A stretch of DNA of 52,457 nucleotides from Actinomycetes bacterium (GTDB lineage Bacteria; Actinomycetota; Acidimicrobiia; Acidimicrobiales; RAAP-2): the NCBI GenBank assembly GCA_021793515.1, contig JAJYSP010000020.1:1-52457 (forward strand). The letters run 5' to 3'. The translations under genes were made by a program, and so were the position numbers. The notes under the pieces are model-generated. The model worked only from the letters and a program-made list of their open reading frames with translations. It was not told the origin of the DNA and did no database searches. Below are positions 1 through 52,457 of the stretch, piece after piece; the first letter of the stretch is position 1; each line of letters starts with the position of its first letter.

Positions 1-248
1 GCGCCGCCATGAAGGCCGCTGCGGCCGCCGCTGCCGCTGCGCCGACCGTCGCCGAACCCGTCGCCGCCGCGCCCGAGGCCGAGGCCGAACCCGTAGCGAC
101 GCCGCAGGCGCCCGTCGTCGAGGCGCCCGTGGCCGAAGCAGCCGCCCCTGTGGTCACTGAAGAACCCGCGAGCACCGACGAGGTCGCTGTGGAGGGGGCC
201 GAGCCCGCCGTAGCCGCCGAGTCCGACGAGACCGCGGCCACGGCCTAA
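1..248 (+). CDS. rpsB: 30S ribosomal protein S2, C-terminal tail (partial)
   Basis: Only the 3' end lies in the window; the frame is open from base 3 to the TAA at 246-248. The visible tail is low-complexity Ala, Glu, Pro and Val, with a poly-Ala tract followed by acidic EAEAEP-like stretches, so none of the S2 fold can be seen. The call rests on position: rpsB lies directly upstream of tsf in most bacteria, and actinobacterial S2 proteins often carry an Ala/Glu-rich C-terminal extension. S2 would bind the 30S body and help recruit S1 and mRNA. The ATG at 9 is internal, not a start. Identity is inferred from context, not from domain sequence. Confidence 0.75.
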   Translation, partial: AAMKAAAAAAAAAPTVAEPVAAAPEAEAEPVATPQAPVVEAPVAEAAAPVVTEEPASTDEVAVEGAEPAVAAESDETAATA

Positions 249-284
249 GTCGATCGACGACGAGAACAACGGAGGAGAATCAAG

Positions 285-1076
285 GTGGCAATCACCGCAA
301 AGGATGTCCAGACACTGCGCCAATCGACGGGCGTGGGCATGATGGACGCGAAGAAGGCGCTGGAGGCGAACAACGGTGACATGGAGGCCGCAACGCAGTG
401 GCTCCGAGTCCAGGGACTGGCGTCGGCCGCGAAGCGCTCCGACCGAGTCGCGGGCGAGGGTGCCGTCGCCGTAGTGCGAGACGGCAACGCCGCGGGCATC
501 GTCGAGCTGCGCTGTGAGACTGACTTCGTGGCCAAATCCGAGGAGTTCGTGGGCTTGGTCGACGAGATCGCGGCGCGCGTCGCCGCCGAGGGTGAAGACG
601 CGACCGCAGCGTTCCAGGAGCGGATCGAGACCTTGTTGACGACGTTGAAGGAGAACATCTCGATTGGTCGTGTCCGTCGGGTCGTGGCCGGTGACGATGA
701 GGTCGTGGAGACCTACATCCACCAGCAGTCGGGTCGAGGCGTCAACGCCGTCGCCGTCGTGGTTCGCGGCGCCGATCGCGAGGTCGCTCACGAGGTCGCG
801 GTGCACATCGCCTTCGCCAAGCCGCTCTACCTCGCGCGAGCGGACGTCCCGGTCGCCGAAGTCGAGGCCGAGCGTGCCACGGTCGAGGAGATCTCGCGCA
901 ACGAGGGCAAACCCGAGGCCGCTCTACCCAAGATCATCGAGGGACGCCTGAACGGCTGGTTTAAAGAGCGCGTGCTGCTAGAACAGGCGTACGTGAAGGA
1001 TGAGAAGCAGACCATCGAGCAGTATCTGCACGGCGCCACGATCACGGCGTTCGCGCAGGTGGTCGTCGGAGGCTAA
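285..1076 (+). CDS. tsf: Translation elongation factor Ts
   Basis: EF-Ts is the cytoplasmic nucleotide-exchange factor that releases GDP from EF-Tu. The 263-residue product opens with the UBA-like N-terminal domain (STGVGMMDAKKALE, about residues 15-28) and carries the core signature TDFVAKSEEF (about residues 81-90) that contacts EF-Tu. Its length is slightly below the 270-290 usual for the family. The GTG start at 285 is preceded by a strong ribosome binding site, GGAGGAG at 271-277. Its stop TAA shares one base with the pyrH ATG (TAATG), so tsf, pyrH and frr are probably translationally coupled and transcribed with rpsB. Confidence 0.98.
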   Translation: MAITAKDVQTLRQSTGVGMMDAKKALEANNGDMEAATQWLRVQGLASAAKRSDRVAGEGAVAVVRDGNAAGIVELRCETDFVAKSEEFVGLVDEIAARVAAEGEDATAAFQERIETLLTTLKENISIGRVRRVVAGDDEVVETYIHQQSGRGVNAVAVVVRGADREVAHEVAVHIAFAKPLYLARADVPVAEVEAERATVEEISRNEGKPEAALPKIIEGRLNGWFKERVLLEQAYVKDEKQTIEQYLHGATITAFAQVVVGG

Positions 1077-1789
1077 TGATGCGACGGGTCGTCTTGAAGC
1101 TGTCGGGCGAGGCGCTGGCCTCGGCCGCCAGTGACGAGACGATCGACGCGTCGACCGTCGACTTCCTCGCTACTGAGGTTGCCGCGGCGATGGACCGCGG
1201 CGGACTCGAGTTGGCCGTTGTCGTGGGCGGTGGCAACATCTGGCGTGGCGCAACGGGCGCGATGGCGGGGATGAATCGGGCGAATTCCGACTTGATGGGG
1301 ATGTTGGGCACGGTCATCAATGCCCTAGCGCTCCAAGACGCGATCGAGAGCCATGGCCGGGCCACCCGTGTCATGTCGGCGATCGGCATGGACCAGGTGG
1401 CTGAGCCCTACATTCGGCGTCGGGCCGTTCGACACCTCGAGAAGGGCCGCGTAGTGATCTTCGCCGCGGGCATGGGAAACCCATACTTCACGACCGACAC
1501 GCCGGCTGCGCAACGCGCCGCTGAGATCGAGGCCGAGGTCGTGCTGAAGGGAACCCACGGTGGCGTCGACGGCGTCTACAGCGAGGACCCGCGAGACAAT
1601 CCCGAGGCCGTTCGATTCGACGAGATCTCCTTTAACGACGTGATCGCGAAGGACCTGCGGGTGATGGATATGACCGCGATCACGTTCTGCAAGGACAATC
1701 ACCTACCGATTCGGGTGTTTGACCTGATGGCACCGGGTAATCTAGGTCGCGCCCTCGATGGGTACGCCGTCGGTACGCTGGTGAGGTAA
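1076..1789 (+). CDS. pyrH: UMP kinase
   Basis: This enzyme phosphorylates UMP to UDP with ATP, the committed kinase step for pyrimidine nucleotides. The 237 residues are normal for the bacterial hexameric amino-acid-kinase-fold enzyme. Visible motifs are the N-terminal VLKLSGEAL phosphate-binding strand, the GGGNIWRG glycine loop, FTTDTPAAQRAAEIEAE around the UMP/ATP sites and THGGVDGVYSEDP near the C-terminus. The start ATG overlaps the tsf stop and is followed by a second ATG; either could be used. The gene ends in TAATGG, sharing one base with the frr start. Confidence 0.98.
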   Translation: MMRRVVLKLSGEALASAASDETIDASTVDFLATEVAAAMDRGGLELAVVVGGGNIWRGATGAMAGMNRANSDLMGMLGTVINALALQDAIESHGRATRVMSAIGMDQVAEPYIRRRAVRHLEKGRVVIFAAGMGNPYFTTDTPAAQRAAEIEAEVVLKGTHGGVDGVYSEDPRDNPEAVRFDEISFNDVIAKDLRVMDMTAITFCKDNHLPIRVFDLMAPGNLGRALDGYAVGTLVR

Positions 1790-2358
1790 TGGAGAACGAA
1801 CTCGTAGACCTGGTAATGGAGGACACGCGCGAGAAGATGGCGCGCGCCCTCGAGCACGTGAAGGCCGAGTTTGCCTCGGTGCGCACGGGACGCGCGTCGT
1901 CGTCGTTGATCGAAAACGTGCTCGTGGACTACTACGGGACTGAGACGCCACTCAAGCAGCTGGCCAACTTCTCGGTGCCCGAGCCGCGATTGCTCGTCGT
2001 CTCACCCTTCGACAAGGGCGCAATGGCGGCGATCGAGAAGGCGATCGGTAACGCCGACCTCGGACTCAACCCATCCAACGATGGTCATGTCATCCGCCTG
2101 ACCTTCCCGACACTGACCGAGGAACGTCGTAAGTCGTTCGTCAAGATCGTGCGCACCAAGGCCGAGGAGGGCAAGGTCGCGATCCGCGGCATCCGGCGCC
2201 ACGCTCGCCAGGAACTCGAGACCCTCGAGAAGGATGAAGGCCTGCCCAAGGACGAGATTGAACGACTCGAAAAGGTCCTCGACAAGATGACCCAGGACGA
2301 CGTGGCCAAGGTGGATGAACTCTTAGCGCACAAGGAGCAAGAACTCCTTGAAGTCTGA
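1789..2358 (+). CDS. frr: Ribosome recycling factor
   Basis: RRF acts with EF-G to split post-termination ribosomes. The 189-residue length is close to the typical 185. The long helical bundle is recognisable from VRTGRAS (about residues 28-34), the YYGTETPLKQLANFSVPEPR stretch and the FPTLTEERRK motif leading into the second long helix. It sits in the classic tsf-pyrH-frr order. It overlaps pyrH by one base and the downstream cdsA start by 11 bases, which implies coupled translation. Confidence 0.98.
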   Translation: MENELVDLVMEDTREKMARALEHVKAEFASVRTGRASSSLIENVLVDYYGTETPLKQLANFSVPEPRLLVVSPFDKGAMAAIEKAIGNADLGLNPSNDGHVIRLTFPTLTEERRKSFVKIVRTKAEEGKVAIRGIRRHARQELETLEKDEGLPKDEIERLEKVLDKMTQDDVAKVDELLAHKEQELLEV

Positions 2359-3661
2359 CGACGGGTCCTTCTTCGAAGAGCCGACGGGCGAGATGCCCTC
2401 GGTGAGTTCGACCGACCCCCGCGTGACGTTCACTGGCGTCGAGCGGGCCGCGGACGCCGCGGACGAGTTCGAGGTCGACGTCGAGCCGTCACTGTTGCCC
2501 CACTGGACGGAGGCGCCGACCGGACAGGTCCCGATCGTGGTGGCCCGCGACGCCGCGAACCAGGACGATCCGTGGTCGGCCATACCCGCACCGGCGTGGC
2601 GCGAGGGTGAAGCGGATTGGGTCGCTCACGAGGACCAGTTCGACGCGTCGTTCCTCGCGGGCGACGTGCGTGAGGATGACACCCGGCCCTGGGAGTTCGC
2701 GGTCGCCCCCGAACCCGAGCCCGAGCCCGAGGTCGACGAGGCACCCGATCACGACGCGCCACGACCCGAACCCCTGCAGCGGACGCGAACGAGGCGCCCC
2801 GCGACCCATCACCCACTCGCCGGGCGCGCCGTTCGACAGAGTTCGTCTCGAAGCGTGTCGCTCGCCACGTTCACGGGCGTGCTGCTCGCGGTACTCGTGT
2901 CAGTGGTCTTTCTCGCCGGCGCCATTCCTGTCTCCGTGCTCGTCCTGCTCGCACTCGGCCTGGCGAGCGCTGAGGCCTACGCCGGGTTCCGACGTGCCGG
3001 CGCCCACCCGGCGACCGTGCTGGGCATCGTCGCGGTCGTGACCCTCGGCATCGCTGCGTACAACAAGGGGTTGCCCGCGATCGGGGCGATCACCGTCTTG
3101 CTCGTCGTGTTCGGCTTCGTGTGGTACCTGAGCGCCAAGCAGTCCATCGACACCCTCGACGGACTCGGCGCGACAGTGTTCGTGTACGCGTGGATCGGCG
3201 TGCTGGGCTCTTACGCCCTGATGCTCATCGCGCCGATGTACTCGACCGATAAGCACGGACTCGCGTACCTGTTCGGTGCCGTGGTGCTCACCGTGGCCAA
3301 TGACTCGGGCGCGCTCTTCATCGGTCGTTGGTTGGGACATCGTCCACTCAATCGGGCACTCTCGCCCAACAAGACGGTCGAAGGCTTTATCGGCGGAACG
3401 GTCATTACGCTCGTTATCTCGGTGCTCGTGCTCCCACGGATTAGTCCGTGGACGACGACGGCGGCGCTCGAGGCTGCGGTGGCCCTGTCGATCGTCGTGC
3501 CACTCGGTGACCTCTTCGAGTCGATGGTGAAGCGCACACTCGGTGTGAAGGATCTGGGTCGACTCTTGCCGGGTCATGGTGGTCTGCTCGACCGGATTGA
3601 CGGCCTGCTCTTCGCACTGCCGACCGTCTTCTATCTCGTACACGTCCTCAAGTTGGGCTAG
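2348..3661 (+). CDS. cdsA: Phosphatidate cytidylyltransferase (CDP-diglyceride synthase) with long acidic N-terminal extension
   Basis: CdsA makes CDP-diacylglycerol from phosphatidic acid and CTP in the cytoplasmic membrane, the branch point of phospholipid synthesis. Of 437 residues, about 1-165 form a hydrophilic acidic region (PEPEPEPEVDEAPDHD and similar) without membrane segments. About residues 175-437 hold the multispanning catalytic domain. The family signature is near the C-terminus: SMVKRTLGVKDLGRLLPGHG followed by GLLDRID, with the metal-binding KD and D residues. The TTG start at 2348 overlaps frr by 11 bases. The N-terminal extension is of unknown role and would lie in the cytoplasm; a later internal start cannot be fully excluded. 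Confidence 0.95.
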   Translation: MKSDDGSFFEEPTGEMPSVSSTDPRVTFTGVERAADAADEFEVDVEPSLLPHWTEAPTGQVPIVVARDAANQDDPWSAIPAPAWREGEADWVAHEDQFDASFLAGDVREDDTRPWEFAVAPEPEPEPEVDEAPDHDAPRPEPLQRTRTRRPATHHPLAGRAVRQSSSRSVSLATFTGVLLAVLVSVVFLAGAIPVSVLVLLALGLASAEAYAGFRRAGAHPATVLGIVAVVTLGIAAYNKGLPAIGAITVLLVVFGFVWYLSAKQSIDTLDGLGATVFVYAWIGVLGSYALMLIAPMYSTDKHGLAYLFGAVVLTVANDSGALFIGRWLGHRPLNRALSPNKTVEGFIGGTVITLVISVLVLPRISPWTTTAALEAAVALSIVVPLGDLFESMVKRTLGVKDLGRLLPGHGGLLDRIDGLLFALPTVFYLVHVLKLG

Positions 3662-3665
3662 GGCG

Positions 3666-4832
3666 GTGACCACGCGTCGCCGAGTGGCGTTACTGGGCGC
3701 GACTGGTTCTATCGGTCGACAGACCCTCGACGTGCTGCGACGTGAGCCGGCGTCATTCGACTTGGTGTCGATCGCCGGAGGCACGAGGCTCGCTGAGCTG
3801 GCCGCAGTCGCCCGCGAGTTCGGTGTCCGCCGAGTCGGGGTGGCCAGGCCGGAGGACTACATCGCCGCGCGCGAGATCCTGGGCGAGGGGGTAGAGGTTC
3901 TCGTCGGTGGGGACGGACTCGGCGAGTTGGCGCGCGACGCCGACGTCGTCGTCAACGCCGTGGTGGGTTTCGCCGGACTGCCGGTCACGATCAGCGCGCT
4001 CGAAGCCGGACGTACGCTCGCGCTCGCGAACAAGGAGTCCTTCATCGCGGCCGCGCCGCTGGTTGCGCGGGTCCGCGATACGCCGGGGGCGCTCGTGTTG
4101 CCGATCGACTCGGAGCACTGCGCGATTTATCAGTGTCTCGCCGACTCGACCCGGCCGGGCCACCCCGACGTGCGCCGGCTCCTACTCACCGCGTCGGGCG
4201 GTCCGTTCCGTGGGTGGTCGCGCGAACGACTCGCGACCGTGACGCGCGCCGACGCCTTGAAGCACCCGACGTGGTCCATGGGACCCAAGATCACTATCGA
4301 CTCATCGACCTTGATGAACAAGGGGCTCGAAGTCCTCGAGGCCTCGGCGCTCTTCGGGGTGGACGTGGAGCGGATCAACGTGGTGGTGCACCCGCAGTCG
4401 ATCGTGCACTCGATGGTCGAATACGTCGACGGCTCGGTCATCGCCCAGCTCTCCCAGCCCGATATGCGCCTGCCCATCGCGTTCTGTCTCGGACGCCCCG
4501 TGCGCTTCGACCACGCGTGGGGTGCGATCGACTTCACCACTGCGCAGTCCTTGACCTTCGAGCCGCCGGACCTGACGGCTTTCCCCGCGATCCCGCTCGC
4601 CTACGCGGCTGCGCGACGCGGTGGTGCGGCTCCGGCCTGGCTCTCGGCGGCCAATGAGGTGGCCGTGGCTGCGTTCTTGCACGACGCGATCAGTTGGACC
4701 GATATCGTGCCGATTGTGGCAGCGGTGATGGACCAATACGATGACGTGCTCCTCGAGTCGGTCGAGGCGTTGGTCGCGCAGGACGCGGCGGCGCGTCGCC
4801 TAGCGGCAGACCTGATCACGAGGGACCGATGA
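3666..4832 (+). CDS. dxr: 1-deoxy-D-xylulose 5-phosphate reductoisomerase
   Basis: DXR converts DXP to MEP with NADPH, the second step of non-mevalonate isoprenoid synthesis; ispG nearby serves the same pathway. The 388 residues contain the NADPH loop GATGSIG (about 12-18), LANKESFI, the metal/substrate motif DSEHCAIYQ, LTASGGPFR and the long substrate-binding segment HPTWSMGPKITIDSSTLMNK. I chose the GTG at 3666, four bases after the cdsA stop, because it starts just ahead of the conserved RRVALLGATGSIG strand. Upstream in-frame sequence only overlaps cdsA. The stop overlaps the next ATG (ATGA). Confidence 0.98.
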   Translation: MTTRRRVALLGATGSIGRQTLDVLRREPASFDLVSIAGGTRLAELAAVAREFGVRRVGVARPEDYIAAREILGEGVEVLVGGDGLGELARDADVVVNAVVGFAGLPVTISALEAGRTLALANKESFIAAAPLVARVRDTPGALVLPIDSEHCAIYQCLADSTRPGHPDVRRLLLTASGGPFRGWSRERLATVTRADALKHPTWSMGPKITIDSSTLMNKGLEVLEASALFGVDVERINVVVHPQSIVHSMVEYVDGSVIAQLSQPDMRLPIAFCLGRPVRFDHAWGAIDFTTAQSLTFEPPDLTAFPAIPLAYAAARRGGAAPAWLSAANEVAVAAFLHDAISWTDIVPIVAAVMDQYDDVLLESVEALVAQDAAARRLAADLITRDR

Positions 4833-6079
4833 CCGCCCAACGGTGGGCGATCACCCGATTCCTCGTCGCTGTCGCCGCCGGTGCGGTGCTCTTGGACGTG
4901 TGGGCGGGGTGGGCGCTGCCCGTTGTCATCGTGGCCATCGTCGTGATGGTGATGGGGCACGAATTCGGCCACTTCATCACGGCCAAGCGCGCGGGACTGC
5001 TCGTGACGGACTTCTTCGTGGGCTTCGGACCGGTCGTGTGGTCGACCACCGTGGGCGAGACCCGCTACGGCGTTCGGCTCCTCCCGCTCGGCGGGTACGT
5101 GAAAGTACCCGGTATGACGTGGAGCGACACGGTGGAACCGGCGATCGAAGCTCGAACGTATCGGGCCGCGTCCTATCCGCGCAAAGTGCTCTTCGCCTCG
5201 GCCGGTTCGCTGATGCACGTCGTGATGGCGCTACTGCTGGCGTGGGCTTCGTTGACGTTCGTCGGCTTGCCGTCGGCGAGCCACATCGGCATTGGCAGTT
5301 TCACTCACTTCGATGGCCAACGGCTCAACCCCGCGCAGGTCGCGGGACTACGAGTCGGCGACCAGGTCCTGTCCATCGACGGTGTATCGATCACCAACGT
5401 GAACCGCCTCGTGAATCTGGTCCATGACCATACGGGCCAACGGTTGCGGATCGTGGTCGAGCGTAACGGCACCAAGCACACGCTCTATGCCGTGCCCGAG
5501 GACGGGCGACACCTGCGCGTGGGTGGTCAGCGAGTCGCCACGGGACCAACGCCCGTCGGCTACCTCGGTATCGGATTGAAGGATCTGATCGTGCACGAGT
5601 CGTGGCTCGGGGCAGTACCGGCGTCGTTCACCAAGGTTGTCTCAACCGTCGGACTCGCCGCCAAGGGCATCGTCCACGTGTTCTCGCCCGGCGAATTCGC
5701 CAGCCTCTTCCACCAGGTCACCAATCCCGCGGCTGCGTCGAACCCGACCGCCCAATTAAACCGTCCGCAGTCGATCGTTGGTGTAGTGCGTCTCGCGGTG
5801 CAGAGTACCCAACTCGGTGTGGGGGTGCTGCTCGAGATCTTGATGATCGTGAACATCTTCGTCGGACTCTTGAACATGGTGCCGATGCTGCCGCTGGATG
5901 GTGGCTACGTGCTGGTCGCCACGTACGAGCGCATTCGCAGCCGCCGGGGTCGCGCGTATCACGCGGATATCCAGCGCCTCTTGCCCCTCGTCTACGCGTT
6001 CTCCCTGGTTCTGCTCGCGCTGTTCGCCGCGACGCTTTACTTGGACATCGTCCACCCGATTGTGAATCCCTTCCAGTGA
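4829..6079 (+). CDS. rseP: Site-2 type intramembrane zinc metalloprotease (RseP/Rip1-like)
   Basis: This M50 protease cleaves membrane-embedded substrates such as anti-sigma factors. The 416-residue protein has an N-terminal membrane helix carrying the zinc motif HEFGH (residues 44-48). A PDZ-like domain follows (about 165-265, including GLRVGDQVLSIDGV). A C-terminal membrane helix has the partner motif NMVPMLPLDGG (about 349-359), whose Asp completes the metal site. Its place after dxr and before ispG is the standard actinobacterial order, where the homologue is Rip1. Its start overlaps the dxr stop by four bases. The physiological substrate cannot be told from this window. Confidence 0.95.
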   Translation: MTAQRWAITRFLVAVAAGAVLLDVWAGWALPVVIVAIVVMVMGHEFGHFITAKRAGLLVTDFFVGFGPVVWSTTVGETRYGVRLLPLGGYVKVPGMTWSDTVEPAIEARTYRAASYPRKVLFASAGSLMHVVMALLLAWASLTFVGLPSASHIGIGSFTHFDGQRLNPAQVAGLRVGDQVLSIDGVSITNVNRLVNLVHDHTGQRLRIVVERNGTKHTLYAVPEDGRHLRVGGQRVATGPTPVGYLGIGLKDLIVHESWLGAVPASFTKVVSTVGLAAKGIVHVFSPGEFASLFHQVTNPAAASNPTAQLNRPQSIVGVVRLAVQSTQLGVGVLLEILMIVNIFVGLLNMVPMLPLDGGYVLVATYERIRSRRGRAYHADIQRLLPLVYAFSLVLLALFAATLYLDIVHPIVNPFQ

Positions 6080-6104
6080 TCGAATCGGTCGTCTCGCGGC
6101 GCGG

Positions 6105-6110
6105 CAGAAT
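6105..6110 (+). promoter_or_regulatory. Possible -10 element for leaderless ispG transcript
   Basis: CAGAAT ends 6 bases before the ispG ATG. The spacing matches the TANNNT-to-start pattern found at nine other genes in this window, but the first base deviates (C for T), so this is the weakest member. No ribosome binding site is visible in the 37-base gap after rseP. Confidence 0.35.
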
Positions 6111-6116
6111 GGTGTT

Positions 6117-7343
6117 ATGGACGTAACCGCTAGTTCCCTCACCCCGCGGCGTCGCACCCGTCAGATCGCCGTTGGATCGGTGAAGGTCGGTGGCGACGCG
6201 CCGATCTCGGTCCAATCCATGACCACGACCAAGACGGCCGACGTCGAGGGGACACTCGCCCAGATCTACGCGCTCGCCGCCGCCGGGGCCGACATCGTCC
6301 GCTGCACCTGTAACGAAGTAGCGGCCGCCGAGGGTCTCGTGCAGATCGTGCCTCGCTCGCCGGTGCCGATCGTGGCGGACATCCATTTCCACGTCGAGAT
6401 GGCCCTCGCGGCCCTCGAGGCGGGGGTCCACGGGCTGCGCCTTAACCCGGGGAACCTGCGCAAGCCCGAAGAGATCCGACTGGTCGCCAGTGAGGCCCGT
6501 GATCGTGGTGTGCCCATCCGCATCGGGGTGAACGCGGGTAGCCTGCACCCCGACATCTACGAGCGATTCGGGGGAGCGACGCCGGAGGCGCTCGTCGAGT
6601 CGGCGCGGATCGAGTTGGCCTACTTCGAGGAGGTCGGTTTCTCGGACGTCAAGATCTCGGTCAAGGCGTCGTCGGTGGCGACGATGATCGCGGCCTATCG
6701 ACTGGCGTCAGAGACCTTCGATCACCCACTGCACCTCGGGGTCACCGAGGCGGGCCCGCTCCCCGGTGGTCTCATCAAGGGGACGGCCGGTATCGCCACC
6801 CTGCTCGCCGAGGGCATCGGTGACACCCTGCGTTATTCGCTGACCGCCGACCCCGTCGAGGAGGCTCGCGCCGGTCGCCAACTGCTCGAGTCGCTCGGGC
6901 TGCGCGAGCGCAAGGGTCTCGACCTCATCGCGTGCCCGAGTTGCGGGCGAGCCGAGGTGGACGTCATCCGGGTGGCCAACGAGGCTCAGGCGGCGCTTAG
7001 CGCACTCGAACTGCCGATCCAGGTCGCGGTGATGGGCTGCGTCGTCAACGGACCGGGTGAGGCTCGTCACGCGGACCTCGGCATCGCCGCGGGCAAACAC
7101 CGCGGGCACCTCTTCATCCAGGGCCAGATCGTACGGGTGGTTCCCGAGGCGGACATGGTCGAGGCGCTCGTCGACGAGGCTAAGAAGATCGCCGCCGAAG
7201 GCGTGGCCGCGCGGTTGGCGGCGCGTGACGTCTCGGCCGAGGCCGAGGCCGCGGCCGACCGGGCGCTCCTGCTCGACGACCGTGGTCTGGATGCGAACCA
7301 CGGCGGTGAACGGATCGAGCGGATCCGTCGTCGCGTCGATTGA
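6117..7343 (+). CDS. ispG: 4-hydroxy-3-methylbut-2-en-1-yl diphosphate synthase
   Basis: IspG (GcpE) is the 4Fe-4S reductase that turns MEcPP into HMBPP, the penultimate MEP-pathway step. The 408 residues include the TIM-barrel N-terminal part (QSMTTTKTADVEGTLAQI, DIHFH, GLRLNPGN, RIGVNAGSL). The C-terminal cluster-binding part has CPSCGRAEVD (about residues 278-287) and GCVVNGPGEA (about 308-317), which provide the three cysteines and the glutamate ligand. It is the two-domain bacterial form without the plant/Chlamydia insertion. The gene starts 37 bases after rseP with no clear ribosome binding site. Confidence 0.98.
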   Translation: MDVTASSLTPRRRTRQIAVGSVKVGGDAPISVQSMTTTKTADVEGTLAQIYALAAAGADIVRCTCNEVAAAEGLVQIVPRSPVPIVADIHFHVEMALAALEAGVHGLRLNPGNLRKPEEIRLVASEARDRGVPIRIGVNAGSLHPDIYERFGGATPEALVESARIELAYFEEVGFSDVKISVKASSVATMIAAYRLASETFDHPLHLGVTEAGPLPGGLIKGTAGIATLLAEGIGDTLRYSLTADPVEEARAGRQLLESLGLRERKGLDLIACPSCGRAEVDVIRVANEAQAALSALELPIQVAVMGCVVNGPGEARHADLGIAAGKHRGHLFIQGQIVRVVPEADMVEALVDEAKKIAAEGVAARLAARDVSAEAEAAADRALLLDDRGLDANHGGERIERIRRRVD

Positions 7344-7386
7344 CGTTCACTTGGCTAGGCTTTCGCCACTCAAGTGAAGGAGAATC

Positions 7387-8796
7387 GTGGCGTCACCTAA
7401 TGCGCTGACCTCGCAGTCCGAAGACTTCCCCCGCTGGTACCAGGACGTCGTCGCCAAGGCCGAGATGGCCGACAACGGTCCGGTGCGCGGGACGATGGTG
7501 ATCCGGCCCTACGGCTACGCCCTGTGGGAGCGGATCCAGGGCGAGATTGACGCCCGGATCAAGTTGGCCGGCGCCCAAAACGCCTACTTCCCCCTGTTTA
7601 TTCCCCAGAGTTACTTCGCCCGCGAGGCCGAGCACATCGAGGGATTCAGCCCGGAGTTGGCGGTGGTGACCTACGCGGGCGGTGAGGAACTGAGCGAGCC
7701 CGTGGTGGTGCGTCCGACTTCGGAGACGGTCGTCGGCGAGTTCATGGCCAAGTGGGTCCAGAGCTATCGGGACCTGCCACTGCTGCTCAACCAGTGGGCG
7801 AACGTGGTGCGCTGGGAACTGCGTCCCCGGTTGTTCCTGCGCTCGTCGGAGTTCCTCTGGCAGGAGGGGCACACGGCGCACGTCTCCTACGAGGACGCCG
7901 CGGCCTACGCGATGCGCATCCACCTCGAGGTGTATCACGACTTCTTGGTCAACGTGATGGCCGTGCCCGCCTACGTGGGCATCAAGTCGCCGCGCGAACG
8001 CTTCGCCGGAGCGATCAACACCTTGACCTGCGAGGGCATGATGCGTGACGGCAAGGCGCTGCAGATGACGACGAGCCACGAGCTCGGCCAGAACTTCGCG
8101 CGTGCGTTCAACATCGTCTTCCAGAGTGAGGCGGGCCAGTCCGAACTCTGTCACACGACCTCGTGGGGCGCTTCGACACGCCTGGTCGGTGGGCTCATCA
8201 TGGCCCACGGCGACGACCGGGGACTCGTCGTGCCGCCGCGGATGGCGCCGATCCAAGCGGCGATCATCGCGGTGCGCGACGAGCCCGCGGTGCTCGAGGC
8301 CTGCGCCGCGATCGACGCCGCGCTGCGCGCGGGCGGGATCGCCACGTCAGTTGACCGAGGCCGAGGGTCCTTCGGCCGACGGGTCACGGACTGGGAGATC
8401 AAGGGTGTGCCGCTACGGGTCGAAGTCGGACCCCGCGACCTCGCCAACGGCGCGGTCACCGTGGTTCGCCGCGATGACGGCTCCAAGCACCTCGTCGCGC
8501 TCGACCAGCTGGCGGCTCGTGCAGCCGAACTGCTCGAGCAGATGCAGATCGCGCTTCTCGATGACGCCCGGACCAGGCGCGACGCGGCCACGGCCGACGT
8601 GGCTTCGATCGACGACGCGATCGAAGCCGCCCAGACGGGGTTCGCCCGCATCGCCTGGGACCTGGTCGGCGACGCGGGGGAGGCGAGGCTGAACGACCTG
8701 GCGGTCTCAGTTCGCTGTATCCAGCGTGCCGACGGCACGACGCCGAACAGTCCCGACGAGGCCGACCTCGTGGCGATCGTCGCCAAGTCCTACTGA
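7387..8796 (+). CDS. proS: Prolyl-tRNA synthetase, archaeal/eukaryotic-like short type
   Basis: ProRS charges tRNA-Pro. At 469 residues with no editing (INS) domain, this is the short type 3-like form, unlike the roughly 570-residue E. coli-type enzyme. Class II motifs are visible: motif 1 region AYFPLFIPQSYF, VRPTSET, motif 2 RWELRPRLFLRSSEFLWQEG (about 139-158) and the TSWGASTRLVGGLIMAHGDD motif 3 region. An anticodon-binding domain follows, then a C-terminal extension ending in Ser-Tyr, as is typical of this type. Most of the zinc-ligand cysteines seen in archaeal members appear absent. The GTG start has a GAAGGAG ribosome binding site at 7377-7383. The leader also holds a 7-bp inverted repeat (TTCACTT 7346-7352 / AAGTGAA 7372-7378) that touches this site. 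Confidence 0.96.
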   Translation: MASPNALTSQSEDFPRWYQDVVAKAEMADNGPVRGTMVIRPYGYALWERIQGEIDARIKLAGAQNAYFPLFIPQSYFAREAEHIEGFSPELAVVTYAGGEELSEPVVVRPTSETVVGEFMAKWVQSYRDLPLLLNQWANVVRWELRPRLFLRSSEFLWQEGHTAHVSYEDAAAYAMRIHLEVYHDFLVNVMAVPAYVGIKSPRERFAGAINTLTCEGMMRDGKALQMTTSHELGQNFARAFNIVFQSEAGQSELCHTTSWGASTRLVGGLIMAHGDDRGLVVPPRMAPIQAAIIAVRDEPAVLEACAAIDAALRAGGIATSVDRGRGSFGRRVTDWEIKGVPLRVEVGPRDLANGAVTVVRRDDGSKHLVALDQLAARAAELLEQMQIALLDDARTRRDAATADVASIDDAIEAAQTGFARIAWDLVGDAGEARLNDLAVSVRCIQRADGTTPNSPDEADLVAIVAKSY

Positions 8797-9087
8797 CGGT
8801 TCCCGCATTCTCGCGTTCCGGGAAATCGGGTCGATACACCCGGGTCGTGGTGCGGTGGGTCCCGCCGAGTTGAACCCCCGTTCGCGGGTTTCGCGGCCCC
8901 GGTGACGGCGAGGCGCGGTTGGCGTAGTGCGGGGGTGAACGCGCGTGGTCGAGATCCCCAGCTCGGCCACGTCAAGTGCGGTGCTGCCTTAACCGGCAAC
9001 GACTCCGTCGCCTGGTCACCCCGTGGCTCACACCCGTCGATCAGCCAAAACGCAGATCAGACGCCGGTCGGGTCCCTGTCGGAGACG
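8797..9087 (+). other. Intergenic stretch between proS and the nusA-operon promoter
   Basis: About 290 bases hold no gene I can support. There are short GC-rich inverted repeats just after proS, such as AACCC/GGGTT around 8872-8890, but none has a T-run, so I do not call a terminator. Small open frames here lack ribosome binding sites and family motifs. The functional elements begin at the promoter at 9088. Confidence 0.5.
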
Positions 9088-9117
9088 TTGCTCATCGGCG
9101 GACGCAACTGCTACAAT
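9088..9117 (+). promoter_or_regulatory. Sigma70-type promoter for the rimP-nusA-infB operon
   Basis: A -35 box TTGCTC (9088-9093) and a near-consensus -10 box TACAAT (9112-9117) are separated by 18 bases, giving an expected start near 9124. This is the best housekeeping promoter seen in the first half of the window. It is followed after about 30 bases by an intrinsic terminator, so reading into rimP must be conditional or partial. Confidence 0.75.
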
Positions 9118-9154
9118 GGTTCGACAGTCCGCCAAGGACGTTTGGACTCGTTTA

Positions 9155-9183
9155 AGCGCGGGCCTCGGGCCCGCGCTTTTTCT
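9155..9183 (+). terminator. Intrinsic terminator/attenuator upstream of rimP
   Basis: A perfect 10-bp GC-rich stem (AGCGCGGGCC 9155-9164 and GGCCCGCGCT 9168-9177) with a 3-base loop is followed by TTTTTCTTTG. It lies between the promoter at 9088-9117 and the rimP start at 9218. An upstream element, AGTCC (9126-9130) with GGACT (9144-9148), could form a second small hairpin. Promoter plus terminator would release an RNA of about 60 bases, or act as an attenuator for the nusA operon. Confidence 0.85.
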
Positions 9184-9217
9184 TTGTCCTGCCCGGCGAC
9201 ATAGAGAGGAGATGGCC

Positions 9218-9709
9218 ATGGATCTGGAGACACCCGTGCGATCACTCCTAAGCCCTCTGGGACTCGACCTCTATGACCTGGAACTCGTCGCCGGAGCGCT
9301 CAACGTCGTTGTTCGCCGAGAGGGTGGTGTCGACGTGGACGCGCTGACCGCCGCGAACCGTGCGATTTCGGCGTGGCTGGACGAAAACGACCCGATCGAA
9401 GGCCACTTCACGCTCGACGTCTCAAGTCCCGGCCTGGAACGGCGCCTTCGCACCCCCGAGCACTTCGCGAGCGCCGTCGGCGAGATCGTCACGCTGCGCG
9501 AGCACCGCGACGATGAGCCCACCCGCCGCCTGGAAGGCGAGATCGTGCGCGCGGACGACACGACGGTGACGATCGTGGACGCCGAGCGCGGCGAGCTGAC
9601 CGTCCAACTCGACGCCATCGAGCGCGCGCGGACCGTCTTCCATTGGGGTCCAGAGACGACGTCCGCTAAGAAGCCCAAAGCCTCGACGGCGAGTAAGAAA
9701 GGCAAGTGA
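9218..9709 (+). CDS. rimP: Ribosome maturation factor RimP
   Basis: RimP assists 30S subunit maturation. The 163-residue product has the two-domain family layout: an N-terminal alpha/beta domain with LDLYDLELV and the hallmark LDVSSPGLERRL (about residues 68-79), then an SH3-like C-terminal domain and a Lys/Ala-rich tail. Two in-frame ATGs compete, at 9212 and 9218. AGAGGAG at 9205-9211 abuts the first but lies 6 bases before the second, so 9218 is preferred. Any longer N-terminus would run through the terminator at 9155-9183 and is rejected. The rimP-nusA order is conserved across bacteria. Confidence 0.95.
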   Translation: MDLETPVRSLLSPLGLDLYDLELVAGALNVVVRREGGVDVDALTAANRAISAWLDENDPIEGHFTLDVSSPGLERRLRTPEHFASAVGEIVTLREHRDDEPTRRLEGEIVRADDTTVTIVDAERGELTVQLDAIERARTVFHWGPETTSAKKPKASTASKKGK

Positions 9710-10815
9710 TGGCGAACTTCGAATTCCTTGAGGCGCTCGGACAGATTGCGCGCGACCAGAACATCGACGAGGGCGAGCTGCTCGTCGCCCTCGCGAACGC
9801 GCTGCTCGCGGCCTACAAGCGTCGGCCCGATTCCGCCGAGGACGCCGAGGTCGAGATCAACCCCGAGACGGGCGAAATCAAGGTCTGGGGACTCGAGCTG
9901 GACGTTGAGGGTAACGTCACGCGCGAGTGGGACGCGACACCCGAGGACTTCGGGCGTATCGCGGCCCAGACCGCCAAGCAAGTCCTGATGCAGCTGATCC
10001 GCGACATCCAGCGGCGCCAGATGTACGAGGAATTTGCCAACCGCGAGGGTGACATTGTCTCAGGCACGGTCCAGCAGAATGACAACCGCTACACGTTGCT
10101 CGACCTCGGACGCGTCGAGGCCCTACTGCCTCAGGCCGAGCAGATCGCCTTCGAGCGCTACGAGCACGGTGCGCGAATCAAGGTCTACATCGTCGAAGTG
10201 CGCAAGACCAACAAGGGTCCCCAGATCGTGGTGAGCCGCACACACCCCGCACTGGTTGCCAAGCTCTTCGAGATCGAGGTCCCCGAGATCGCCAACGGCA
10301 TTGTCGAGATCAAGGCCATCGCTCGAGAGCCCGGTCACCGGAGCAAGATCGCGGTTGCTTCGAACGACGCCATGGTCGACCCGGTCGGGGCGTGCGTCGG
10401 GGCTCGAGGCTCACGCGTACGTAACATCACCAACGAGCTGCGCTCCGAGCGTATCGATGTCGTGCCCTACAGCGACGACCCCGTGGAGTTCATCCAGGCG
10501 GCGTTGGCACCGGCGCGGGTCCGCGAGGTCCGCCTCGACGAGGAGCAGGGCGTGGCGACGGTCATCGTGCACGATCAGCAGCTCTCCCTCGCGATTGGTA
10601 AAGAGGGCCAGAACGCACGGCTGGCCGCTCGGTTGACCGGGTGGCGTATCGACATCCGCTCCGAGAACGAGGGCGTTGAAGAGGAGATCGTCGACGAGGT
10701 CTGGACCGAGGACGACGTCGTCGTCGACGAGGTCGTGCACGTCGTAACGGTCGGCGAGGAACACGGCGCGGCCGGCGCCGATGATGCGGTATCGGTGCAG
10801 GAGGGCGAGGCATAG
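9709..10815 (+). CDS. nusA: Transcription termination/antitermination factor NusA
   Basis: NusA binds RNA polymerase and nascent RNA to control pausing, termination and antitermination. The 368 residues comprise the N-terminal polymerase-binding domain (about 1-115), an S1 domain (about 119-190), KH1 (DPVGACVGARGSRV, about 225-238) and KH2 (LAIGKEGQNARLAARLTGW, about 294-312). An acidic tail rich in Glu, Asp and Val follows; the E. coli-type C-terminal repeats are absent, as in other actinobacteria. I use the ATG at 9709, which overlaps the rimP stop by one base; a GTG one codon upstream is possible. NusA itself could act on the terminator ahead of rimP. Confidence 0.97.
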   Translation: MANFEFLEALGQIARDQNIDEGELLVALANALLAAYKRRPDSAEDAEVEINPETGEIKVWGLELDVEGNVTREWDATPEDFGRIAAQTAKQVLMQLIRDIQRRQMYEEFANREGDIVSGTVQQNDNRYTLLDLGRVEALLPQAEQIAFERYEHGARIKVYIVEVRKTNKGPQIVVSRTHPALVAKLFEIEVPEIANGIVEIKAIAREPGHRSKIAVASNDAMVDPVGACVGARGSRVRNITNELRSERIDVVPYSDDPVEFIQAALAPARVREVRLDEEQGVATVIVHDQQLSLAIGKEGQNARLAARLTGWRIDIRSENEGVEEEIVDEVWTEDDVVVDEVVHVVTVGEEHGAAGADDAVSVQEGEA

Positions 10816-11069
10816 CCCCGTATCGAACGTGCGTGGTCTGTCGCGCCCGACGCCCGGATGTGGAACTGTGTCGGGCGGGTCGCGGCGAAGATGGGACGTG
10901 GTACCTCGGTCGAGGGGTCGGTCGAGGTGTCTGGTGGTGTCGTGACCGGGATTGTGGGTCGCGTCTGCGGTGGGGCGCGGTAGCGCGAGCGCTACGGTCG
11001 CCGGTGTCCGCCGCCGACGTGGACGACCTGGTCGCGCTCGTTGGTGCGGGGGCTGGTCCGCACTGCTGA
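10812..11069 (+). CDS. ylxR: YlxR (RnpM)-family RNA-binding protein, apparent ATA start
   Basis: The reading frame gives APYRTCVVCRARRP at its very N-terminus, the hallmark of the YlxR family, followed by GRGVWWCRDRDC and RALR; the product is about 85 residues. YlxR sits between nusA and infB in most Gram-positives and binds RNA (RNase P RNA in Firmicutes, from memory). The first normal start, GTG at 10833, would remove the conserved RTC. No ATG, GTG or TTG lies between that point and the in-frame TGA at 10782-10784. A strong AGGAGG at 10799-10804 sits 7 bases before ATA at 10812, which overlaps the nusA TAG. I therefore infer an AUA start; the fallback is 10833-11069. Confidence 0.75.
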   Translation: MAPYRTCVVCRARRPDVELCRAGRGEDGTWYLGRGVGRGVWWCRDRDCGSRLRWGAVARALRSPVSAADVDDLVALVGAGAGPHC

Positions 11070-11134
11070 TGGTTGTGAAAGAATATGTGACTGTGTGTGC
11101 GCGCGTCGTACACACTCCGATGTAAGGGAACGTT

Positions 11135-13849
11135 TTGGCGCTGAAGAAGATCCGGGTACACGAGCTCTCGAAGGAACTCGGGATGACGAGCAAGGAGTTG
11201 CTCGCGCTCGCTCAGAAACTAGGCATTGGTGCCTCGAGTCCGTCCGCGTCCATCGAGGACGCCCAGGCCGACCGCATCCGTCGTCGCGCGGACGCCGACG
11301 GCCTGCGCCGTCAGGTGCAACCCGACGAGCCCAAGGGCACAAAGACGACTCACACCGCGAAGCCCGCGGCCGTCGCTGAAAGCGCCCCCGCGCCCGCCCC
11401 CGCGCCGCCGAGCGCGAGCGTACCTGCGGCACCGCCCACGCCACCCGTGGCGGCACACGAACGGGTCGTCGCCGACGCCGACGCACCCAGCCAGGCCGAA
11501 CCGGTCCCGGCCGCCAGCGCGCCAAGCGAGGCGCCAGAGGCGCCCAAGTTCGTGCGCAGCCGCGCGACCCCACCCAAGCCGGCGCCGACGCGCACGGTCT
11601 CACCCGACGGTCCGACGACGATTCGACCGACCCAGCGACCGGTCGCCGGCGACGGGTCAGAATCACCCCAGCCCAAGCGACCACCGCTGTCGATGACGGG
11701 ACGACCAATCCCGCCGCCGCCCGGCCGACCACTGAGTCCGTCAGGACGACCAATCCCGCCGCCGCCCGGCGCCCGACGTCCGATCAGCAGTGCACCGGGA
11801 CGTACGGGTGGCCCCGGATCGCGACCGGCCTCTCGTCCCGGTGGTCCACCGAGGACGGGCGCACCCCGTCCGGGCGGCACCGGATTCGGCGGTCCACGCA
11901 CTGGTCCCGGATCGGGGCCGTCGGCGACGCCCGGTCGCCCGCCCGCCCGTGGTGGTGGCGGTCCCCGTGGATCCCAGCGCAAGGCGACGCGACGTCGACG
12001 TCGCAACGTCGAAGAGCTCGAGCCGACTCAGATGACCACGTGGCAGCCGAGCAGCGCCCCGGTGCCCGACGGCGAGGTCATCATCGAGCGGGGCTCGACG
12101 GCCAAGGACGTCGGCCCCAAGCTGAATCGCAGCGCGGCTGACATCATCCGGTTCCTCTTCCTCCAGGGTGAGATCGTGACCGCGGTGCAGGGCCTCAGTG
12201 ACGACATGATCGAGTTGTACGCGGCCGAAGTCGGTGCGTCGGTTCGCATGGTCGACCCGGGTGAACAGCAAGAGGCCGCGTTGCTCGCGAAGTTCTTCGA
12301 CGAGGATGACCTCGATGACGAGATCCCCGCGACGCCGCGGCCCCCGGTCGTGACGGTCATGGGCCACGTCGACCACGGCAAGACCAAATTGCTCGACCAG
12401 ATTCGTAAGACCAACGTCGTCGCCGGCGAGGCCGGTGGCATCACCCAGCACATCGGCGCCTACACGGTGACGTGGCGTGGTCGCTCGATCACGTTCCTCG
12501 ACACGCCGGGTCACGAGGCCTTCACGGCGATGCGCGCTCGTGGCGCCAAGGTCACCGACATCGTGATCCTCGTAGTCGCGGCGGATGACGGTGTCATGCC
12601 CCAGACGGTCGAGGCGATCAATCACGCCAAGGCGGCCGACGTCACCCTGATCGTGGCGGTGAACAAGATCGACAAGGCCGACGCCAACCCCGATCGGGTC
12701 CTCCAGCAGATCAGTGAGTACGGCCTCGTGCCCGAGAAGTGGGGCGGTGACACCATCTGTGTCGAGATCTCGGCACTCCAGAACGTGGGCATCGATGAAC
12801 TGCTCGAGCAGGTCCTGCTCGTCGCCGAGATGGGCGAGCTCGTCGCTCGTCCGACCGGACGCGCGATCGGCACGGTGCTCGAAGCGAATCTCGAGGTCGG
12901 ACGCGGTCCGGTCGCGACGGTCATGGTCCAAAAGGGACTACTAGCCGTCGGGGACCCCGTGGTCGCCGGCGCCGCCTACGGCAAGGTCAAGGCGCTCATC
13001 AACGACCGCGGTCAGCAGGTCAAGTCCGCCGGCCCGTCAACGCCGGTCCAGGTACTCGGGTTCAGTGAGCCACCGCTCGCTGGCGACGAGATGCGCGTGG
13101 CCGACGACCTCGGTCACGCCCGGTCGCTCGCCGAAGCGCGCGCCCAGCGCGTGCGCCTCGTGGGCCACCAGCCCGTGGCCGCCGCGAGCGGTGCGCGCCT
13201 CGAGGACCTCTTCGAGCAAATCCAGCGTGGCGAGACGGCAACCCTCAACCTGGTATTGAAGGCTGACGTGCAAGGTTCACTCGAGGCTTGCACGGAGTCA
13301 CTGCGAAAGCTCGAGCGCGACGACGTGAAGTTGGTGCTCGTGCACCGCGGCGTCGGTGGGATCACCGAGAACGACGTGCAACTCGCCAAGGCCTCCAACG
13401 CCACCATCATCGGCTTCAACGTCCGACCCGACCGGCGTAGCCGAGAGTTGGCCGAGTCCGAGGGCGTCGAAGTGCGCACCTACGAAATCATCTACAAGTT
13501 GATCGAAGAGATCGAGGCCGCCATGCTCGGCCTGCTTTCGCCGGTCTTCGAAGAGGTCGTCACCGGTGAGGCGGAGGTCCGCGAGGTCTTCCGGGTGCCC
13601 AAGATCGGCGCGATCGCCGGCTGCTTCGTGCGCGAAGGCGTCATCACCCGTGGCTCGAAGGTTCGCTTCCTCCGTGAGGGCACGATCATCTGGAAGGGCA
13701 CCATCACCTCGCTGCGACGCTTCAAGGACGACGCGCGCGAAGTGCAGGCGGGCTTCGAATGCGGCATCGGCCTTTCGGACTATCAGGACCTCAAGGAAGG
13801 CGACATCATCGAGACCTTCGATGAGCGTGAGATTCCGCGAACGGCGTAA
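11135..13849 (+). CDS. infB: Translation initiation factor IF-2
   Basis: IF-2 is the GTPase that places initiator tRNA on the 30S subunit and joins the subunits. The 904 residues begin with an IF2N helical motif ([20 protein letters not shown], about 6-25). A long Pro/Ala/Gly/Arg-rich linker (about 55-290) contains two copies of [10 protein letters not shown] second IF2N-like segment precedes the G domain: [15 protein letters not shown] (G1, about 404-418), [10 protein letters not shown] (G2), DTPGHEAF (G3), NKID (G4) and EISAL (G5). Domains II to IV follow to the C-terminus. The TTG start at 11135 has AAGGGA at 11124-11129. The linker is the main difference from shorter IF-2 proteins. Confidence 0.98.
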
Positions 13850-13852
13850 GCC

Positions 13853-14212
13853 ATGGCACATCCGAGTGGACATCACACCTACCCGCGCTCAGCGCGCGTC
13901 AACCAGATCCTGCGCGAGATCATCTCGGACGAGCTGGTTCGACTGTCGGACATCGACGAGCGCCTCGGGCTGCTCACGGTGACCGGCGTCGAGACGTCAC
14001 CGGATCTGCGTCAGGGCGTGGTGTTCTTCGATTCGCTCCCGAGTGGGGCCCGTGAGGTGCTCGAAGAGCACCGTCGCCAACTCCAAGGCGCGGTGAACGC
14101 GCAAACTCGTCTGAAGCGCACGCCGATTCTGACGTTCCGAGCCGACCCCGCGATCGCCCAGGGCCAAGCGGTCGAAGAGATCCTGCGCCGGCATCGAGAC
14201 GATGACGACTAA
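13853..14212 (+). CDS. rbfA: Ribosome-binding factor A
   Basis: RbfA binds immature 30S subunits and helps finish the 16S rRNA 5' end. The 119-residue product has the single KH-like fold pattern: RVNQILREIISDEL (about 14-27), LLTVTGVETSPDLRQGVVFF and the LRxTPxLTF-like LKRTPILTFRADPA near residues 86-99. It starts three bases after the infB stop and overlaps truB by 11 bases, in the usual infB-rbfA-truB order. The C-terminus ends in an acidic DDDD tail. Confidence 0.96.
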   Translation: MAHPSGHHTYPRSARVNQILREIISDELVRLSDIDERLGLLTVTGVETSPDLRQGVVFFDSLPSGAREVLEEHRRQLQGAVNAQTRLKRTPILTFRADPAIAQGQAVEEILRRHRDDDD

Positions 14213-15098
14213 CGGCATGTTGCTGCTCGATAAGTCGGGCGGGATGACGAGTCACGATGTCGTCGCCCGGGTCCGGCGCATCGTCGGGGAACGACGGGTC
14301 GGGCACGCCGGAACCCTCGATCCCATGGCGACGGGCCTCTTGATCGTGGCGGTCGGACCGGCGACGAGGCTCTTGCGGTTCGTCCAGGCGGAGACGAAGC
14401 GATACGTCGGCACGATCCAGCTGGGCGTCGCGACCGACACGCTCGACGCTGATGGCTCGGTGGTGGCGCGCGCGGCGGTGCCCGATATCGACGAGAACGC
14501 GATGGCGATGGCCGCGGCCACGCTCACGGGGCCGCAACAGCAGGTGCCACCGATGGTCTCGGCGATCAAGATCGGCGGCGAGCGACTCTATGATCTCGCG
14601 CGGCGAGGCGTCGAAGTGGATCGGCCGGCGCGATCGATCACCGTGGAGTCGTTCCGACTGACGCCGGGCCACGACGATCGATGGGACTTCGACGTCATCT
14701 GCTCCACCGGGACCTACGTCCGGGTGTTGGCGAGTGACCTCGCCCAACGCCTCGGCACGGTCGGCCATCTCACCGCACTACGCCGCACGGCGATCGGCGT
14801 GCACGACGTGCGTGACGCAGTGACCCTCGAGGCGCTCGAGGACGCGATACGCCTCGGTCGTTCGCCGATCGCACCGCCGCGAGCCATGGTCCAGCAGTTG
14901 GCATCGGCGAACGTCGACGATGACGCGGTGCGTCGCATCGTCCAGGGCCAACGGATCGACATCGTGTCACCAGTGGACGGGTCGACCGTCGCCGCACTCG
15001 ACCGGGCGGGCGAGCTCGTCGCGGTCCTTCGGCGGCGAGGCGACCAGTGGCAACCCGAAATCGTCTTTGCGGCCGACGCCGGCCCTGGCCGCTCGTAG
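14202..15098 (+). CDS. truB: tRNA pseudouridine(55) synthase
   Basis: TruB converts U55 of the T-loop of tRNAs to pseudouridine. The 298 residues carry the catalytic motif GHAGTLDPMATGLL, with the nucleophilic Asp at residue 40. RYVGTIQLGVATDTLDADG, the QQVPPMVSAIKIGGERLYDLAR segment region and CSTGTYVRVLASDLAQ follow, then a PUA-like C-terminal part. The start ATG overlaps rbfA by 11 bases. Its TAG stop forms part of the probable promoter for ribF. Confidence 0.97.
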   Translation: MTTNGMLLLDKSGGMTSHDVVARVRRIVGERRVGHAGTLDPMATGLLIVAVGPATRLLRFVQAETKRYVGTIQLGVATDTLDADGSVVARAAVPDIDENAMAMAAATLTGPQQQVPPMVSAIKIGGERLYDLARRGVEVDRPARSITVESFRLTPGHDDRWDFDVICSTGTYVRVLASDLAQRLGTVGHLTALRRTAIGVHDVRDAVTLEALEDAIRLGRSPIAPPRAMVQQLASANVDDDAVRRIVQGQRIDIVSPVDGSTVAALDRAGELVAVLRRRGDQWQPEIVFAADAGPGRS

Positions 15099-15101
15099 GT
15101 T
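15096..15101 (+). promoter_or_regulatory. -10 element for probable leaderless ribF transcript
   Basis: TAGGTT ends 7 bases before the ribF ATG, and no ribosome binding site lies between. The TAG is also the truB stop codon. It fits the TANNNT-to-start spacing seen repeatedly in this window. Confidence 0.5.
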
Positions 15102-15108
15102 GTCACTG

Positions 15109-16068
15109 ATGATCGTCTGGCGCGATGGCGACTACGTGGAACTCGACGAACGGCGAAGCGCTGTCGCGGTCGGCGTCTTTGACGGGCTCCATCGGGGGCA
15201 CCAACGGGTCATCGGTCGCGCTCGTGAGCTGGCCGCCGTGCACGCCGGGCGTCTCGCGGTGGTCACGTTCTTCCCGCACCCCGCACTCACCGTTCACCCC
15301 GAGCGGGTCCCGCTCGCGATCGGGACCCTTGAGCAGCGGCTCCACGGTTTCGAAGCGCTGGGCGTTGAACTCGTGCGGGTCCTGCACTTCGACGAGCAGC
15401 TCGCGCTGGAGTCCGCCGAGTCCTTCGTGGACCGCGTGCTCGTCCACGACCTGCGCGCAGCCGACGTGGTGGTGGGCGAGGACTTCCGCTACGGACACGA
15501 CCGAGCCGGTGACGTGCGCAGCCTGACGGCGGTCGGGGCCACCGAGGACTTCCGCGTCCACGCACTGGCCCTGGCCGGGGACGGACGACGGTGGTCCTCG
15601 ACCGCGATCCGTGAAGCGGTGTCCCACGGGGACCTCGAGCGGGCGGCCACGGTCCTCGGCCGCCCCTTCGCGCTTCGAGCGGTCGTCGAGCACGGCGATG
15701 CTCGGGGCCGCGAACTGGGCTTTCCAACGGCCAACCTGCGCGTCGACGGGGGAGCGTTGAGCCCGCCCGCGGGCGTCTACGCGGCGGCGGTGCGTACCCC
15801 GGAGGGGGAGTGGTGGTGTGGCGCGGTCTCGATCGGGCGGCGCCCGCAGTTCTATGACGAGGGCGAGACCCTCGTCGAGGTCCACCTGGTGGATTACCAC
15901 GGTGACCTCTATGGCGCCACGATCGACGTCGCATTTCTCACGCGCCTACGTGACCAGGTGCGCTTCGACTCGGTGGGTGACCTGGTCGCCCAAATGGGGC
16001 GCGACGTGGCCGAATGTCGGGAAATTTATACGAGTTCGCCACCGACGACCTGGACACTGCTAGGCTAA
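15109..16068 (+). CDS. ribF: Bifunctional riboflavin kinase / FAD synthetase
   Basis: RibF phosphorylates riboflavin to FMN and adenylylates FMN to FAD. Of 319 residues, the first half is the nucleotidyltransferase-like FAD synthetase with GVFDGLHRGHQRVIGRA (about 22-38) and SSTAIREAV (about 163-171). The second half is the riboflavin kinase beta-barrel with ELGFPTANL (about 203-211) and a conserved VEVHLVDYHGDLYG stretch. The ATG at 15109 is chosen because it immediately precedes the conserved N-terminal strand and the truB gene ends just before it. Linkage to truB and rpsO is standard. Confidence 0.96.
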   Translation: MIVWRDGDYVELDERRSAVAVGVFDGLHRGHQRVIGRARELAAVHAGRLAVVTFFPHPALTVHPERVPLAIGTLEQRLHGFEALGVELVRVLHFDEQLALESAESFVDRVLVHDLRAADVVVGEDFRYGHDRAGDVRSLTAVGATEDFRVHALALAGDGRRWSSTAIREAVSHGDLERAATVLGRPFALRAVVEHGDARGRELGFPTANLRVDGGALSPPAGVYAAAVRTPEGEWWCGAVSIGRRPQFYDEGETLVEVHLVDYHGDLYGATIDVAFLTRLRDQVRFDSVGDLVAQMGRDVAECREIYTSSPPTTWTLLG

Positions 16069-16074
16069 GACCTC

Positions 16075-16091
16075 GGTCAGCGACGCTGATC
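16075..16091 (+). promoter_or_regulatory. Small hairpin in the rpsO leader
   Basis: GGTCAGC (16075-16081) can pair with GCTGATC (16085-16091), with one G-U wobble, in the 84-base gap before rpsO. S15 represses its own mRNA in several bacteria through leader structures. This hairpin is only a candidate; no conserved S15 leader class is recognisable. Confidence 0.25.
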
Positions 16092-16152
16092 GTGTGGGTC
16101 GTCAAGTGGGCGGCTCGCAGCTGGACCCCCGACTCATAAGGCAAACGACGTT

Positions 16153-16410
16153 ATGGCTGAGAAGCAGCAGATCATCAAGGACTTTCAGGCCCACGAGACG
16201 GACACGGGCTCGCCCGAAGTCCAAATCGCGATCCTGACTGACCGGATCTCGCACTTGACTGAGCATCTGAAGGTACACAAGGGTGATCATCACACCCGCC
16301 GCGGACTCATGAAGCTCATCGGCCAACGACGGCGCCTGCTCGACTATGTGCAGCGCGACAACGTCGAACGTTATCGCTCCCTGATCGGCCGTCTCGGTAT
16401 TCGTCGCTAG
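16153..16410 (+). CDS. rpsO: 30S ribosomal protein S15
   Basis: S15 binds the central domain of 16S rRNA early in 30S assembly. The 85-residue product shows the family pattern throughout: [19 protein letters not shown] (about 15-33), [20 protein letters not shown] (about 38-57) and RRRLLDYVQ. Length and charge are normal. It is followed after 129 bases by pnp, the near-universal partner. The pnp leader contains two strong hairpins, so the two genes are probably cotranscribed and processed. Confidence 0.98.
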
Positions 16411-16414
16411 CCGC

Positions 16415-16501
16415 TACGCCGACGCCGTCGGCGTACGCAACACATCCGAGACCTCGGAGGCCAGTGGAGAATCGTCGCCGTCGTCGACGGTTGCCCACTG
16501 G
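16415..16501 (+). promoter_or_regulatory. Structured pnp leader: two hairpins between rpsO and pnp
   Basis: The first hairpin is a perfect 9-bp stem TACGCCGAC/GTCGGCGTA (16415-16423 and 16427-16435). The second is a long two-part stem: CCAGTGG (16461-16467) with CCACTGG (16495-16501), enclosing CCGTC (16478-16482) with GACGG (16486-16490). Neither has a T-run. In E. coli the rpsO-pnp intergenic hairpin is an RNase III site through which PNPase controls its own mRNA. A similar role here is an inference from position and structure. Confidence 0.55.
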
Positions 16502-16539
16502 GATCCGGGCGGAGTGTTGCCTACCGCTAAGGAGCAACC

Positions 16540-19008
16540 ATGACTGACGCGATTCGCGTAAGCCGCCCGCTATCGGGCACTGACAAGACACTGAGTTTCG
16601 AGGCCGGACGCCTCGCGCAACTCGCCGACGGGGCGGTGGTGGCGCGCATCGGAGACACGATGCTGCTCGCGACCGTGACCGCGGCCCGAACGGTTCGAGA
16701 GGGGATGGACTTCTTCCCCCTGACCGTGGACATCGAGGAGCGGTCGTACGCCGCGGGCAAGATCCCCGGTGCGTTCTTCCGTCGCGAGGGCAAGCCCTCG
16801 GACCAGGCGGTCCTCATCTGCCGACTGATCGACCGTCCGCTTCGCCCGTCGTTCCCGAAGGGATTCCGCAACGAGGTCCAGGTCGTTGGAACGATCTTCA
16901 GCGCCGACCAGGAGAACCCCCACGACATTCTGGCCATCAACGCGGCTTCGGCGGCGTTGATGCTGTCAGGGATTCCATTTGACGGCCCGATCGGGGCGGT
17001 GCGCATGGCGTACACGACCGAGGGCACGTGGATGGCCCACCCCACCTACGCCGAGGGTGACGAGTCGGTCTTCGAACTGGTCGTCGCCGGACGCGCACTG
17101 GGTGACCAGGCCGACTCCGACGTGGCCATCATGATGGTCGAGGCCGGTGGCACCGAGGGCTCCTTCGAGAAGTACGCCGACGGAGCGCCCAAGGTCGACG
17201 AGGACGTCCTCGCGGCCGGGCTCGAGGCCTCCAAGCAGTGGATCCGCGAGTCGATCGAACTCCAGCGCGAACTGGTCGCCGCCTACGTCGCCGTTCGAGG
17301 TCCGATCGAGACCATCCCCTATCAGGTCTTCCGCGATTACGAGGACGACGTCTACGCCCGCGTGGAGGCCGTCGGCCTCGCCGCGCTGGATAGCGCCAAC
17401 CGCATCGCCGAGAAGCCGGCCCGGGCGACCGCCCTGGCCGACGCGACCGCCGACATCATCGCGCAGTTGAGTGACGAGTTCGCCGATCGCCTCAGCGAGA
17501 TCAAGGCGGCGGTGAAGGCCGTGACCAAGAAGCTCGTGCGCGGCCGGATCGTGAGTGACGGCGTTCGCATCGACGGCCGTGGCATCGCTGATATCCGTCC
17601 GCTGTCGGCAGAAGTCGACCTCTTCCCGATGACTCACGGTTCGGCGCTGTTCCAGCGCGGCGAGACCCAGGTCGTCAACGTGACGACACTCGGGATGCCG
17701 CGCATGCGCCAGCAGCTCGACACCATCAGCCCCGACGAGTTCCGTCGGTACATGCACCACTACAACTTCCCGCCCTACTCGGTGGGTGAGACCGGCCGCG
17801 TGGGCATGCCCAAACGCCGCGAGATCGGACACGGCATGCTCGCCGAGCGCGCCCTGATCCCGGTACTGCCGAGCGAGCAGGACTTTGCTTACACGTTGCG
17901 GGTCGTTTCGGACATCATGCAGTCCAACGGTTCGACGTCGATGGCGTCGGTCTGTGGTTCGACCCTGTCACTGATGGCCGCCGGTGTGCCGATCAAGGCG
18001 CCGGTCGCCGGCATCGCCATGGGGCTCGTGTACGAGAACGGTGCTTACGTGACCTTGACCGACATCCTCGGAGCCGAGGACGCCTTCGGCGACATGGACT
18101 TCAAGGTTGCCGGAACCGCCGACGCTGTCACCGCCTTGCAACTCGACACGAAGATCGATGGGCTGCCCGCGAACGTGCTGGCCGACGCGCTGCGCCAGGC
18201 GCACCAGGCGCGTCTCACCATCCTTGACGTGATCACCTCCACGATCGACGCGCCACGCGCCCAGGTGTCAGAGGTCGCGCCGAAGATCGTGACTCTCGAG
18301 ATTCCGATCGACAAGATCGGTGAGGTCATCGGGCCGAAGGGCAAGGTCATCAACACGCTGCAGCAAGAGACCGGCGCAGACATCGCCGTGGATGACGACG
18401 GCGTCGTGGGCACCGTGACCATCGGAGCCAAGGACGGCCGTGCCGTCGAGGAAGCTCGTCGACGTATCGCGCTCATCTTGGACCCACCGACGGCGGAAGT
18501 CGGTGCGACGTACGCCGGACGGGTCGTGAACATCGCGAAGTTCGGTGCGTTCATCAGTCTCATGCCCGGGCGCGATGGATTGTTGCACATCTCCAAGATG
18601 TCGCCGCTCAACGGCGGCAAGCGCATCGGCCAGGTCGAAGACGTCCTCGAACTCGGTCAGGCGATCGAGGTCCGTGTCGACGACATCGACCCGCAGGGCA
18701 AGGTATCGCTGTCGCTGGCCGGCGAGTACGCCGACGTGGCCACTGACGCCGGCGATGACGGCCCACGATCGCGTCCGCAGCGCGACCGCGGTGAGCGAAG
18801 TGAGCGCGGTGAGCGCAGTGACCGTGGTGACCGTGGAGAGCGTGGAGAGCGTGGCGCGCAGGGTTCTCGACCCGCCGTCTCCTCCTTCGAGGCATCCTTC
18901 GAAGCGGAGCTGGCGAGCGAAATCGGCGACCTCGGTCCCAGTGACTCCTCGTTCGGTGAAAGCGACGGCAGCGCGAGCCGCCGGGGTCCTCGCTCGCGTC
19001 GACGCTAG
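16540..19008 (+). CDS. pnp: Polyribonucleotide nucleotidyltransferase (PNPase)
   Basis: PNPase degrades RNA phosphorolytically from the 3' end. The 822 residues hold two RNase PH-like domains separated by a helical domain, with FFRREGKPSDQAVL and the catalytic-region SNGSTSMASVCGSTLSLMAA motif. The KH domain follows (IPIDKIGEVIGPKGKVINTL, about 587-606), then the S1 domain (VVNIAKFGAFISLMPGRDGL). After the S1 domain lies a disordered tail of Arg/Gly/Glu/Asp/Ser repeats (GERSERGERSDRGDRGERG, about 750-775). The start is supported by AAGGAG at 16528-16533. The tail probably adds RNA or protein contacts and explains the extra length over the E. coli enzyme (711). Confidence 0.98.
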   Translation: MTDAIRVSRPLSGTDKTLSFEAGRLAQLADGAVVARIGDTMLLATVTAARTVREGMDFFPLTVDIEERSYAAGKIPGAFFRREGKPSDQAVLICRLIDRPLRPSFPKGFRNEVQVVGTIFSADQENPHDILAINAASAALMLSGIPFDGPIGAVRMAYTTEGTWMAHPTYAEGDESVFELVVAGRALGDQADSDVAIMMVEAGGTEGSFEKYADGAPKVDEDVLAAGLEASKQWIRESIELQRELVAAYVAVRGPIETIPYQVFRDYEDDVYARVEAVGLAALDSANRIAEKPARATALADATADIIAQLSDEFADRLSEIKAAVKAVTKKLVRGRIVSDGVRIDGRGIADIRPLSAEVDLFPMTHGSALFQRGETQVVNVTTLGMPRMRQQLDTISPDEFRRYMHHYNFPPYSVGETGRVGMPKRREIGHGMLAERALIPVLPSEQDFAYTLRVVSDIMQSNGSTSMASVCGSTLSLMAAGVPIKAPVAGIAMGLVYENGAYVTLTDILGAEDAFGDMDFKVAGTADAVTALQLDTKIDGLPANVLADALRQAHQARLTILDVITSTIDAPRAQVSEVAPKIVTLEIPIDKIGEVIGPKGKVINTLQQETGADIAVDDDGVVGTVTIGAKDGRAVEEARRRIALILDPPTAEVGATYAGRVVNIAKFGAFISLMPGRDGLLHISKMSPLNGGKRIGQVEDVLELGQAIEVRVDDIDPQGKVSLSLAGEYADVATDAGDDGPRSRPQRDRGERSERGERSDRGDRGERGERGAQGSRPAVSSFEASFEAELASEIGDLGPSDSSFGESDGSASRRGPRSRRR

Positions 19009-19042
19009 GTCCTTGGTGAGCTTCGGTTCACTCGTGACGGTT

Positions 19043-19087
19043 CGCACTCGCCCGCCATCGGCTCAATGCTGATGGCGGGCGAGTGCG
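19043..19087 (+). promoter_or_regulatory. 17-bp perfect hairpin after pnp, covering the start of the next gene
   Basis: Bases 19043-19059 pair perfectly with 19071-19087, leaving an 11-base loop (19060-19070). No T-run follows. It may be a T-less terminator for rpsO-pnp. However, the loop contains the first candidate start codon of the downstream membrane-protein gene (ATG 19066), and the second (ATG 19072) lies in the stem, so it may also limit translation initiation there. Confidence 0.6.
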
Positions 19088-21759
19088 CATTCACGTCCTG
19101 GTGGCGCCCGCTCGGGCGTAACGACCGCTGGGCGGTGCTCGTTCTGGTCGTTCTACCCACGATGATCTTCGGACTTCCCGCGCTGTTCGGCCATCCGGCG
19201 ATCGCCCAGGACAACCTGATCCAGAACTTCCCCTTGCGGGTACTCACCGGGGAACAACTTCGCAGTGGCCACCTCCCGCTGCTCAACACCCTGGCGAACT
19301 CGGGCACACCGCTACTAGGGGGCATGAACGCCGGTTCGTTCTTTCCGCTGACCCTGCTCTTCGTGATCCCCGCACCAATCCTCATGTGGGTGGTCAACCT
19401 CGTCGTGGTCTACGCGGCCGCGGGGATCGGACTCTTTGCTCTGCTGCGTTGGTATCGCATCAGCACCTGGTCGGCCTTCGTTCCGGCGGTGCTGTATTCG
19501 CTCACCGGTGCGATGAACGGCCAACTGGTCCACCTCGGTGTGGTGCAGGGATTCGCACTCCTGCCGTGGTACGTCCTGGCGATTGTGTCGCTCGAACGGA
19601 CCGTGAGCGGGTGGGCCCACGGCGCGAGGCTAGGTGAACGAGTCAGTTCCGCCGCACCGTCAGTTCTTGGCATCACCGCTCTCTGGGCGTTGACCACGCT
19701 GTCGGGCGAGCCACGGGCGATCGCGGAGATGGAGCTGCTCGGCGCCGTGCTCATCCTCATTGGTGTCCTCGCGCCGCGGGCGAGACCGGCACCCTCGTGG
19801 CCCCGGCGCGTCGAATTCGTGATCGCCAATGCGGTAGGTATCGCGTGGGGGGCGCTCATCGGGTTGGCGCAACTCCTGCCGGGTTGGTCGTTCATCAACA
19901 TCTCGCAACGCACGGGGCTCGGGTACCAGTTCTTCGGCGCCGGTTCACTACCCGTGCGCTGGACGAGCCTGCTGCTTATTCCTGACCTCGTCGGTGGTAA
20001 CGGGGTCGCCAAGCAGCCCGCCTACTTCACGCACTACAACCTGCCCGAAGTCACCGGCTACGTCGGCGTCGTGGCGCTCATCGCCACGTTCGCCTTCGTC
20101 CTGCGCGTGACCCGTCGCGGCTGGCGCGAGGCCGAACGTCCCTTCGTGCCGTTCCTCGTGGTCGGGCTGGTGGGACTACTCGCGACCTGGGGCTACTACA
20201 CACCCGTGGGGCACCTCTTTCGCGCGATCCCCCTGTTCGGTAGTACTCGACTGCAGAGTCGTAACATCATTCTCGTCGACTTGGCCGTGCTGGTCCTGCT
20301 CGGCTGGTGGTTGGACGAGTTCCGCCACGAGGCCAGCGACGCGCGCAGCTCGGGGGGGCTGCGCGCGTGGCTGGCCTTGGCACCGGCCCTCGCGGTCGTC
20401 GCCCTTAGCGGCGCGCTGTTGATCGACGGCGAGCCAATCCTGCGGTGGCTCGGCGTGTCAACGTCCGCGTCCGCGCTCGTTCAGTACCAGCGTCCGACGC
20501 TGGTGGCCCATCTCCTCGTCGCCGCGGGTCTGGTGTTCGTGATCCGATGGTGGCGTTCGCGCCCAACGAGGATGCGCTGGCTGCACGTCCTGGTCGCGGT
20601 CGACGCACTCCTCTTCTTCGCCTTCACCACCACCGGGCTGGTCGGGGGGCGATCGTCACCGATGCCGAGTCCTACCGCGGCCGCCGCGCACCTCGGCACT
20701 GCCGGTCGCTTCGCCCTGATCGATCCGTCCGGCGCGCATCAGGGCTTGTACGAGACGCTGGGTGCACCCAACGTCAACGTCTTCACGGGCCTCGCGAGCG
20801 TCCAAGGCTACGGCGCACTCGTGAACGCGCTCTATGGCAACGTGACTGCGACGCACCCGATGTTTTCGCTCGACCCGTGCCAACTGGCCGACGGCACCTT
20901 CCGTCAGCTGCGCCTGGAGACCGTCGTCGTATCCTCGGACAAGTTGGCGACCCCCGTCACCGGGCCGATGCCGAACCCGAAGGCGTGCCTGCCCCTACGG
21001 CCCACGGTGCGCACGGAACGCTTCTTTGGCCAATTACTGCCGGTGCGTACGGTCGTGCTCGCCAGTGTGAACCATCGTCGTATCTCGACCGGGACGGTCT
21101 CGGTACAACTACTCAATCACGCGGGGCGTCGCGTCGGCCCAGTGTTGAGTGCCACGGGTGCCGCGTCGCTCACCTTTGACTTCTCGTCGTATCACCGCGA
21201 GAGCGCCGGCATCGTGGTGAGCGCACCTGAACGGGCCATCTTCAACTTCGCCGAGGTGGTGACCCGTGGTGATCCTCGACACGAGTACCGACTGGCCACG
21301 GCCTTCCAGCAGGCGCTCGCCACGCCGGGCTGGCGACTCGCGCAGACCACCGGCACCGTCGCCTACTTCCGCGCGACCTCCCTGCGACCACCGTCGTGGC
21401 TCGGTTCGAACGGCGGACGCTCGCGCGTCGTGGCGATTCACGACACCGCGTACGGCGATTCGTGGGTCACCGTGCACGCCGTGGCGCCGACGATTCTCAA
21501 GCGATCGATGGAATGGATACCGGGCTGGCGGGCCTCGGCGCAGAACACGAAGACCCACGAGACCATCACGTTGCACGTAGTGCGGTCGGGTCTCATCGAA
21601 CAGGTCGCCGTGCCCCGGGGCGACTGGACGGTCCACTTCTACTACCACGCGCCGCACATTGAGCTCGGCCTCATCGGTACGGGCGTGGGGCTCGTCGGCT
21701 GGCTCGGCGCGCTCGAAGTCACCAGACGGCGACGGCGACGCGCTAGGGTGCCATCGTGA
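19066..21759 (+). CDS. Large YfhO-like multispanning membrane protein (GT-C-type architecture)
   Basis: The product is an 897-residue integral membrane protein of unknown exact role. It resembles the YfhO/GT-C superfamily of polyprenyl-linked sugar transferases. After a short N-terminus it shows AQDNLIQNFPLRVLTGEQL in the first outer loop, then about ten to twelve hydrophobic segments to about residue 530. A large extracytoplasmic beta-rich region follows. The C-terminal part has PGWRASAQNTKT...VPRGDWTVHFYYHAP, the typical YfhO end, plus one last membrane helix and an Arg-rich tail. The start codon is uncertain because 19066 and 19072 both fall in the 19043-19087 hairpin. It overlaps dapB by four bases. 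A role in cell-envelope glycosylation is plausible but not shown. Confidence 0.8.
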   Translation: MLMAGECAFTSWWRPLGRNDRWAVLVLVVLPTMIFGLPALFGHPAIAQDNLIQNFPLRVLTGEQLRSGHLPLLNTLANSGTPLLGGMNAGSFFPLTLLFVIPAPILMWVVNLVVVYAAAGIGLFALLRWYRISTWSAFVPAVLYSLTGAMNGQLVHLGVVQGFALLPWYVLAIVSLERTVSGWAHGARLGERVSSAAPSVLGITALWALTTLSGEPRAIAEMELLGAVLILIGVLAPRARPAPSWPRRVEFVIANAVGIAWGALIGLAQLLPGWSFINISQRTGLGYQFFGAGSLPVRWTSLLLIPDLVGGNGVAKQPAYFTHYNLPEVTGYVGVVALIATFAFVLRVTRRGWREAERPFVPFLVVGLVGLLATWGYYTPVGHLFRAIPLFGSTRLQSRNIILVDLAVLVLLGWWLDEFRHEASDARSSGGLRAWLALAPALAVVALSGALLIDGEPILRWLGVSTSASALVQYQRPTLVAHLLVAAGLVFVIRWWRSRPTRMRWLHVLVAVDALLFFAFTTTGLVGGRSSPMPSPTAAAAHLGTAGRFALIDPSGAHQGLYETLGAPNVNVFTGLASVQGYGALVNALYGNVTATHPMFSLDPCQLADGTFRQLRLETVVVSSDKLATPVTGPMPNPKACLPLRPTVRTERFFGQLLPVRTVVLASVNHRRISTGTVSVQLLNHAGRRVGPVLSATGAASLTFDFSSYHRESAGIVVSAPERAIFNFAEVVTRGDPRHEYRLATAFQQALATPGWRLAQTTGTVAYFRATSLRPPSWLGSNGGRSRVVAIHDTAYGDSWVTVHAVAPTILKRSMEWIPGWRASAQNTKTHETITLHVVRSGLIEQVAVPRGDWTVHFYYHAPHIELGLIGTGVGLVGWLGALEVTRRRRRRARVPS
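21744..21749 (+). promoter_or_regulatory. -10 element for probable leaderless dapB transcript
   Basis: TAGGGT ends 6 bases before the dapB GTG, inside the 3' end of the upstream membrane-protein gene. No ribosome binding site is visible, which fits a leaderless mRNA. Confidence 0.5.
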
Positions 21760-22529
21760 TCGGCATCGCTATCGTTGGTGGCGCCGGACGTATGGGCCAG
21801 GTGATGGCACACGGACTCGCATCGTTCCCCGAGTTTGACGTCGTCGCGCTCGTCGACCGGAAGCCGGGTCCCACCGGCGACGGCGCGGTGTGGTTTACGA
21901 CGCTCGAGCACGTAGACGCGTCGCCGGTCGACGTCGTGGTGGACTTCTCGACCCCCGAAGGGGTCATCGCCTCGGCACAGTGGTGCGCGAAGCACGCCAA
22001 GACGCTCGTCGTCGGTGCAACCGGGCTCAGCAACGCCGACCGAGCGGTCTTAGGCGAACTGGCCGAGCGGACGCCCATCGTCGTGGCGAGCAACTTCTCC
22101 ATCGGCGCCGTGCTGGCCGAACGGTTCGCGGCCACGGCGGCGCCGTTCTTCGATCGGGTCGAGATCATCGAGCTGCACCACGACGCGAAGGTTGACGCGC
22201 CCTCGGGCACCGCCATCGCGACCGCCCGTGCGGTCGCGCGGGCCCGAGAGCGCGCGGGCCGCTCGACCGATGCGGAACCGACTCTTCGTCACACCATCGA
22301 GGGCGCTCGGGGTGCGTCGGTGGAGGGGGTGCCGGTGCACGCTGTTCGTCTGCCCGGCCTCGTCGCGCACCAAGAGGTGCTCTTCGGCTCGCTCGGGGAG
22401 GGCTTGACCATCCGACACGACTCCTATGACCGGTCGAGTTTCGTCACCGGTGTCGCCACGGTGTTACGTAACCTCCCGTCCACACCGGGTCTCGTCGAGG
22501 GACTTGACCGTTTTATCGACGGCGTGTGA
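21756..22529 (+). CDS. dapB: 4-hydroxy-tetrahydrodipicolinate reductase
   Basis: DapB reduces the DapA product to tetrahydrodipicolinate in the lysine/diaminopimelate pathway. The 257 residues have the dinucleotide loop VGGAGRMGQ (about 7-15), DFSTPEG, VVGATGL and the substrate/catalytic signature ELHHDAKVDAPSGTA (about 140-154). The start is GTG at 21756, overlapping the upstream stop (GTGA). A TANNNT element 6 bases upstream suggests its own leaderless promoter in addition to readthrough. dapA follows after 32 bases. Confidence 0.97.
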   Translation: MIGIAIVGGAGRMGQVMAHGLASFPEFDVVALVDRKPGPTGDGAVWFTTLEHVDASPVDVVVDFSTPEGVIASAQWCAKHAKTLVVGATGLSNADRAVLGELAERTPIVVASNFSIGAVLAERFAATAAPFFDRVEIIELHHDAKVDAPSGTAIATARAVARARERAGRSTDAEPTLRHTIEGARGASVEGVPVHAVRLPGLVAHQEVLFGSLGEGLTIRHDSYDRSSFVTGVATVLRNLPSTPGLVEGLDRFIDGV

Positions 22530-22549
22530 GCGACACGTCGGGTCACTGG

Positions 22550-22555
22550 TAACTT
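22550..22555 (+). promoter_or_regulatory. -10 element for probable leaderless dapA transcript
   Basis: TAACTT ends 6 bases before the dapA ATG in the 32-base gap after dapB, with no purine-rich ribosome binding site at the proper distance. Confidence 0.5.
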
Positions 22556-22561
22556 CGAGGT

Positions 22562-23458
22562 ATGGCGTCACCAACCTTCGGAACGGTTTTGACCGCCATG
22601 GTCACGCCGTTCAGCGACGACGGCGCTGTCGATCTCGACACCGCCGCGGCAGTCGCACGTCATCTCGTTGATAGCGGGAGCGACGGAATCGTGGTCGCGG
22701 GTTCGACGGGCGAGGGAACCGCGCTCAGCGACGACGAGAAGATGAACTTGTTCGCGTGCGTCGCCGCAGCGGTCAATGTCCCGGTGCTCGCCGGATCGAC
22801 CTCGTCGGACACCGCCCGCTCAGTCGCGTTGACCCGGCGCGTCGTCGAGACGGGCGTCGCGGGCGTGCTCGCGACCACGCCGGCCTACGCCCGGCCGAGC
22901 CAGGCCGGCCTCGCCGGCCACCTGGGCGCCGTCGCTGAGAGCACCCCACTGCCCGTCATGCTCTATGACATCCCCTCGCGCACCGGTCGCAAGATCGCCG
23001 CGGCCACCACCATTGAACTCGTACGCCGCTACGCGAACATCCGAGCATTGAAGGACGCCTCGGGTGACTTGCCTGGCGCCGCGCACGTGAAGGCCGTACT
23101 CGGCGACGACCTCGACCTCTACAGCGGCGACGACTCGCTACTGCTCTCGTTCCTCGCCATCGGTGCAACGGGCATCGTTTCGGTCGCTGCCCATTGGGCG
23201 GGGCCCGAGTTCGCGTCGATCGTGGCGAGTGTCGCCAAGGGCGACTGGGTCACGGCCCGCGAACTCAACGAGCGACTGGCGCACAGCTGTGCCTTCGAGT
23301 CGACCGAGTCGGCGCCCAACCCGATCCCCGCGAAGGCCGCCATGCGATCCCTCGGGTTCGCCGTTGGTCAGTGTCGTTTGCCGCTGGGGCCGATCGGGAG
23401 CGACGTCGACGCGCAGGCCGCATCGGTGATCGGCGAACTTCGAGCCGCCCGTGGCTAA
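22562..23458 (+). CDS. dapA: 4-hydroxy-tetrahydrodipicolinate synthase
   Basis: DapA condenses pyruvate with aspartate semialdehyde, the first committed step to lysine and DAP. The 298-residue TIM barrel shows LTAMVTPFSDDG, GSTGEGTALSDDEK (about 47-60), the catalytic-Tyr motif YDIPSRTG (about 139-146) and the Schiff-base Lys in RALKDASGD (about 161-169). It starts 32 bases after dapB and overlaps the RNase J gene by eight bases, the conserved actinobacterial dapA-rnj arrangement. Confidence 0.97.
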   Translation: MASPTFGTVLTAMVTPFSDDGAVDLDTAAAVARHLVDSGSDGIVVAGSTGEGTALSDDEKMNLFACVAAAVNVPVLAGSTSSDTARSVALTRRVVETGVAGVLATTPAYARPSQAGLAGHLGAVAESTPLPVMLYDIPSRTGRKIAAATTIELVRRYANIRALKDASGDLPGAAHVKAVLGDDLDLYSGDDSLLLSFLAIGATGIVSVAAHWAGPEFASIVASVAKGDWVTARELNERLAHSCAFESTESAPNPIPAKAAMRSLGFAVGQCRLPLGPIGSDVDAQAASVIGELRAARG

Positions 23459-25112
23459 CGAACGCGTCCGGATCACCTTCCTCGGTGGTCTCGGTGAGAT
23501 CGGTCGGAACTGCCTCGCACTCGAGCAGGACGGCCGCATCGTCGTAATCGACGCGGGCCTCATGTTCCCCGAGCCCACGATGTACGGCGTCGACCTGATC
23601 CTGCCCGACTTCCGGTGGCTGATCGAACGTCGCGACCGGGTCGACGGCATCGTGTTGACCCACGGTCACGAGGACCACACCGGTGCTCTGCGCTACCTAA
23701 TCAAGGACGTCAACGTGCCGATCTACGGCTCGGCACTCACCGTGGGCTTCGCTCGCCACCGGCTGAGTGAGGCGAAGTTGGCCGCCAAGTGCACTTTCAT
23801 CGAGGTCGCCGACGGTGAGCGTCGTCGCATCGGTCCCTTCGAATTCGAATTCATCCCCGTGACCCACTCGGTTCCGAGCGCGCACGCGCTGGCCGTGCGG
23901 ACCTCGGTGGGCATCGTGGTGCACTCGGGCGACTTCAAGTTGGACCAGACCCCGATCGACAATCGTCGCACCGACCTGGCCCGACTCGGGGCGATCGGCG
24001 ACGAAGGTGTCGCGTTGCTGCTGTGCGACTCCACGAACGCCGAGGAGCCGGGGTTCACGAATTCCGAACGCACGGTGGGCGGCGCGCTGCGCCGGCTCTT
24101 CCTCGAGCGGCCCGAGCGTCGCATGGTGGTCGCGTGCTTCGCGAGCCACATCCATCGGGTCCAGCAGATCATGGACGTCGCGCGCGAACAGGGACGCAAG
24201 GTCGCCCTGATGGGTCGCTCCATGGAGGCCAACGTCAAGTTGGCGCGCAAACTGCATCTCCTGCACGCCGACGCCGCGGACTTCATCGATATCGAGACCG
24301 TGGACCGCTACGAGCCGGGCCAGGTCTGTGTGATCTGCACGGGCAGCCAGGGCGAACCAATGGCGGCGCTGACCAAGATGTCCCGAGGCGACTCGCGATC
24401 CTTGCGCGTTGGCGTCAATGACACCGTGATCTTGAGCTCACACCCCATCCCGGGCAACGAGTGGTCGGTCGGGCGCGTCATCGACGACCTGCACCGGGCC
24501 GGGACCGAGGTCATCGACTCGAGCCAGGAGCCGGTCCACGCGTCGGGCCACGCTCGCCAGGGCGAGCTGCGTACGTTCCACCAGCTCGTTCGCCCACGCA
24601 ACTTCGTTCCCGTGCACGGCGAGTATCGCCACCTCGTCCACCACGCCGAACTCGCTCGGTCGATGGGGCTCTCCAACAAGCACATCTTGCTCTGCGAGGA
24701 CGGTGACCAGATCGAGGTACGTGCCGACGGGATCCGTCGCGCCGGCGAGGTGCCCGCGGGTCTGCACTACATCGACGGTTCGGCCGGTGACCTCGACGAA
24801 CGACCCCTCGAGGAGCGACGGATGCTCGCCGAGTTTGGCGTGCTACTGCTGTCGGCGGGCGTGGACGGCGAGCTCGCGCGGATCGTCCAGCCGGTGCGCG
24901 TCGTCGCTCGAGGCTGGTTCGACGGCGAGACGGACCGTCAGTTGATCGCTACCGTCACCGACGCCGTTCGCGTCGCGATCGACGAGGCGCTCGCCGAGGG
25001 CGAGCGCGACGAGGGGGCGCTCAACAAGGCCGCCCAACGGGCCGCGGGACGTCTGCTCGGTCAGCGCTTCCGTCGTCAGCCGGTGCTGATGACCGCGGTC
25101 GTCGTCTACTGA
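23451..25112 (+). CDS. rnj: Ribonuclease J
   Basis: RNase J is a zinc-dependent endo- and 5'-3' exoribonuclease of the metallo-beta-lactamase/beta-CASP family, used for mRNA decay and rRNA processing. The 553 residues contain the metal motif HGHEDH (71-76), VHSGDFKLDQTP, LLLCDSTNAEEPGFT, the beta-CASP region (ACFASHIHRVQQIMD, CTGSQGEPMAAL) and the late ASGHARQGELR and FVPVHGEYRH motifs. A C-terminal dimerisation domain follows. GTG 23451 overlaps the dapA stop. The gene converges on the next gene with one base between the stops. Confidence 0.97.
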   Translation: MANERVRITFLGGLGEIGRNCLALEQDGRIVVIDAGLMFPEPTMYGVDLILPDFRWLIERRDRVDGIVLTHGHEDHTGALRYLIKDVNVPIYGSALTVGFARHRLSEAKLAAKCTFIEVADGERRRIGPFEFEFIPVTHSVPSAHALAVRTSVGIVVHSGDFKLDQTPIDNRRTDLARLGAIGDEGVALLLCDSTNAEEPGFTNSERTVGGALRRLFLERPERRMVVACFASHIHRVQQIMDVAREQGRKVALMGRSMEANVKLARKLHLLHADAADFIDIETVDRYEPGQVCVICTGSQGEPMAALTKMSRGDSRSLRVGVNDTVILSSHPIPGNEWSVGRVIDDLHRAGTEVIDSSQEPVHASGHARQGELRTFHQLVRPRNFVPVHGEYRHLVHHAELARSMGLSNKHILLCEDGDQIEVRADGIRRAGEVPAGLHYIDGSAGDLDERPLEERRMLAEFGVLLLSAGVDGELARIVQPVRVVARGWFDGETDRQLIATVTDAVRVAIDEALAEGERDEGALNKAAQRAAGRLLGQRFRRQPVLMTAVVVY

Positions 25113-25113
25113 T

Positions 25114-25878
25114 TCAGGAGTCGGACTTGTCCGGCTCGCCGTGGTCGGCGTTTGCGCGACCGAGCCGCCAGTAGGCCTTGTGACTGATGTCGTGGTCATG
25201 AAGACCGCGGTCGCGCAGCGCGTCGCGCACGGCGCGCACCACCGAGAACTCGCCCAGGACGTAGGCGTGACCCTGGTCCGGCGGGAAGGCGAAGGCACTC
25301 AGCCCGCTCAGTAGACCAGCGGGATCGTTGCGGAGCCGGTCGCGCCGGTCAACGAAGATCCCCGTGACGCCGAGCCCCTCGTCGAAGTCGGCGGTGAGGG
25401 CGTCGTCGTCCTGGTCGATCTCGACGATGAAGACGGCCCGTCCGGGGGTCTCGATGCTCTGAGCGAGACGGTAGAAAGCGGCCAACCCGCTGACGTCGCC
25501 GATGAACAGGTGCCAGTCGGCTGATTCGGCGAGCGTGATCTTGCCCCGGGGACCGATGACGTCGACCGCGTCGCCGGCGGCGGCGGACTGGGCCCAGGTA
25601 CTTCCCGCGCCGACGTGGTCAATGCTCACCCAAATCGAAAACCGATGGTTGTCGTAGTCCACCGAGCGAACCGTGTAGCGGCGACGGACGTGATGACCGT
25701 CGTGGCGAACCCGGACCATGACATCGTTGCCCGGCACGCCCGCGAGTCGTGGGTCACCGTGCAGCACGACCTCGTGCAGTGACACGCAGATCGGTCGGGC
25801 GCTCACGACGGTACACGAGGCGGCGCGCGCGCCGAGGCGTTCGGCGAGTTCGGTGGAGGAGCGATGGGCTGATGGCAC
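25114..25878 (-). CDS. Siderophore-interacting FAD-binding protein (ViuB/SIP family)
   Basis: The 254-residue protein fits the ferric-siderophore reductase family, which releases iron in the cytoplasm by NAD(P)H-dependent reduction. It has the flavin-binding RRYTVRSVD motif (about 65-73) in a beta-barrel, a GPRGK loop and the nucleotide-binding segment FIGDVSGLAAFYRLAQ (about 125-140). It ends in the characteristic KAYWRLGRANADHGEP. The GTG start lies 6 bases after TAGGCT on the minus strand. It stands alone, convergent to rnj and divergent from ftsK; no siderophore biosynthesis or transport gene is nearby. It could be a generic flavin/ferric reductase. Confidence 0.85.
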   Translation of the reverse strand: MPSAHRSSTELAERLGARAASCTVVSARPICVSLHEVVLHGDPRLAGVPGNDVMVRVRHDGHHVRRRYTVRSVDYDNHRFSIWVSIDHVGAGSTWAQSAAAGDAVDVIGPRGKITLAESADWHLFIGDVSGLAAFYRLAQSIETPGRAVFIVEIDQDDDALTADFDEGLGVTGIFVDRRDRLRNDPAGLLSGLSAFAFPPDQGHAYVLGEFSVVRAVRDALRDRGLHDHDISHKAYWRLGRANADHGEPDKSDS

Positions 25879-25884
25879 GTCGCA

Positions 25885-25890
25885 AGCCTA
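25885..25890 (-). promoter_or_regulatory. -10 element for probable leaderless siderophore-interacting protein transcript
   Basis: On the minus strand TAGGCT ends 6 bases before the GTG start. The sequence shared with the divergent ftsK gene is only about 60 bases, so the two promoters lie close together. Confidence 0.5.
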
Positions 25891-25941
25891 ATGGTGGGTA
25901 AAGAGCCCGACGAGAACTCGGGTTCGGTAAGTTGAATGGGT

Positions 25942-28302
25942 ATGGCCGCACCCCGACACGCGAAGAAGACGCCGGCGCGCGCTGAGTCGACGCGCGGCGC
26001 GAACCGCGCGAAGCGGCCACCTTCGTTGTGGCAGCGTCACGGCCGTGACGTCTGGGTGCTCGTCCTAGTGGTTCTTGGCATCTTGATCGGTCTCGCCGAA
26101 GTGCACGCGCTCGGGCCGTTCGGTCGTTGGCTCGCGAGCGCGGTCGGAGACCTGCTCGGAGTCGGTCGGGTCATCTTGCCACTCGTGCTCATCGGACTCG
26201 GAGTGGCGATCCTCTGGGGCAAGGTCGAGGTCGACAACGCGCGCCTCGGGTGGGGACTCGCCTTGGGCCTCGTCAGCGTGACCGGTCTCGGTGACCTGAT
26301 CGGGGGGCGTCCGTCGACCAGTGCCACGGCGAGCGAACTTGGTCGAGCCGGCGGGTGGCTCGGCGTCGTCGTCGGAGGCGGTCTCGTACGGGGTCTCGGT
26401 GAGGTGGGCGCCGTCGTGGTGTTGTTAGCGGTGTTGGTCGTGGCGGTGATCGTCACCACCGGCGTCGGCTTGCGCACACTGGCGGGGGCGAGCGTGCGCG
26501 CCGTTCGTGTGGTCGCTCGTTCACTCGGTCGGTGGTGGTCCAGTCGGCCGCGCCCCGCCGAGGTCGATGAGCCGGTGGTGCCCCCCGCGCCCGCGAAACC
26601 TCGGCGCACGCGCGCGACGCGCAATGACGAGTTGTCGCCGGCTGAGGACCCCGGCGAGCCCGAGGTCGCACCATGGCCAACGGAGGAATCGACCGACGCT
26701 CGCGACGCCTTAGACGGCAACGGCGATGCGTGGGTGCCCGTCGAGGTGCCCGTCGCGCCCGCGCCCGTGGTCATGCCCGACGCGCACGAGACGTCGTGGA
26801 CGTTGCCGCCACTGTCGCTGCTCACTCGCACGCGCGAGCAACGACAGGACCGGGCGAGCGTGGAGCGCGCTGGCGCCGAGCTCGTCGAGGCCCTCGCGGC
26901 CCACGGCGTCGAGACGGTGCTCGTCGGCTTCACCGTTGGACCAACGGTCACGCGCTTCGAGCTCGAGCTGGGTCCCGGGATCAAGGTCGCCCGACTGACC
27001 GCGCTCAGCCGGGACATCGCCTACGCGATGGCCACCCCGGACGTGCGCATCCTCGCACCGATCCCGGGACGCTCGGCCATCGGCGTCGAAGTGCCGAACC
27101 GCAACCGGACCCTCGTCGCCCTCGGTGACCTACTTGCCACCGACGAGGCGCGCGACGCCCACCATCCCCTCGACGTGCCGATCGGTCGCGACATCGCGGG
27201 CCAGACGGTCATCGTGAACCTCGGCGAGATGCCCCACGTGCTGATCTCGGGGGCGACGGGCGCGGGTAAGAGCTCGTGCATCAATTCACTGGTCACCGCG
27301 CTCGTGATGCGAGCCAACCCCGAACAGGTCCGTCTGCTCCTGATCGATCCCAAGCGAGTCGAGATGGGCCACTACCAGGACCTCCCACACCTACTCGCGC
27401 CGGTGGTGGTCGACCCGAAGAAGGCGGCCGGGGCGTTGGCCTGGGCCGTGAAGGAGATGGAGCGACGCTACGACGTGCTCGCCACCTGCGGTGCGCGTGA
27501 CCTGACCGGCTACAAGCAGATGATCGATCGCGGCGAGCTCGATCCCGGTCCCACGATCGCCGAGGAGGTCGGTGAGGCGATCGAACGAGCGACGGGACTC
27601 GCGTCGGACGCCCTTCGACCCGCCGGGCCCGAGCAGATGCCCTACATCGTCATCGTCGTTGATGAGCTCAACGACCTGATGATGGTGGCCGCGCGCGACG
27701 TGGAGGACTCAGTCGTGCGCATTGCGCAGATGGCCCGCGCGGTTGGCATCCACCTCGTGCTCGCGACCCAAAGGCCGAGCGTCGACGTGATCACGGGCGT
27801 GATCAAAGCGAACGTACCGAGTCGGATGGCCTTTGCCGTGTCGTCGCTCGCCGACAGCCGGGTGATTCTCGACCAGGCCGGCGCCGAGCGGTTGGTGGGC
27901 AAGGGTGACATGCTGCTCGTCACCGCCACCAGCAACATCGCCCGGCGGATCCAGTCGCCGTGGGTGTCCGAGGCCGAGGTCCAGCGGGTCGTCGAGTACT
28001 GGCGCGCCCAAGGTGGTCGACGCGAGACCGTGGTCGCCCTCGACGTGCCCGTCGAGCGCGGGGGGCCCGGCGGTGGCGGCGGGGACGACGACGAGGTACT
28101 TCGTCAGGCTCGCGAACTGGTGATCCGTACACAGTCGGGCTCGACGTCGATGCTCCAGCGCAAGCTGCGCGTGGGCTTCGCGCGGGCCGGTCGACTCATG
28201 GACCAGCTCGAACAAGAGGGCGTGGTCGCCGCGGGTGACGGGTCCAAGGCACGCAAGGTCTTGATCACGCGCGAGGAGTACTTTCCCGACGAAGACCGCT
28301 GA
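25942..28302 (+). CDS. ftsK: DNA translocase FtsK/SpoIIIE
   Basis: FtsK is the septum-anchored, ATP-driven DNA pump that clears chromosome termini at division. The 786 residues start with a basic stretch and four membrane segments (about 30-180). A Pro/Glu/Arg-rich linker follows (about 190-295), then the alpha/beta motor domain with Walker A GATGAGKSS (about 437-445), LLLIDPKRVEMGHY, Walker B IVIVVDELNDLMM and LATQRPSVDVITG. The C-terminal gamma winged helix (SMLQRKLRVGFARAGRLMDQ) recognises KOPS sites. I take ATG 25942; ATG 25936 is in frame two codons upstream, but TAAGTT at 25928-25933 is only 2 bases from it. Confidence 0.97.
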   Translation: MAAPRHAKKTPARAESTRGANRAKRPPSLWQRHGRDVWVLVLVVLGILIGLAEVHALGPFGRWLASAVGDLLGVGRVILPLVLIGLGVAILWGKVEVDNARLGWGLALGLVSVTGLGDLIGGRPSTSATASELGRAGGWLGVVVGGGLVRGLGEVGAVVVLLAVLVVAVIVTTGVGLRTLAGASVRAVRVVARSLGRWWSSRPRPAEVDEPVVPPAPAKPRRTRATRNDELSPAEDPGEPEVAPWPTEESTDARDALDGNGDAWVPVEVPVAPAPVVMPDAHETSWTLPPLSLLTRTREQRQDRASVERAGAELVEALAAHGVETVLVGFTVGPTVTRFELELGPGIKVARLTALSRDIAYAMATPDVRILAPIPGRSAIGVEVPNRNRTLVALGDLLATDEARDAHHPLDVPIGRDIAGQTVIVNLGEMPHVLISGATGAGKSSCINSLVTALVMRANPEQVRLLLIDPKRVEMGHYQDLPHLLAPVVVDPKKAAGALAWAVKEMERRYDVLATCGARDLTGYKQMIDRGELDPGPTIAEEVGEAIERATGLASDALRPAGPEQMPYIVIVVDELNDLMMVAARDVEDSVVRIAQMARAVGIHLVLATQRPSVDVITGVIKANVPSRMAFAVSSLADSRVILDQAGAERLVGKGDMLLVTATSNIARRIQSPWVSEAEVQRVVEYWRAQGGRRETVVALDVPVERGGPGGGGGDDDEVLRQARELVIRTQSGSTSMLQRKLRVGFARAGRLMDQLEQEGVVAAGDGSKARKVLITREEYFPDEDR

Positions 28303-28343
28303 CCCCGGGCCGATCGGTTCATGGCGCGTCGCCCTCGAACGCC

Positions 28344-28349
28344 TACGCT
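28344..28349 (+). promoter_or_regulatory. -10 element for probable leaderless thrB transcript
   Basis: TACGCT ends 6 bases before the thrB ATG, with no ribosome binding site between. Confidence 0.5.
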
Positions 28350-28355
28350 GATTCC

Positions 28356-29201
28356 ATGATCGCGCGGGTGCCGGCCAGTTCGGCGAACTTGGGACCGGGC
28401 TTTGACACCTTGGCGGTGGCGCTTAACCGCTACGTCGAGGTCGAGGTGCGTGACGCCGACGAGTTCTCCATCGTCACCAGTGGTTATGGCGCCGGTCGCT
28501 TCGACGACGAAGGTCATCTTGGGGCCCGGGTCGCGGCGTCGGTGCTCGGACACCAGCGCTTCGCCATCCGCGTCGACTCGCAGATTCCGCTCTCGCGCGG
28601 CCTCGGCTCCTCGGCGTCGTTGGCGCTCGCGGCCGCCGCGGCGGCGGGGGCGAGCGATGCGCTCGCAATCGCGGTCGCAATCGACGGACACGCCGAAAAC
28701 GCGGCTGCGTCGTGGCGCGGCGGACTGGTCGTGGCGGGCGAGCGCGACGGGACCGTCGCGGTGGCCGACCTCGCGCTCGACGACGTGTGGCGCTTTGTAG
28801 TGGTGATCCCCGAGGTCGAACTCGCGACGGCCGACGCACGTCGGGTCCTACCCGACCAGGTCCCGTTCGCCGACGCGGTGGCGAACCTGACCTCGCTGGG
28901 GCTCTTAATCGCTGGACTCGCGGACCACCGCGCCTTCACGCCGTGGGCGATGGACGATCGTCTGCACCAGCGCTACCGGTCCGCGTTGTTGCCCATCGCC
29001 GACCCGATGCTCAAGGCACTGCGCGACGCCGGTGCGCACGGGGCCTGTTGGTCGGGTGCCGGTTCGACGATGCTCGGCCTGGCGACCGTGGATGCGGCGG
29101 ACGCCGTGGCCGAGGGCGCGCGGCGGACCCTGGCGGACCACGGGGTGGCGGGTTCGGTGGCAATCCTCGAGGCCGACCGGATCGGAGCGGTCGTCTCTTG
29201 A
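28356..29201 (+). CDS. thrB: Homoserine kinase
   Basis: ThrB phosphorylates homoserine on the way to threonine. The 281-residue GHMP kinase shows the N-terminal PASSANLGPGFDTLAVAL motif (about 5-22), the ATP loop SRGLGSSASLALA (about 80-92), SWRGGLVVAG and the C-terminal GACWSGAGSTMLGL glycine-rich motif. thrA/hom and thrC are not in the window. The stop overlaps the TTG start of a RhtA-like exporter gene, which suggests that threonine or homoserine synthesis and export are linked. Confidence 0.95.
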   Translation: MIARVPASSANLGPGFDTLAVALNRYVEVEVRDADEFSIVTSGYGAGRFDDEGHLGARVAASVLGHQRFAIRVDSQIPLSRGLGSSASLALAAAAAAGASDALAIAVAIDGHAENAAASWRGGLVVAGERDGTVAVADLALDDVWRFVVVIPEVELATADARRVLPDQVPFADAVANLTSLGLLIAGLADHRAFTPWAMDDRLHQRYRSALLPIADPMLKALRDAGAHGACWSGAGSTMLGLATVDAADAVAEGARRTLADHGVAGSVAILEADRIGAVVS

Positions 29202-30070
29202 CGTCGTCGTTGGCGCGCCGGCGAACCCTCGCCGGTGTCGCATTCCTCCTGGCGGGAACGACCACGATCCAGTGGTCGGCGGCCCTGGTCATGCCGGTCT
29301 TCCTACGGATCGGCCCGTCCGCGTCGAGCGCGTGGCGCTTCTTCTTTGGCGCGGTGGCCCTGCTCGCGGTGTCACGGCCGCGGGTCCGAGCCTGGACGAA
29401 GCATCAGTGGGTGGGGGCGGCCGCGCTCGGTGCGTCGACGGCCTTCATGGGCTTTTGCTTCTATCAGTCGATCGCGCGGATCCCGCTCGGTACGGCCGTC
29501 GCGATCGAGTACCTGGGTCCGTTCCTCGTGGCCGCCCTCTCGAAACGGTCACTACGCCACTACGCGTTCGTCGCGCTGGCGGGGGCGGGGGTGGTGGCGC
29601 TCGCGCGACCGGGCGGCGGCGTGACGCTGCTCGGCGTGCTCTTCGCCCTCGGGTCGGGCGCCGGCTGGGCCGGCTACGCCTTCGCGTCGCACCGCGTGGG
29701 TGGCTCGATCGAGGGTTTCGGTGGACTCGCCGTGGCCATGTCGATCGCGGCGTTGGTGACCGCCCCCTTCGCCTTTACGTCGGCCCACGTGCTCGTCGCG
29801 CGACCGTGGCTCGGCGGGCGTATGGCGTTGGTGGGTGTCGCGGCGATCGGGCTGGGCTTCGGGATGGAGATGCAGGCGCTACGCCGGATAAAACCGAGCG
29901 TCGTGAGCGTGCTCATCGCACTCGATCCAGCGATCGCGTTCCTGATGGGCTGGTTGTTCATCGGCCAGGGCGTGTCGGTGACCGACCTCGTTGGACTCGC
30001 CTGCGTCGTGGGGGCCGGTGTCGGGGTGACCTACGACGTCACCCGGGGCGTCGTTCCGGTCGCTCAGTAG
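29198..30070 (+). CDS. EamA-family (RhtA-like) amino-acid exporter
   Basis: The 290-residue protein has ten predicted membrane segments in two EamA repeats. The first repeat has a PLGTAVAIEYLGPFLVA motif (about residues 93-109). The second ends in ALDPAIAFLMGWLFIGQ (about 240-256). Both resemble RhtA, the threonine/homoserine exporter. I choose the TTG at 29198, which overlaps the thrB stop TGA and gives a short basic N-terminus before the first helix; longer frames only cover thrB out of phase. Coupling to thrB supports a threonine or homoserine substrate, but other small metabolites are possible. Confidence 0.85.
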   Translation: MTSSLARRRTLAGVAFLLAGTTTIQWSAALVMPVFLRIGPSASSAWRFFFGAVALLAVSRPRVRAWTKHQWVGAAALGASTAFMGFCFYQSIARIPLGTAVAIEYLGPFLVAALSKRSLRHYAFVALAGAGVVALARPGGGVTLLGVLFALGSGAGWAGYAFASHRVGGSIEGFGGLAVAMSIAALVTAPFAFTSAHVLVARPWLGGRMALVGVAAIGLGFGMEMQALRRIKPSVVSVLIALDPAIAFLMGWLFIGQGVSVTDLVGLACVVGAGVGVTYDVTRGVVPVAQ

Positions 30071-30073
30071 GCT
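30068..30073 (+). promoter_or_regulatory. -10 element for probable leaderless miaB transcript
   Basis: TAGGCT ends 7 bases before the miaB GTG; its TAG is the stop codon of the exporter gene. There is no ribosome binding site in the 10-base gap. Confidence 0.45.
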
Positions 30074-30080
30074 GGACGGC

Positions 30081-31472
30081 GTGTCAACGCCGCGCACCTT
30101 CGCCATTCGCACCTTCGGTTGCCAGATGAACGAGCACGACTCGGAGCGCCTAGCCGGCCTGTTAGTCAACGAGGGGCTGGCGCCGGCCACGAGCGAGGCC
30201 GAGGCGGACGTGGTGATCTTCAACACCTGCACGATCCGTGAGAACGCCGACCTCAAGCTCTACAGCGCGCTGGGGCACTTGAAGGCCGCCAAGGCCGCAC
30301 GGCCGTCGATGCAGATTGCCGTGGGCGGCTGCATGGCCCAGCACGAACGGGGCCGGATCCTCGAACGAGCCGGGTGGGTGGACGTCGTCTTTGGCACCCA
30401 CAACCTGAACGAGGCGCCGGCGCTCTTGCGTCGTGCCCAAGTAGAGGGTCCGATCGTGGACGTCGCCGACGCACCTGACCCCGTGGTCACCCGCGACATG
30501 GCCCCGGCGTTAAGCGCGGTGCGCGAGCTCCCGTGGGCGGCGTGGATGACGATCCAGACGGGCTGTGACAACTCGTGCAGCTACTGCATCGTGCCCGACG
30601 TGCGCGGCGGCGAGATCAGCCGGCCGTTGGCGGACCTCGTGGCCGAAGCGCGGATGCTGGCGGCGTCGGGGGTCACCGAGATCACGGTGCTCGGTCAGAA
30701 CGTGAACTCCTACGGCCGGGACCTGACCAAGCGTCGACCACTCTTCGCCGACCTGCTGCGAGCGCTCGGCGAAGTCGAGGGCGTCGAGCGGATCCGATTC
30801 ACGAGTCCCCACCCGAAGGACCTCCGGCCCGAGACGATTGCGGCCATGGCCGAGACGGCGTCGGTGTGTCCCCAGCTCCACCTCCCACTGCAGTCGGGAT
30901 CGAACCGCGTCCTGGCCGCGATGCGCCGGGGTTATACCGCTGAGCGCTACCTCGAGCGACTGGCCGCGGCGCGCGCGTCCATCGCGGACCTGGCGGTTAC
31001 GACCGACCTGATCGTCGGCTACCCCGGTGAGAGCGACGAGGACTTTGAGGCCACGCTCGCGGTGGCGGCCGAGGCGAACTACGACTCGGCCTACACGTTC
31101 ATCTACTCGCCGCGCGAGGGGACCAGAGCCGCCGCGATGGTCGACGAGTTCGTCCCCGATGAAGTCATCAAAGACCGGTTCGAGCGGTTGAAGCACGTGC
31201 TGGACCGTTCGGCGCTGGGTGCGCACGTCGCGCGCGAGGGCCGCCTCGAGGAGGTCTTGCTCGAGGGTCCGTCGCGCCGGTCGCAGCACCGGTGGTCGGG
31301 ACGTACCCGACAGGGCAAACTCGTGCACGTCGACACCGAGGCGCAGCTGCGACCTGGCGCGCTCGTCGAGGTGTACGTCGATCACGGCGCGCCGTACCAC
31401 CTGATGGGTCACGTCACCCGGGTCATCCGACCTCCGCGTCACAAGGTGCGCATCGCCCTCAGCGTCTCGTGA
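30081..31472 (+). CDS. miaB: tRNA-2-methylthio-N6-dimethylallyladenosine synthase
   Basis: MiaB is the radical-SAM methylthiotransferase that adds a methylthio group to i6A37 of tRNAs. The 463 residues have the N-terminal UPF0004 domain with three cluster cysteines (TFGCQMNEHDS, FNTCTIRENAD, GGCMAQ). The radical-SAM motif CDNSCSYCIVP follows (about 158-168), then LGQNVNSYGRD, PLQSGSNRVLAAMRRGYT and a C-terminal TRAM domain (about 395-460). GTG 30081 starts right at the conserved N-terminus. miaA follows with a 4-base overlap, so the isopentenylation enzyme and its successor enzyme are made together. Confidence 0.97.
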   Translation: MSTPRTFAIRTFGCQMNEHDSERLAGLLVNEGLAPATSEAEADVVIFNTCTIRENADLKLYSALGHLKAAKAARPSMQIAVGGCMAQHERGRILERAGWVDVVFGTHNLNEAPALLRRAQVEGPIVDVADAPDPVVTRDMAPALSAVRELPWAAWMTIQTGCDNSCSYCIVPDVRGGEISRPLADLVAEARMLAASGVTEITVLGQNVNSYGRDLTKRRPLFADLLRALGEVEGVERIRFTSPHPKDLRPETIAAMAETASVCPQLHLPLQSGSNRVLAAMRRGYTAERYLERLAAARASIADLAVTTDLIVGYPGESDEDFEATLAVAAEANYDSAYTFIYSPREGTRAAAMVDEFVPDEVIKDRFERLKHVLDRSALGAHVAREGRLEEVLLEGPSRRSQHRWSGRTRQGKLVHVDTEAQLRPGALVEVYVDHGAPYHLMGHVTRVIRPPRHKVRIALSVS

Positions 31473-32401
31473 ACCGGGTCGCGGTCGCCCTCGTGGGCGC
31501 TACCGCGTCGGGCAAGTCAGCCCTCGCGCACGCGCTTGCCCGTCGCGAACCCGATCGGGCCATCGTCGCCGTTGACGCGATGACCGTCTATCGCGGCATG
31601 GACATCGGTACGGCCAAGCCCACGCCAGCCGAGCGGCGCGAGGTGCCCTACTACCTACTGGACCTCGTCGAACCTGATGAGGATTTCACCGTCGCGATGT
31701 TCCAACGTGCCGCCCGCGAGGCGACGACCGATGTCTGGTCCAGGGGCGGTCGGGCCATCTACGTCGGCGGCACCGGTCTCTACGGGCGAGCTGTGCTCGA
31801 CGACTACCGGATCCCCGGTCAGTACCCCGAGGTGCGTCGAGCCCTCGAGGCACGATGGGCGGCCGGCGAGGCGTTGCACGAGGAGCTCGTTCGGCGCGAT
31901 CCCGTTGCGGCGGCACGCATGGAACCGACCAACGCGCGGCGGGTGATCCGCGCACTCGAGGTCACGCTCGGCAGTGGCCGCCCATTCTCCTCGTTCGGGC
32001 CGGGCGTGGCGCAGTACGGACGGGTTCGCGTGGTCCAGGTCGGGTTGCGAGTCGCCATGGACGAGCTCGACCGGCGCATCGAGGCACGATTCCATCAGTG
32101 GTTGGATGAGGGGTTGCTCGACGAGGTCCGCCGGCTCGCCGCTCGACCCGGTGGGGTGGGGCGCACGGCCCGCCAGGCCGTCGGCTATCGGGAGTTGCTG
32201 GCGCACGTCGAAGATGGGGTCGGCCTCGAGCAGTGCGTGCGCGAGGCGATCACCCACAGCCGCCGATTGGCGCGGCGCCAGCGCTCGTGGTTCGAGCGCG
32301 ATCCACGCGTCGAGTGGTTCGAGAGCCCCGAGGCGGCCCTAGCGCGCATGGAACACGTGCTGAACGGCCCCGACGGCTTCGTGCGAGAATGGGACCAGTG
32401 A
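31469..32401 (+). CDS. miaA: tRNA dimethylallyltransferase
   Basis: MiaA transfers the dimethylallyl group to A37 of tRNAs reading U-starting codons, making the substrate of MiaB. The 310 residues open with the P-loop LVGATASGKSALAHAL (about 8-23). DAMTVYRGMDIGTAKPTPAE and YVGGTGLYGRAVLDD follow, then the C-terminal TARQAVGYREL and RRLARRQRSWFERD motifs. GTG 31469 overlaps the miaB stop and places the P-loop at the usual distance from the start; upstream in-frame sequence duplicates miaB out of phase. Confidence 0.97.
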   Translation: MNRVAVALVGATASGKSALAHALARREPDRAIVAVDAMTVYRGMDIGTAKPTPAERREVPYYLLDLVEPDEDFTVAMFQRAAREATTDVWSRGGRAIYVGGTGLYGRAVLDDYRIPGQYPEVRRALEARWAAGEALHEELVRRDPVAAARMEPTNARRVIRALEVTLGSGRPFSSFGPGVAQYGRVRVVQVGLRVAMDELDRRIEARFHQWLDEGLLDEVRRLAARPGGVGRTARQAVGYRELLAHVEDGVGLEQCVREAITHSRRLARRQRSWFERDPRVEWFESPEAALARMEHVLNGPDGFVREWDQ

Positions 32402-33165
32402 CACTTCGCTATCTTCAAAAATGGCACGGCGCCGGCAACGACTTCCTGGTCGAGGTGATCGAGCACGGCACGGCACCCTGGTGGGACGAGGACCAGGTGC
32501 GCGCGGTGTGCGACCGCGCCACCGGTGTCGGCGCCGACGGTCTGCTGCTCGCCACAGTCGGCTCCGAGGTGACGATGGTGCTCTACAACGCCGACGGGAG
32601 TCGCGCCGAGATGTCGGGCAACGGTATCCGGTGCCTCGCCGCGGCCGTGCGGCGCTCGACGCGCGGCACGTGGGACGGCCTGGACGTCGTGACCGACGCC
32701 GGGTTGCGACACGTCACGTTGACCGGCGACCGTGATGGCGGGACCGGCAGTGTTGCGATGGGCGAGGTCCACGTCGGAACTGGCCCCACGGGGACGTTGG
32801 GAGTCGCCTCGGTCGGCAACCCGCACGTCGTGGTCGCCGACGACCCGACGTGGAGCGTCGAGGACCGGACGAAGTTCGCCCAGGCGTGGTCCGACGCAGT
32901 CGGCGGGGCCAATGTCGAGTTCATCACGCCCGTGAGCGCGGACCGGATCGAGCTGCGCGTCTTCGAGCGCGGTGTCGGTTGGACGCTGGCGTGTGGCACC
33001 GGCAGTTGTGCGGTCGCCGCGGTGGCGCGATTGCACGGACTCGCCGGCGACGTGGTCACCGTCGCCAATCCCGGCGGCGACCTCACGGTTCGCCTAGACG
33101 GCGATCGGGCGACCCTGAGCGGTCCGGTCCAGTTCGTCGCCAACGTCGAGTGGCTCGCGACTTGA
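32398..33165 (+). CDS. dapF: Diaminopimelate epimerase with Ser in place of one catalytic Cys
   Basis: DapF interconverts LL- and meso-diaminopimelate by a two-base mechanism. The 255-residue product has the KWHGAGNDF start, the first active-site loop NADGSRAEMSGNGIRC (about 64-79) and the second loop ACGTGSCAVAAV with Cys199. In well-studied enzymes the first loop carries a catalytic Cys just before GNG (QCGNG or MCGNG); here the codon at residue 73 is TCG, Ser. Fold and context (lysine genes, hflX) support DapF. The Ser variant may be a natural subclass with altered catalysis. GTG 32398 overlaps the miaA stop. Confidence 0.92.
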   Translation: MTLRYLQKWHGAGNDFLVEVIEHGTAPWWDEDQVRAVCDRATGVGADGLLLATVGSEVTMVLYNADGSRAEMSGNGIRCLAAAVRRSTRGTWDGLDVVTDAGLRHVTLTGDRDGGTGSVAMGEVHVGTGPTGTLGVASVGNPHVVVADDPTWSVEDRTKFAQAWSDAVGGANVEFITPVSADRIELRVFERGVGWTLACGTGSCAVAAVARLHGLAGDVVTVANPGGDLTVRLDGDRATLSGPVQFVANVEWLAT

Positions 33166-34442
33166 CCTACATCCCCTCGACCCTGATCGATCGGACCTTC
33201 CGCGAGCGCATCGTGCTCGTGGGCGTGCAGTTCCCGGGCGTCACCGCTGATGAGTTAGAACGGCAGTTGGACGAGTTGGCGCTGCTCGTGGACACTGCCG
33301 GAGCCGACGTGGTCGCGCGAATCGTCCAGCGCCGCGACGCCCCCGACCCCGCGACGTTCCTCGGATCGGGCAAGGTCGACGAGCTGCGTGAAATCTGTCT
33401 CGCGCTCGACTCAGACACGGTCGTCTTCGAGCACGCGCTCTCGCCGGCCCAGCAGCGAAACCTCGAGAAGATCCTCGGTCGCACCGCGATCGACCGCACC
33501 GCGGTCATCCTGGACATCTTCGCCCAGAACGCCCGTACCCCCGAGGGCAAGGCCCAGGTCGAACTCGCGTTGCTCCAGTACCGCTTGCCGCGACTGCGCC
33601 GTGCGGGGGGCTCGTTGTCCCAGCAGGCCGGTGGCATCGGCACACGTGGCCCCGGCGAGACCCAGCTCGAGGTCGACCGCCGACGACTCGTGCATCGGAT
33701 CCACCGAATCCGTGAGGAACTCAAGGAGATCGACCGCACGCGCGGCGTCCAGCGCCAGGGGCGTGACCGCGGGCGTCACCGTGAGTTGACCCTGGTCGGC
33801 TACACCAACGCCGGCAAGTCGTCGATGCTCAACGCGCTCACCGACGCCGGGGTGGGCGTAGAGGACCGGCTGTTCGCGACCCTCGACCCACGCACCCGTC
33901 AGCGACAACTTCCCGGCGGAGAGACCGTGCTCGTCACCGACACCGTCGGGTTCATCTCGAACCTGCCCCACGAGTTGGTCGAGGCCTTCATGAGTACGCT
34001 TCGCTCGGTGCAGCTGGCGGACCTACTGGTCCACGTCGTGGACGCCGCGAGTGAGAACGCCGAGGAGCAGATCGCCGCCGTACACGAGGTGCTCGGCACG
34101 ATCGGCGCCGATCACGTCCCCGAACTCCTGGTCTTTAACAAGGCCGACGTCCCGGGCTCTCGGGCCCGCGACCTCGCCAAGCTCTACCCGGGCAGCGTCT
34201 TCGTCTCGGCCCTGACCGGCGAAAACCTCGACGCGGTCGTCGCGGCGGTCGGCGAGCGCCTTCGCATCGAGGACCGCACCATCACCGTGCGCTTCCCACT
34301 CGACCGTGGCGACCTCGTCGCAGCGGCGCACCGTGAGGGCGATGTGCTCGAGACGACGGTCGAAGACGACGCGATGGTCATGCGCATCGCCCTTGACCCA
34401 GTGGGGGCGGCGCGCTTCGATCAGTGGCGGGTCGCCCCATGA
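33162..34442 (+). CDS. hflX: Ribosome-associated GTPase HflX
   Basis: HflX splits stalled or stressed 70S ribosomes. The 426 residues include the N-terminal domain (VLVGVQFPG, ASRNPDPATFLGSGK-like DPATFLGSGKVDEL), the hallmark GGIGTRGPGETQLEVDRRRL and a coiled helix. The G domain follows with GYTNAGKSS (about 213-221), the G3 motif DTVGFISNLP, NKAD and a SAL motif, plus a C-terminal domain. The TTG at 33162 overlaps the dapF stop and fits the expected N-terminal length. The stop overlaps the start of the dapC region. Confidence 0.95.
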   Translation: MTYIPSTLIDRTFRERIVLVGVQFPGVTADELERQLDELALLVDTAGADVVARIVQRRDAPDPATFLGSGKVDELREICLALDSDTVVFEHALSPAQQRNLEKILGRTAIDRTAVILDIFAQNARTPEGKAQVELALLQYRLPRLRRAGGSLSQQAGGIGTRGPGETQLEVDRRRLVHRIHRIREELKEIDRTRGVQRQGRDRGRHRELTLVGYTNAGKSSMLNALTDAGVGVEDRLFATLDPRTRQRQLPGGETVLVTDTVGFISNLPHELVEAFMSTLRSVQLADLLVHVVDAASENAEEQIAAVHEVLGTIGADHVPELLVFNKADVPGSRARDLAKLYPGSVFVSALTGENLDAVVAAVGERLRIEDRTITVRFPLDRGDLVAAAHREGDVLETTVEDDAMVMRIALDPVGAARFDQWRVAP

Positions 34443-35546
34443 CCTTCACGCCGCCGCCGTACCCCTACGAGCGGCTCGACGGGATCAAGCGGATCGCGAG
34501 CGCGCACGACGGTGGCGCGATCGACTGCTCGATCGGGACACCGATCGACCCACCGCCGCCCGCGGTGCTCGAGGAACTGGCTCGCGGCGCGGGTGCTCGC
34601 GGCTACCCGCCGTCGGCCGGCACTGAGGACCTTCGACGAAGCGCGAGCCGTTGGCTCGAGCGCCGCTTCGGGGTCGAACTCGGGCCCGACGCGCTCGCCG
34701 CCTGCGTGGGCACCAAGGAGTTCGTGGCCTCACTCGCGGGTTACCTGCACCTGAACGCCCCCGATAAGGACACGGTCTTGTTCCCCGCGATCAGCTACCC
34801 GACGTACGCGATGGGCGCGACGCTGGCGGGACTGCGCGCCGTGGCGGTACCAGTGCGTGACGGACGGCTAGACCTCGCGAGCGTGGCGGCCGCCGACGTG
34901 GCGCGGGCCCTGGTGCTCTGGAGCAATTCGCCGTCCAATCCGACCGGGGGGCATCGAGGACTTAGCGGCCGTCGCGGCCTGGGGACGACGACACGGCGTA
35001 CTCGTGGCGAGCGACGAGTGCTACGCCGACTACACCTGGTCGGGCGAGGCGACGACGATTCTGCGCACCGGCTCGTCGGGTGTGCTCGCGTTGCACTCCG
35101 CGTCCAAGCGGTCAAACCTGGCGGGACTTCGGGTGGGCTTCTACGCCGGTGACCCCGACGTCGTCACCTACCTCCGAGCGGTGCGCCAGCACGCGGGACT
35201 GATGGTGCCCGGCCCGGTCCAGGCGGCGGCGGCCGTGGCGTACAACGACGAGGATCACGTGACGGCCCAGCGGGATCGGTACCGGCGGCGGCTCGAGTTA
35301 CTCTCGGACGCGTTGAGCGCCTTCGGGGTGGACGCGCCACGGCCCGAAGGGGGCTTCTATCTGTGGTGTCAACAAGCCGGACTCGACGGGTGGGCGCTCG
35401 CCGAGCGACTGGCCGCGGCCAGCGCCATCGTGTCGAGTCCCGGTGAGCTCTACGGCGAGGCGGGTTCGGCGTACGTGCGTATCGCCGTCGTCCAGCCGAC
35501 CGAACGGATCGAACTCGCCGCGTCGCGGCTCGCGGGCGCGAACTGA
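34439..35546 (+). pseudogene. dapC: N-succinyldiaminopimelate aminotransferase, frameshifted at a G run
   Basis: Two adjoining frames encode one class I PLP aminotransferase of about 368 residues. Frame 1 (from ATG 34439) carries the N-terminal half up to LVLWSNSPSNPTGG. Frame 2 continues with IEDLAAVAAW, SDECYADYTW, the PLP-lysine motif HSASKRSNLAGLRVGF and the rest to 35546. The break is at six Gs, 34946-34951; five Gs would give an unbroken T-G-G-I-E-D. The gene sits between hflX and dapD-dapE, which identifies the substrate as succinyl-amino-ketopimelate. A sequencing or assembly indel, a true recent mutation or slippage-based expression are all possible; the rest of the sequence looks well conserved, so long decay is unlikely. 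Confidence 0.85.
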
Positions 35547-35554
35547 CCCAACGG

Positions 35555-35560
35555 TACGAT
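35555..35560 (+). promoter_or_regulatory. -10 element for probable leaderless dapD transcript
   Basis: TACGAT ends 6 bases before the dapD ATG in the 20-base gap after dapC. No ribosome binding site is visible. Confidence 0.5.
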
Positions 35561-35566
35561 GAAGCC

Positions 35567-36391
35567 ATGACGACCCTGGCGAATCGAATCGACGCGTGGT
35601 ACGAGCAGATCGCCACCCTGACCCCCGATGACATCGAGGCGCGTCGCGACGTCGAGTTGGCCATCACAATGCTCGACGACGGTCAGCTACGGGTGCTCGA
35701 CATCGAGCCCGGCGGTGAGGTCACGGTCCACGAGTGGGTACGACGAGCGATCCTGTTGCTCTTCCGTCTGCGCGGCCTCGAGCGAAGCGAAGTCGGACCC
35801 TTTGAGTATCTGGACAAGCTCGAGTTGAAGCGAGACTACGAGCGTCGCGGGGTTCGCGTCGTGCCCGGCGCGTCGGCCCGTCGAGGCAGCTTTCTCAGCC
35901 CCGGGGTGATCTTGATGCCGAGTTACGTGAACATCGGCGCCTGGATCGGACCGGGCACCATGGTCGACACGTGGGCGACCGTGGGCAGCTGTGCGCACAT
36001 CGGAGCGAACGTGCACCTCGCCGGCGGGGTCGGGATCGGTGGGGTGCTCGAGCCTGCGAACGCTGTGCCGGTGGTCATCGAGGACGACGCGTTCATCGGC
36101 AGTCGGTGCATGGTCGTCGAAGGCGCCCGGGTTGGACGGGGCTCGGTGCTCGGCGCCGGGACGATTCTCAACCCGTCGATCCCGGTGATCGACGCGGCAA
36201 CCGGCGAGGAGGTCTCGCGCGGGCACGTCCCCGACTACTGCGTGGCGGTGTCGGCGAGTCGGCGCCGTGAATTCCCCGGTGGGGAGTTCTACCTGCCCTG
36301 TGTCCTCATCATCCGTCGACTTAGCGAGGGCGAGCGACACGACAAGGTCGCCCTAAACCAGGTACTGCGCGAACACGGTGTCGCCACGTGA
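35567..36391 (+). CDS. dapD: Tetrahydrodipicolinate N-succinyltransferase (E. coli-type)
   Basis: DapD succinylates tetrahydrodipicolinate using succinyl-CoA. The 274-residue length equals the E. coli enzyme. An N-terminal helical domain (about 1-100) precedes a left-handed beta-helix of hexapeptide repeats (SYVNIGAWIGPGTMVDTWAT, GANVHLAGGVGIGGVLEP, DDAFIGSRCMVVEGARVGRG). A C-terminal part with PDYCVAVSASRRR follows. Many actinobacteria such as Mycobacterium carry a longer, divergent DapD class, so the compact type here is notable. Together with dapC and dapE it defines the succinylase branch. Confidence 0.95.
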   Translation: MTTLANRIDAWYEQIATLTPDDIEARRDVELAITMLDDGQLRVLDIEPGGEVTVHEWVRRAILLLFRLRGLERSEVGPFEYLDKLELKRDYERRGVRVVPGASARRGSFLSPGVILMPSYVNIGAWIGPGTMVDTWATVGSCAHIGANVHLAGGVGIGGVLEPANAVPVVIEDDAFIGSRCMVVEGARVGRGSVLGAGTILNPSIPVIDAATGEEVSRGHVPDYCVAVSASRRREFPGGEFYLPCVLIIRRLSEGERHDKVALNQVLREHGVAT

Positions 36392-37437
36392 CGCGACTCG
36401 ATCGCGCACTGGACCTCGTCCTGATCGACTCGGTGAGTGGCCGCGAATCGGTCATTGCCGACTACGTCGTTAAACGACTTTCGGCGAACCCACGTCTTGA
36501 CATTGAGCGGATAGGGGACAACGTGGTGGCCCGAACGAGCGGATCGCACACGACGCGGTTGATCGTCGCCGGGCATCTCGACACCGTCCCCGGTGACCCG
36601 CGACGCGCGCGTATCGAGGACGACGTACTCACGGGACTCGGCGCGTGCGACATGAAAGGGTCACTGTCGGTGATGGTGGACCTCGCGAGCGACGATAGGC
36701 CCCATCGCGTCGAGTTGACCTGGGTGTTCTACGCACGCGAGGAGGTTGCTCGTGCGGAATCGGGACTCCGAGAACTGATCGAGTTGCGGCCAGACCTCGT
36801 TGTCGGCGACGTGGCGGTGCTGGCTGAGCCGACTGGTGGCGTTGTCGAGGTCGGCTGTCAAGGCACGTTGCGTGCGGCGGTCACGATGGTGGGCGTTCGT
36901 GCGCACACCGCGCGACCCTTCATGGGGACCAACGCCATTCACCGGCTCGGCGCGGTCATCGCGCGGGTCGCTAACTACGTGCCTCGCGTCGTCGCGATCG
37001 ACGGTGTCCAGTTCACCGAACAGATGCAGGTCGTGATGGTCGACGGTGGGGTGGCGGGCAACGTCGTGCCTGATGTCGCGCGGTGTGTCATCAACTACCG
37101 CTTCGCACCGGACCGGTCGCACCTCGACGCCGAAGCAGCGCTCCGCGAGTTCCTGGGTCCACTGCTCGACACGGGGGACTTGATCGAGGTACAGGACTGG
37201 GCGCCGGCGGCACTGCCCGGTCTTGATGAGCCACGATTGCAGGAGCTCGAGACGCTCTCGAACAGTGTGGCGCGCGCGAAGGTCGGCTGGACGGACGTGG
37301 CGACGTTTCAAGAGCTCGGCATACCGGCCGCGAACTTCGGCGCCGGCGACCCGTTGCTCGCCCATCACCCCGACGAGCGAGTGTCGGCGACTGAGTTGGA
37401 GCACTTCGCGCGCGTACTCGGTGCCTGGATCGATTAA
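36388..37437 (+). CDS. dapE: Succinyl-diaminopimelate desuccinylase
   Basis: DapE is a dinuclear zinc M20 peptidase that removes the succinyl group to give LL-DAP. The 349 residues show the first metal motif GHLDTVPGD (about 64-72), the bridging-Asp region LGACDMKGS (about 85-93), the catalytic Glu pair in YAREEV (about 114-119), LAEPTG and the late HHPDE histidine. The dimerisation lid lies between about 165 and 275. GTG 36388 overlaps the dapD stop by four bases. Its stop overlaps the convergent gene's stop. Confidence 0.94.
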   Translation: MTRLDRALDLVLIDSVSGRESVIADYVVKRLSANPRLDIERIGDNVVARTSGSHTTRLIVAGHLDTVPGDPRRARIEDDVLTGLGACDMKGSLSVMVDLASDDRPHRVELTWVFYAREEVARAESGLRELIELRPDLVVGDVAVLAEPTGGVVEVGCQGTLRAAVTMVGVRAHTARPFMGTNAIHRLGAVIARVANYVPRVVAIDGVQFTEQMQVVMVDGGVAGNVVPDVARCVINYRFAPDRSHLDAEAALREFLGPLLDTGDLIEVQDWAPAALPGLDEPRLQELETLSNSVARAKVGWTDVATFQELGIPAANFGAGDPLLAHHPDERVSATELEHFARVLGAWID

Positions 37438-37835
37438 CGCGCGAGCACGATGATCGTGGCGCACCCAATCCACAAGACCGTGCGAAGGATGTGCCAGCGT
37501 TCGAGTTGAGTGATGTCCTCGTCGTCGTGATGTCTCGAGAGCCGGTGATGGATCGGTAGCGCCTGGAACATCGTGAGCACGACGGCGAGCGCGGCGAGTA
37601 CGGCGTGAGCGAGGGCGAGGAGTCGGTGGGGTCCATGGAGCAGCCACCAGAGTGAGCCGATGCCTTGAATTACCCAGGCCGGGGCGACTGCTGCCGAGAT
37701 CCGTCGGACGTGGGCGTCGTGGTACGCGAGCCACTGACCTGCTCCCACGAGATGAAACGCGGGATACACGACGATCGCTACGGTGAGTCCGAGCCCGATG
37801 AGATAGAGGTCGGCACCAATTAAGAAGACGCGCAT
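37434..37835 (-). CDS. Small membrane protein of unknown function (four helices)
   Basis: The 133-residue product has four hydrophobic segments (about 5-25, 48-66, 72-92, 112-131). Conserved-looking polar residues are VYPAF in helix 1, WLAYHDAHVRRI before helix 2 and LPIHHRLSRHHDDED in the last loop. The His/Trp-rich pattern resembles uncharacterised actinobacterial membrane proteins I have seen only as hypothetical; I do not assign a function. TAAACT ends 7 bases before its ATG. It lies downstream of lexA on the same strand and converges on dapE with overlapping stops. Confidence 0.75.
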   Translation of the reverse strand: MRVFLIGADLYLIGLGLTVAIVVYPAFHLVGAGQWLAYHDAHVRRISAAVAPAWVIQGIGSLWWLLHGPHRLLALAHAVLAALAVVLTMFQALPIHHRLSRHHDDEDITQLERWHILRTVLWIGCATIIVLAR

Positions 37836-37842
37836 AATCCGA

Positions 37843-37848
37843 AGTTTA
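37843..37848 (-). promoter_or_regulatory. -10 element for probable leaderless small membrane protein transcript
   Basis: On the minus strand TAAACT ends 7 bases before the ATG at 37835, within the 30-base gap after lexA. Confidence 0.45.
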
Positions 37849-37865
37849 AATCGGTTAGTACACGT

Positions 37866-38489
37866 CTAATAGGCGCGCATGACCGCAATCACACGACCGA
37901 AAATCGCCACGTCTGCGGAGTCGAATTCCATCGGTTCCATCGATGGATTTTCTGGCTTTAACACAACACGGGCGCCCTGGGGGAAGAAGCGCTTAACCGT
38001 TGCCTCGCCTTCGGGCAACCCGGCGACCACGATCTCACCGGTCTCGGCGGTGGCCTGGCGATTCACGACGAGCAGATCGCCGGGCATGATTCCCGCACCG
38101 ATCATTGATTCGCCCCGAACCTGGAGGACGAAGCTGTCACCGCGTCCGGCGAGTTGCGCGGGCACCGTCATCATCTCGTGGAGACTTTCGGTGGCGAGCA
38201 CGCCGGTTCCGGCAGCCACGTCGCCGACGAAGGGGATGCTTCGCACCGAGGCGTCCGGTGTCATCGAATCAGCGTCCAGGCGTACTGTCAGCGTCCGGGG
38301 TTGCTGGGGATTCTTTGCGATATAGCCCGCGTCGCGCAGCACCGTGATGTGGTTCGCGACCGTCGCTGGTGACTTCAACCCCACGTGGTCGCCGATCTCA
38401 CGGATTGTGGGGGGGAAGTTCCGTTCGCGTTGGCAGGCGATGATGAACTCGAGGATCTGACGGCGCATGGGGGTGAGGACCTCAGCCAT
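37866..38489 (-). CDS. lexA: SOS repressor LexA
   Basis: LexA represses DNA-damage genes and cleaves itself when RecA filaments form. The 207 residues have an N-terminal winged helix-turn-helix (TIREIGDHVGLKSPATVANH, about 28-47), the cleavage site Ala93-Gly94 in GDVAAGTG, the nucleophile Ser128 in RGESMIGAG and the general-base Lys166 in ATVKRF. I choose ATG at 38489 rather than an upstream frame extension because AAAGGAG lies just before it on the minus strand. The promoter carries two SOS boxes, so it is autoregulated. It stands apart from the LysM gene and nrdR, its usual neighbours. Confidence 0.97.
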   Translation of the reverse strand: MAEVLTPMRRQILEFIIACQRERNFPPTIREIGDHVGLKSPATVANHITVLRDAGYIAKNPQQPRTLTVRLDADSMTPDASVRSIPFVGDVAAGTGVLATESLHEMMTVPAQLAGRGDSFVLQVRGESMIGAGIMPGDLLVVNRQATAETGEIVVAGLPEGEATVKRFFPQGARVVLKPENPSMEPMEFDSADVAIFGRVIAVMRAY

Positions 38490-38506
38490 GGCACTCCTTT
38501 CACGAA

Positions 38507-38561
38507 CGAACAACTGTTCGTATCGTAGCGAATCCGTCGACGAGAATCAAACACCTGTTCG
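38507..38561 (-). promoter_or_regulatory. lexA promoter with two SOS boxes
   Basis: On the minus strand a -35 TTGATT (38545-38550) and a -10 TACGAT (38522-38527) are 17 bases apart. Two LexA boxes flank them: a perfect CGAAC-N4-GTTCG at 38507-38520, just downstream of the start point, and CAAAC-N4-GTTCG on the plus strand at 38548-38561, overlapping the -35 with one mismatch. The sites match the Gram-positive SOS consensus GAAC-N4-GTTC. Confidence 0.85.
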
Positions 38562-38746
38562 TACGACACTTCCGAATGTTCTTCGTGGAAACGTTGGTTG
38601 GGTGACCCGATTCACATTCCGTCGTACTGCTACTGTGCTGCGATGGCCAAGGTGGCCAGTACGAATCCGCTGAGGTGACTCGGGGTGTCCAGTATGTGAC
38701 GCGCCCGTGTGCCTGGGGGAGTTATTACACAGTTGAGGAGGACGAG

Positions 38747-39928
38747 TTGATTAAGCCTCGTTTTAACAAGACGGTGGCGGCGGTTACGACCAGTGCCCTG
38801 CTGTTGATGGCGGTGCCGGCTGTCGGCATCGCGTCAACCTCGGGGGCTGCGGGTAAGCCGACCTACGTCATCGGATATCAAGGACCGCTCTCGGGTGGGA
38901 ACCAGCAGCTCGGCTTGAACATGGTGTTCGCGGTCCAGCTGGCAATCAACCAGGCGAACGCGTCGGGGAAGCTTCCCTTCAAATTGAAGATTGCGACCTA
39001 CGATGACCAGGGAGACCCGACCATCGCACCGACTCAGGCGCAAGCCGCCATCGCGAACAAGAACCTGGTCGCAGTCGTTGGACCGGCGTTCTCGGGTGCG
39101 ACAGCAGCCTCTGAGCCCTTCTACCACAAGTACCACGTTGCAACGGTGAGTCCTTCGGCGACGAACCCGAAGTTGGCGACCAACCACTGGAACAACTTCT
39201 TCCGTGTGGTTGCTGACGATAACGTTCAGGGTCCTGCTGACGCTAACTACGTGGTCAAGAAGCTGAAGAAGAACAAGGTTTACGTCGTCAACGACGGTAC
39301 AGCCTACGGTTCGGGTGTGGCTTCGGCCTTCGCGTCGCAGGCGACCAAGGACGGTGCGACGGTGACCCCGGCGACTGTTCCTGGAACCTCCCAGTGCCAG
39401 AACGGTACTGCGTCTTCGACCGAGTACACCTCGGCGGCGGCACAGGTCGTGGCGAGCGGTGCGAACGCCATGTTCTACGGCGGGTACTACTGCGACCTTG
39501 GTCTGTTCCTCGGCCAGCTGCAGTCGGCCGGGTACACGGGCATCGTGATGTCTGACGACGGTGCACTGTCACCGGCGTTGATTCAGAACACGACCCCCGC
39601 GTCGGCCGCGAACGGCGTCTACCTGACGTGCGCGTGCTCAAGCTCCACGAGCCCGGCGTTCAACCGTCAGTACCAGGCCCTGGCGCACTTCAGCGCCGCC
39701 AACGCGACCTACGCGCCCGAGTCCTACGACGCGACGAACGCGATCATCGCGGCGATGAAGAAGCTGAAGAAGATCACCCGCGCGGGCATCGTTGCACAGT
39801 TGCACAAGTTGGTCATGAAGGGTATGACCAAGTTGATTCGCTTCCAGCCCAACGGCAACATCGCGGGTTCGGCGATCTACGTGAACCAGGTCAAGAACGG
39901 AAAGATCGTTCAGATCGGTCTTGAGTAA
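38747..39928 (+). CDS. livK: Branched-chain amino acid-type ABC transporter, substrate-binding protein
   Basis: This is the extracytoplasmic solute receptor of the following permease. The 393-residue product begins with a Sec signal peptide (basic KPRFNK, hydrophobic AVTTSALLLMAVPAVGIA, cleavage near residue 30). A Peripla_BP_6 type I fold follows (YVIGYQGPLSGGNQQLG, VGPAFSGATAASEPFYHKY, SYDATNAIIAAM). The TTG at 38747 has a strong GAGGAGG at 38735-38741. No lipobox cysteine is seen, so anchoring is unclear. The substrate (Leu/Ile/Val, amides or others) cannot be told from sequence. A strong terminator follows, probably allowing more receptor than permease. Confidence 0.92.
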   Translation: MIKPRFNKTVAAVTTSALLLMAVPAVGIASTSGAAGKPTYVIGYQGPLSGGNQQLGLNMVFAVQLAINQANASGKLPFKLKIATYDDQGDPTIAPTQAQAAIANKNLVAVVGPAFSGATAASEPFYHKYHVATVSPSATNPKLATNHWNNFFRVVADDNVQGPADANYVVKKLKKNKVYVVNDGTAYGSGVASAFASQATKDGATVTPATVPGTSQCQNGTASSTEYTSAAAQVVASGANAMFYGGYYCDLGLFLGQLQSAGYTGIVMSDDGALSPALIQNTTPASAANGVYLTCACSSSTSPAFNRQYQALAHFSAANATYAPESYDATNAIIAAMKKLKKITRAGIVAQLHKLVMKGMTKLIRFQPNGNIAGSAIYVNQVKNGKIVQIGLE

Positions 39929-39944
39929 TCACTGAAGTTGTTTG

Positions 39945-39984
39945 AACGGAAGGGCCGGGGGTTTTCCCCCGGCCCTTCCGTTTT
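39945..39984 (+). terminator. Intrinsic terminator between livK and livH
   Basis: A perfect 17-bp stem (39945-39961 with 39966-39982) and a TTTT loop are followed by a short T-run. It lies in the 92-base gap inside the liv operon. It would reduce transcription of the membrane and ATPase genes relative to livK unless a second promoter exists; TTGATT at 39983 is only a weak candidate. Confidence 0.9.
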
Positions 39985-40020
39985 GATTACACTTTCGTCG
40001 AACCGTTCTAGGGGGCACTG

Positions 40021-40983
40021 TTGGGAGCATTCGGGCACTACCTCACGGGGCACTTCGCCACGCTTCGTCTTGAGTTCTGGGCGCTGTTCGTCGGTGGCCT
40101 CGCCAATGGTGTTCTCTACGGCATGGTGGCGGTCGGTTACACGCTCGTGTACGGCGTTCTTCGCCTCATCAACTTCGCCCACTCGGAGATTTTCATGTCG
40201 GGCGGATTCGCCGGCTACTTCGTCATGAAGTCGATGGTGGGTAACGCCGTCCCGTCGGGCATCGCGTCGGTCGGGCTCATCGTGCTCGGGATCATCGTTG
40301 GCGGCGTCGTCGGTGCCGTGATGGCCACGCTGGTCGAACGCGTCGCGTATCGGCCGTTACGGCGACGACGAGCGCCCGCACTGGCGTACCTCATTAGCGC
40401 GATCGGTGCGTCTTACTTCCTCTACAACATGGCGGGTAAGGAGTTTGGCCGGGTGCCGATCTCGATGCCCCAGCCCTACATCAACCACCCGATCTTCCAC
40501 ATCTTCGGCGCCCCGGTCCAGATGTACTACGTCATTATCCTCCTCGCCGGTGCAGTCATGTTCCTCACGCTGGACCGGATCGTGGCGAAGACCAAGCTCG
40601 GTCGCAGTATCCGGGCTGTCGCCCAGGACGCCGAGACCGCGTCGCTCATGGGTGTCAACATCGACCGAACGATCGTGCTCACCTTCATCGTCGGCGGAGC
40701 ACTCGGTGGCGCCGCCGGTTTCCTCTTTGGTATGGGCACCGGTGTATCGAACACGATGGGCTTCGTCCCGGCCCTGAAGGCCTTCACCGCGGCCGTGCTG
40801 GGTGGCATCGGGAACCTCCGCGGCGCGATGATCGGCGGATTTCTACTCGGCGTCGTCGAGAGCCTCTCGGTCGTCTTTGTTCAGGCCGCCTACATGGACG
40901 TGGTGGCTTTCGGGATCTTGGTCGCGGTCCTGCTCTTCCGCCCGACCGGCATCCTCGGTGAGCGACTGGGGAGGTCAGCGTGA
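40021..40983 (+). CDS. livH: Branched-chain amino acid-type ABC transporter permease LivH
   Basis: The 320-residue integral membrane protein belongs to the LivH class. Its N-terminal GLANGVLYGMVAVGYTLVYGV and LINFAHSEIFMSGGF are typical, as is the late AVLGGIGNLRGAMIGGFLLG loop that contacts the ATPases. Eight or so membrane segments are apparent. The TTG at 40021 follows AGGGGG at 40010-40015. It overlaps livM by four bases, and the four membrane/ATPase genes form one translationally coupled unit. Confidence 0.93.
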   Translation: MGAFGHYLTGHFATLRLEFWALFVGGLANGVLYGMVAVGYTLVYGVLRLINFAHSEIFMSGGFAGYFVMKSMVGNAVPSGIASVGLIVLGIIVGGVVGAVMATLVERVAYRPLRRRRAPALAYLISAIGASYFLYNMAGKEFGRVPISMPQPYINHPIFHIFGAPVQMYYVIILLAGAVMFLTLDRIVAKTKLGRSIRAVAQDAETASLMGVNIDRTIVLTFIVGGALGGAAGFLFGMGTGVSNTMGFVPALKAFTAAVLGGIGNLRGAMIGGFLLGVVESLSVVFVQAAYMDVVAFGILVAVLLFRPTGILGERLGRSA

Positions 40984-42323
40984 AGCGCGTCTTTGCCAAT
41001 GCGCACGTGAAGCGACTGTTCTCCGCGATCGCAGCCATGGCGGTGCTCGAGTTGATGACCGGGCCCCCGGGCAGCGCGCTGTCCCCGACGGCGGGCTTCA
41101 CCGGCTCCTTCGGCGAGGCCTCCTCGTTCTTCGGCCTCTTTCGAACACAGCGATGGGTTGTCTTCCTCTTTATTGCGCTAGTGATGTTCGCGATTTGGAC
41201 GACGTGGCTCACGTGGGGCGAACAAGTTCGGACCGCGACGTCGAAGGCCATGAGTGTTCCTCGTGCCGCCACGCACACACGCCCGGTTCGCTGGGGCATG
41301 GTCCTTGTCCTGCTCGTGGTCGCACTCTTGCTGCCGCGACTCATCACTGACCCGTTCTGGCAAGCTGCCATGGTCGAACAGATCGCGGTCTACGTGCTGC
41401 TGGCACTCGGTCTCAACGTCGTCGTCGGTTTCGCGGGTCTGTTGGACCTGGGGTTCGTGGCCTTCTACGCAATTGGTGCGTACACGACGGCATGGGTCAC
41501 CGGCGCGCTGCCGACGGCGGCACCGTTCGGGATCCACTTCAACAACTTCTACGCGATCCCCATCGCGATCGCGCTCGCGATGGGCGCCGGTATCATCCTC
41601 GGGGCGCCGACGCTGCGACTCCGTGGTGACTATCTGGCCATCGTGACGTTGGGTTTCGGTGAGATCATCACCATCTTCGCCAACAACCTGTACGGCATCA
41701 CGGGCGGCTCGCAGGGAACCAATACGATTCCGCACTTCTCGTTGCACGTGGGCCCGATCAAGTACCTCTGGGGTCTCACGCCGGTGCCCTATTACTACTT
41801 GACGATCGTGTTCGTCATCTTGTTCCTGATCGGGTTCAAGTTGCTGGAGCACTCGCGGGTCGGTCGTGCCTGGACCGCCATCCGCGAGGACGAGGTCGCC
41901 GCAGAATCGGTGGGCATCAACCCGCTCAAGTACAAGGTCATGGCGTTCGCGATCGGCGCCTCGACCGCGGGCTTCGCCGGTGTCGTCACCGCGAGTCAGT
42001 CGAACACCATCTTCCCGTCGAGCTTCACATTGCAGTTCTCAATCAACATCCTCGTGCTGGTGATTTTTGGTGGTATGGGCTCGATTACCGGCGTCGTGCT
42101 CGGGGCGATCGTCATTCAGACCGGCTCAATGTTCTTGCTGCACTCGCCGCCCGCGGGGTACCAACCACAGGACCTCTACATCTACCTGGGTGCGTTGCTC
42201 GTTGTAATGATGATTTTCCGCCCGGCCGGTCTTGTTCCGTCGCGTCGGCGTCACCGCGAGATCGGGCTCGCCGAGAAGGGCGAGGGCCATATGAACGAAG
42301 TATTGACGGGAGACACGCCGTGA
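40980..42323 (+). CDS. livM: Branched-chain amino acid-type ABC transporter permease LivM
   Basis: The 447-residue second permease pairs with LivH. About residues 1-125 form an N-terminal extension with two to three extra hydrophobic segments. The conserved core follows: YVLLALGLNVVVGFAGLLDL, VAFYAIGAYTTAW, LRLRGDYLAIVTLGFGEI, RVGRAWTAIREDEVAAESVG and FGGMGSITGVVLGAIV. The extension resembles the longer E. coli LivM layout. The GTG start and the stop both overlap their neighbours by four bases. Confidence 0.93.
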   Translation: MKRVFANAHVKRLFSAIAAMAVLELMTGPPGSALSPTAGFTGSFGEASSFFGLFRTQRWVVFLFIALVMFAIWTTWLTWGEQVRTATSKAMSVPRAATHTRPVRWGMVLVLLVVALLLPRLITDPFWQAAMVEQIAVYVLLALGLNVVVGFAGLLDLGFVAFYAIGAYTTAWVTGALPTAAPFGIHFNNFYAIPIAIALAMGAGIILGAPTLRLRGDYLAIVTLGFGEIITIFANNLYGITGGSQGTNTIPHFSLHVGPIKYLWGLTPVPYYYLTIVFVILFLIGFKLLEHSRVGRAWTAIREDEVAAESVGINPLKYKVMAFAIGASTAGFAGVVTASQSNTIFPSSFTLQFSINILVLVIFGGMGSITGVVLGAIVIQTGSMFLLHSPPAGYQPQDLYIYLGALLVVMMIFRPAGLVPSRRRHREIGLAEKGEGHMNEVLTGDTP

Positions 42324-43126
42324 GCGACAAGATCTTCGACGTCGACCACGTGACGCTTCGTTTCGGTGGCGTGGTCTCTCTCAACGACGTGACACTGCAC
42401 CAAGAACGCGGTGAGATCCTGGCCGTCATCGGACCGAATGGTGCCGGCAAGACCTCGCTGTTCAACTCCCTGACGGGCGTCTATCAGCCCCAGGAGGGAA
42501 CGATCACCTTCATGGGTAAAGACGCCAAGCCCATGAACGTGATCGGCAAGAAGCCGCACCGCGTGAGCGCGGCAGGCGTTGCCCGGACATTCCAAGCATC
42601 GCGCATGTTCAGCGCGCTGACTGCCTTTGAGAACATCAAGATCGGCGCGGAGTCACACCGCGGGATTGGTGTGGTGGGCGCGATGTTGCGCGGACCCGCC
42701 ACCCGGCGTGACGAGAAGCTCTCGGACGAGCGCACGGTCGAGCTCCTCGACTTCGTGGGGCTGCGAGCCAAGGCGAACGTGATCTCCTCGTCGTTGTCGT
42801 ACGGGGATCGTCGACGTCTAGAGATCGCACGCGGGCTGGCGACGGGACCGCAAGTGCTCCTGCTCGACGAACCCGCCGCCGGGACCAACCCGTCGGAGAA
42901 GCTTGAGCTGACGACGCTCATTCGCAAGGTTCGCGACGAGATGGGTGTCTCTATCCTGTTGATCGAACACGACATGAAGCTCGTGATGTCGCTCGCCGAG
43001 CGGCTCTACGTGCTCAACTTCGGTAGCGTCATCGCCCAGGGCACCCCGGAAGAGATCCGGGCGAACGACCAGGTCATCGAGGCCTATCTCGGTTCGACCG
43101 CGACTGAGACGGGGGACCGATCGTGA
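42320..43126 (+). CDS. livG: Branched-chain amino acid-type ABC transporter ATPase LivG
   Basis: This is one of two cytoplasmic ATPases energising the LivHM permease. The 268 residues show Walker A GPNGAGKTSLFN (about 36-47), a GVARTFQASRMF Q-loop region, the signature SSLSYGDRRRLEIARGLA (about 157-174), Walker B VLLLDEPAAGTNP and the H-loop IEHDMKLVMSLAERLYVL. The C-terminal VIEAYLG is typical of LivG. GTG 42320 overlaps livM. Confidence 0.95.
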   Translation: MSDKIFDVDHVTLRFGGVVSLNDVTLHQERGEILAVIGPNGAGKTSLFNSLTGVYQPQEGTITFMGKDAKPMNVIGKKPHRVSAAGVARTFQASRMFSALTAFENIKIGAESHRGIGVVGAMLRGPATRRDEKLSDERTVELLDFVGLRAKANVISSSLSYGDRRRLEIARGLATGPQVLLLDEPAAGTNPSEKLELTTLIRKVRDEMGVSILLIEHDMKLVMSLAERLYVLNFGSVIAQGTPEEIRANDQVIEAYLGSTATETGDRS

Positions 43127-43836
43127 TGCTCGAGGTACACGATGCGGTGGTTCGCTACGGCGCGATCACCGCGCTACACGGTATTTCCTTCGAAGTGAAC
43201 CAGGGCGAGATCGTTACGCTGCTGGGTGCCAACGGGGCGGGCAAGACGACGACGCTTCGAATGCTCTCTGGTCTGCACGCGCCCCAGAGTGGCCGGATCA
43301 TGTTCGAGGGGCAGGACGTCACCACGACCAAAGCCCACATGTTCACGACGCTCGGCATCGGTCACGTTCCCGAGGGCCGGCGGATTTTTCCCCAGATGAC
43401 CGTGGAGGAGAATCTCGAGATTGGCGCCTTCAGACGGCGTGGCTCCTACACCGAAGACATGGAGCGGATGTACGAGACGTTCCCCATCTTGAAGGAGCGT
43501 CGCAAGCAGATCGGTGGGAACCTGTCGGGCGGGGAACAGCAGATGCTTGCCATCGGGCGAGCGCTCATGGGCCAGCCTCGACTACTCCTGCTCGACGAAC
43601 CGTCGATGGGACTCGCGCCGATGATTGTCGACACAATCTTTCGAATCATCGGTGAGATCCGCGACAGCGGTACGACCGTGCTGGTGGTCGAGCAGAACGC
43701 GGCCCAAGCGCTGCGACTGGCCGATCGCGGCTACGTGATGGAGAACGGCAAGATCGTGTTCGGGGACACCGCGTCGAATCTGTTGACCGATGCACGGGTC
43801 CGCGCGGTCTACCTCGGCGAGAGCGTCGAGTCCTAG
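43123..43836 (+). CDS. livF: Branched-chain amino acid-type ABC transporter ATPase LivF
   Basis: This is the second ATPase of the transporter. The 237 residues contain Walker A LGANGAGKTTTLRMLSG (about 36-52), the GIGHVPEGRRIFPQMTVEENL Q-loop motif region, the signature LSGGEQQMLAIGRALM (about 139-154), Walker B LLLLDEPSMGLAP and the H-loop-like VVEQNAAQAL, where LivF proteins carry Gln instead of His. GTG 43123 overlaps livG by four bases, like the other junctions; the next codon is ATG. It ends the operon. Confidence 0.95.
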   Translation: MMLEVHDAVVRYGAITALHGISFEVNQGEIVTLLGANGAGKTTTLRMLSGLHAPQSGRIMFEGQDVTTTKAHMFTTLGIGHVPEGRRIFPQMTVEENLEIGAFRRRGSYTEDMERMYETFPILKERRKQIGGNLSGGEQQMLAIGRALMGQPRLLLLDEPSMGLAPMIVDTIFRIIGEIRDSGTTVLVVEQNAAQALRLADRGYVMENGKIVFGDTASNLLTDARVRAVYLGESVES

Positions 43837-43848
43837 CTCACGGCTTTT

Positions 43849-43872
43849 CAGGGCCCGACGAACCTCGTGGGT
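43849..43872 (+). terminator. Possible weak terminator hairpin after livF
   Basis: GGGCCC-G-ACGA (43849-43859) can pair with TCGTGGGTCC (43863-43872) through one bulge and one wobble, with a 3-base loop. No T-run follows, so termination strength is doubtful. Confidence 0.3.
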
Positions 43873-43963
43873 CCAATTGGCGAGGACCAGAACGACCGCG
43901 TGGTATTTCGTGGCCGGTCTCGGAACGTCTGGTGCGACTATTGAGGATGAAACGTGCGTGAAG

Positions 43964-44011
43964 CTGACACGAGTGACTCGGCCGCGAATATACTTACTTA
44001 TCAACAAGTAA
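43964..44011 (+). promoter_or_regulatory. MFS exporter promoter with candidate MarR operator
   Basis: CTGACA (43964-43969) and TATACT (43989-43994) form a likely sigma70 promoter with a long 19-base spacer. Directly downstream is an inverted repeat, TTACTT (43994-43999), six bases, AAGTAA (44006-44011), which covers the expected start point near 44001. An AT-rich palindrome of this size is typical for MarR-family binding, and a marR gene follows the exporter. Confidence 0.55.
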
Positions 44012-44025
44012 CTATCTAGTCGCGA

Positions 44026-45798
44026 ATGGACCGGTCGATGGCTCTTAAGCACGCTCACCCTGAACGCTACAAGTGGATCGCGCTCACCAACACCACGTTG
44101 GGGATCTTCATGGCCACGATCAACGGTTCGATCATCTTGATCTCGCTGCCGGCGATCTTCCGCGGCGTCGGGATCAACCCCTTGTCACCGGGCAACGTCG
44201 GCTACCTCTTGTGGCTCCTTCAGGGTTATCTCCTGGTCACGGCCGTGTTGGTGATCAGTCTCGGGCGACTCGGTGACATCAAGGGGCGAGTACGGATCTA
44301 TAACCTGGGTTTCGCGGTGTTCTCGGTCGCCTCGATCCTGCTGGCACTTGATCCATTCAGCCACGGGGCGGGCGCGATGTGGTTGGTGATGTGGCGACTC
44401 GTGCAGGGGGTCGGTGGCGCCATGTTGTTCGCCAACTCGAGCGCGATCATCGTGGACGCCTTCCCGCCGGACCAGCGGGGTTTCGCGATGGGCATCAACC
44501 AGGTCGCGGCGATCGGCGGCTCGTTCGTGGGTCTCATCCTCGGTGGCCTGCTCTCCATCGGCGACTGGCGACTCGTCTTCTGGGTCTCGGTGCCCGTGGG
44601 CATCTTCGGCACCATCTGGGGCTACGTGAGCCTTCGTGACAACGGTGAGCGGGCGAACGCCACGATCGACTGGTGGGGCAACGCCACCTTCGCAATTGGT
44701 CTGACCTCATTGCTCGCGGCGATCGTCTACGGCATCCAGCCATACGGTACGAGCTCCATGGGGTGGACCTCACCGCGAGTGTTGGCCGCGTTCATTGTCG
44801 GCGTGCTCTTCCTCGTGGTCTTCCTCTTCATCGAGATGCGTGTGGAGTCGCCGATGTTCAACCTCCGGCTGTTCAAGATACGTGCGTTCTTCACCGGCAG
44901 CGTCGCCGGACTCCTCTCGGCGATAGCCCGAGGGGGCCTGCAGTTCATGCTCATTATCTGGCTTCAGGGGATCTGGTTGCCGCTGCACGGCTACAGTTAC
45001 GCCTCGACGCCGCTGTGGGCGGGCATCTACCTGCTGCCCCTAACACTCGGTTTCCTCGTCGCCGGACCCGTTTCGGGCTATCTCTCGGACCGTCACGGGG
45101 CTCGGATCCTGTCTACGACCGGTCTACTGCTGTTCGCATTCAGCTTCATCGGACTCCTGATGCTGCCTACGAACTTCCACTACCTCGACTTCGCGTTGCT
45201 CGTGGCGCTCAACGGCTTGGGTGGTGGGATGTTCTCCGCGCCTAACTCGACGGCGATCATGAACAGTGTGGCGGCCAATGAGCGTGGTGGCGCGGCGGGC
45301 ATCCAGGCCGCGTTCATGAACTCGGGCATGGTGCTGTCGATCGGCGTGTTCTTCTCACTGATGATCGTGGGGCTCACGAACACGTTGCCGACGGCGATGT
45401 ACAAGGGCTTGTCCGCACACGGCGTGGCCGCGGCCCAGGCACACGCCGTCGCGAACCTGCCCGCGGTCGGGAGCCTCTTCTCGTCGTTCCTCGGCTTTAA
45501 CCCGCTCAAGAGCCTGTTGGGTAGCCAGGCGTTCGCGCACGTGTCCAACGCCCAGTGGGTGACCCTGACGGGCAAGCACTTCTTCCCGAATCTCATCCTT
45601 TCGCCCTTCCACCACGGACTGATCATCGTCTTCACCATGGCCTTCGCGATGGCCATCATCGGGGCGGTCTTCTCCGCCCTGCGCGGCCGTCGCTACGTCC
45701 ACTCCGAGTTGTCGATCCAGCAGCACGTGGAGGACCTCACCATCGCCGGCGGCGCCGTGCCCGGTGAGGTCGCCCTCGAGAGTGACGTCGTGCGATGA
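44026..45798 (+). CDS. MFS exporter, DHA2 (14-helix) drug:proton antiporter family
   Basis: The 590-residue membrane protein fits the DHA2 family of multidrug exporters. It has about fourteen helices, motif A-like [16 protein letters not shown] after helix 2, [20 protein letters not shown] (motif B region) and a motif C-like [19 protein letters not shown]. There is an extended outer loop near 455-520 before the last helix. ATG 44026 has no clear ribosome binding site; ATG 44038 (MALKHAH) is an alternative. The stop overlaps the marR start, and a candidate operator lies in the promoter, which suggests an exporter induced when a ligand releases the repressor. The substrate is unknown. Confidence 0.9.
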
Positions 45799-46241
45799 AA
45801 CCACTCACCGGCGACGAAGACGGCGTCACCGTCGCGGCCAGGCTCAACCTGATAGTGGGCCGGCTGATGCGGACGATTCGCCAGCACGCCGCAGCTGGAC
45901 TTACGCCCTCCCAGCTCTCAGCGCTAGTCACGGTGGACGAGCGCGGTCCGCTACGCATCAGTGCGCTCGCGACCCAGGAGTCGTTGGGCGCACCCGCCGC
46001 GACCCGAGTCGTGGCCTCGCTCGAAGAGGCGGGTCTGGTCACACGGTCGTCAGACCCCGACGATAAGCGAGCGTCACTGATCACCTTGACCAAGGTGGGC
46101 AACGAGACGCTTAAGTCGCTGCGCAAGGAGCGCGCCACGGGCCTTGGTGCACAGCTCGATGCCTTGAGTGAATCAGAACGCCGACTCCTCGAACGCGCCC
46201 TGCCCGTCTTGGAGAAGATCTCGCACGACTGTTCGCAGTGA
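45795..46241 (+). CDS. MarR-family transcriptional regulator
   Basis: The 148-residue winged-helix dimeric regulator shows the MarR pattern. An N-terminal helix is followed by [12 protein letters not shown], the recognition region [28 protein letters not shown] (about 51-78) and the wing motif [13 protein letters not shown] with the conserved D-x-R. A C-terminal dimer helix ends the protein. ATG 45795 overlaps the exporter stop by four bases, so repressor and exporter are cotranscribed. The likely target is the inverted repeat at 43994-44011. Confidence 0.92.
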
Positions 46242-46286
46242 TCCCACCACCGACGGCGACCGTTGGGTCGCCGGAAAGGTGGAGTA

Positions 46287-47015
46287 ATGATCATCGAAGA
46301 ACAGCGAGAATTGGGCCAATGTTGGCGTGACGTCGCCGACGTGCTGGCGGCCGGTATCGACCGGGTGGTGCTGTACGGACCCCCGGGGACGGGCAAGACC
46401 TACGCGGCGTTGCACGCCGGCGTCGCGCACGGACCGGCCGAACGGCTGGTGTGCACCGAGGACCTGACGACCGGCGAGATCACCGGCACCTGGATGCCGG
46501 CGGGAGATGGGACCTGGCGGTGGCGTGAGGGGCCGGCGATCCGGGCCTGGCACGCCCACGGGGGCCGCGGCGGCCGGCTCGTGGTCGACGAGGTCGACCG
46601 GGCTTCGGGTGACGCGTTGAGCACGCTGCTGGCGATGACCGACTCGGCTGACTCCGCGCGGTGGCGTAATCCCGAGACGGGGGAGTGGGTGACACCCGGT
46701 CCCGAGTTCTCGGTCGTCATGACGACCAACGTCGAGGATCTCGACGAACTGCCCATCGCGTTGCGTGATCGATTCGCGGTGCGCCTGCGAGTCGACCGCC
46801 CGCACCTCGCAGCCGTCGAGCGTCTGAGTGAGGACCTTCGAGGACCGGCGCTCGCGGGATCGCTCGGCGACGAGGCTCGTCGGATATCACTGCGCAGCTT
46901 CTACGCGTTCGACCAGCTTCGGCGTCACTACGGCGCATCTCGTGCCGCCGACTTGGTCTTTGGCGAAGCCAAGGCGGACGGGGTGCTCGACGCCCTGCGG
47001 GTTGCGGCGCTGTGA
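46287..47015 (+). CDS. MoxR-like AAA+ ATPase
   Basis: The 242-residue protein is a single AAA+ module of the MoxR/CbbQ kind. It has Walker A GPPGTGKT (31-38), Walker B LVVDEVDRAS (98-107), sensor 1 MTTNVEDL (146-153) and an arginine-finger region ALRDRFAVRL (158-167). MoxR ATPases act as chaperones that remodel or activate enzymes, working with VWA-domain partners. I choose ATG 46287 with GGTGGAG at 46278-46284 over a longer frame. The stop overlaps the start of the VWA gene by four bases, so the two proteins form an obligate pair. The client is unknown. Confidence 0.9.
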   Translation: MIIEEQRELGQCWRDVADVLAAGIDRVVLYGPPGTGKTYAALHAGVAHGPAERLVCTEDLTTGEITGTWMPAGDGTWRWREGPAIRAWHAHGGRGGRLVVDEVDRASGDALSTLLAMTDSADSARWRNPETGEWVTPGPEFSVVMTTNVEDLDELPIALRDRFAVRLRVDRPHLAAVERLSEDLRGPALAGSLGDEARRISLRSFYAFDQLRRHYGASRAADLVFGEAKADGVLDALRVAAL

Positions 47016-48379
47016 GTAACGTCGACGTGTTCCCCGAGCTCGTGACTGGTCGTGATGACGGCTTTCGCAGCGAGTCGTGGCGTATTGAGCGAGGCTCCTC
47101 GTGGCGCGGTGACGCGAGTTGCGACCTCAGTCATCGCGTGCTGCGCGTGCCGTGGGAGCGGGACGAACGGGCGCGTGTCGTGCGGGCCCATGAGCTGATA
47201 CATGTGCGAGTAAGCCCCCACCAACACGAGTGGGTCGACCAGGTATCGGAGATTCCGGCGCGTGCCCTTGAGTGCGCAGAAGAGATGCGCGTGAACACGA
47301 TCCTTCTGCGGCTCGGCTTTGACGGCGCCCAACTGCGCGATGGGAGCGAGCGGCTGGGGGGCGAGCGACTCGCGCGCAGTGGCAATTGGCCCGAAGCCGC
47401 GTGTTTCCTGTTGGCGGTCCTCGGAACCGGCGCCGAACGCGAGTTCATGGCCGGGATACGTCGAGGTGACCCCACGTGGGTCGCGCCACTTCGTGCCGTG
47501 GCCTCTCGCGCGAAGTCGCTCGTCCGCGACGCCGGCGCTGATGAATTGGGTGCGACGGTGGCCCGCGTCGACGGGGTGCCGCGGGGTTACGGTGAGTACA
47601 CGATCCCACTGGCCCGACTGGTGACGTCGGTCAGTGACGCACGACTGCCGACCGACGCCGAATCGCTTCGTCGGTTCAAGCGCTCACTCCAGCCCGGCGC
47701 CCGACGACCACCGAGTGGGCACTTCGCCGACCTCCACTTCGCACAGTCGTCCTTGGCGGCTCGGGCGCGAACGGGTGGCGTGCGCCACCGCCGAGCCGCG
47801 GTCAGTGGCGTCGTCCTGGCTTATCCCGGACGCTTGCTCACCGACGAGCAGCGACGAGCCTTTGCGGCGTCGTCGCGCCGGCACGGTGGGGTGGTGGTGA
47901 TCGACCAATCCGGCTCGATGGACCTCGACCGCGAAACGCTCACCGCACTCGCTCATCGCGCCCCCGACTCGCTCGTCGTTGGCTACAGCCATCGGCCCGG
48001 CGATCGCGGCGCGACGCCGAACGCGTGGGTGCTCGCCGATCGAGGTGGTGTCGTCAGCGAGGTGCCGAGCGGCAACGTCGGTAACGGCGTGGACGGGCCG
48101 GTCCTGCGCTGGGCGATCGCCCACCGTAGAACCGGCGAGCCGATCGTGTGGGTGAGCGATGGTCAGGTCACCGACTCCGCTGACCACCCCGACGTCGATC
48201 TCGCGCGCGAGTGTGCCCGACTGGTGCGGTCGCACCACATCGTCATGGTACGCACGCTGGATGAGGTGGCGAACGCCCTACGTACGTGCCGCCGCCGTCG
48301 CCCGTGGGGAGATTTCGGACGCGTCGGCCGTGCGATCAGGGAGATCGGTGACGAATCGGGACGATTAACCAGTTGGTGA
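47012..48379 (+). CDS. VWA-domain protein with N-terminal HExxH motif, partner of the MoxR-like ATPase
   Basis: The 455-residue protein joins two features. In the N-terminal half HELIH (60-64) matches the zinc-metallopeptidase motif HExxH. Further His residues (70, 72) and a helix with LECAEEMRVN (87-95) follow and could give the third ligand. The C-terminal third is a VWA-like domain with the MIDAS motif DQSGS (298-302) and WVSDGQVTD (380-388). It is overlapped by the ATPase gene. The layout resembles proteins with a putative metallopeptidase plus VWA-like domain (DUF2201 type, from memory) and MoxR-VWA pairs such as CbbQ/CbbO and RavA/ViaA. Whether it cleaves anything is unknown. Confidence 0.8.
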   Translation: MSNVDVFPELVTGRDDGFRSESWRIERGSSWRGDASCDLSHRVLRVPWERDERARVVRAHELIHVRVSPHQHEWVDQVSEIPARALECAEEMRVNTILLRLGFDGAQLRDGSERLGGERLARSGNWPEAACFLLAVLGTGAEREFMAGIRRGDPTWVAPLRAVASRAKSLVRDAGADELGATVARVDGVPRGYGEYTIPLARLVTSVSDARLPTDAESLRRFKRSLQPGARRPPSGHFADLHFAQSSLAARARTGGVRHRRAAVSGVVLAYPGRLLTDEQRRAFAASSRRHGGVVVIDQSGSMDLDRETLTALAHRAPDSLVVGYSHRPGDRGATPNAWVLADRGGVVSEVPSGNVGNGVDGPVLRWAIAHRRTGEPIVWVSDGQVTDSADHPDVDLARECARLVRSHHIVMVRTLDEVANALRTCRRRRPWGDFGRVGRAIREIGDESGRLTSW

Positions 48380-48387
48380 GCGGGGCC

Positions 48388-48433
48388 TTGAAAGACGAAC
48401 ACCTGTTCGCTAGGATACGAACAGGTGTTCGTC
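48388..48433 (+). promoter_or_regulatory. LexA-controlled promoter with two perfect SOS boxes
   Basis: TTGAAA (48388-48393) and TAGGAT (48411-48416) are 17 bases apart. One perfect CGAAC-N4-GTTCG box (48396-48409) fills the spacer; a second (48418-48431) covers the expected start point. The box centres are 22 bases, about two helical turns, apart. Bases 48394-48409 and 48418-48433 form a perfect 16-bp inverted repeat. This is a textbook repressed promoter for the LysM gene. Confidence 0.92.
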
Positions 48434-48448
48434 TAGAAGGAGGCAACG

Positions 48449-48874
48449 GTGTCCGCACTTGCATTGACTGAGTACGACTTCCGCCCATCCGTCACCCCCC
48501 ACTTGCGACTGGTCGGCAAGACGAGTCTGTCGTGGCGAACCGGCGTCAACGTCACGACTCGGCGCCTCGCGCGGGCTCGCCGGCGCCGACAGCGTCAGGC
48601 TGCGCTGCTCGGCGTCGCAATGGCGGTCGGGCTGGTGCTGCTCGCCTGGCCCGGCCCCGCCTTCGGCGGCACAACGGGCACGGGTCTACCCACCGACCTG
48701 GCCACCGGCACGACCCTCGCCTCGGGCATGGTCTACGTCGTTCAGGCGGGGGACTCCGTTAGCTCGATAGCGCGTCTCGCCAATCCACTCGATCCCGCGC
48801 TAGCTCGCCGTGCGATCGTCAGGGAGCTGCACTCGAGTGTCGTGGTCCCGGGTGAGCACGTCCTTATACCATAA
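48449..48874 (+). CDS. SOS-induced LysM membrane protein (probable cell-division suppressor)
   Basis: The 141-residue product has a basic N-terminal cytoplasmic part ending in RRRRQRQ, one membrane helix (about 51-68) and an outer C-terminal LysM domain (YVVQAGDSVSSIARLA to VVPGEHVLIP, about 96-141) that should bind peptidoglycan. Start GTG 48449 has AAGGAGG at 48437-48443. It lies directly behind two SOS boxes. In Mycobacterium (Rv2719c), Corynebacterium (DivS) and Bacillus (YneA), small LexA-controlled membrane proteins beside lexA block division after DNA damage. The same role is inferred here. nrdR follows after 31 bases. Confidence 0.88.
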   Translation: MSALALTEYDFRPSVTPHLRLVGKTSLSWRTGVNVTTRRLARARRRRQRQAALLGVAMAVGLVLLAWPGPAFGGTTGTGLPTDLATGTTLASGMVYVVQAGDSVSSIARLANPLDPALARRAIVRELHSSVVVPGEHVLIP

Positions 48875-48892
48875 TTTGTCAAATTTTGCGTG

Positions 48893-48898
48893 TATCGT
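48893..48898 (+). promoter_or_regulatory. -10 element for probable leaderless nrdR transcript
   Basis: TATCGT ends 7 bases before the nrdR ATG, giving nrdR a possible promoter separate from the SOS promoter. No good -35 is seen, and no NrdR box is recognisable. Confidence 0.4.
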
Positions 48899-48905
48899 GG
48901 CGGGG

Positions 48906-49376
48906 ATGCGATGCCCCTTCTGCTCGGCTGATGACGACCGCGTCGTCGATTCGCGCCTAGCCGAAGACGGCGTGGCGATTCGCCGTCGTCGCGAGTGCGC
49001 CGGTTGTGGTCAGCGCTATACGACGTTCGAGCGGATCGAGGAGGTCGGCCTCGTAGTCGTCAAACGTTCGGGCGAACGTGAACCCTTCGATCAGTCCAAG
49101 ATCCTCATGGGAATCCGTGCCGCCTGCAAGAACCGACCGGTCGACGAGCGCGTCATGGTGGGGATCGCCGCGAGCGTGGAGGAATCGATGCGTCTCTTGA
49201 ACCGCGACGTGTCGAGCGAAGAGATCGGACGTGCGACCCTCGACGCGATTCGACCCGTCGACGACGTCGCCTACGTTCGATTCGCGTCGGTCTACAAGGG
49301 TTTCGAGGGCACTGAGGACTTCGCACGCGAGATCGGAATGCTCGTCAAGTCGACCGCGCCAAAACTGCGGAGCTGA
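48906..49376 (+). CDS. nrdR: Transcriptional repressor NrdR
   Basis: NrdR senses ATP/dATP and represses ribonucleotide reductase genes. The 156 residues begin with a zinc ribbon (MRCPFC and CAGCGQRYTTFE, about 1-39). The ATP-cone domain follows (VVKRSGEREPFDQSKILMGI, about 50-69) with a normal C-terminus (DVAYVRFASVYKGF). ATG 48906 is chosen because MRCPFC is the invariant N-terminus; longer in-frame sequence overlaps the LysM gene. It is a conserved neighbour of lexA and its LysM partner in actinobacteria. Confidence 0.97.
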   Translation: MRCPFCSADDDRVVDSRLAEDGVAIRRRRECAGCGQRYTTFERIEEVGLVVVKRSGEREPFDQSKILMGIRAACKNRPVDERVMVGIAASVEESMRLLNRDVSSEEIGRATLDAIRPVDDVAYVRFASVYKGFEGTEDFAREIGMLVKSTAPKLRS

Positions 49377-49377
49377 C

Positions 49378-50085
49378 ATGCGCAACCTGCGCCTTCAACC
49401 CCAGTGTGCGCTCGCGGTCTACGCGCACCCCGATGACGCGGACGTCGCGGCGGGTGGGGTCCTCGCCCAGTGGGCGAGTGAAGGTTGTGCCGTTCACATG
49501 GTGGTCGTCTGTGATGGTTCGAAGGGTTCGCACTCGGGTCAGACCGACGCCAAATCCCTCCGGGGTGTCCGGCGCTCGGAGTTCGAGTCGGCCGCCGCGC
49601 TCTTGGGTGTGTCGTCCGTGGTCGGACTCGACCACCCCGACGGTGACGTCGTGAACGACACCGTCTTGCGCGGTGAGTTGGTCGGACTCATCCGGTCACT
49701 CCGACCCGACGTCGTCGTCGGTCACGACCCGACCGCCACGTTCTTCGCGGGGGTCTACGTCAACCACCACGACCATCGTGAGACGGGCTGGGCGCTGCTC
49801 GACGCCGTGGCCCCGGCCGCCGCGATGCCGCTCTACTTTCCCGAATACGGTGCGGCGCACCAGGTGCGTCACCTGTTGCTGAGCGGCACCCAGGAACCGG
49901 ACGTGGTCGTTGACATCTCGCGCACGATCGACCGCAAGGCCGCGGCGGTGCTCGCGCACGCCTCCCAGCTCGGTGGGGACGCCGAGGAGATCCGCGAGGT
50001 CGTCTACGGTCGGGCGGAGCAGGCGGGCCGACCAGTCGGTGTCGCCTACGGCGAGGCGTTCCGCAGTGTCCAGCTCACCAGCTGA
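49378..50085 (+). CDS. PIG-L/LmbE-family zinc deacetylase
   Basis: The 235-residue protein has the family metal motif AHPDDAD (about 16-22), the late YVNHHDHRETG histidine motif (about 131-141) and the Rossmann-like pattern in between. Members deacetylate GlcNAc-type substrates, including mycothiol precursors (MshB) and conjugates (Mca), teicoplanin and PI-glycans. The substrate here is unclear, since the MshB/Mca-specific length and motifs are not obvious. ATG 49378 follows the nrdR stop by one base. The end overlaps dinB by 20 bases, so it may be expressed with the SOS cluster. Confidence 0.88.
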   Translation: MRNLRLQPQCALAVYAHPDDADVAAGGVLAQWASEGCAVHMVVVCDGSKGSHSGQTDAKSLRGVRRSEFESAAALLGVSSVVGLDHPDGDVVNDTVLRGELVGLIRSLRPDVVVGHDPTATFFAGVYVNHHDHRETGWALLDAVAPAAAMPLYFPEYGAAHQVRHLLLSGTQEPDVVVDISRTIDRKAAAVLAHASQLGGDAEEIREVVYGRAEQAGRPVGVAYGEAFRSVQLTS

Positions 50086-51409
50086 CCAGCCGACGGTAGA
50101 CGAGGCGCCCGTCCTGCACGTCGACCTCGACGCCTTCTTCACGTCGGTGGAGATTCTCGATGATCCGTCCCTCGTGGGACGAGCGATCGCGGTCGGTGGC
50201 GGCGGCGATCGCGGCGTGATCGCGAGCGCGAGCTACGAGGCGCGGCGCTTTGGAATTCGAAGTGGGATGCCGAGTGTGCTGGCGCGACGGCGATGCCCGG
50301 GCCTGGTGATCTTGCCCGGTCGCTTCGACCGGTACGAGGAGTACTCGCGACGGTTCCGTGAGATCGTCACCGACCTCACGCCCGCCGTCGAAGCTATTGG
50401 GCTCGACGAGTTGTTCGCTGACCTGCGCGGACTGCGACGATTGGGGACACGACCCGTGGAAGCTGCGTGGGCGCTGCGTGGGCGCATCGAGGACGAGTTG
50501 CACCTCAACTGCGGCGTCGGACTCGCACGCAACAAGCTTTTCGCGAAGCTCGCCTCAAAGCGGTCAAAGCCCGCCGTAGTGGGCGGACGCATCACGCCGG
50601 GGCCCGGGGTGGTCTGGGTCGACCGTGCGACCGAACAGCGGTGGCTGGCCGAGCTACCGCTTGGGGCGCTCTGGGGCGTCGGGCCGGCCACCACCGCGAA
50701 GCTCAATCGACTTGGTCTTCGCTGGGTACGCGACCTCGCGCCGCTCGACGAAGCCACGCTCGCGGTCCACGTCGGGCCCGCGATGGCGGCGACGCTGGTG
50801 GCCTACGCCCGGGGTGACGACCGGCGCGAGGTCGTCGTCGACCGTGGTACGAAGTCACTCGGCCACGACGAGACGTTCGCTCGATCGCTACGAACCGTTC
50901 AGGAGGTTCAGGCCGCGGCGCGTGCGCACGCGGCGGTGGTGGCGCGGGCCTTACGAAGCAACCACCAGCTTGCACGAACCATCACCCTCGTCGTGCGCTT
51001 CGATGACCTGCACTCCGTGTCGCGTGCGCAGACCCTGTCCTTTGGCGTCGACGACGACGCGGCGATCGCGTTGATCGGCGCGGCGCTCGCCGAGACGGTC
51101 GAGTTGAGCCAGTCGGTGCGGTTGGTGGGGCTCTACGCCTCGTCCTTCATCGAACGAAGCGCGCACGAGATCCAGCTCACGCTGCCCGTTGCGGTCGAGT
51201 CGTCCGACTCTCGCGACGGGGTCGAACAGGCGTCGCGGGCGCGCCAGATCGACTTCGAGGGCCTGCGCGACGCGATCGACGAGGTTCGTCAGCGTTTCGG
51301 TCGGTCCGCCCTTGGAACCGTCGCCGAGCTCGACGAGGATGGCTTGCACGTGGCGACCCAGCGGGGTCGCCACGCCTTCGGCCCCGACTCGTCACCGAAC
51401 TCGCCGTGA
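50066..51409 (+). CDS. dinB: DNA polymerase IV (Y family)
   Basis: DinB is an error-prone translesion polymerase. The 447 residues show the palm motif HVDLDAFFTSVE (18-29), ASYEARRFGIRSGMP, a GLDELFADL segment where most DinB have S-x-D-E (Gly replaces Ser, Asp and Glu kept), VGLARNKLFAKLASKRSKP and the helix-hairpin-helix LWGVGPATTAKLNRLGL. A little-finger domain and an unconserved C-terminal tail follow. GTG 50066 is the last usable start before the palm motif and overlaps the deacetylase gene by 20 bases. No SOS box lies nearby, so any LexA control would come by readthrough from 48388. Confidence 0.93.
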   Translation: MSSSPADQPTVDEAPVLHVDLDAFFTSVEILDDPSLVGRAIAVGGGGDRGVIASASYEARRFGIRSGMPSVLARRRCPGLVILPGRFDRYEEYSRRFREIVTDLTPAVEAIGLDELFADLRGLRRLGTRPVEAAWALRGRIEDELHLNCGVGLARNKLFAKLASKRSKPAVVGGRITPGPGVVWVDRATEQRWLAELPLGALWGVGPATTAKLNRLGLRWVRDLAPLDEATLAVHVGPAMAATLVAYARGDDRREVVVDRGTKSLGHDETFARSLRTVQEVQAAARAHAAVVARALRSNHQLARTITLVVRFDDLHSVSRAQTLSFGVDDDAAIALIGAALAETVELSQSVRLVGLYASSFIERSAHEIQLTLPVAVESSDSRDGVEQASRARQIDFEGLRDAIDEVRQRFGRSALGTVAELDEDGLHVATQRGRHAFGPDSSPNSP

Positions 51410-51485
51410 CGCTGACGATTGATGGCACCGCGTGGCGCGGTAGGTTACGTCGGAGGTCAACGGTCGACTGATTGAGGGGCGGGCA

Positions 51486-51647
51486 ATGAAAACGGGTGTG
51501 GTGATCGCGCTAGCAGTGCTCGCGGTGGTGATTCTCGGCTCGCTCATCGCGTCGGCGATCGCACTCATCATGAAGATCGTGGTAGTCGCGGTCATCCTGG
51601 GGATTCTGTGGCTGTTGGTGAGCCGGGGGCGTCGCGCGAGCCGGTAG
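51486..51647 (+). CDS. 53-residue membrane protein of unknown function
   Basis: A short gene encodes two hydrophobic stretches (about residues 4-28 and 31-45) broken by Met-Lys at 29-30 and followed by a basic end (SRGRRASR). A purine-rich GAGGGGCGGG at 51474-51483 precedes the ATG. Its stop TAG is part of the -10-like TAGGAT ahead of tRNA-Cys. I know no family for it; the good codon-like GC pattern and ribosome binding site support a real gene. Confidence 0.6.
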   Translation: MKTGVVIALAVLAVVILGSLIASAIALIMKIVVVAVILGILWLLVSRGRRASR

Positions 51648-51660
51648 GATTGTCGTTTCT

Positions 51661-51734
51661 GGCGGCGTGGCCGAGTGGTTAGGCAGGGGCCTGCAAAGCC
51701 CCGTACTCCGGTTCGAATCCGGACGCCGCCTCCA
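51661..51734 (+). tRNA. tRNA-Cys (anticodon GCA)
   Basis: The acceptor stem GGCGGCG (51661-51667) pairs with CGCCGCC (51724-51730), followed by discriminator T and an encoded CCA. The D-arm, the anticodon loop CTGCAAA with GCA at 51693-51695 and a T-arm with GGTTCGAATCC are all present. A -10-like TAGGAT lies at 51644-51649. The gene is directly followed by an integrase gene, so its 3' end is the likely attachment site of an integrated element. Confidence 0.97.
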
Positions 51735-51767
51735 GTGATTTACTGCAAACCTGACCGCTGACCGAAA

Positions 51768-51791
51768 GGTTGGTAGTTAGGTTGGCAGTTA
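51768..51791 (+). repeat. Tandem 12-bp repeat between tRNA-Cys and integrase
   Basis: GGTTGGTAGTTA (51768-51779) is followed at once by GGTTGGCAGTTA (51780-51791), differing at one base, and then by a partial third copy (GTTAGG). The position between the tRNA and the integrase start suits arm-type integrase binding sites, which are often short direct repeats near an att core. Confidence 0.55.
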
Positions 51792-51860
51792 GTTAGGGAG
51801 CGACCCCCTCAGGATCGCGTTACTTGGCACAGTCTGCACCCTGAAGAGAGGGAGTGGAAA

Positions 51861-52373
51861 ATGGCCGCCATTATCGCGAGAGGCAAGGGCACCTGGCGCC
51901 TGGGCGTGTTCGCAGGGAAGAACCCAGCCACTGGAAAAATCAAGTACGACTGGAAGACGGTAAAGGCATCGACCAAAGTTGAGGCCCGGAGACTTGGTGT
52001 CCAGTTCGAGGCAGAAGCCCGTGAGTGGAACAAGCGTAATTCCCCGAGCTTCGACAAAGGGACCCTCACCTTGACTGAACTCTGGGACGAGTACACGAAA
52101 TTGGTCCATTTCAACACGGGCGGCCGGAAAAAATCTGACGAGACCCGTGCGGAATACGAAAGAAACTGGAGGCTCCACCTCGGCCCTGCACTGGGCAACT
52201 ACCGGTCGAAGGACATCACGAAGCACGTGGTTGACACGATGGTGGACGACCTGAGTCGGAAACCCCAGTCCGGCAATGGGCGGGAGCACCTCGTACTTGG
52301 CCCGTGGACCATCGACAAGGTCGTCAAACTCGGCTCCTCGCTGTTTCGTGTGGGTAAGTCCGTCAACCCCTGA
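51861..52373 (+). pseudogene. Tyrosine integrase, truncated before the catalytic domain
   Basis: The frame encodes 170 residues. It has an N-terminal arm-binding-like domain (GTWRLGVFAGKNPATGK, about 9-25) and a SAM-like core-binding domain (TLTELWDEYTKL, ETRAEYERNWRLHLGPALGN, about 68-110). The frame ends just after TIDKVVKLG where a full integrase would continue into its catalytic domain with the R-H-R-Y residues. AGAGGGAG precedes the ATG at 51861. Base composition is visibly lower in GC than the neighbours, a sign of transfer. The last dozen residues look like insertion-sequence end sequence, so the gene seems to be interrupted. Confidence 0.8.
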
Positions 52374-52457
52374 GATCGCCTGACGTAGTTTCGATACCGT
52401 CCGAGAGCTACTGATGGGGTTGAGATGATGAAGGATCCAGGTCTGTTCGCGATGTTC
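52332..52457 (+). mobile_element. Probable left end of an insertion sequence (ISL3-like), running off the window
   Basis: GGCTCCTCGCTGTTTCG at 52332 resembles, from memory, ISL3-family terminal repeats that begin GGCTCTTC. It falls where the integrase sequence stops matching its family. A new frame starts at ATG 52425/52428 (MMKDPGLFAMF) and continues off the window, consistent with the N-terminus of a transposase. The right end, the target duplication and most of the transposase are not visible, so the family call is tentative. Confidence 0.4.

Follow-up and report, generated by a model that had tools for sequence, protein, structure and literature searches.

A MoxR-type ATPase and a zincin-like VWA protein: a gene pair of viral kinship at an actinobacterial SOS locus

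The DNA analysed here (the window) is a stretch of 52,457 nucleotides from an Actinomycetes bacterium of the order Acidimicrobiales. It carries two overlapping genes, one for an AAA+ ATPase and one for a protein combining a zincin-like domain with a VWA domain, in the interval that separates lexA from the following gene under LexA control:

37866-38488, minus strand: lexA, start codon set by eye (PF00717, 3.2e-29; PF01726, 1.6e-16)
38508-38519, no strand: LexA box A, GAACN4GTTC
38549-38560, no strand: LexA-like box A', AAACN4GTTC
46257-46267, plus strand: conserved upstream element CGACCGTTGGG
46287-47015, plus strand: NorQ-like MoxR AAA+ ATPase (P0001), 242 aa, ATG start, TGA stop
47012-48379, plus strand: VWA protein with N-terminal zincin-like domain (P0002), 455 aa, GTG start, TGA stop
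47189-47203, plus strand: codons H60-E-L-I-H64
47282-47284, plus strand: codon of E91, predicted third metal ligand
47903-47920, plus strand: MIDAS codons DQSGSM (residues 298-303)
48158-48160, plus strand: codon of D383 (SDG, residues 382-384)
48397-48408, no strand: LexA box B
48419-48430, no strand: LexA box C, GAACN4GTTC, paired with box B
48449-48874, plus strand: LysM-like gene (named by eye), right flank
48906-51409, plus strand: NrdR-, PIG-L- and DinP-like genes (named by eye), conserved right flank

Both frames, described earlier as sharing four bases, were confirmed; the common bases are GTGA (47012-47015). Of 100 family genomes, 29 have the pair, namely all 27 of its own genus (source genome counted) and 2/2 of genus g18; it is absent from the remaining 71 (0/71). 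The presence in 29 genomes implies that the VWA frame is not a chance open reading frame. In two of the 27 (G072 and G092) the VWA gene is split in two pieces on different contigs, and one G092 piece contains an in-frame TGA. A loose pattern detects the upstream element ahead of 28 of the 29 pairs; the remaining one has no sequence on that side. The CGACCGTTG element was considered as the mark of a damage regulon and rejected, because the genes around its further sites (named by eye) are a mixed set.

The ATPase belongs to the NorQ/CbbQ/Midasin clade of MoxR-type AAA+ proteins. It matches AAA_5 of Pfam with E 2.3e-16 (60.5 bits, cut-off 22) and carries GPPGTGKT (Walker A) and LVVDEVDRA (Walker B). 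Its profile matches include Midasin (2.4e-47), CbbQ (9.5e-12) and NorQ (1.2e-11), and rows 1-11 of its Foldseek search are all NorQ (top E 7.6e-15). The cobaltochelatase CobS model of NCBIfam (TIGR01650, cut-off 558.55 bits) is not among its matches at E<=1, and four phage relatives labelled CobS score 64-95 bits, below that cut-off. The bpMoxR model (PF20030) of MoxR-vWA-beta-propeller ternary conflict systems reaches 14.5 bits on the ATPase, below its cut-off of 27; tblastn of the ATPase against phages gave no match.

A sequence-only reading had described the partner as a VWA-like protein with DxSxS and SDG motifs, a HELIH motif at 60-64 and a possible glutamate-bearing helix at 87-95, and had named the system its best candidate for a poorly described one. 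These observations hold. HELIH stands at residues 60-64 of the 455-aa protein, the VWA motifs are those listed above, and the AlphaFold model (mean pLDDT 92) predicts a helix at 83-100 that carries E87, E90 and E91. Neither Pfam nor NCBIfam matches the protein at E<=1, no PADLOC model does at E<=0.01, and the VWA alignment, used as a profile against the PDB, gave 0 matches at E<=1. Searches by tblastn with the protein against named phages and plasmids, and with a viral VWA homologue against phages, gave no match. The protein does match phrog_33218 (E 1.1e-26) over residues 252-423.

Homologues were taken from 34 loci of the bacterial search, leaving out fragments L032-L034 and duplicate L011 (contig shared with L004), and from 78 viral loci, of which 60 remained after removal of identical rows and those shorter than 400 aa; the 30 homologues labelled bacterial include L005. 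In the 24-row alignment A1, residues H60, E61, H64, E91, D298, S300, S302 and D383 are all invariant. HExxH is kept in 71 of the 90 aligned homologues (30/30 bacterial-labelled, 41/60 viral), and an acid at position 91 accompanies it in 71/71 cases versus 0/19 in the degenerate homologues. Loss of conservation at H and E had been named as grounds for abandoning the idea of a metal site; the outcome is favourable, as the 19 losers also lose acid 91. The VWA metal site (MIDAS) is intact in 90/90, with D298, S300, S302 and D383 present throughout. Because position 91 alone, of 60 conserved positions, is completely lost in the degenerate homologues, E91 is likely the third metal ligand, and by sequence the domain would have both HExxH and the third ligand of a zincin metallopeptidase. 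On an unrooted tree (L102 and L116 left out, contig without ATPase), HExxH and acid 91 change six times each, and five of five independent pairs are concordant (p 0.0625).

In the model, which is a confident one, the zincin-like site is predicted to lie on a pair of helices, as judged without coordinates or metal geometry, and the helices and strands of the modelled N-domain come in the expected order. Foldseek of the whole protein against the PDB gave no clear zincin match, with nothing at E<=0.001; the minigluzincin jannalysin matched weakly (E 1.5 and 2.4). The VWA part is structurally nearest to NorD (VIA; Z 9.6 and 9.2, rows spanning the VWA part only). With its VWA fold, its MIDAS and a gene adjoining that of the ATPase, the protein has the marks of a MoxR VWA co-chaperone, and each partner separately points to NorQ-NorD in structure searches.

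The same top matches speak for an alternative that we regard as unlikely and still worth serious attention, namely a chaperone in the manner of NorQD or CbbQO, inserting metal or activating an enzyme, whose zincin-like site would be a metal donor, sensor or client grip. NorQD drives metal insertion according to a passage in PMC13036017. The client might then be a metalloenzyme, for instance ribonucleotide reductase; the second gene downstream of the pair is NrdR-like. However, that gene is present in pair-less genomes too, and no ribonucleotide reductase gene lies beside viral pairs among the neighbour families listed (in one case 25 of 81). Moreover, NorD needs no HExxH, and the zincin-like site decays as a unit, in the fashion of an enzyme site.

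The setting of the pair is an SOS locus. CGAACN4GTTCG boxes occur three times in the 52 kb (from 38507, 48396 and 48418), while 100 shuffles average 0.06. Those from 48396 and 48418 precede the next gene downstream of the pair, and two boxes are found at this place in 21/21 loci. The NrdR-, PIG-L- and DinP-like markers accompany 21/21 loci with the pair and occur in 17/17 genomes without it. The pair had been said to stand alone beside a LexA promoter; the promoter is real, but the pair lies within a conserved SOS locus, the left side of which is interrupted in the source species. In 16 of 17 other genera (17 of the 19 in the family sample were used, with genomes at least 90% complete) the insertion site, bounded by lexA and by the promoter with the following LexA boxes, is empty; a lone 34% VWA match in L162, which lies on the other strand, was disregarded. 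Among 20 relatives, lexA adjoins the pair in seven, and transporter genes intervene in eight, as they do in the window. No LexA box lies near the ATPase gene in the window and these eight. Because of the intervening transporters and the ATPase gene without a nearby box, any SOS induction of the pair would not be conserved. Box A' was rejected as operator of the pair, since the same box is found at lexA in 16/16 empty-site genomes showing lexA.

The pair lies directly upstream of the LysM-like gene in 21/21 loci, which could suggest a protease of SOS recovery that removes the product of this LexA-controlled gene, supposed to inhibit division. We consider this highly improbable: the LysM-like gene is detected without the pair in 14/17 other genera, its name was given by eye while Pfam has no match to its product, and the viral pairs would be left unexplained.

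The wider relatives of the pair are viral, on 78 contigs. The order is ATPase, then VWA, in 74 of these loci, and the remaining four start inside the VWA gene. A planctomycete was rejected as second bacterial owner, since L005 carries phage-type replication genes. Kinship with viruses, together with the MoxR-vWA cores of conflict systems described in part of PMC7159879, might speak for anti-phage defence or superinfection exclusion. There is very little to recommend it otherwise, because the pair is genus-wide (27/27 genomes), the right flank is the same in all 21 loci read, and PADLOC has no model that matches the VWA protein and only short P-loop matches to the ATPase.

A replication or recombination gene lies within 8 kb of the pair in 30 of 50 viral groups, a count without random baseline, and a terminase gene in 10 of 50. 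The latter would fit a machine for virion maturation, as proposed in a section of PMC7824862 for MoxR-vWA-metallopeptidase pairs of jumbo phages, the bacterial copy being re-used otherwise. This explanation is improbable in the light of the former count, of the cyanophage neighbourhoods described below, and of the conservation of the pair at a bacterial SOS locus, where it serves no virion production.

The N-domain is significantly similar to, and by this alignment homologous with, the "peptidase" encoded beside "cobS" in T4-like cyanophages (P 6.7e-6, probability 85; best of 30 column-shuffled controls 0.059). HE..H, followed by E[DE].R, and D.SGS occur in 11/11 of the cultured-phage partners read, as in the pair, and the cyanophage "cobS" ATPase aligns with ours at P 2.7e-21, although it has an N-terminal extension. 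The cyanophage "peptidase" differs in its 700-800 aa with a longer middle (455 aa here), in its third ligand, which would be Asp (ED) rather than E91, and in its VWA part, which aligns over 35 columns only (P 2.4e-4). Searches for "cobS" and "peptidase" return equal numbers of records (365 Synechococcus, 61 Cyanophage, 24 Prochlorococcus). A gp46-type nuclease lies upstream of the cyanophage pair in 8/8 regions and a sliding clamp near it in two; in P-SSM2, a pyrimidine-dimer glycosylase lies between the two genes. DLP6, DSL-LC01 and Sixama have no gp46 neighbour, and the Sixama N-domain alignment is not significant (P 0.096). Excerpts of PMC9983427 list cyanophage cobS as a vitamin B12 gene and also call its function unknown. 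A review (PMC5083919), in the part that concerns it, denies any actual homology with bacterial cobS, and offers ribonucleotide reductase and B12 as a guess, which would suit the metal-insertion chaperone. CobT (PF06213) was found in 1/198 genomes, below the cut-off. Viral kinship, the SOS-locus insertion site and the tie to the cyanophage pair go beyond the sequence-only reading.

We tentatively favour, at somewhat less than an even chance, that the pair, of phage origin, forms a machine with a zincin domain that uses ATP to remodel proteins in DNA replication or repair. The phage genes would have been captured by an ancestor of the present actinobacteria and presumably inserted at the site next to lexA, ahead of the following LexA-controlled gene. 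The NorQ-like ATPase ring and the NorD-like VWA co-chaperone would form one machine, in which ATP hydrolysis might act on the VWA part, by analogy with NorQ-NorD. A client held via the MIDAS site would be remodelled and handed to the zincin domain (HExxH...E/D) at the N-terminus, where it may be either cut or held. The bacterial SOS locus, the recombination and replication region of cyanophages and actinophage-type replication modules all suggest that the clients are bound to DNA or close to it, in replication, recombination or repair. The machine can apparently work without the zincin site, because 19/60 viral homologues live without it. Against this explanation stands the work of the closest relatives that have been characterised, which is metal insertion or enzyme activation.

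The phage MoxR-zincin-VWA pair is thus seen as a fixed part of bacterial chromosomes, at a place of understood regulation, and the natural pseudo-zincin clades are ready-made controls. The viral pair, to which vitamin B12 synthesis is often ascribed, may handle proteins in DNA replication or repair. The role of cyanophage cobS becomes testable, since it travels with a zincin-VWA "peptidase" in the neighbourhood of a recombination nuclease.

Several known systems share parts with the pair. NorQ-NorD and CbbQ-CbbO have the ring ATPase and VWA folds in common with it; their clients are known, and they act in metal insertion or Rubisco activation. NorD is not known to have an HExxH domain. DUF2201_N (PF13203) proteins combine a zincin-like N-part with a VWA-like domain, as here. 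The earlier claim of a MoxR-VWA pair with a metallopeptidase-like site stands, with the site now seen to be co-conserved, but its filing under DUF2201 is not supported: PF13203 has no match in the genome, the VWA protein has no Pfam family at E<=1 (neither PF13203 nor PF09967), and the alignment is confined to the VWA parts (P 8.5e-7). The alignment of the N-domains pairs HExxH and a D..IN motif and is not significant (HHalign probability 0.5, P 0.12); in DUF2201, HExxH is kept in 4 of 14 rows taken, as HExxHxxxxH. In group 2.2 jumbo phages, a MoxR ATPase gene lies beside that of a vWA protein with N-terminal metallopeptidase in the same part order (ASV44729.1 and ASV44728.2, likened to our pair by the description in part of PMC7824862 alone). 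That pair was proposed for virion assembly, while the relatives found here occupy a bacterial SOS locus and mostly replication settings.

Wss1/Spartan with Cdc48/p97, minigluzincin-like proteases of DNA-protein crosslinks according to a portion of PMC4559962, likewise join a zincin to an AAA+ motor in a DNA-damage setting. They are without VWA and use another AAA+ clade; the likeness is one of parts. We consider it rather doubtful, yet attractive, that the pair is their prokaryotic counterpart, in which an AAA+ motor and its zincin partner would strip or cut proteins that are trapped on DNA, as in crosslinks or at blocked ends. Large phages would have spread it beside Rad50/Mre11-like nucleases, and it would have been domesticated in the actinobacterial SOS locus next to a gene for a putative translesion-type polymerase. 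Were this counterpart real, cyanophage "cobS", an auxiliary metabolic gene by label, would have no part in vitamin B12 synthesis and would encode one of the two halves of a machine for DNA repair.

The sequence-only reading had placed two genes here that overlap by four bases, and both its frames and the overlap are borne out: GTGA at 47012-47015 is common to the two.

46287-47015, ATPase gene (P0001), 242 aa
47012-48379, partner gene (P0002), 455 aa, GTG start

The ATPase matches AAA_5 (Pfam, E 2.3e-16) and the phage family phrog_16448 (PHROGs, 1.1e-30). No Pfam or NCBIfam match to the partner was obtained at E<=1; its residues 252-423 match phrog_33218 (1.1e-26), whose function is unknown in PHROGs.

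H60, E61, H64 and E91 of the partner behave as a block, conserved together and decaying together, while the VWA metal-site residues D298, S300, S302 and D383 are kept in 90/90 aligned homologues (30 bacterial-labelled, 60 distinct viral). HExxH is intact in 71 of them (30/30 bacterial-labelled, 41/60 viral) and every one of these carries an acidic residue at position 91 (68 Glu, 3 Asp), against 0/19 proteins with degenerate HExxH. Among 60 positions kept in at least 95% of intact proteins, only 91 is wholly lost in degenerate ones; retention there is 5% for H64, 16% for H60, 21% for L108, 26% for E61, 37% for D110 and 53% for E90. On a tree made without residues 1-139, HExxH and E91 require six changes each; of the independent pairs on starred branches, five of five are in agreement (sign test 0.0625, the lowest value that five pairs can give). 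In the AlphaFold model (mean pLDDT 92), HELIH lies within helix 52-67 and E91 in helix 83-100, after three strands, an order of helices and strands which we take to be that of zincins. The 19 viral homologues with degenerate zinc site and intact VWA metal site can be called natural pseudo-zincins (loci L074-L076, L080, L084, L086, L090, L092, L093, L100, L101, L103, L105, L107-L109, L111, L112 and L114).

Structure comparison leads from both proteins to NorQ-NorD, which each resembles independently. VIA matches the partner best to the NorD VWA domain, in two rows (Z 9.6, rmsd 3.4 over 134; Z 9.2, rmsd 4.0 over 149) that stand ahead of a third at Z 7.4; the comparison hardly covers the N-domain. 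Foldseek against PDB gave the partner no match at E<=0.001; two weaker rows, at E 1.5 and 2.4, are the minigluzincin jannalysin, a lead only. Its best match in a viral structure library is the unnamed A0A1B0XTW8 (E 2.1e-19). For the ATPase, Foldseek rows 1-11 are all NorQ (best E 7.6e-15), and a profile search finds Midasin, CbbQ, NorQ and, more weakly, Lon. We give most weight to the pair being a protein-remodelling machine with a built-in zincin-like site, putatively acting on proteins at DNA. The strongest rival is that it inserts metal or activates an enzyme. Two points count against the remodelling reading: 19/60 viral homologues lack the HExxH site, and the nearest characterised relatives insert metals.

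The partner is present in 29/100 genomes of the family: 27/27 of the window's genus, own genome counted (in pieces in two, G072 and G092), 2/2 of a second genus and 0/71 of the rest. All 6 matching genomes in a phylum-wide sample of 396 belong to the window's genus. A GTDB contig scan with the partner, which reaches close relatives only, yielded four loci, in three actinobacterial MAGs and one MAG labelled Planctomycetaceae (L005, PBTE01000009.1). The L005 contig is taken for probable phage DNA, because phrog_12644, a replication initiator and a phage-type helicase loader are aboard; three of its ten scanned ORFs gave phage-type matches and the other seven none. Viral contigs contributed 78 loci out of 194 pattern matches. 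The ATPase gene stands immediately 5´ of the partner in 74/78; each of the four exceptions has a partner ORF that begins at the contig edge. We regard these contigs as phage because of the replication, recombination, WhiB-like and terminase families they carry: WhiB-like, primase/helicase, helicase-loader, replication-initiator, RecE and terminase among 20 cluster representatives, and RecT/Erf, exonuclease, methyltransferase and terminase among the matches listed (25 of 81 families) for 71 more.

The bacterial copies share one locus, compared here in the window and 20 stretches from relatives (19 of its genus, one of the second genus).

37866-38488, minus strand, lexA (confirmed by Pfam; start codon by eye)
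38549, LexA-like box A´, on the lexA side
38600-46241, branched-chain amino-acid ABC, MFS and MarR-like genes between lexA and the pair (names by eye)
48397 and 48419, LexA boxes B and C, beyond the pair
48449-48874, LysM-like gene under these two boxes, no Pfam match at E<=0.01
51861-52373, integrase-like ORF (by eye), beyond the DinP-like gene and close to where the contig stops

Two LexA boxes follow the pair in 21/21 loci, and beyond them all 21 match the window's LysM-like, NrdR-, PIG-L- and DinP-like genes (names assigned by eye). Divergent lexA directly adjoins the ATPase gene in 7/20 relatives; transporter genes intervene in 8/20 (marker matches) and in the window; lexA is not seen in 5/20 stretches. 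Other genera supplied 17 genomes for comparison, a single one from each genus and all at least 90% complete. In 16 of them lexA faces the same gene set with no pair between, and the 17th contig begins at the boxes; the LysM-like gene was detected in 14/17. At these empty sites box A´ follows lexA in 16/16, and B and C come next. Where the pair is present and lexA adjacent (7 cases, by eye), A´ or a similar box stays on the lexA side. The insertion point thus lies between A´ and B, since B and C are found opposite. No LexA box is left near the pair where transporter genes intervene, so LexA control of the pair is only a possibility. Another element, CGACCGTTGnG (window 46257-46267), lies 13-67 nt 5´ of the ATPase start in 28/29 upstream regions under a loose pattern; SGACCGTTGBG has 28 matches in the own genome, and reversing the pattern gives 11. 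Before 72 viral ATPases it is absent except for one GACCATT-type match. In three viral loci of one sequence group (L083, L085, L087), a perfect LexA-like palindrome, ACGAACGAAAGTTCGT, occurs <=150 bp 5´ of the ATPase.

A tree built from 88 pairs places the 29 actinobacterial ones in a single starred clade, to which 15 viral rows are joined (support 88); L005 groups with a viral row in a different clade. The tree is unrooted and therefore cannot alone give the direction of transfer. We infer gene transfer from phage to bacterium because of the empty sites, the restriction of the pair to 2/21 genera and its wide viral spread.

Cultured phages carry relatives. One viral ATPase query found Gordonia and Microbacterium phages and Actinomycetia phage DSL-LC01 (13 records, 27-31% identity), another Stenotrophomonas phage DLP6 and DSL-LC01. 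With the DLP6 'peptidase' as query, 463 phage records match at E<=1e-5, 42 of them covering at least 80% of its length; by name, 365 are Synechococcus, 61 Cyanophage and 24 Prochlorococcus. P-SSM2 'cobS' finds 509 records at E<=1e-10, again 365/61/24. Judged by these equal tallies, 'cobS' and the zincin-VWA 'peptidase' go together in cyanophage records (L204, L209 and others). All 11 cultured-phage partners examined have HE..H, then E[DE].R, and D.SGS. In HHalign, the partner N-domain aligns with eight of them at P 6.7e-6 (probability 85, 66 columns), with DLP6 singly at 4.2e-4 and DSL-LC01 at 1e-3; Sixama alone was not significant (0.096). The best of 30 column-shuffled controls gave P 0.059 and a 'CobS' alignment P 0.74. 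VWA parts align at P 2.4e-4 over just 35 columns, the ATPases and phage 'CobS' at P 2.7e-21. Phage 'CobS' scores 64-95 bits against the cobaltochelatase model in 4/4 cases, far below the cut-off of 558.55; CbbQ_C is above cut-off in both cyanophage 'CobS' scanned, narrowly below in DLP6 and not listed for phage OC. A review already denies that the cobS of cyanophages is a true homologue of the bacterial gene (PMC5083919), and what it does in the infected host is described as unknown in another paper (PMC9983427). Our search of open-access literature found no paper joining cobS, MoxR and phage.

In 8/8 phage regions (seven cyanophages and Ochrobactrum phage OC), the pair has on its 5´ side a gp46-type endonuclease or a gene named exonuclease, with 0-6 small genes between; no gp46 gene was seen by the pair in DLP6, DSL-LC01 and Sixama. 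A sliding clamp lies 3´ in S-RIM8 and OC; other stretches end sooner. In P-SSM2, a pyrimidine-dimer glycosylase (Pyr_excise, PF03013, 1.1e-14; L209:5187-5717) stands after 'peptidase' and before cobS; it is annotated as DNA binding protein. Within 8 kb, metagenomic viral groups have an annotated replication/recombination gene in 30/50, a WhiB-like gene in 18/50 and terminase in 10/50, counts with no random baseline. The bacterial SOS locus, T4-like cyanophages and other large phages share a theme of DNA replication, recombination and repair. A virion role, as proposed for jumbo-phage pairs in PMC7824862, fits these neighborhoods less well than protein remodelling at DNA.

The same parts as in our pair, MoxR beside a vWA protein with N-terminal metallopeptidase, are already published for jumbo phages (PMC7824862). 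In open-access literature, preprints aside, we found no paper on the partner family or its predicted third ligand, and none that places the pair in an SOS locus of bacteria or connects it with the cyanophage pair. Because both partners point to NorQ-NorD, we base the working mode of the proposed remodelling machine mainly on that system, where, according to PMC13036017, a finger of the VWA protein reaches into the pore of the ring and the energy of ATP hydrolysis goes into twisting and stretching the NorD linker. By analogy, our pair would work as an ATP-driven ring acting on its VWA partner. In its boldest form, the proposal likens the pair to Wss1/Spartan with Cdc48 (PMC4559962), of which it might be a prokaryotic analogue.
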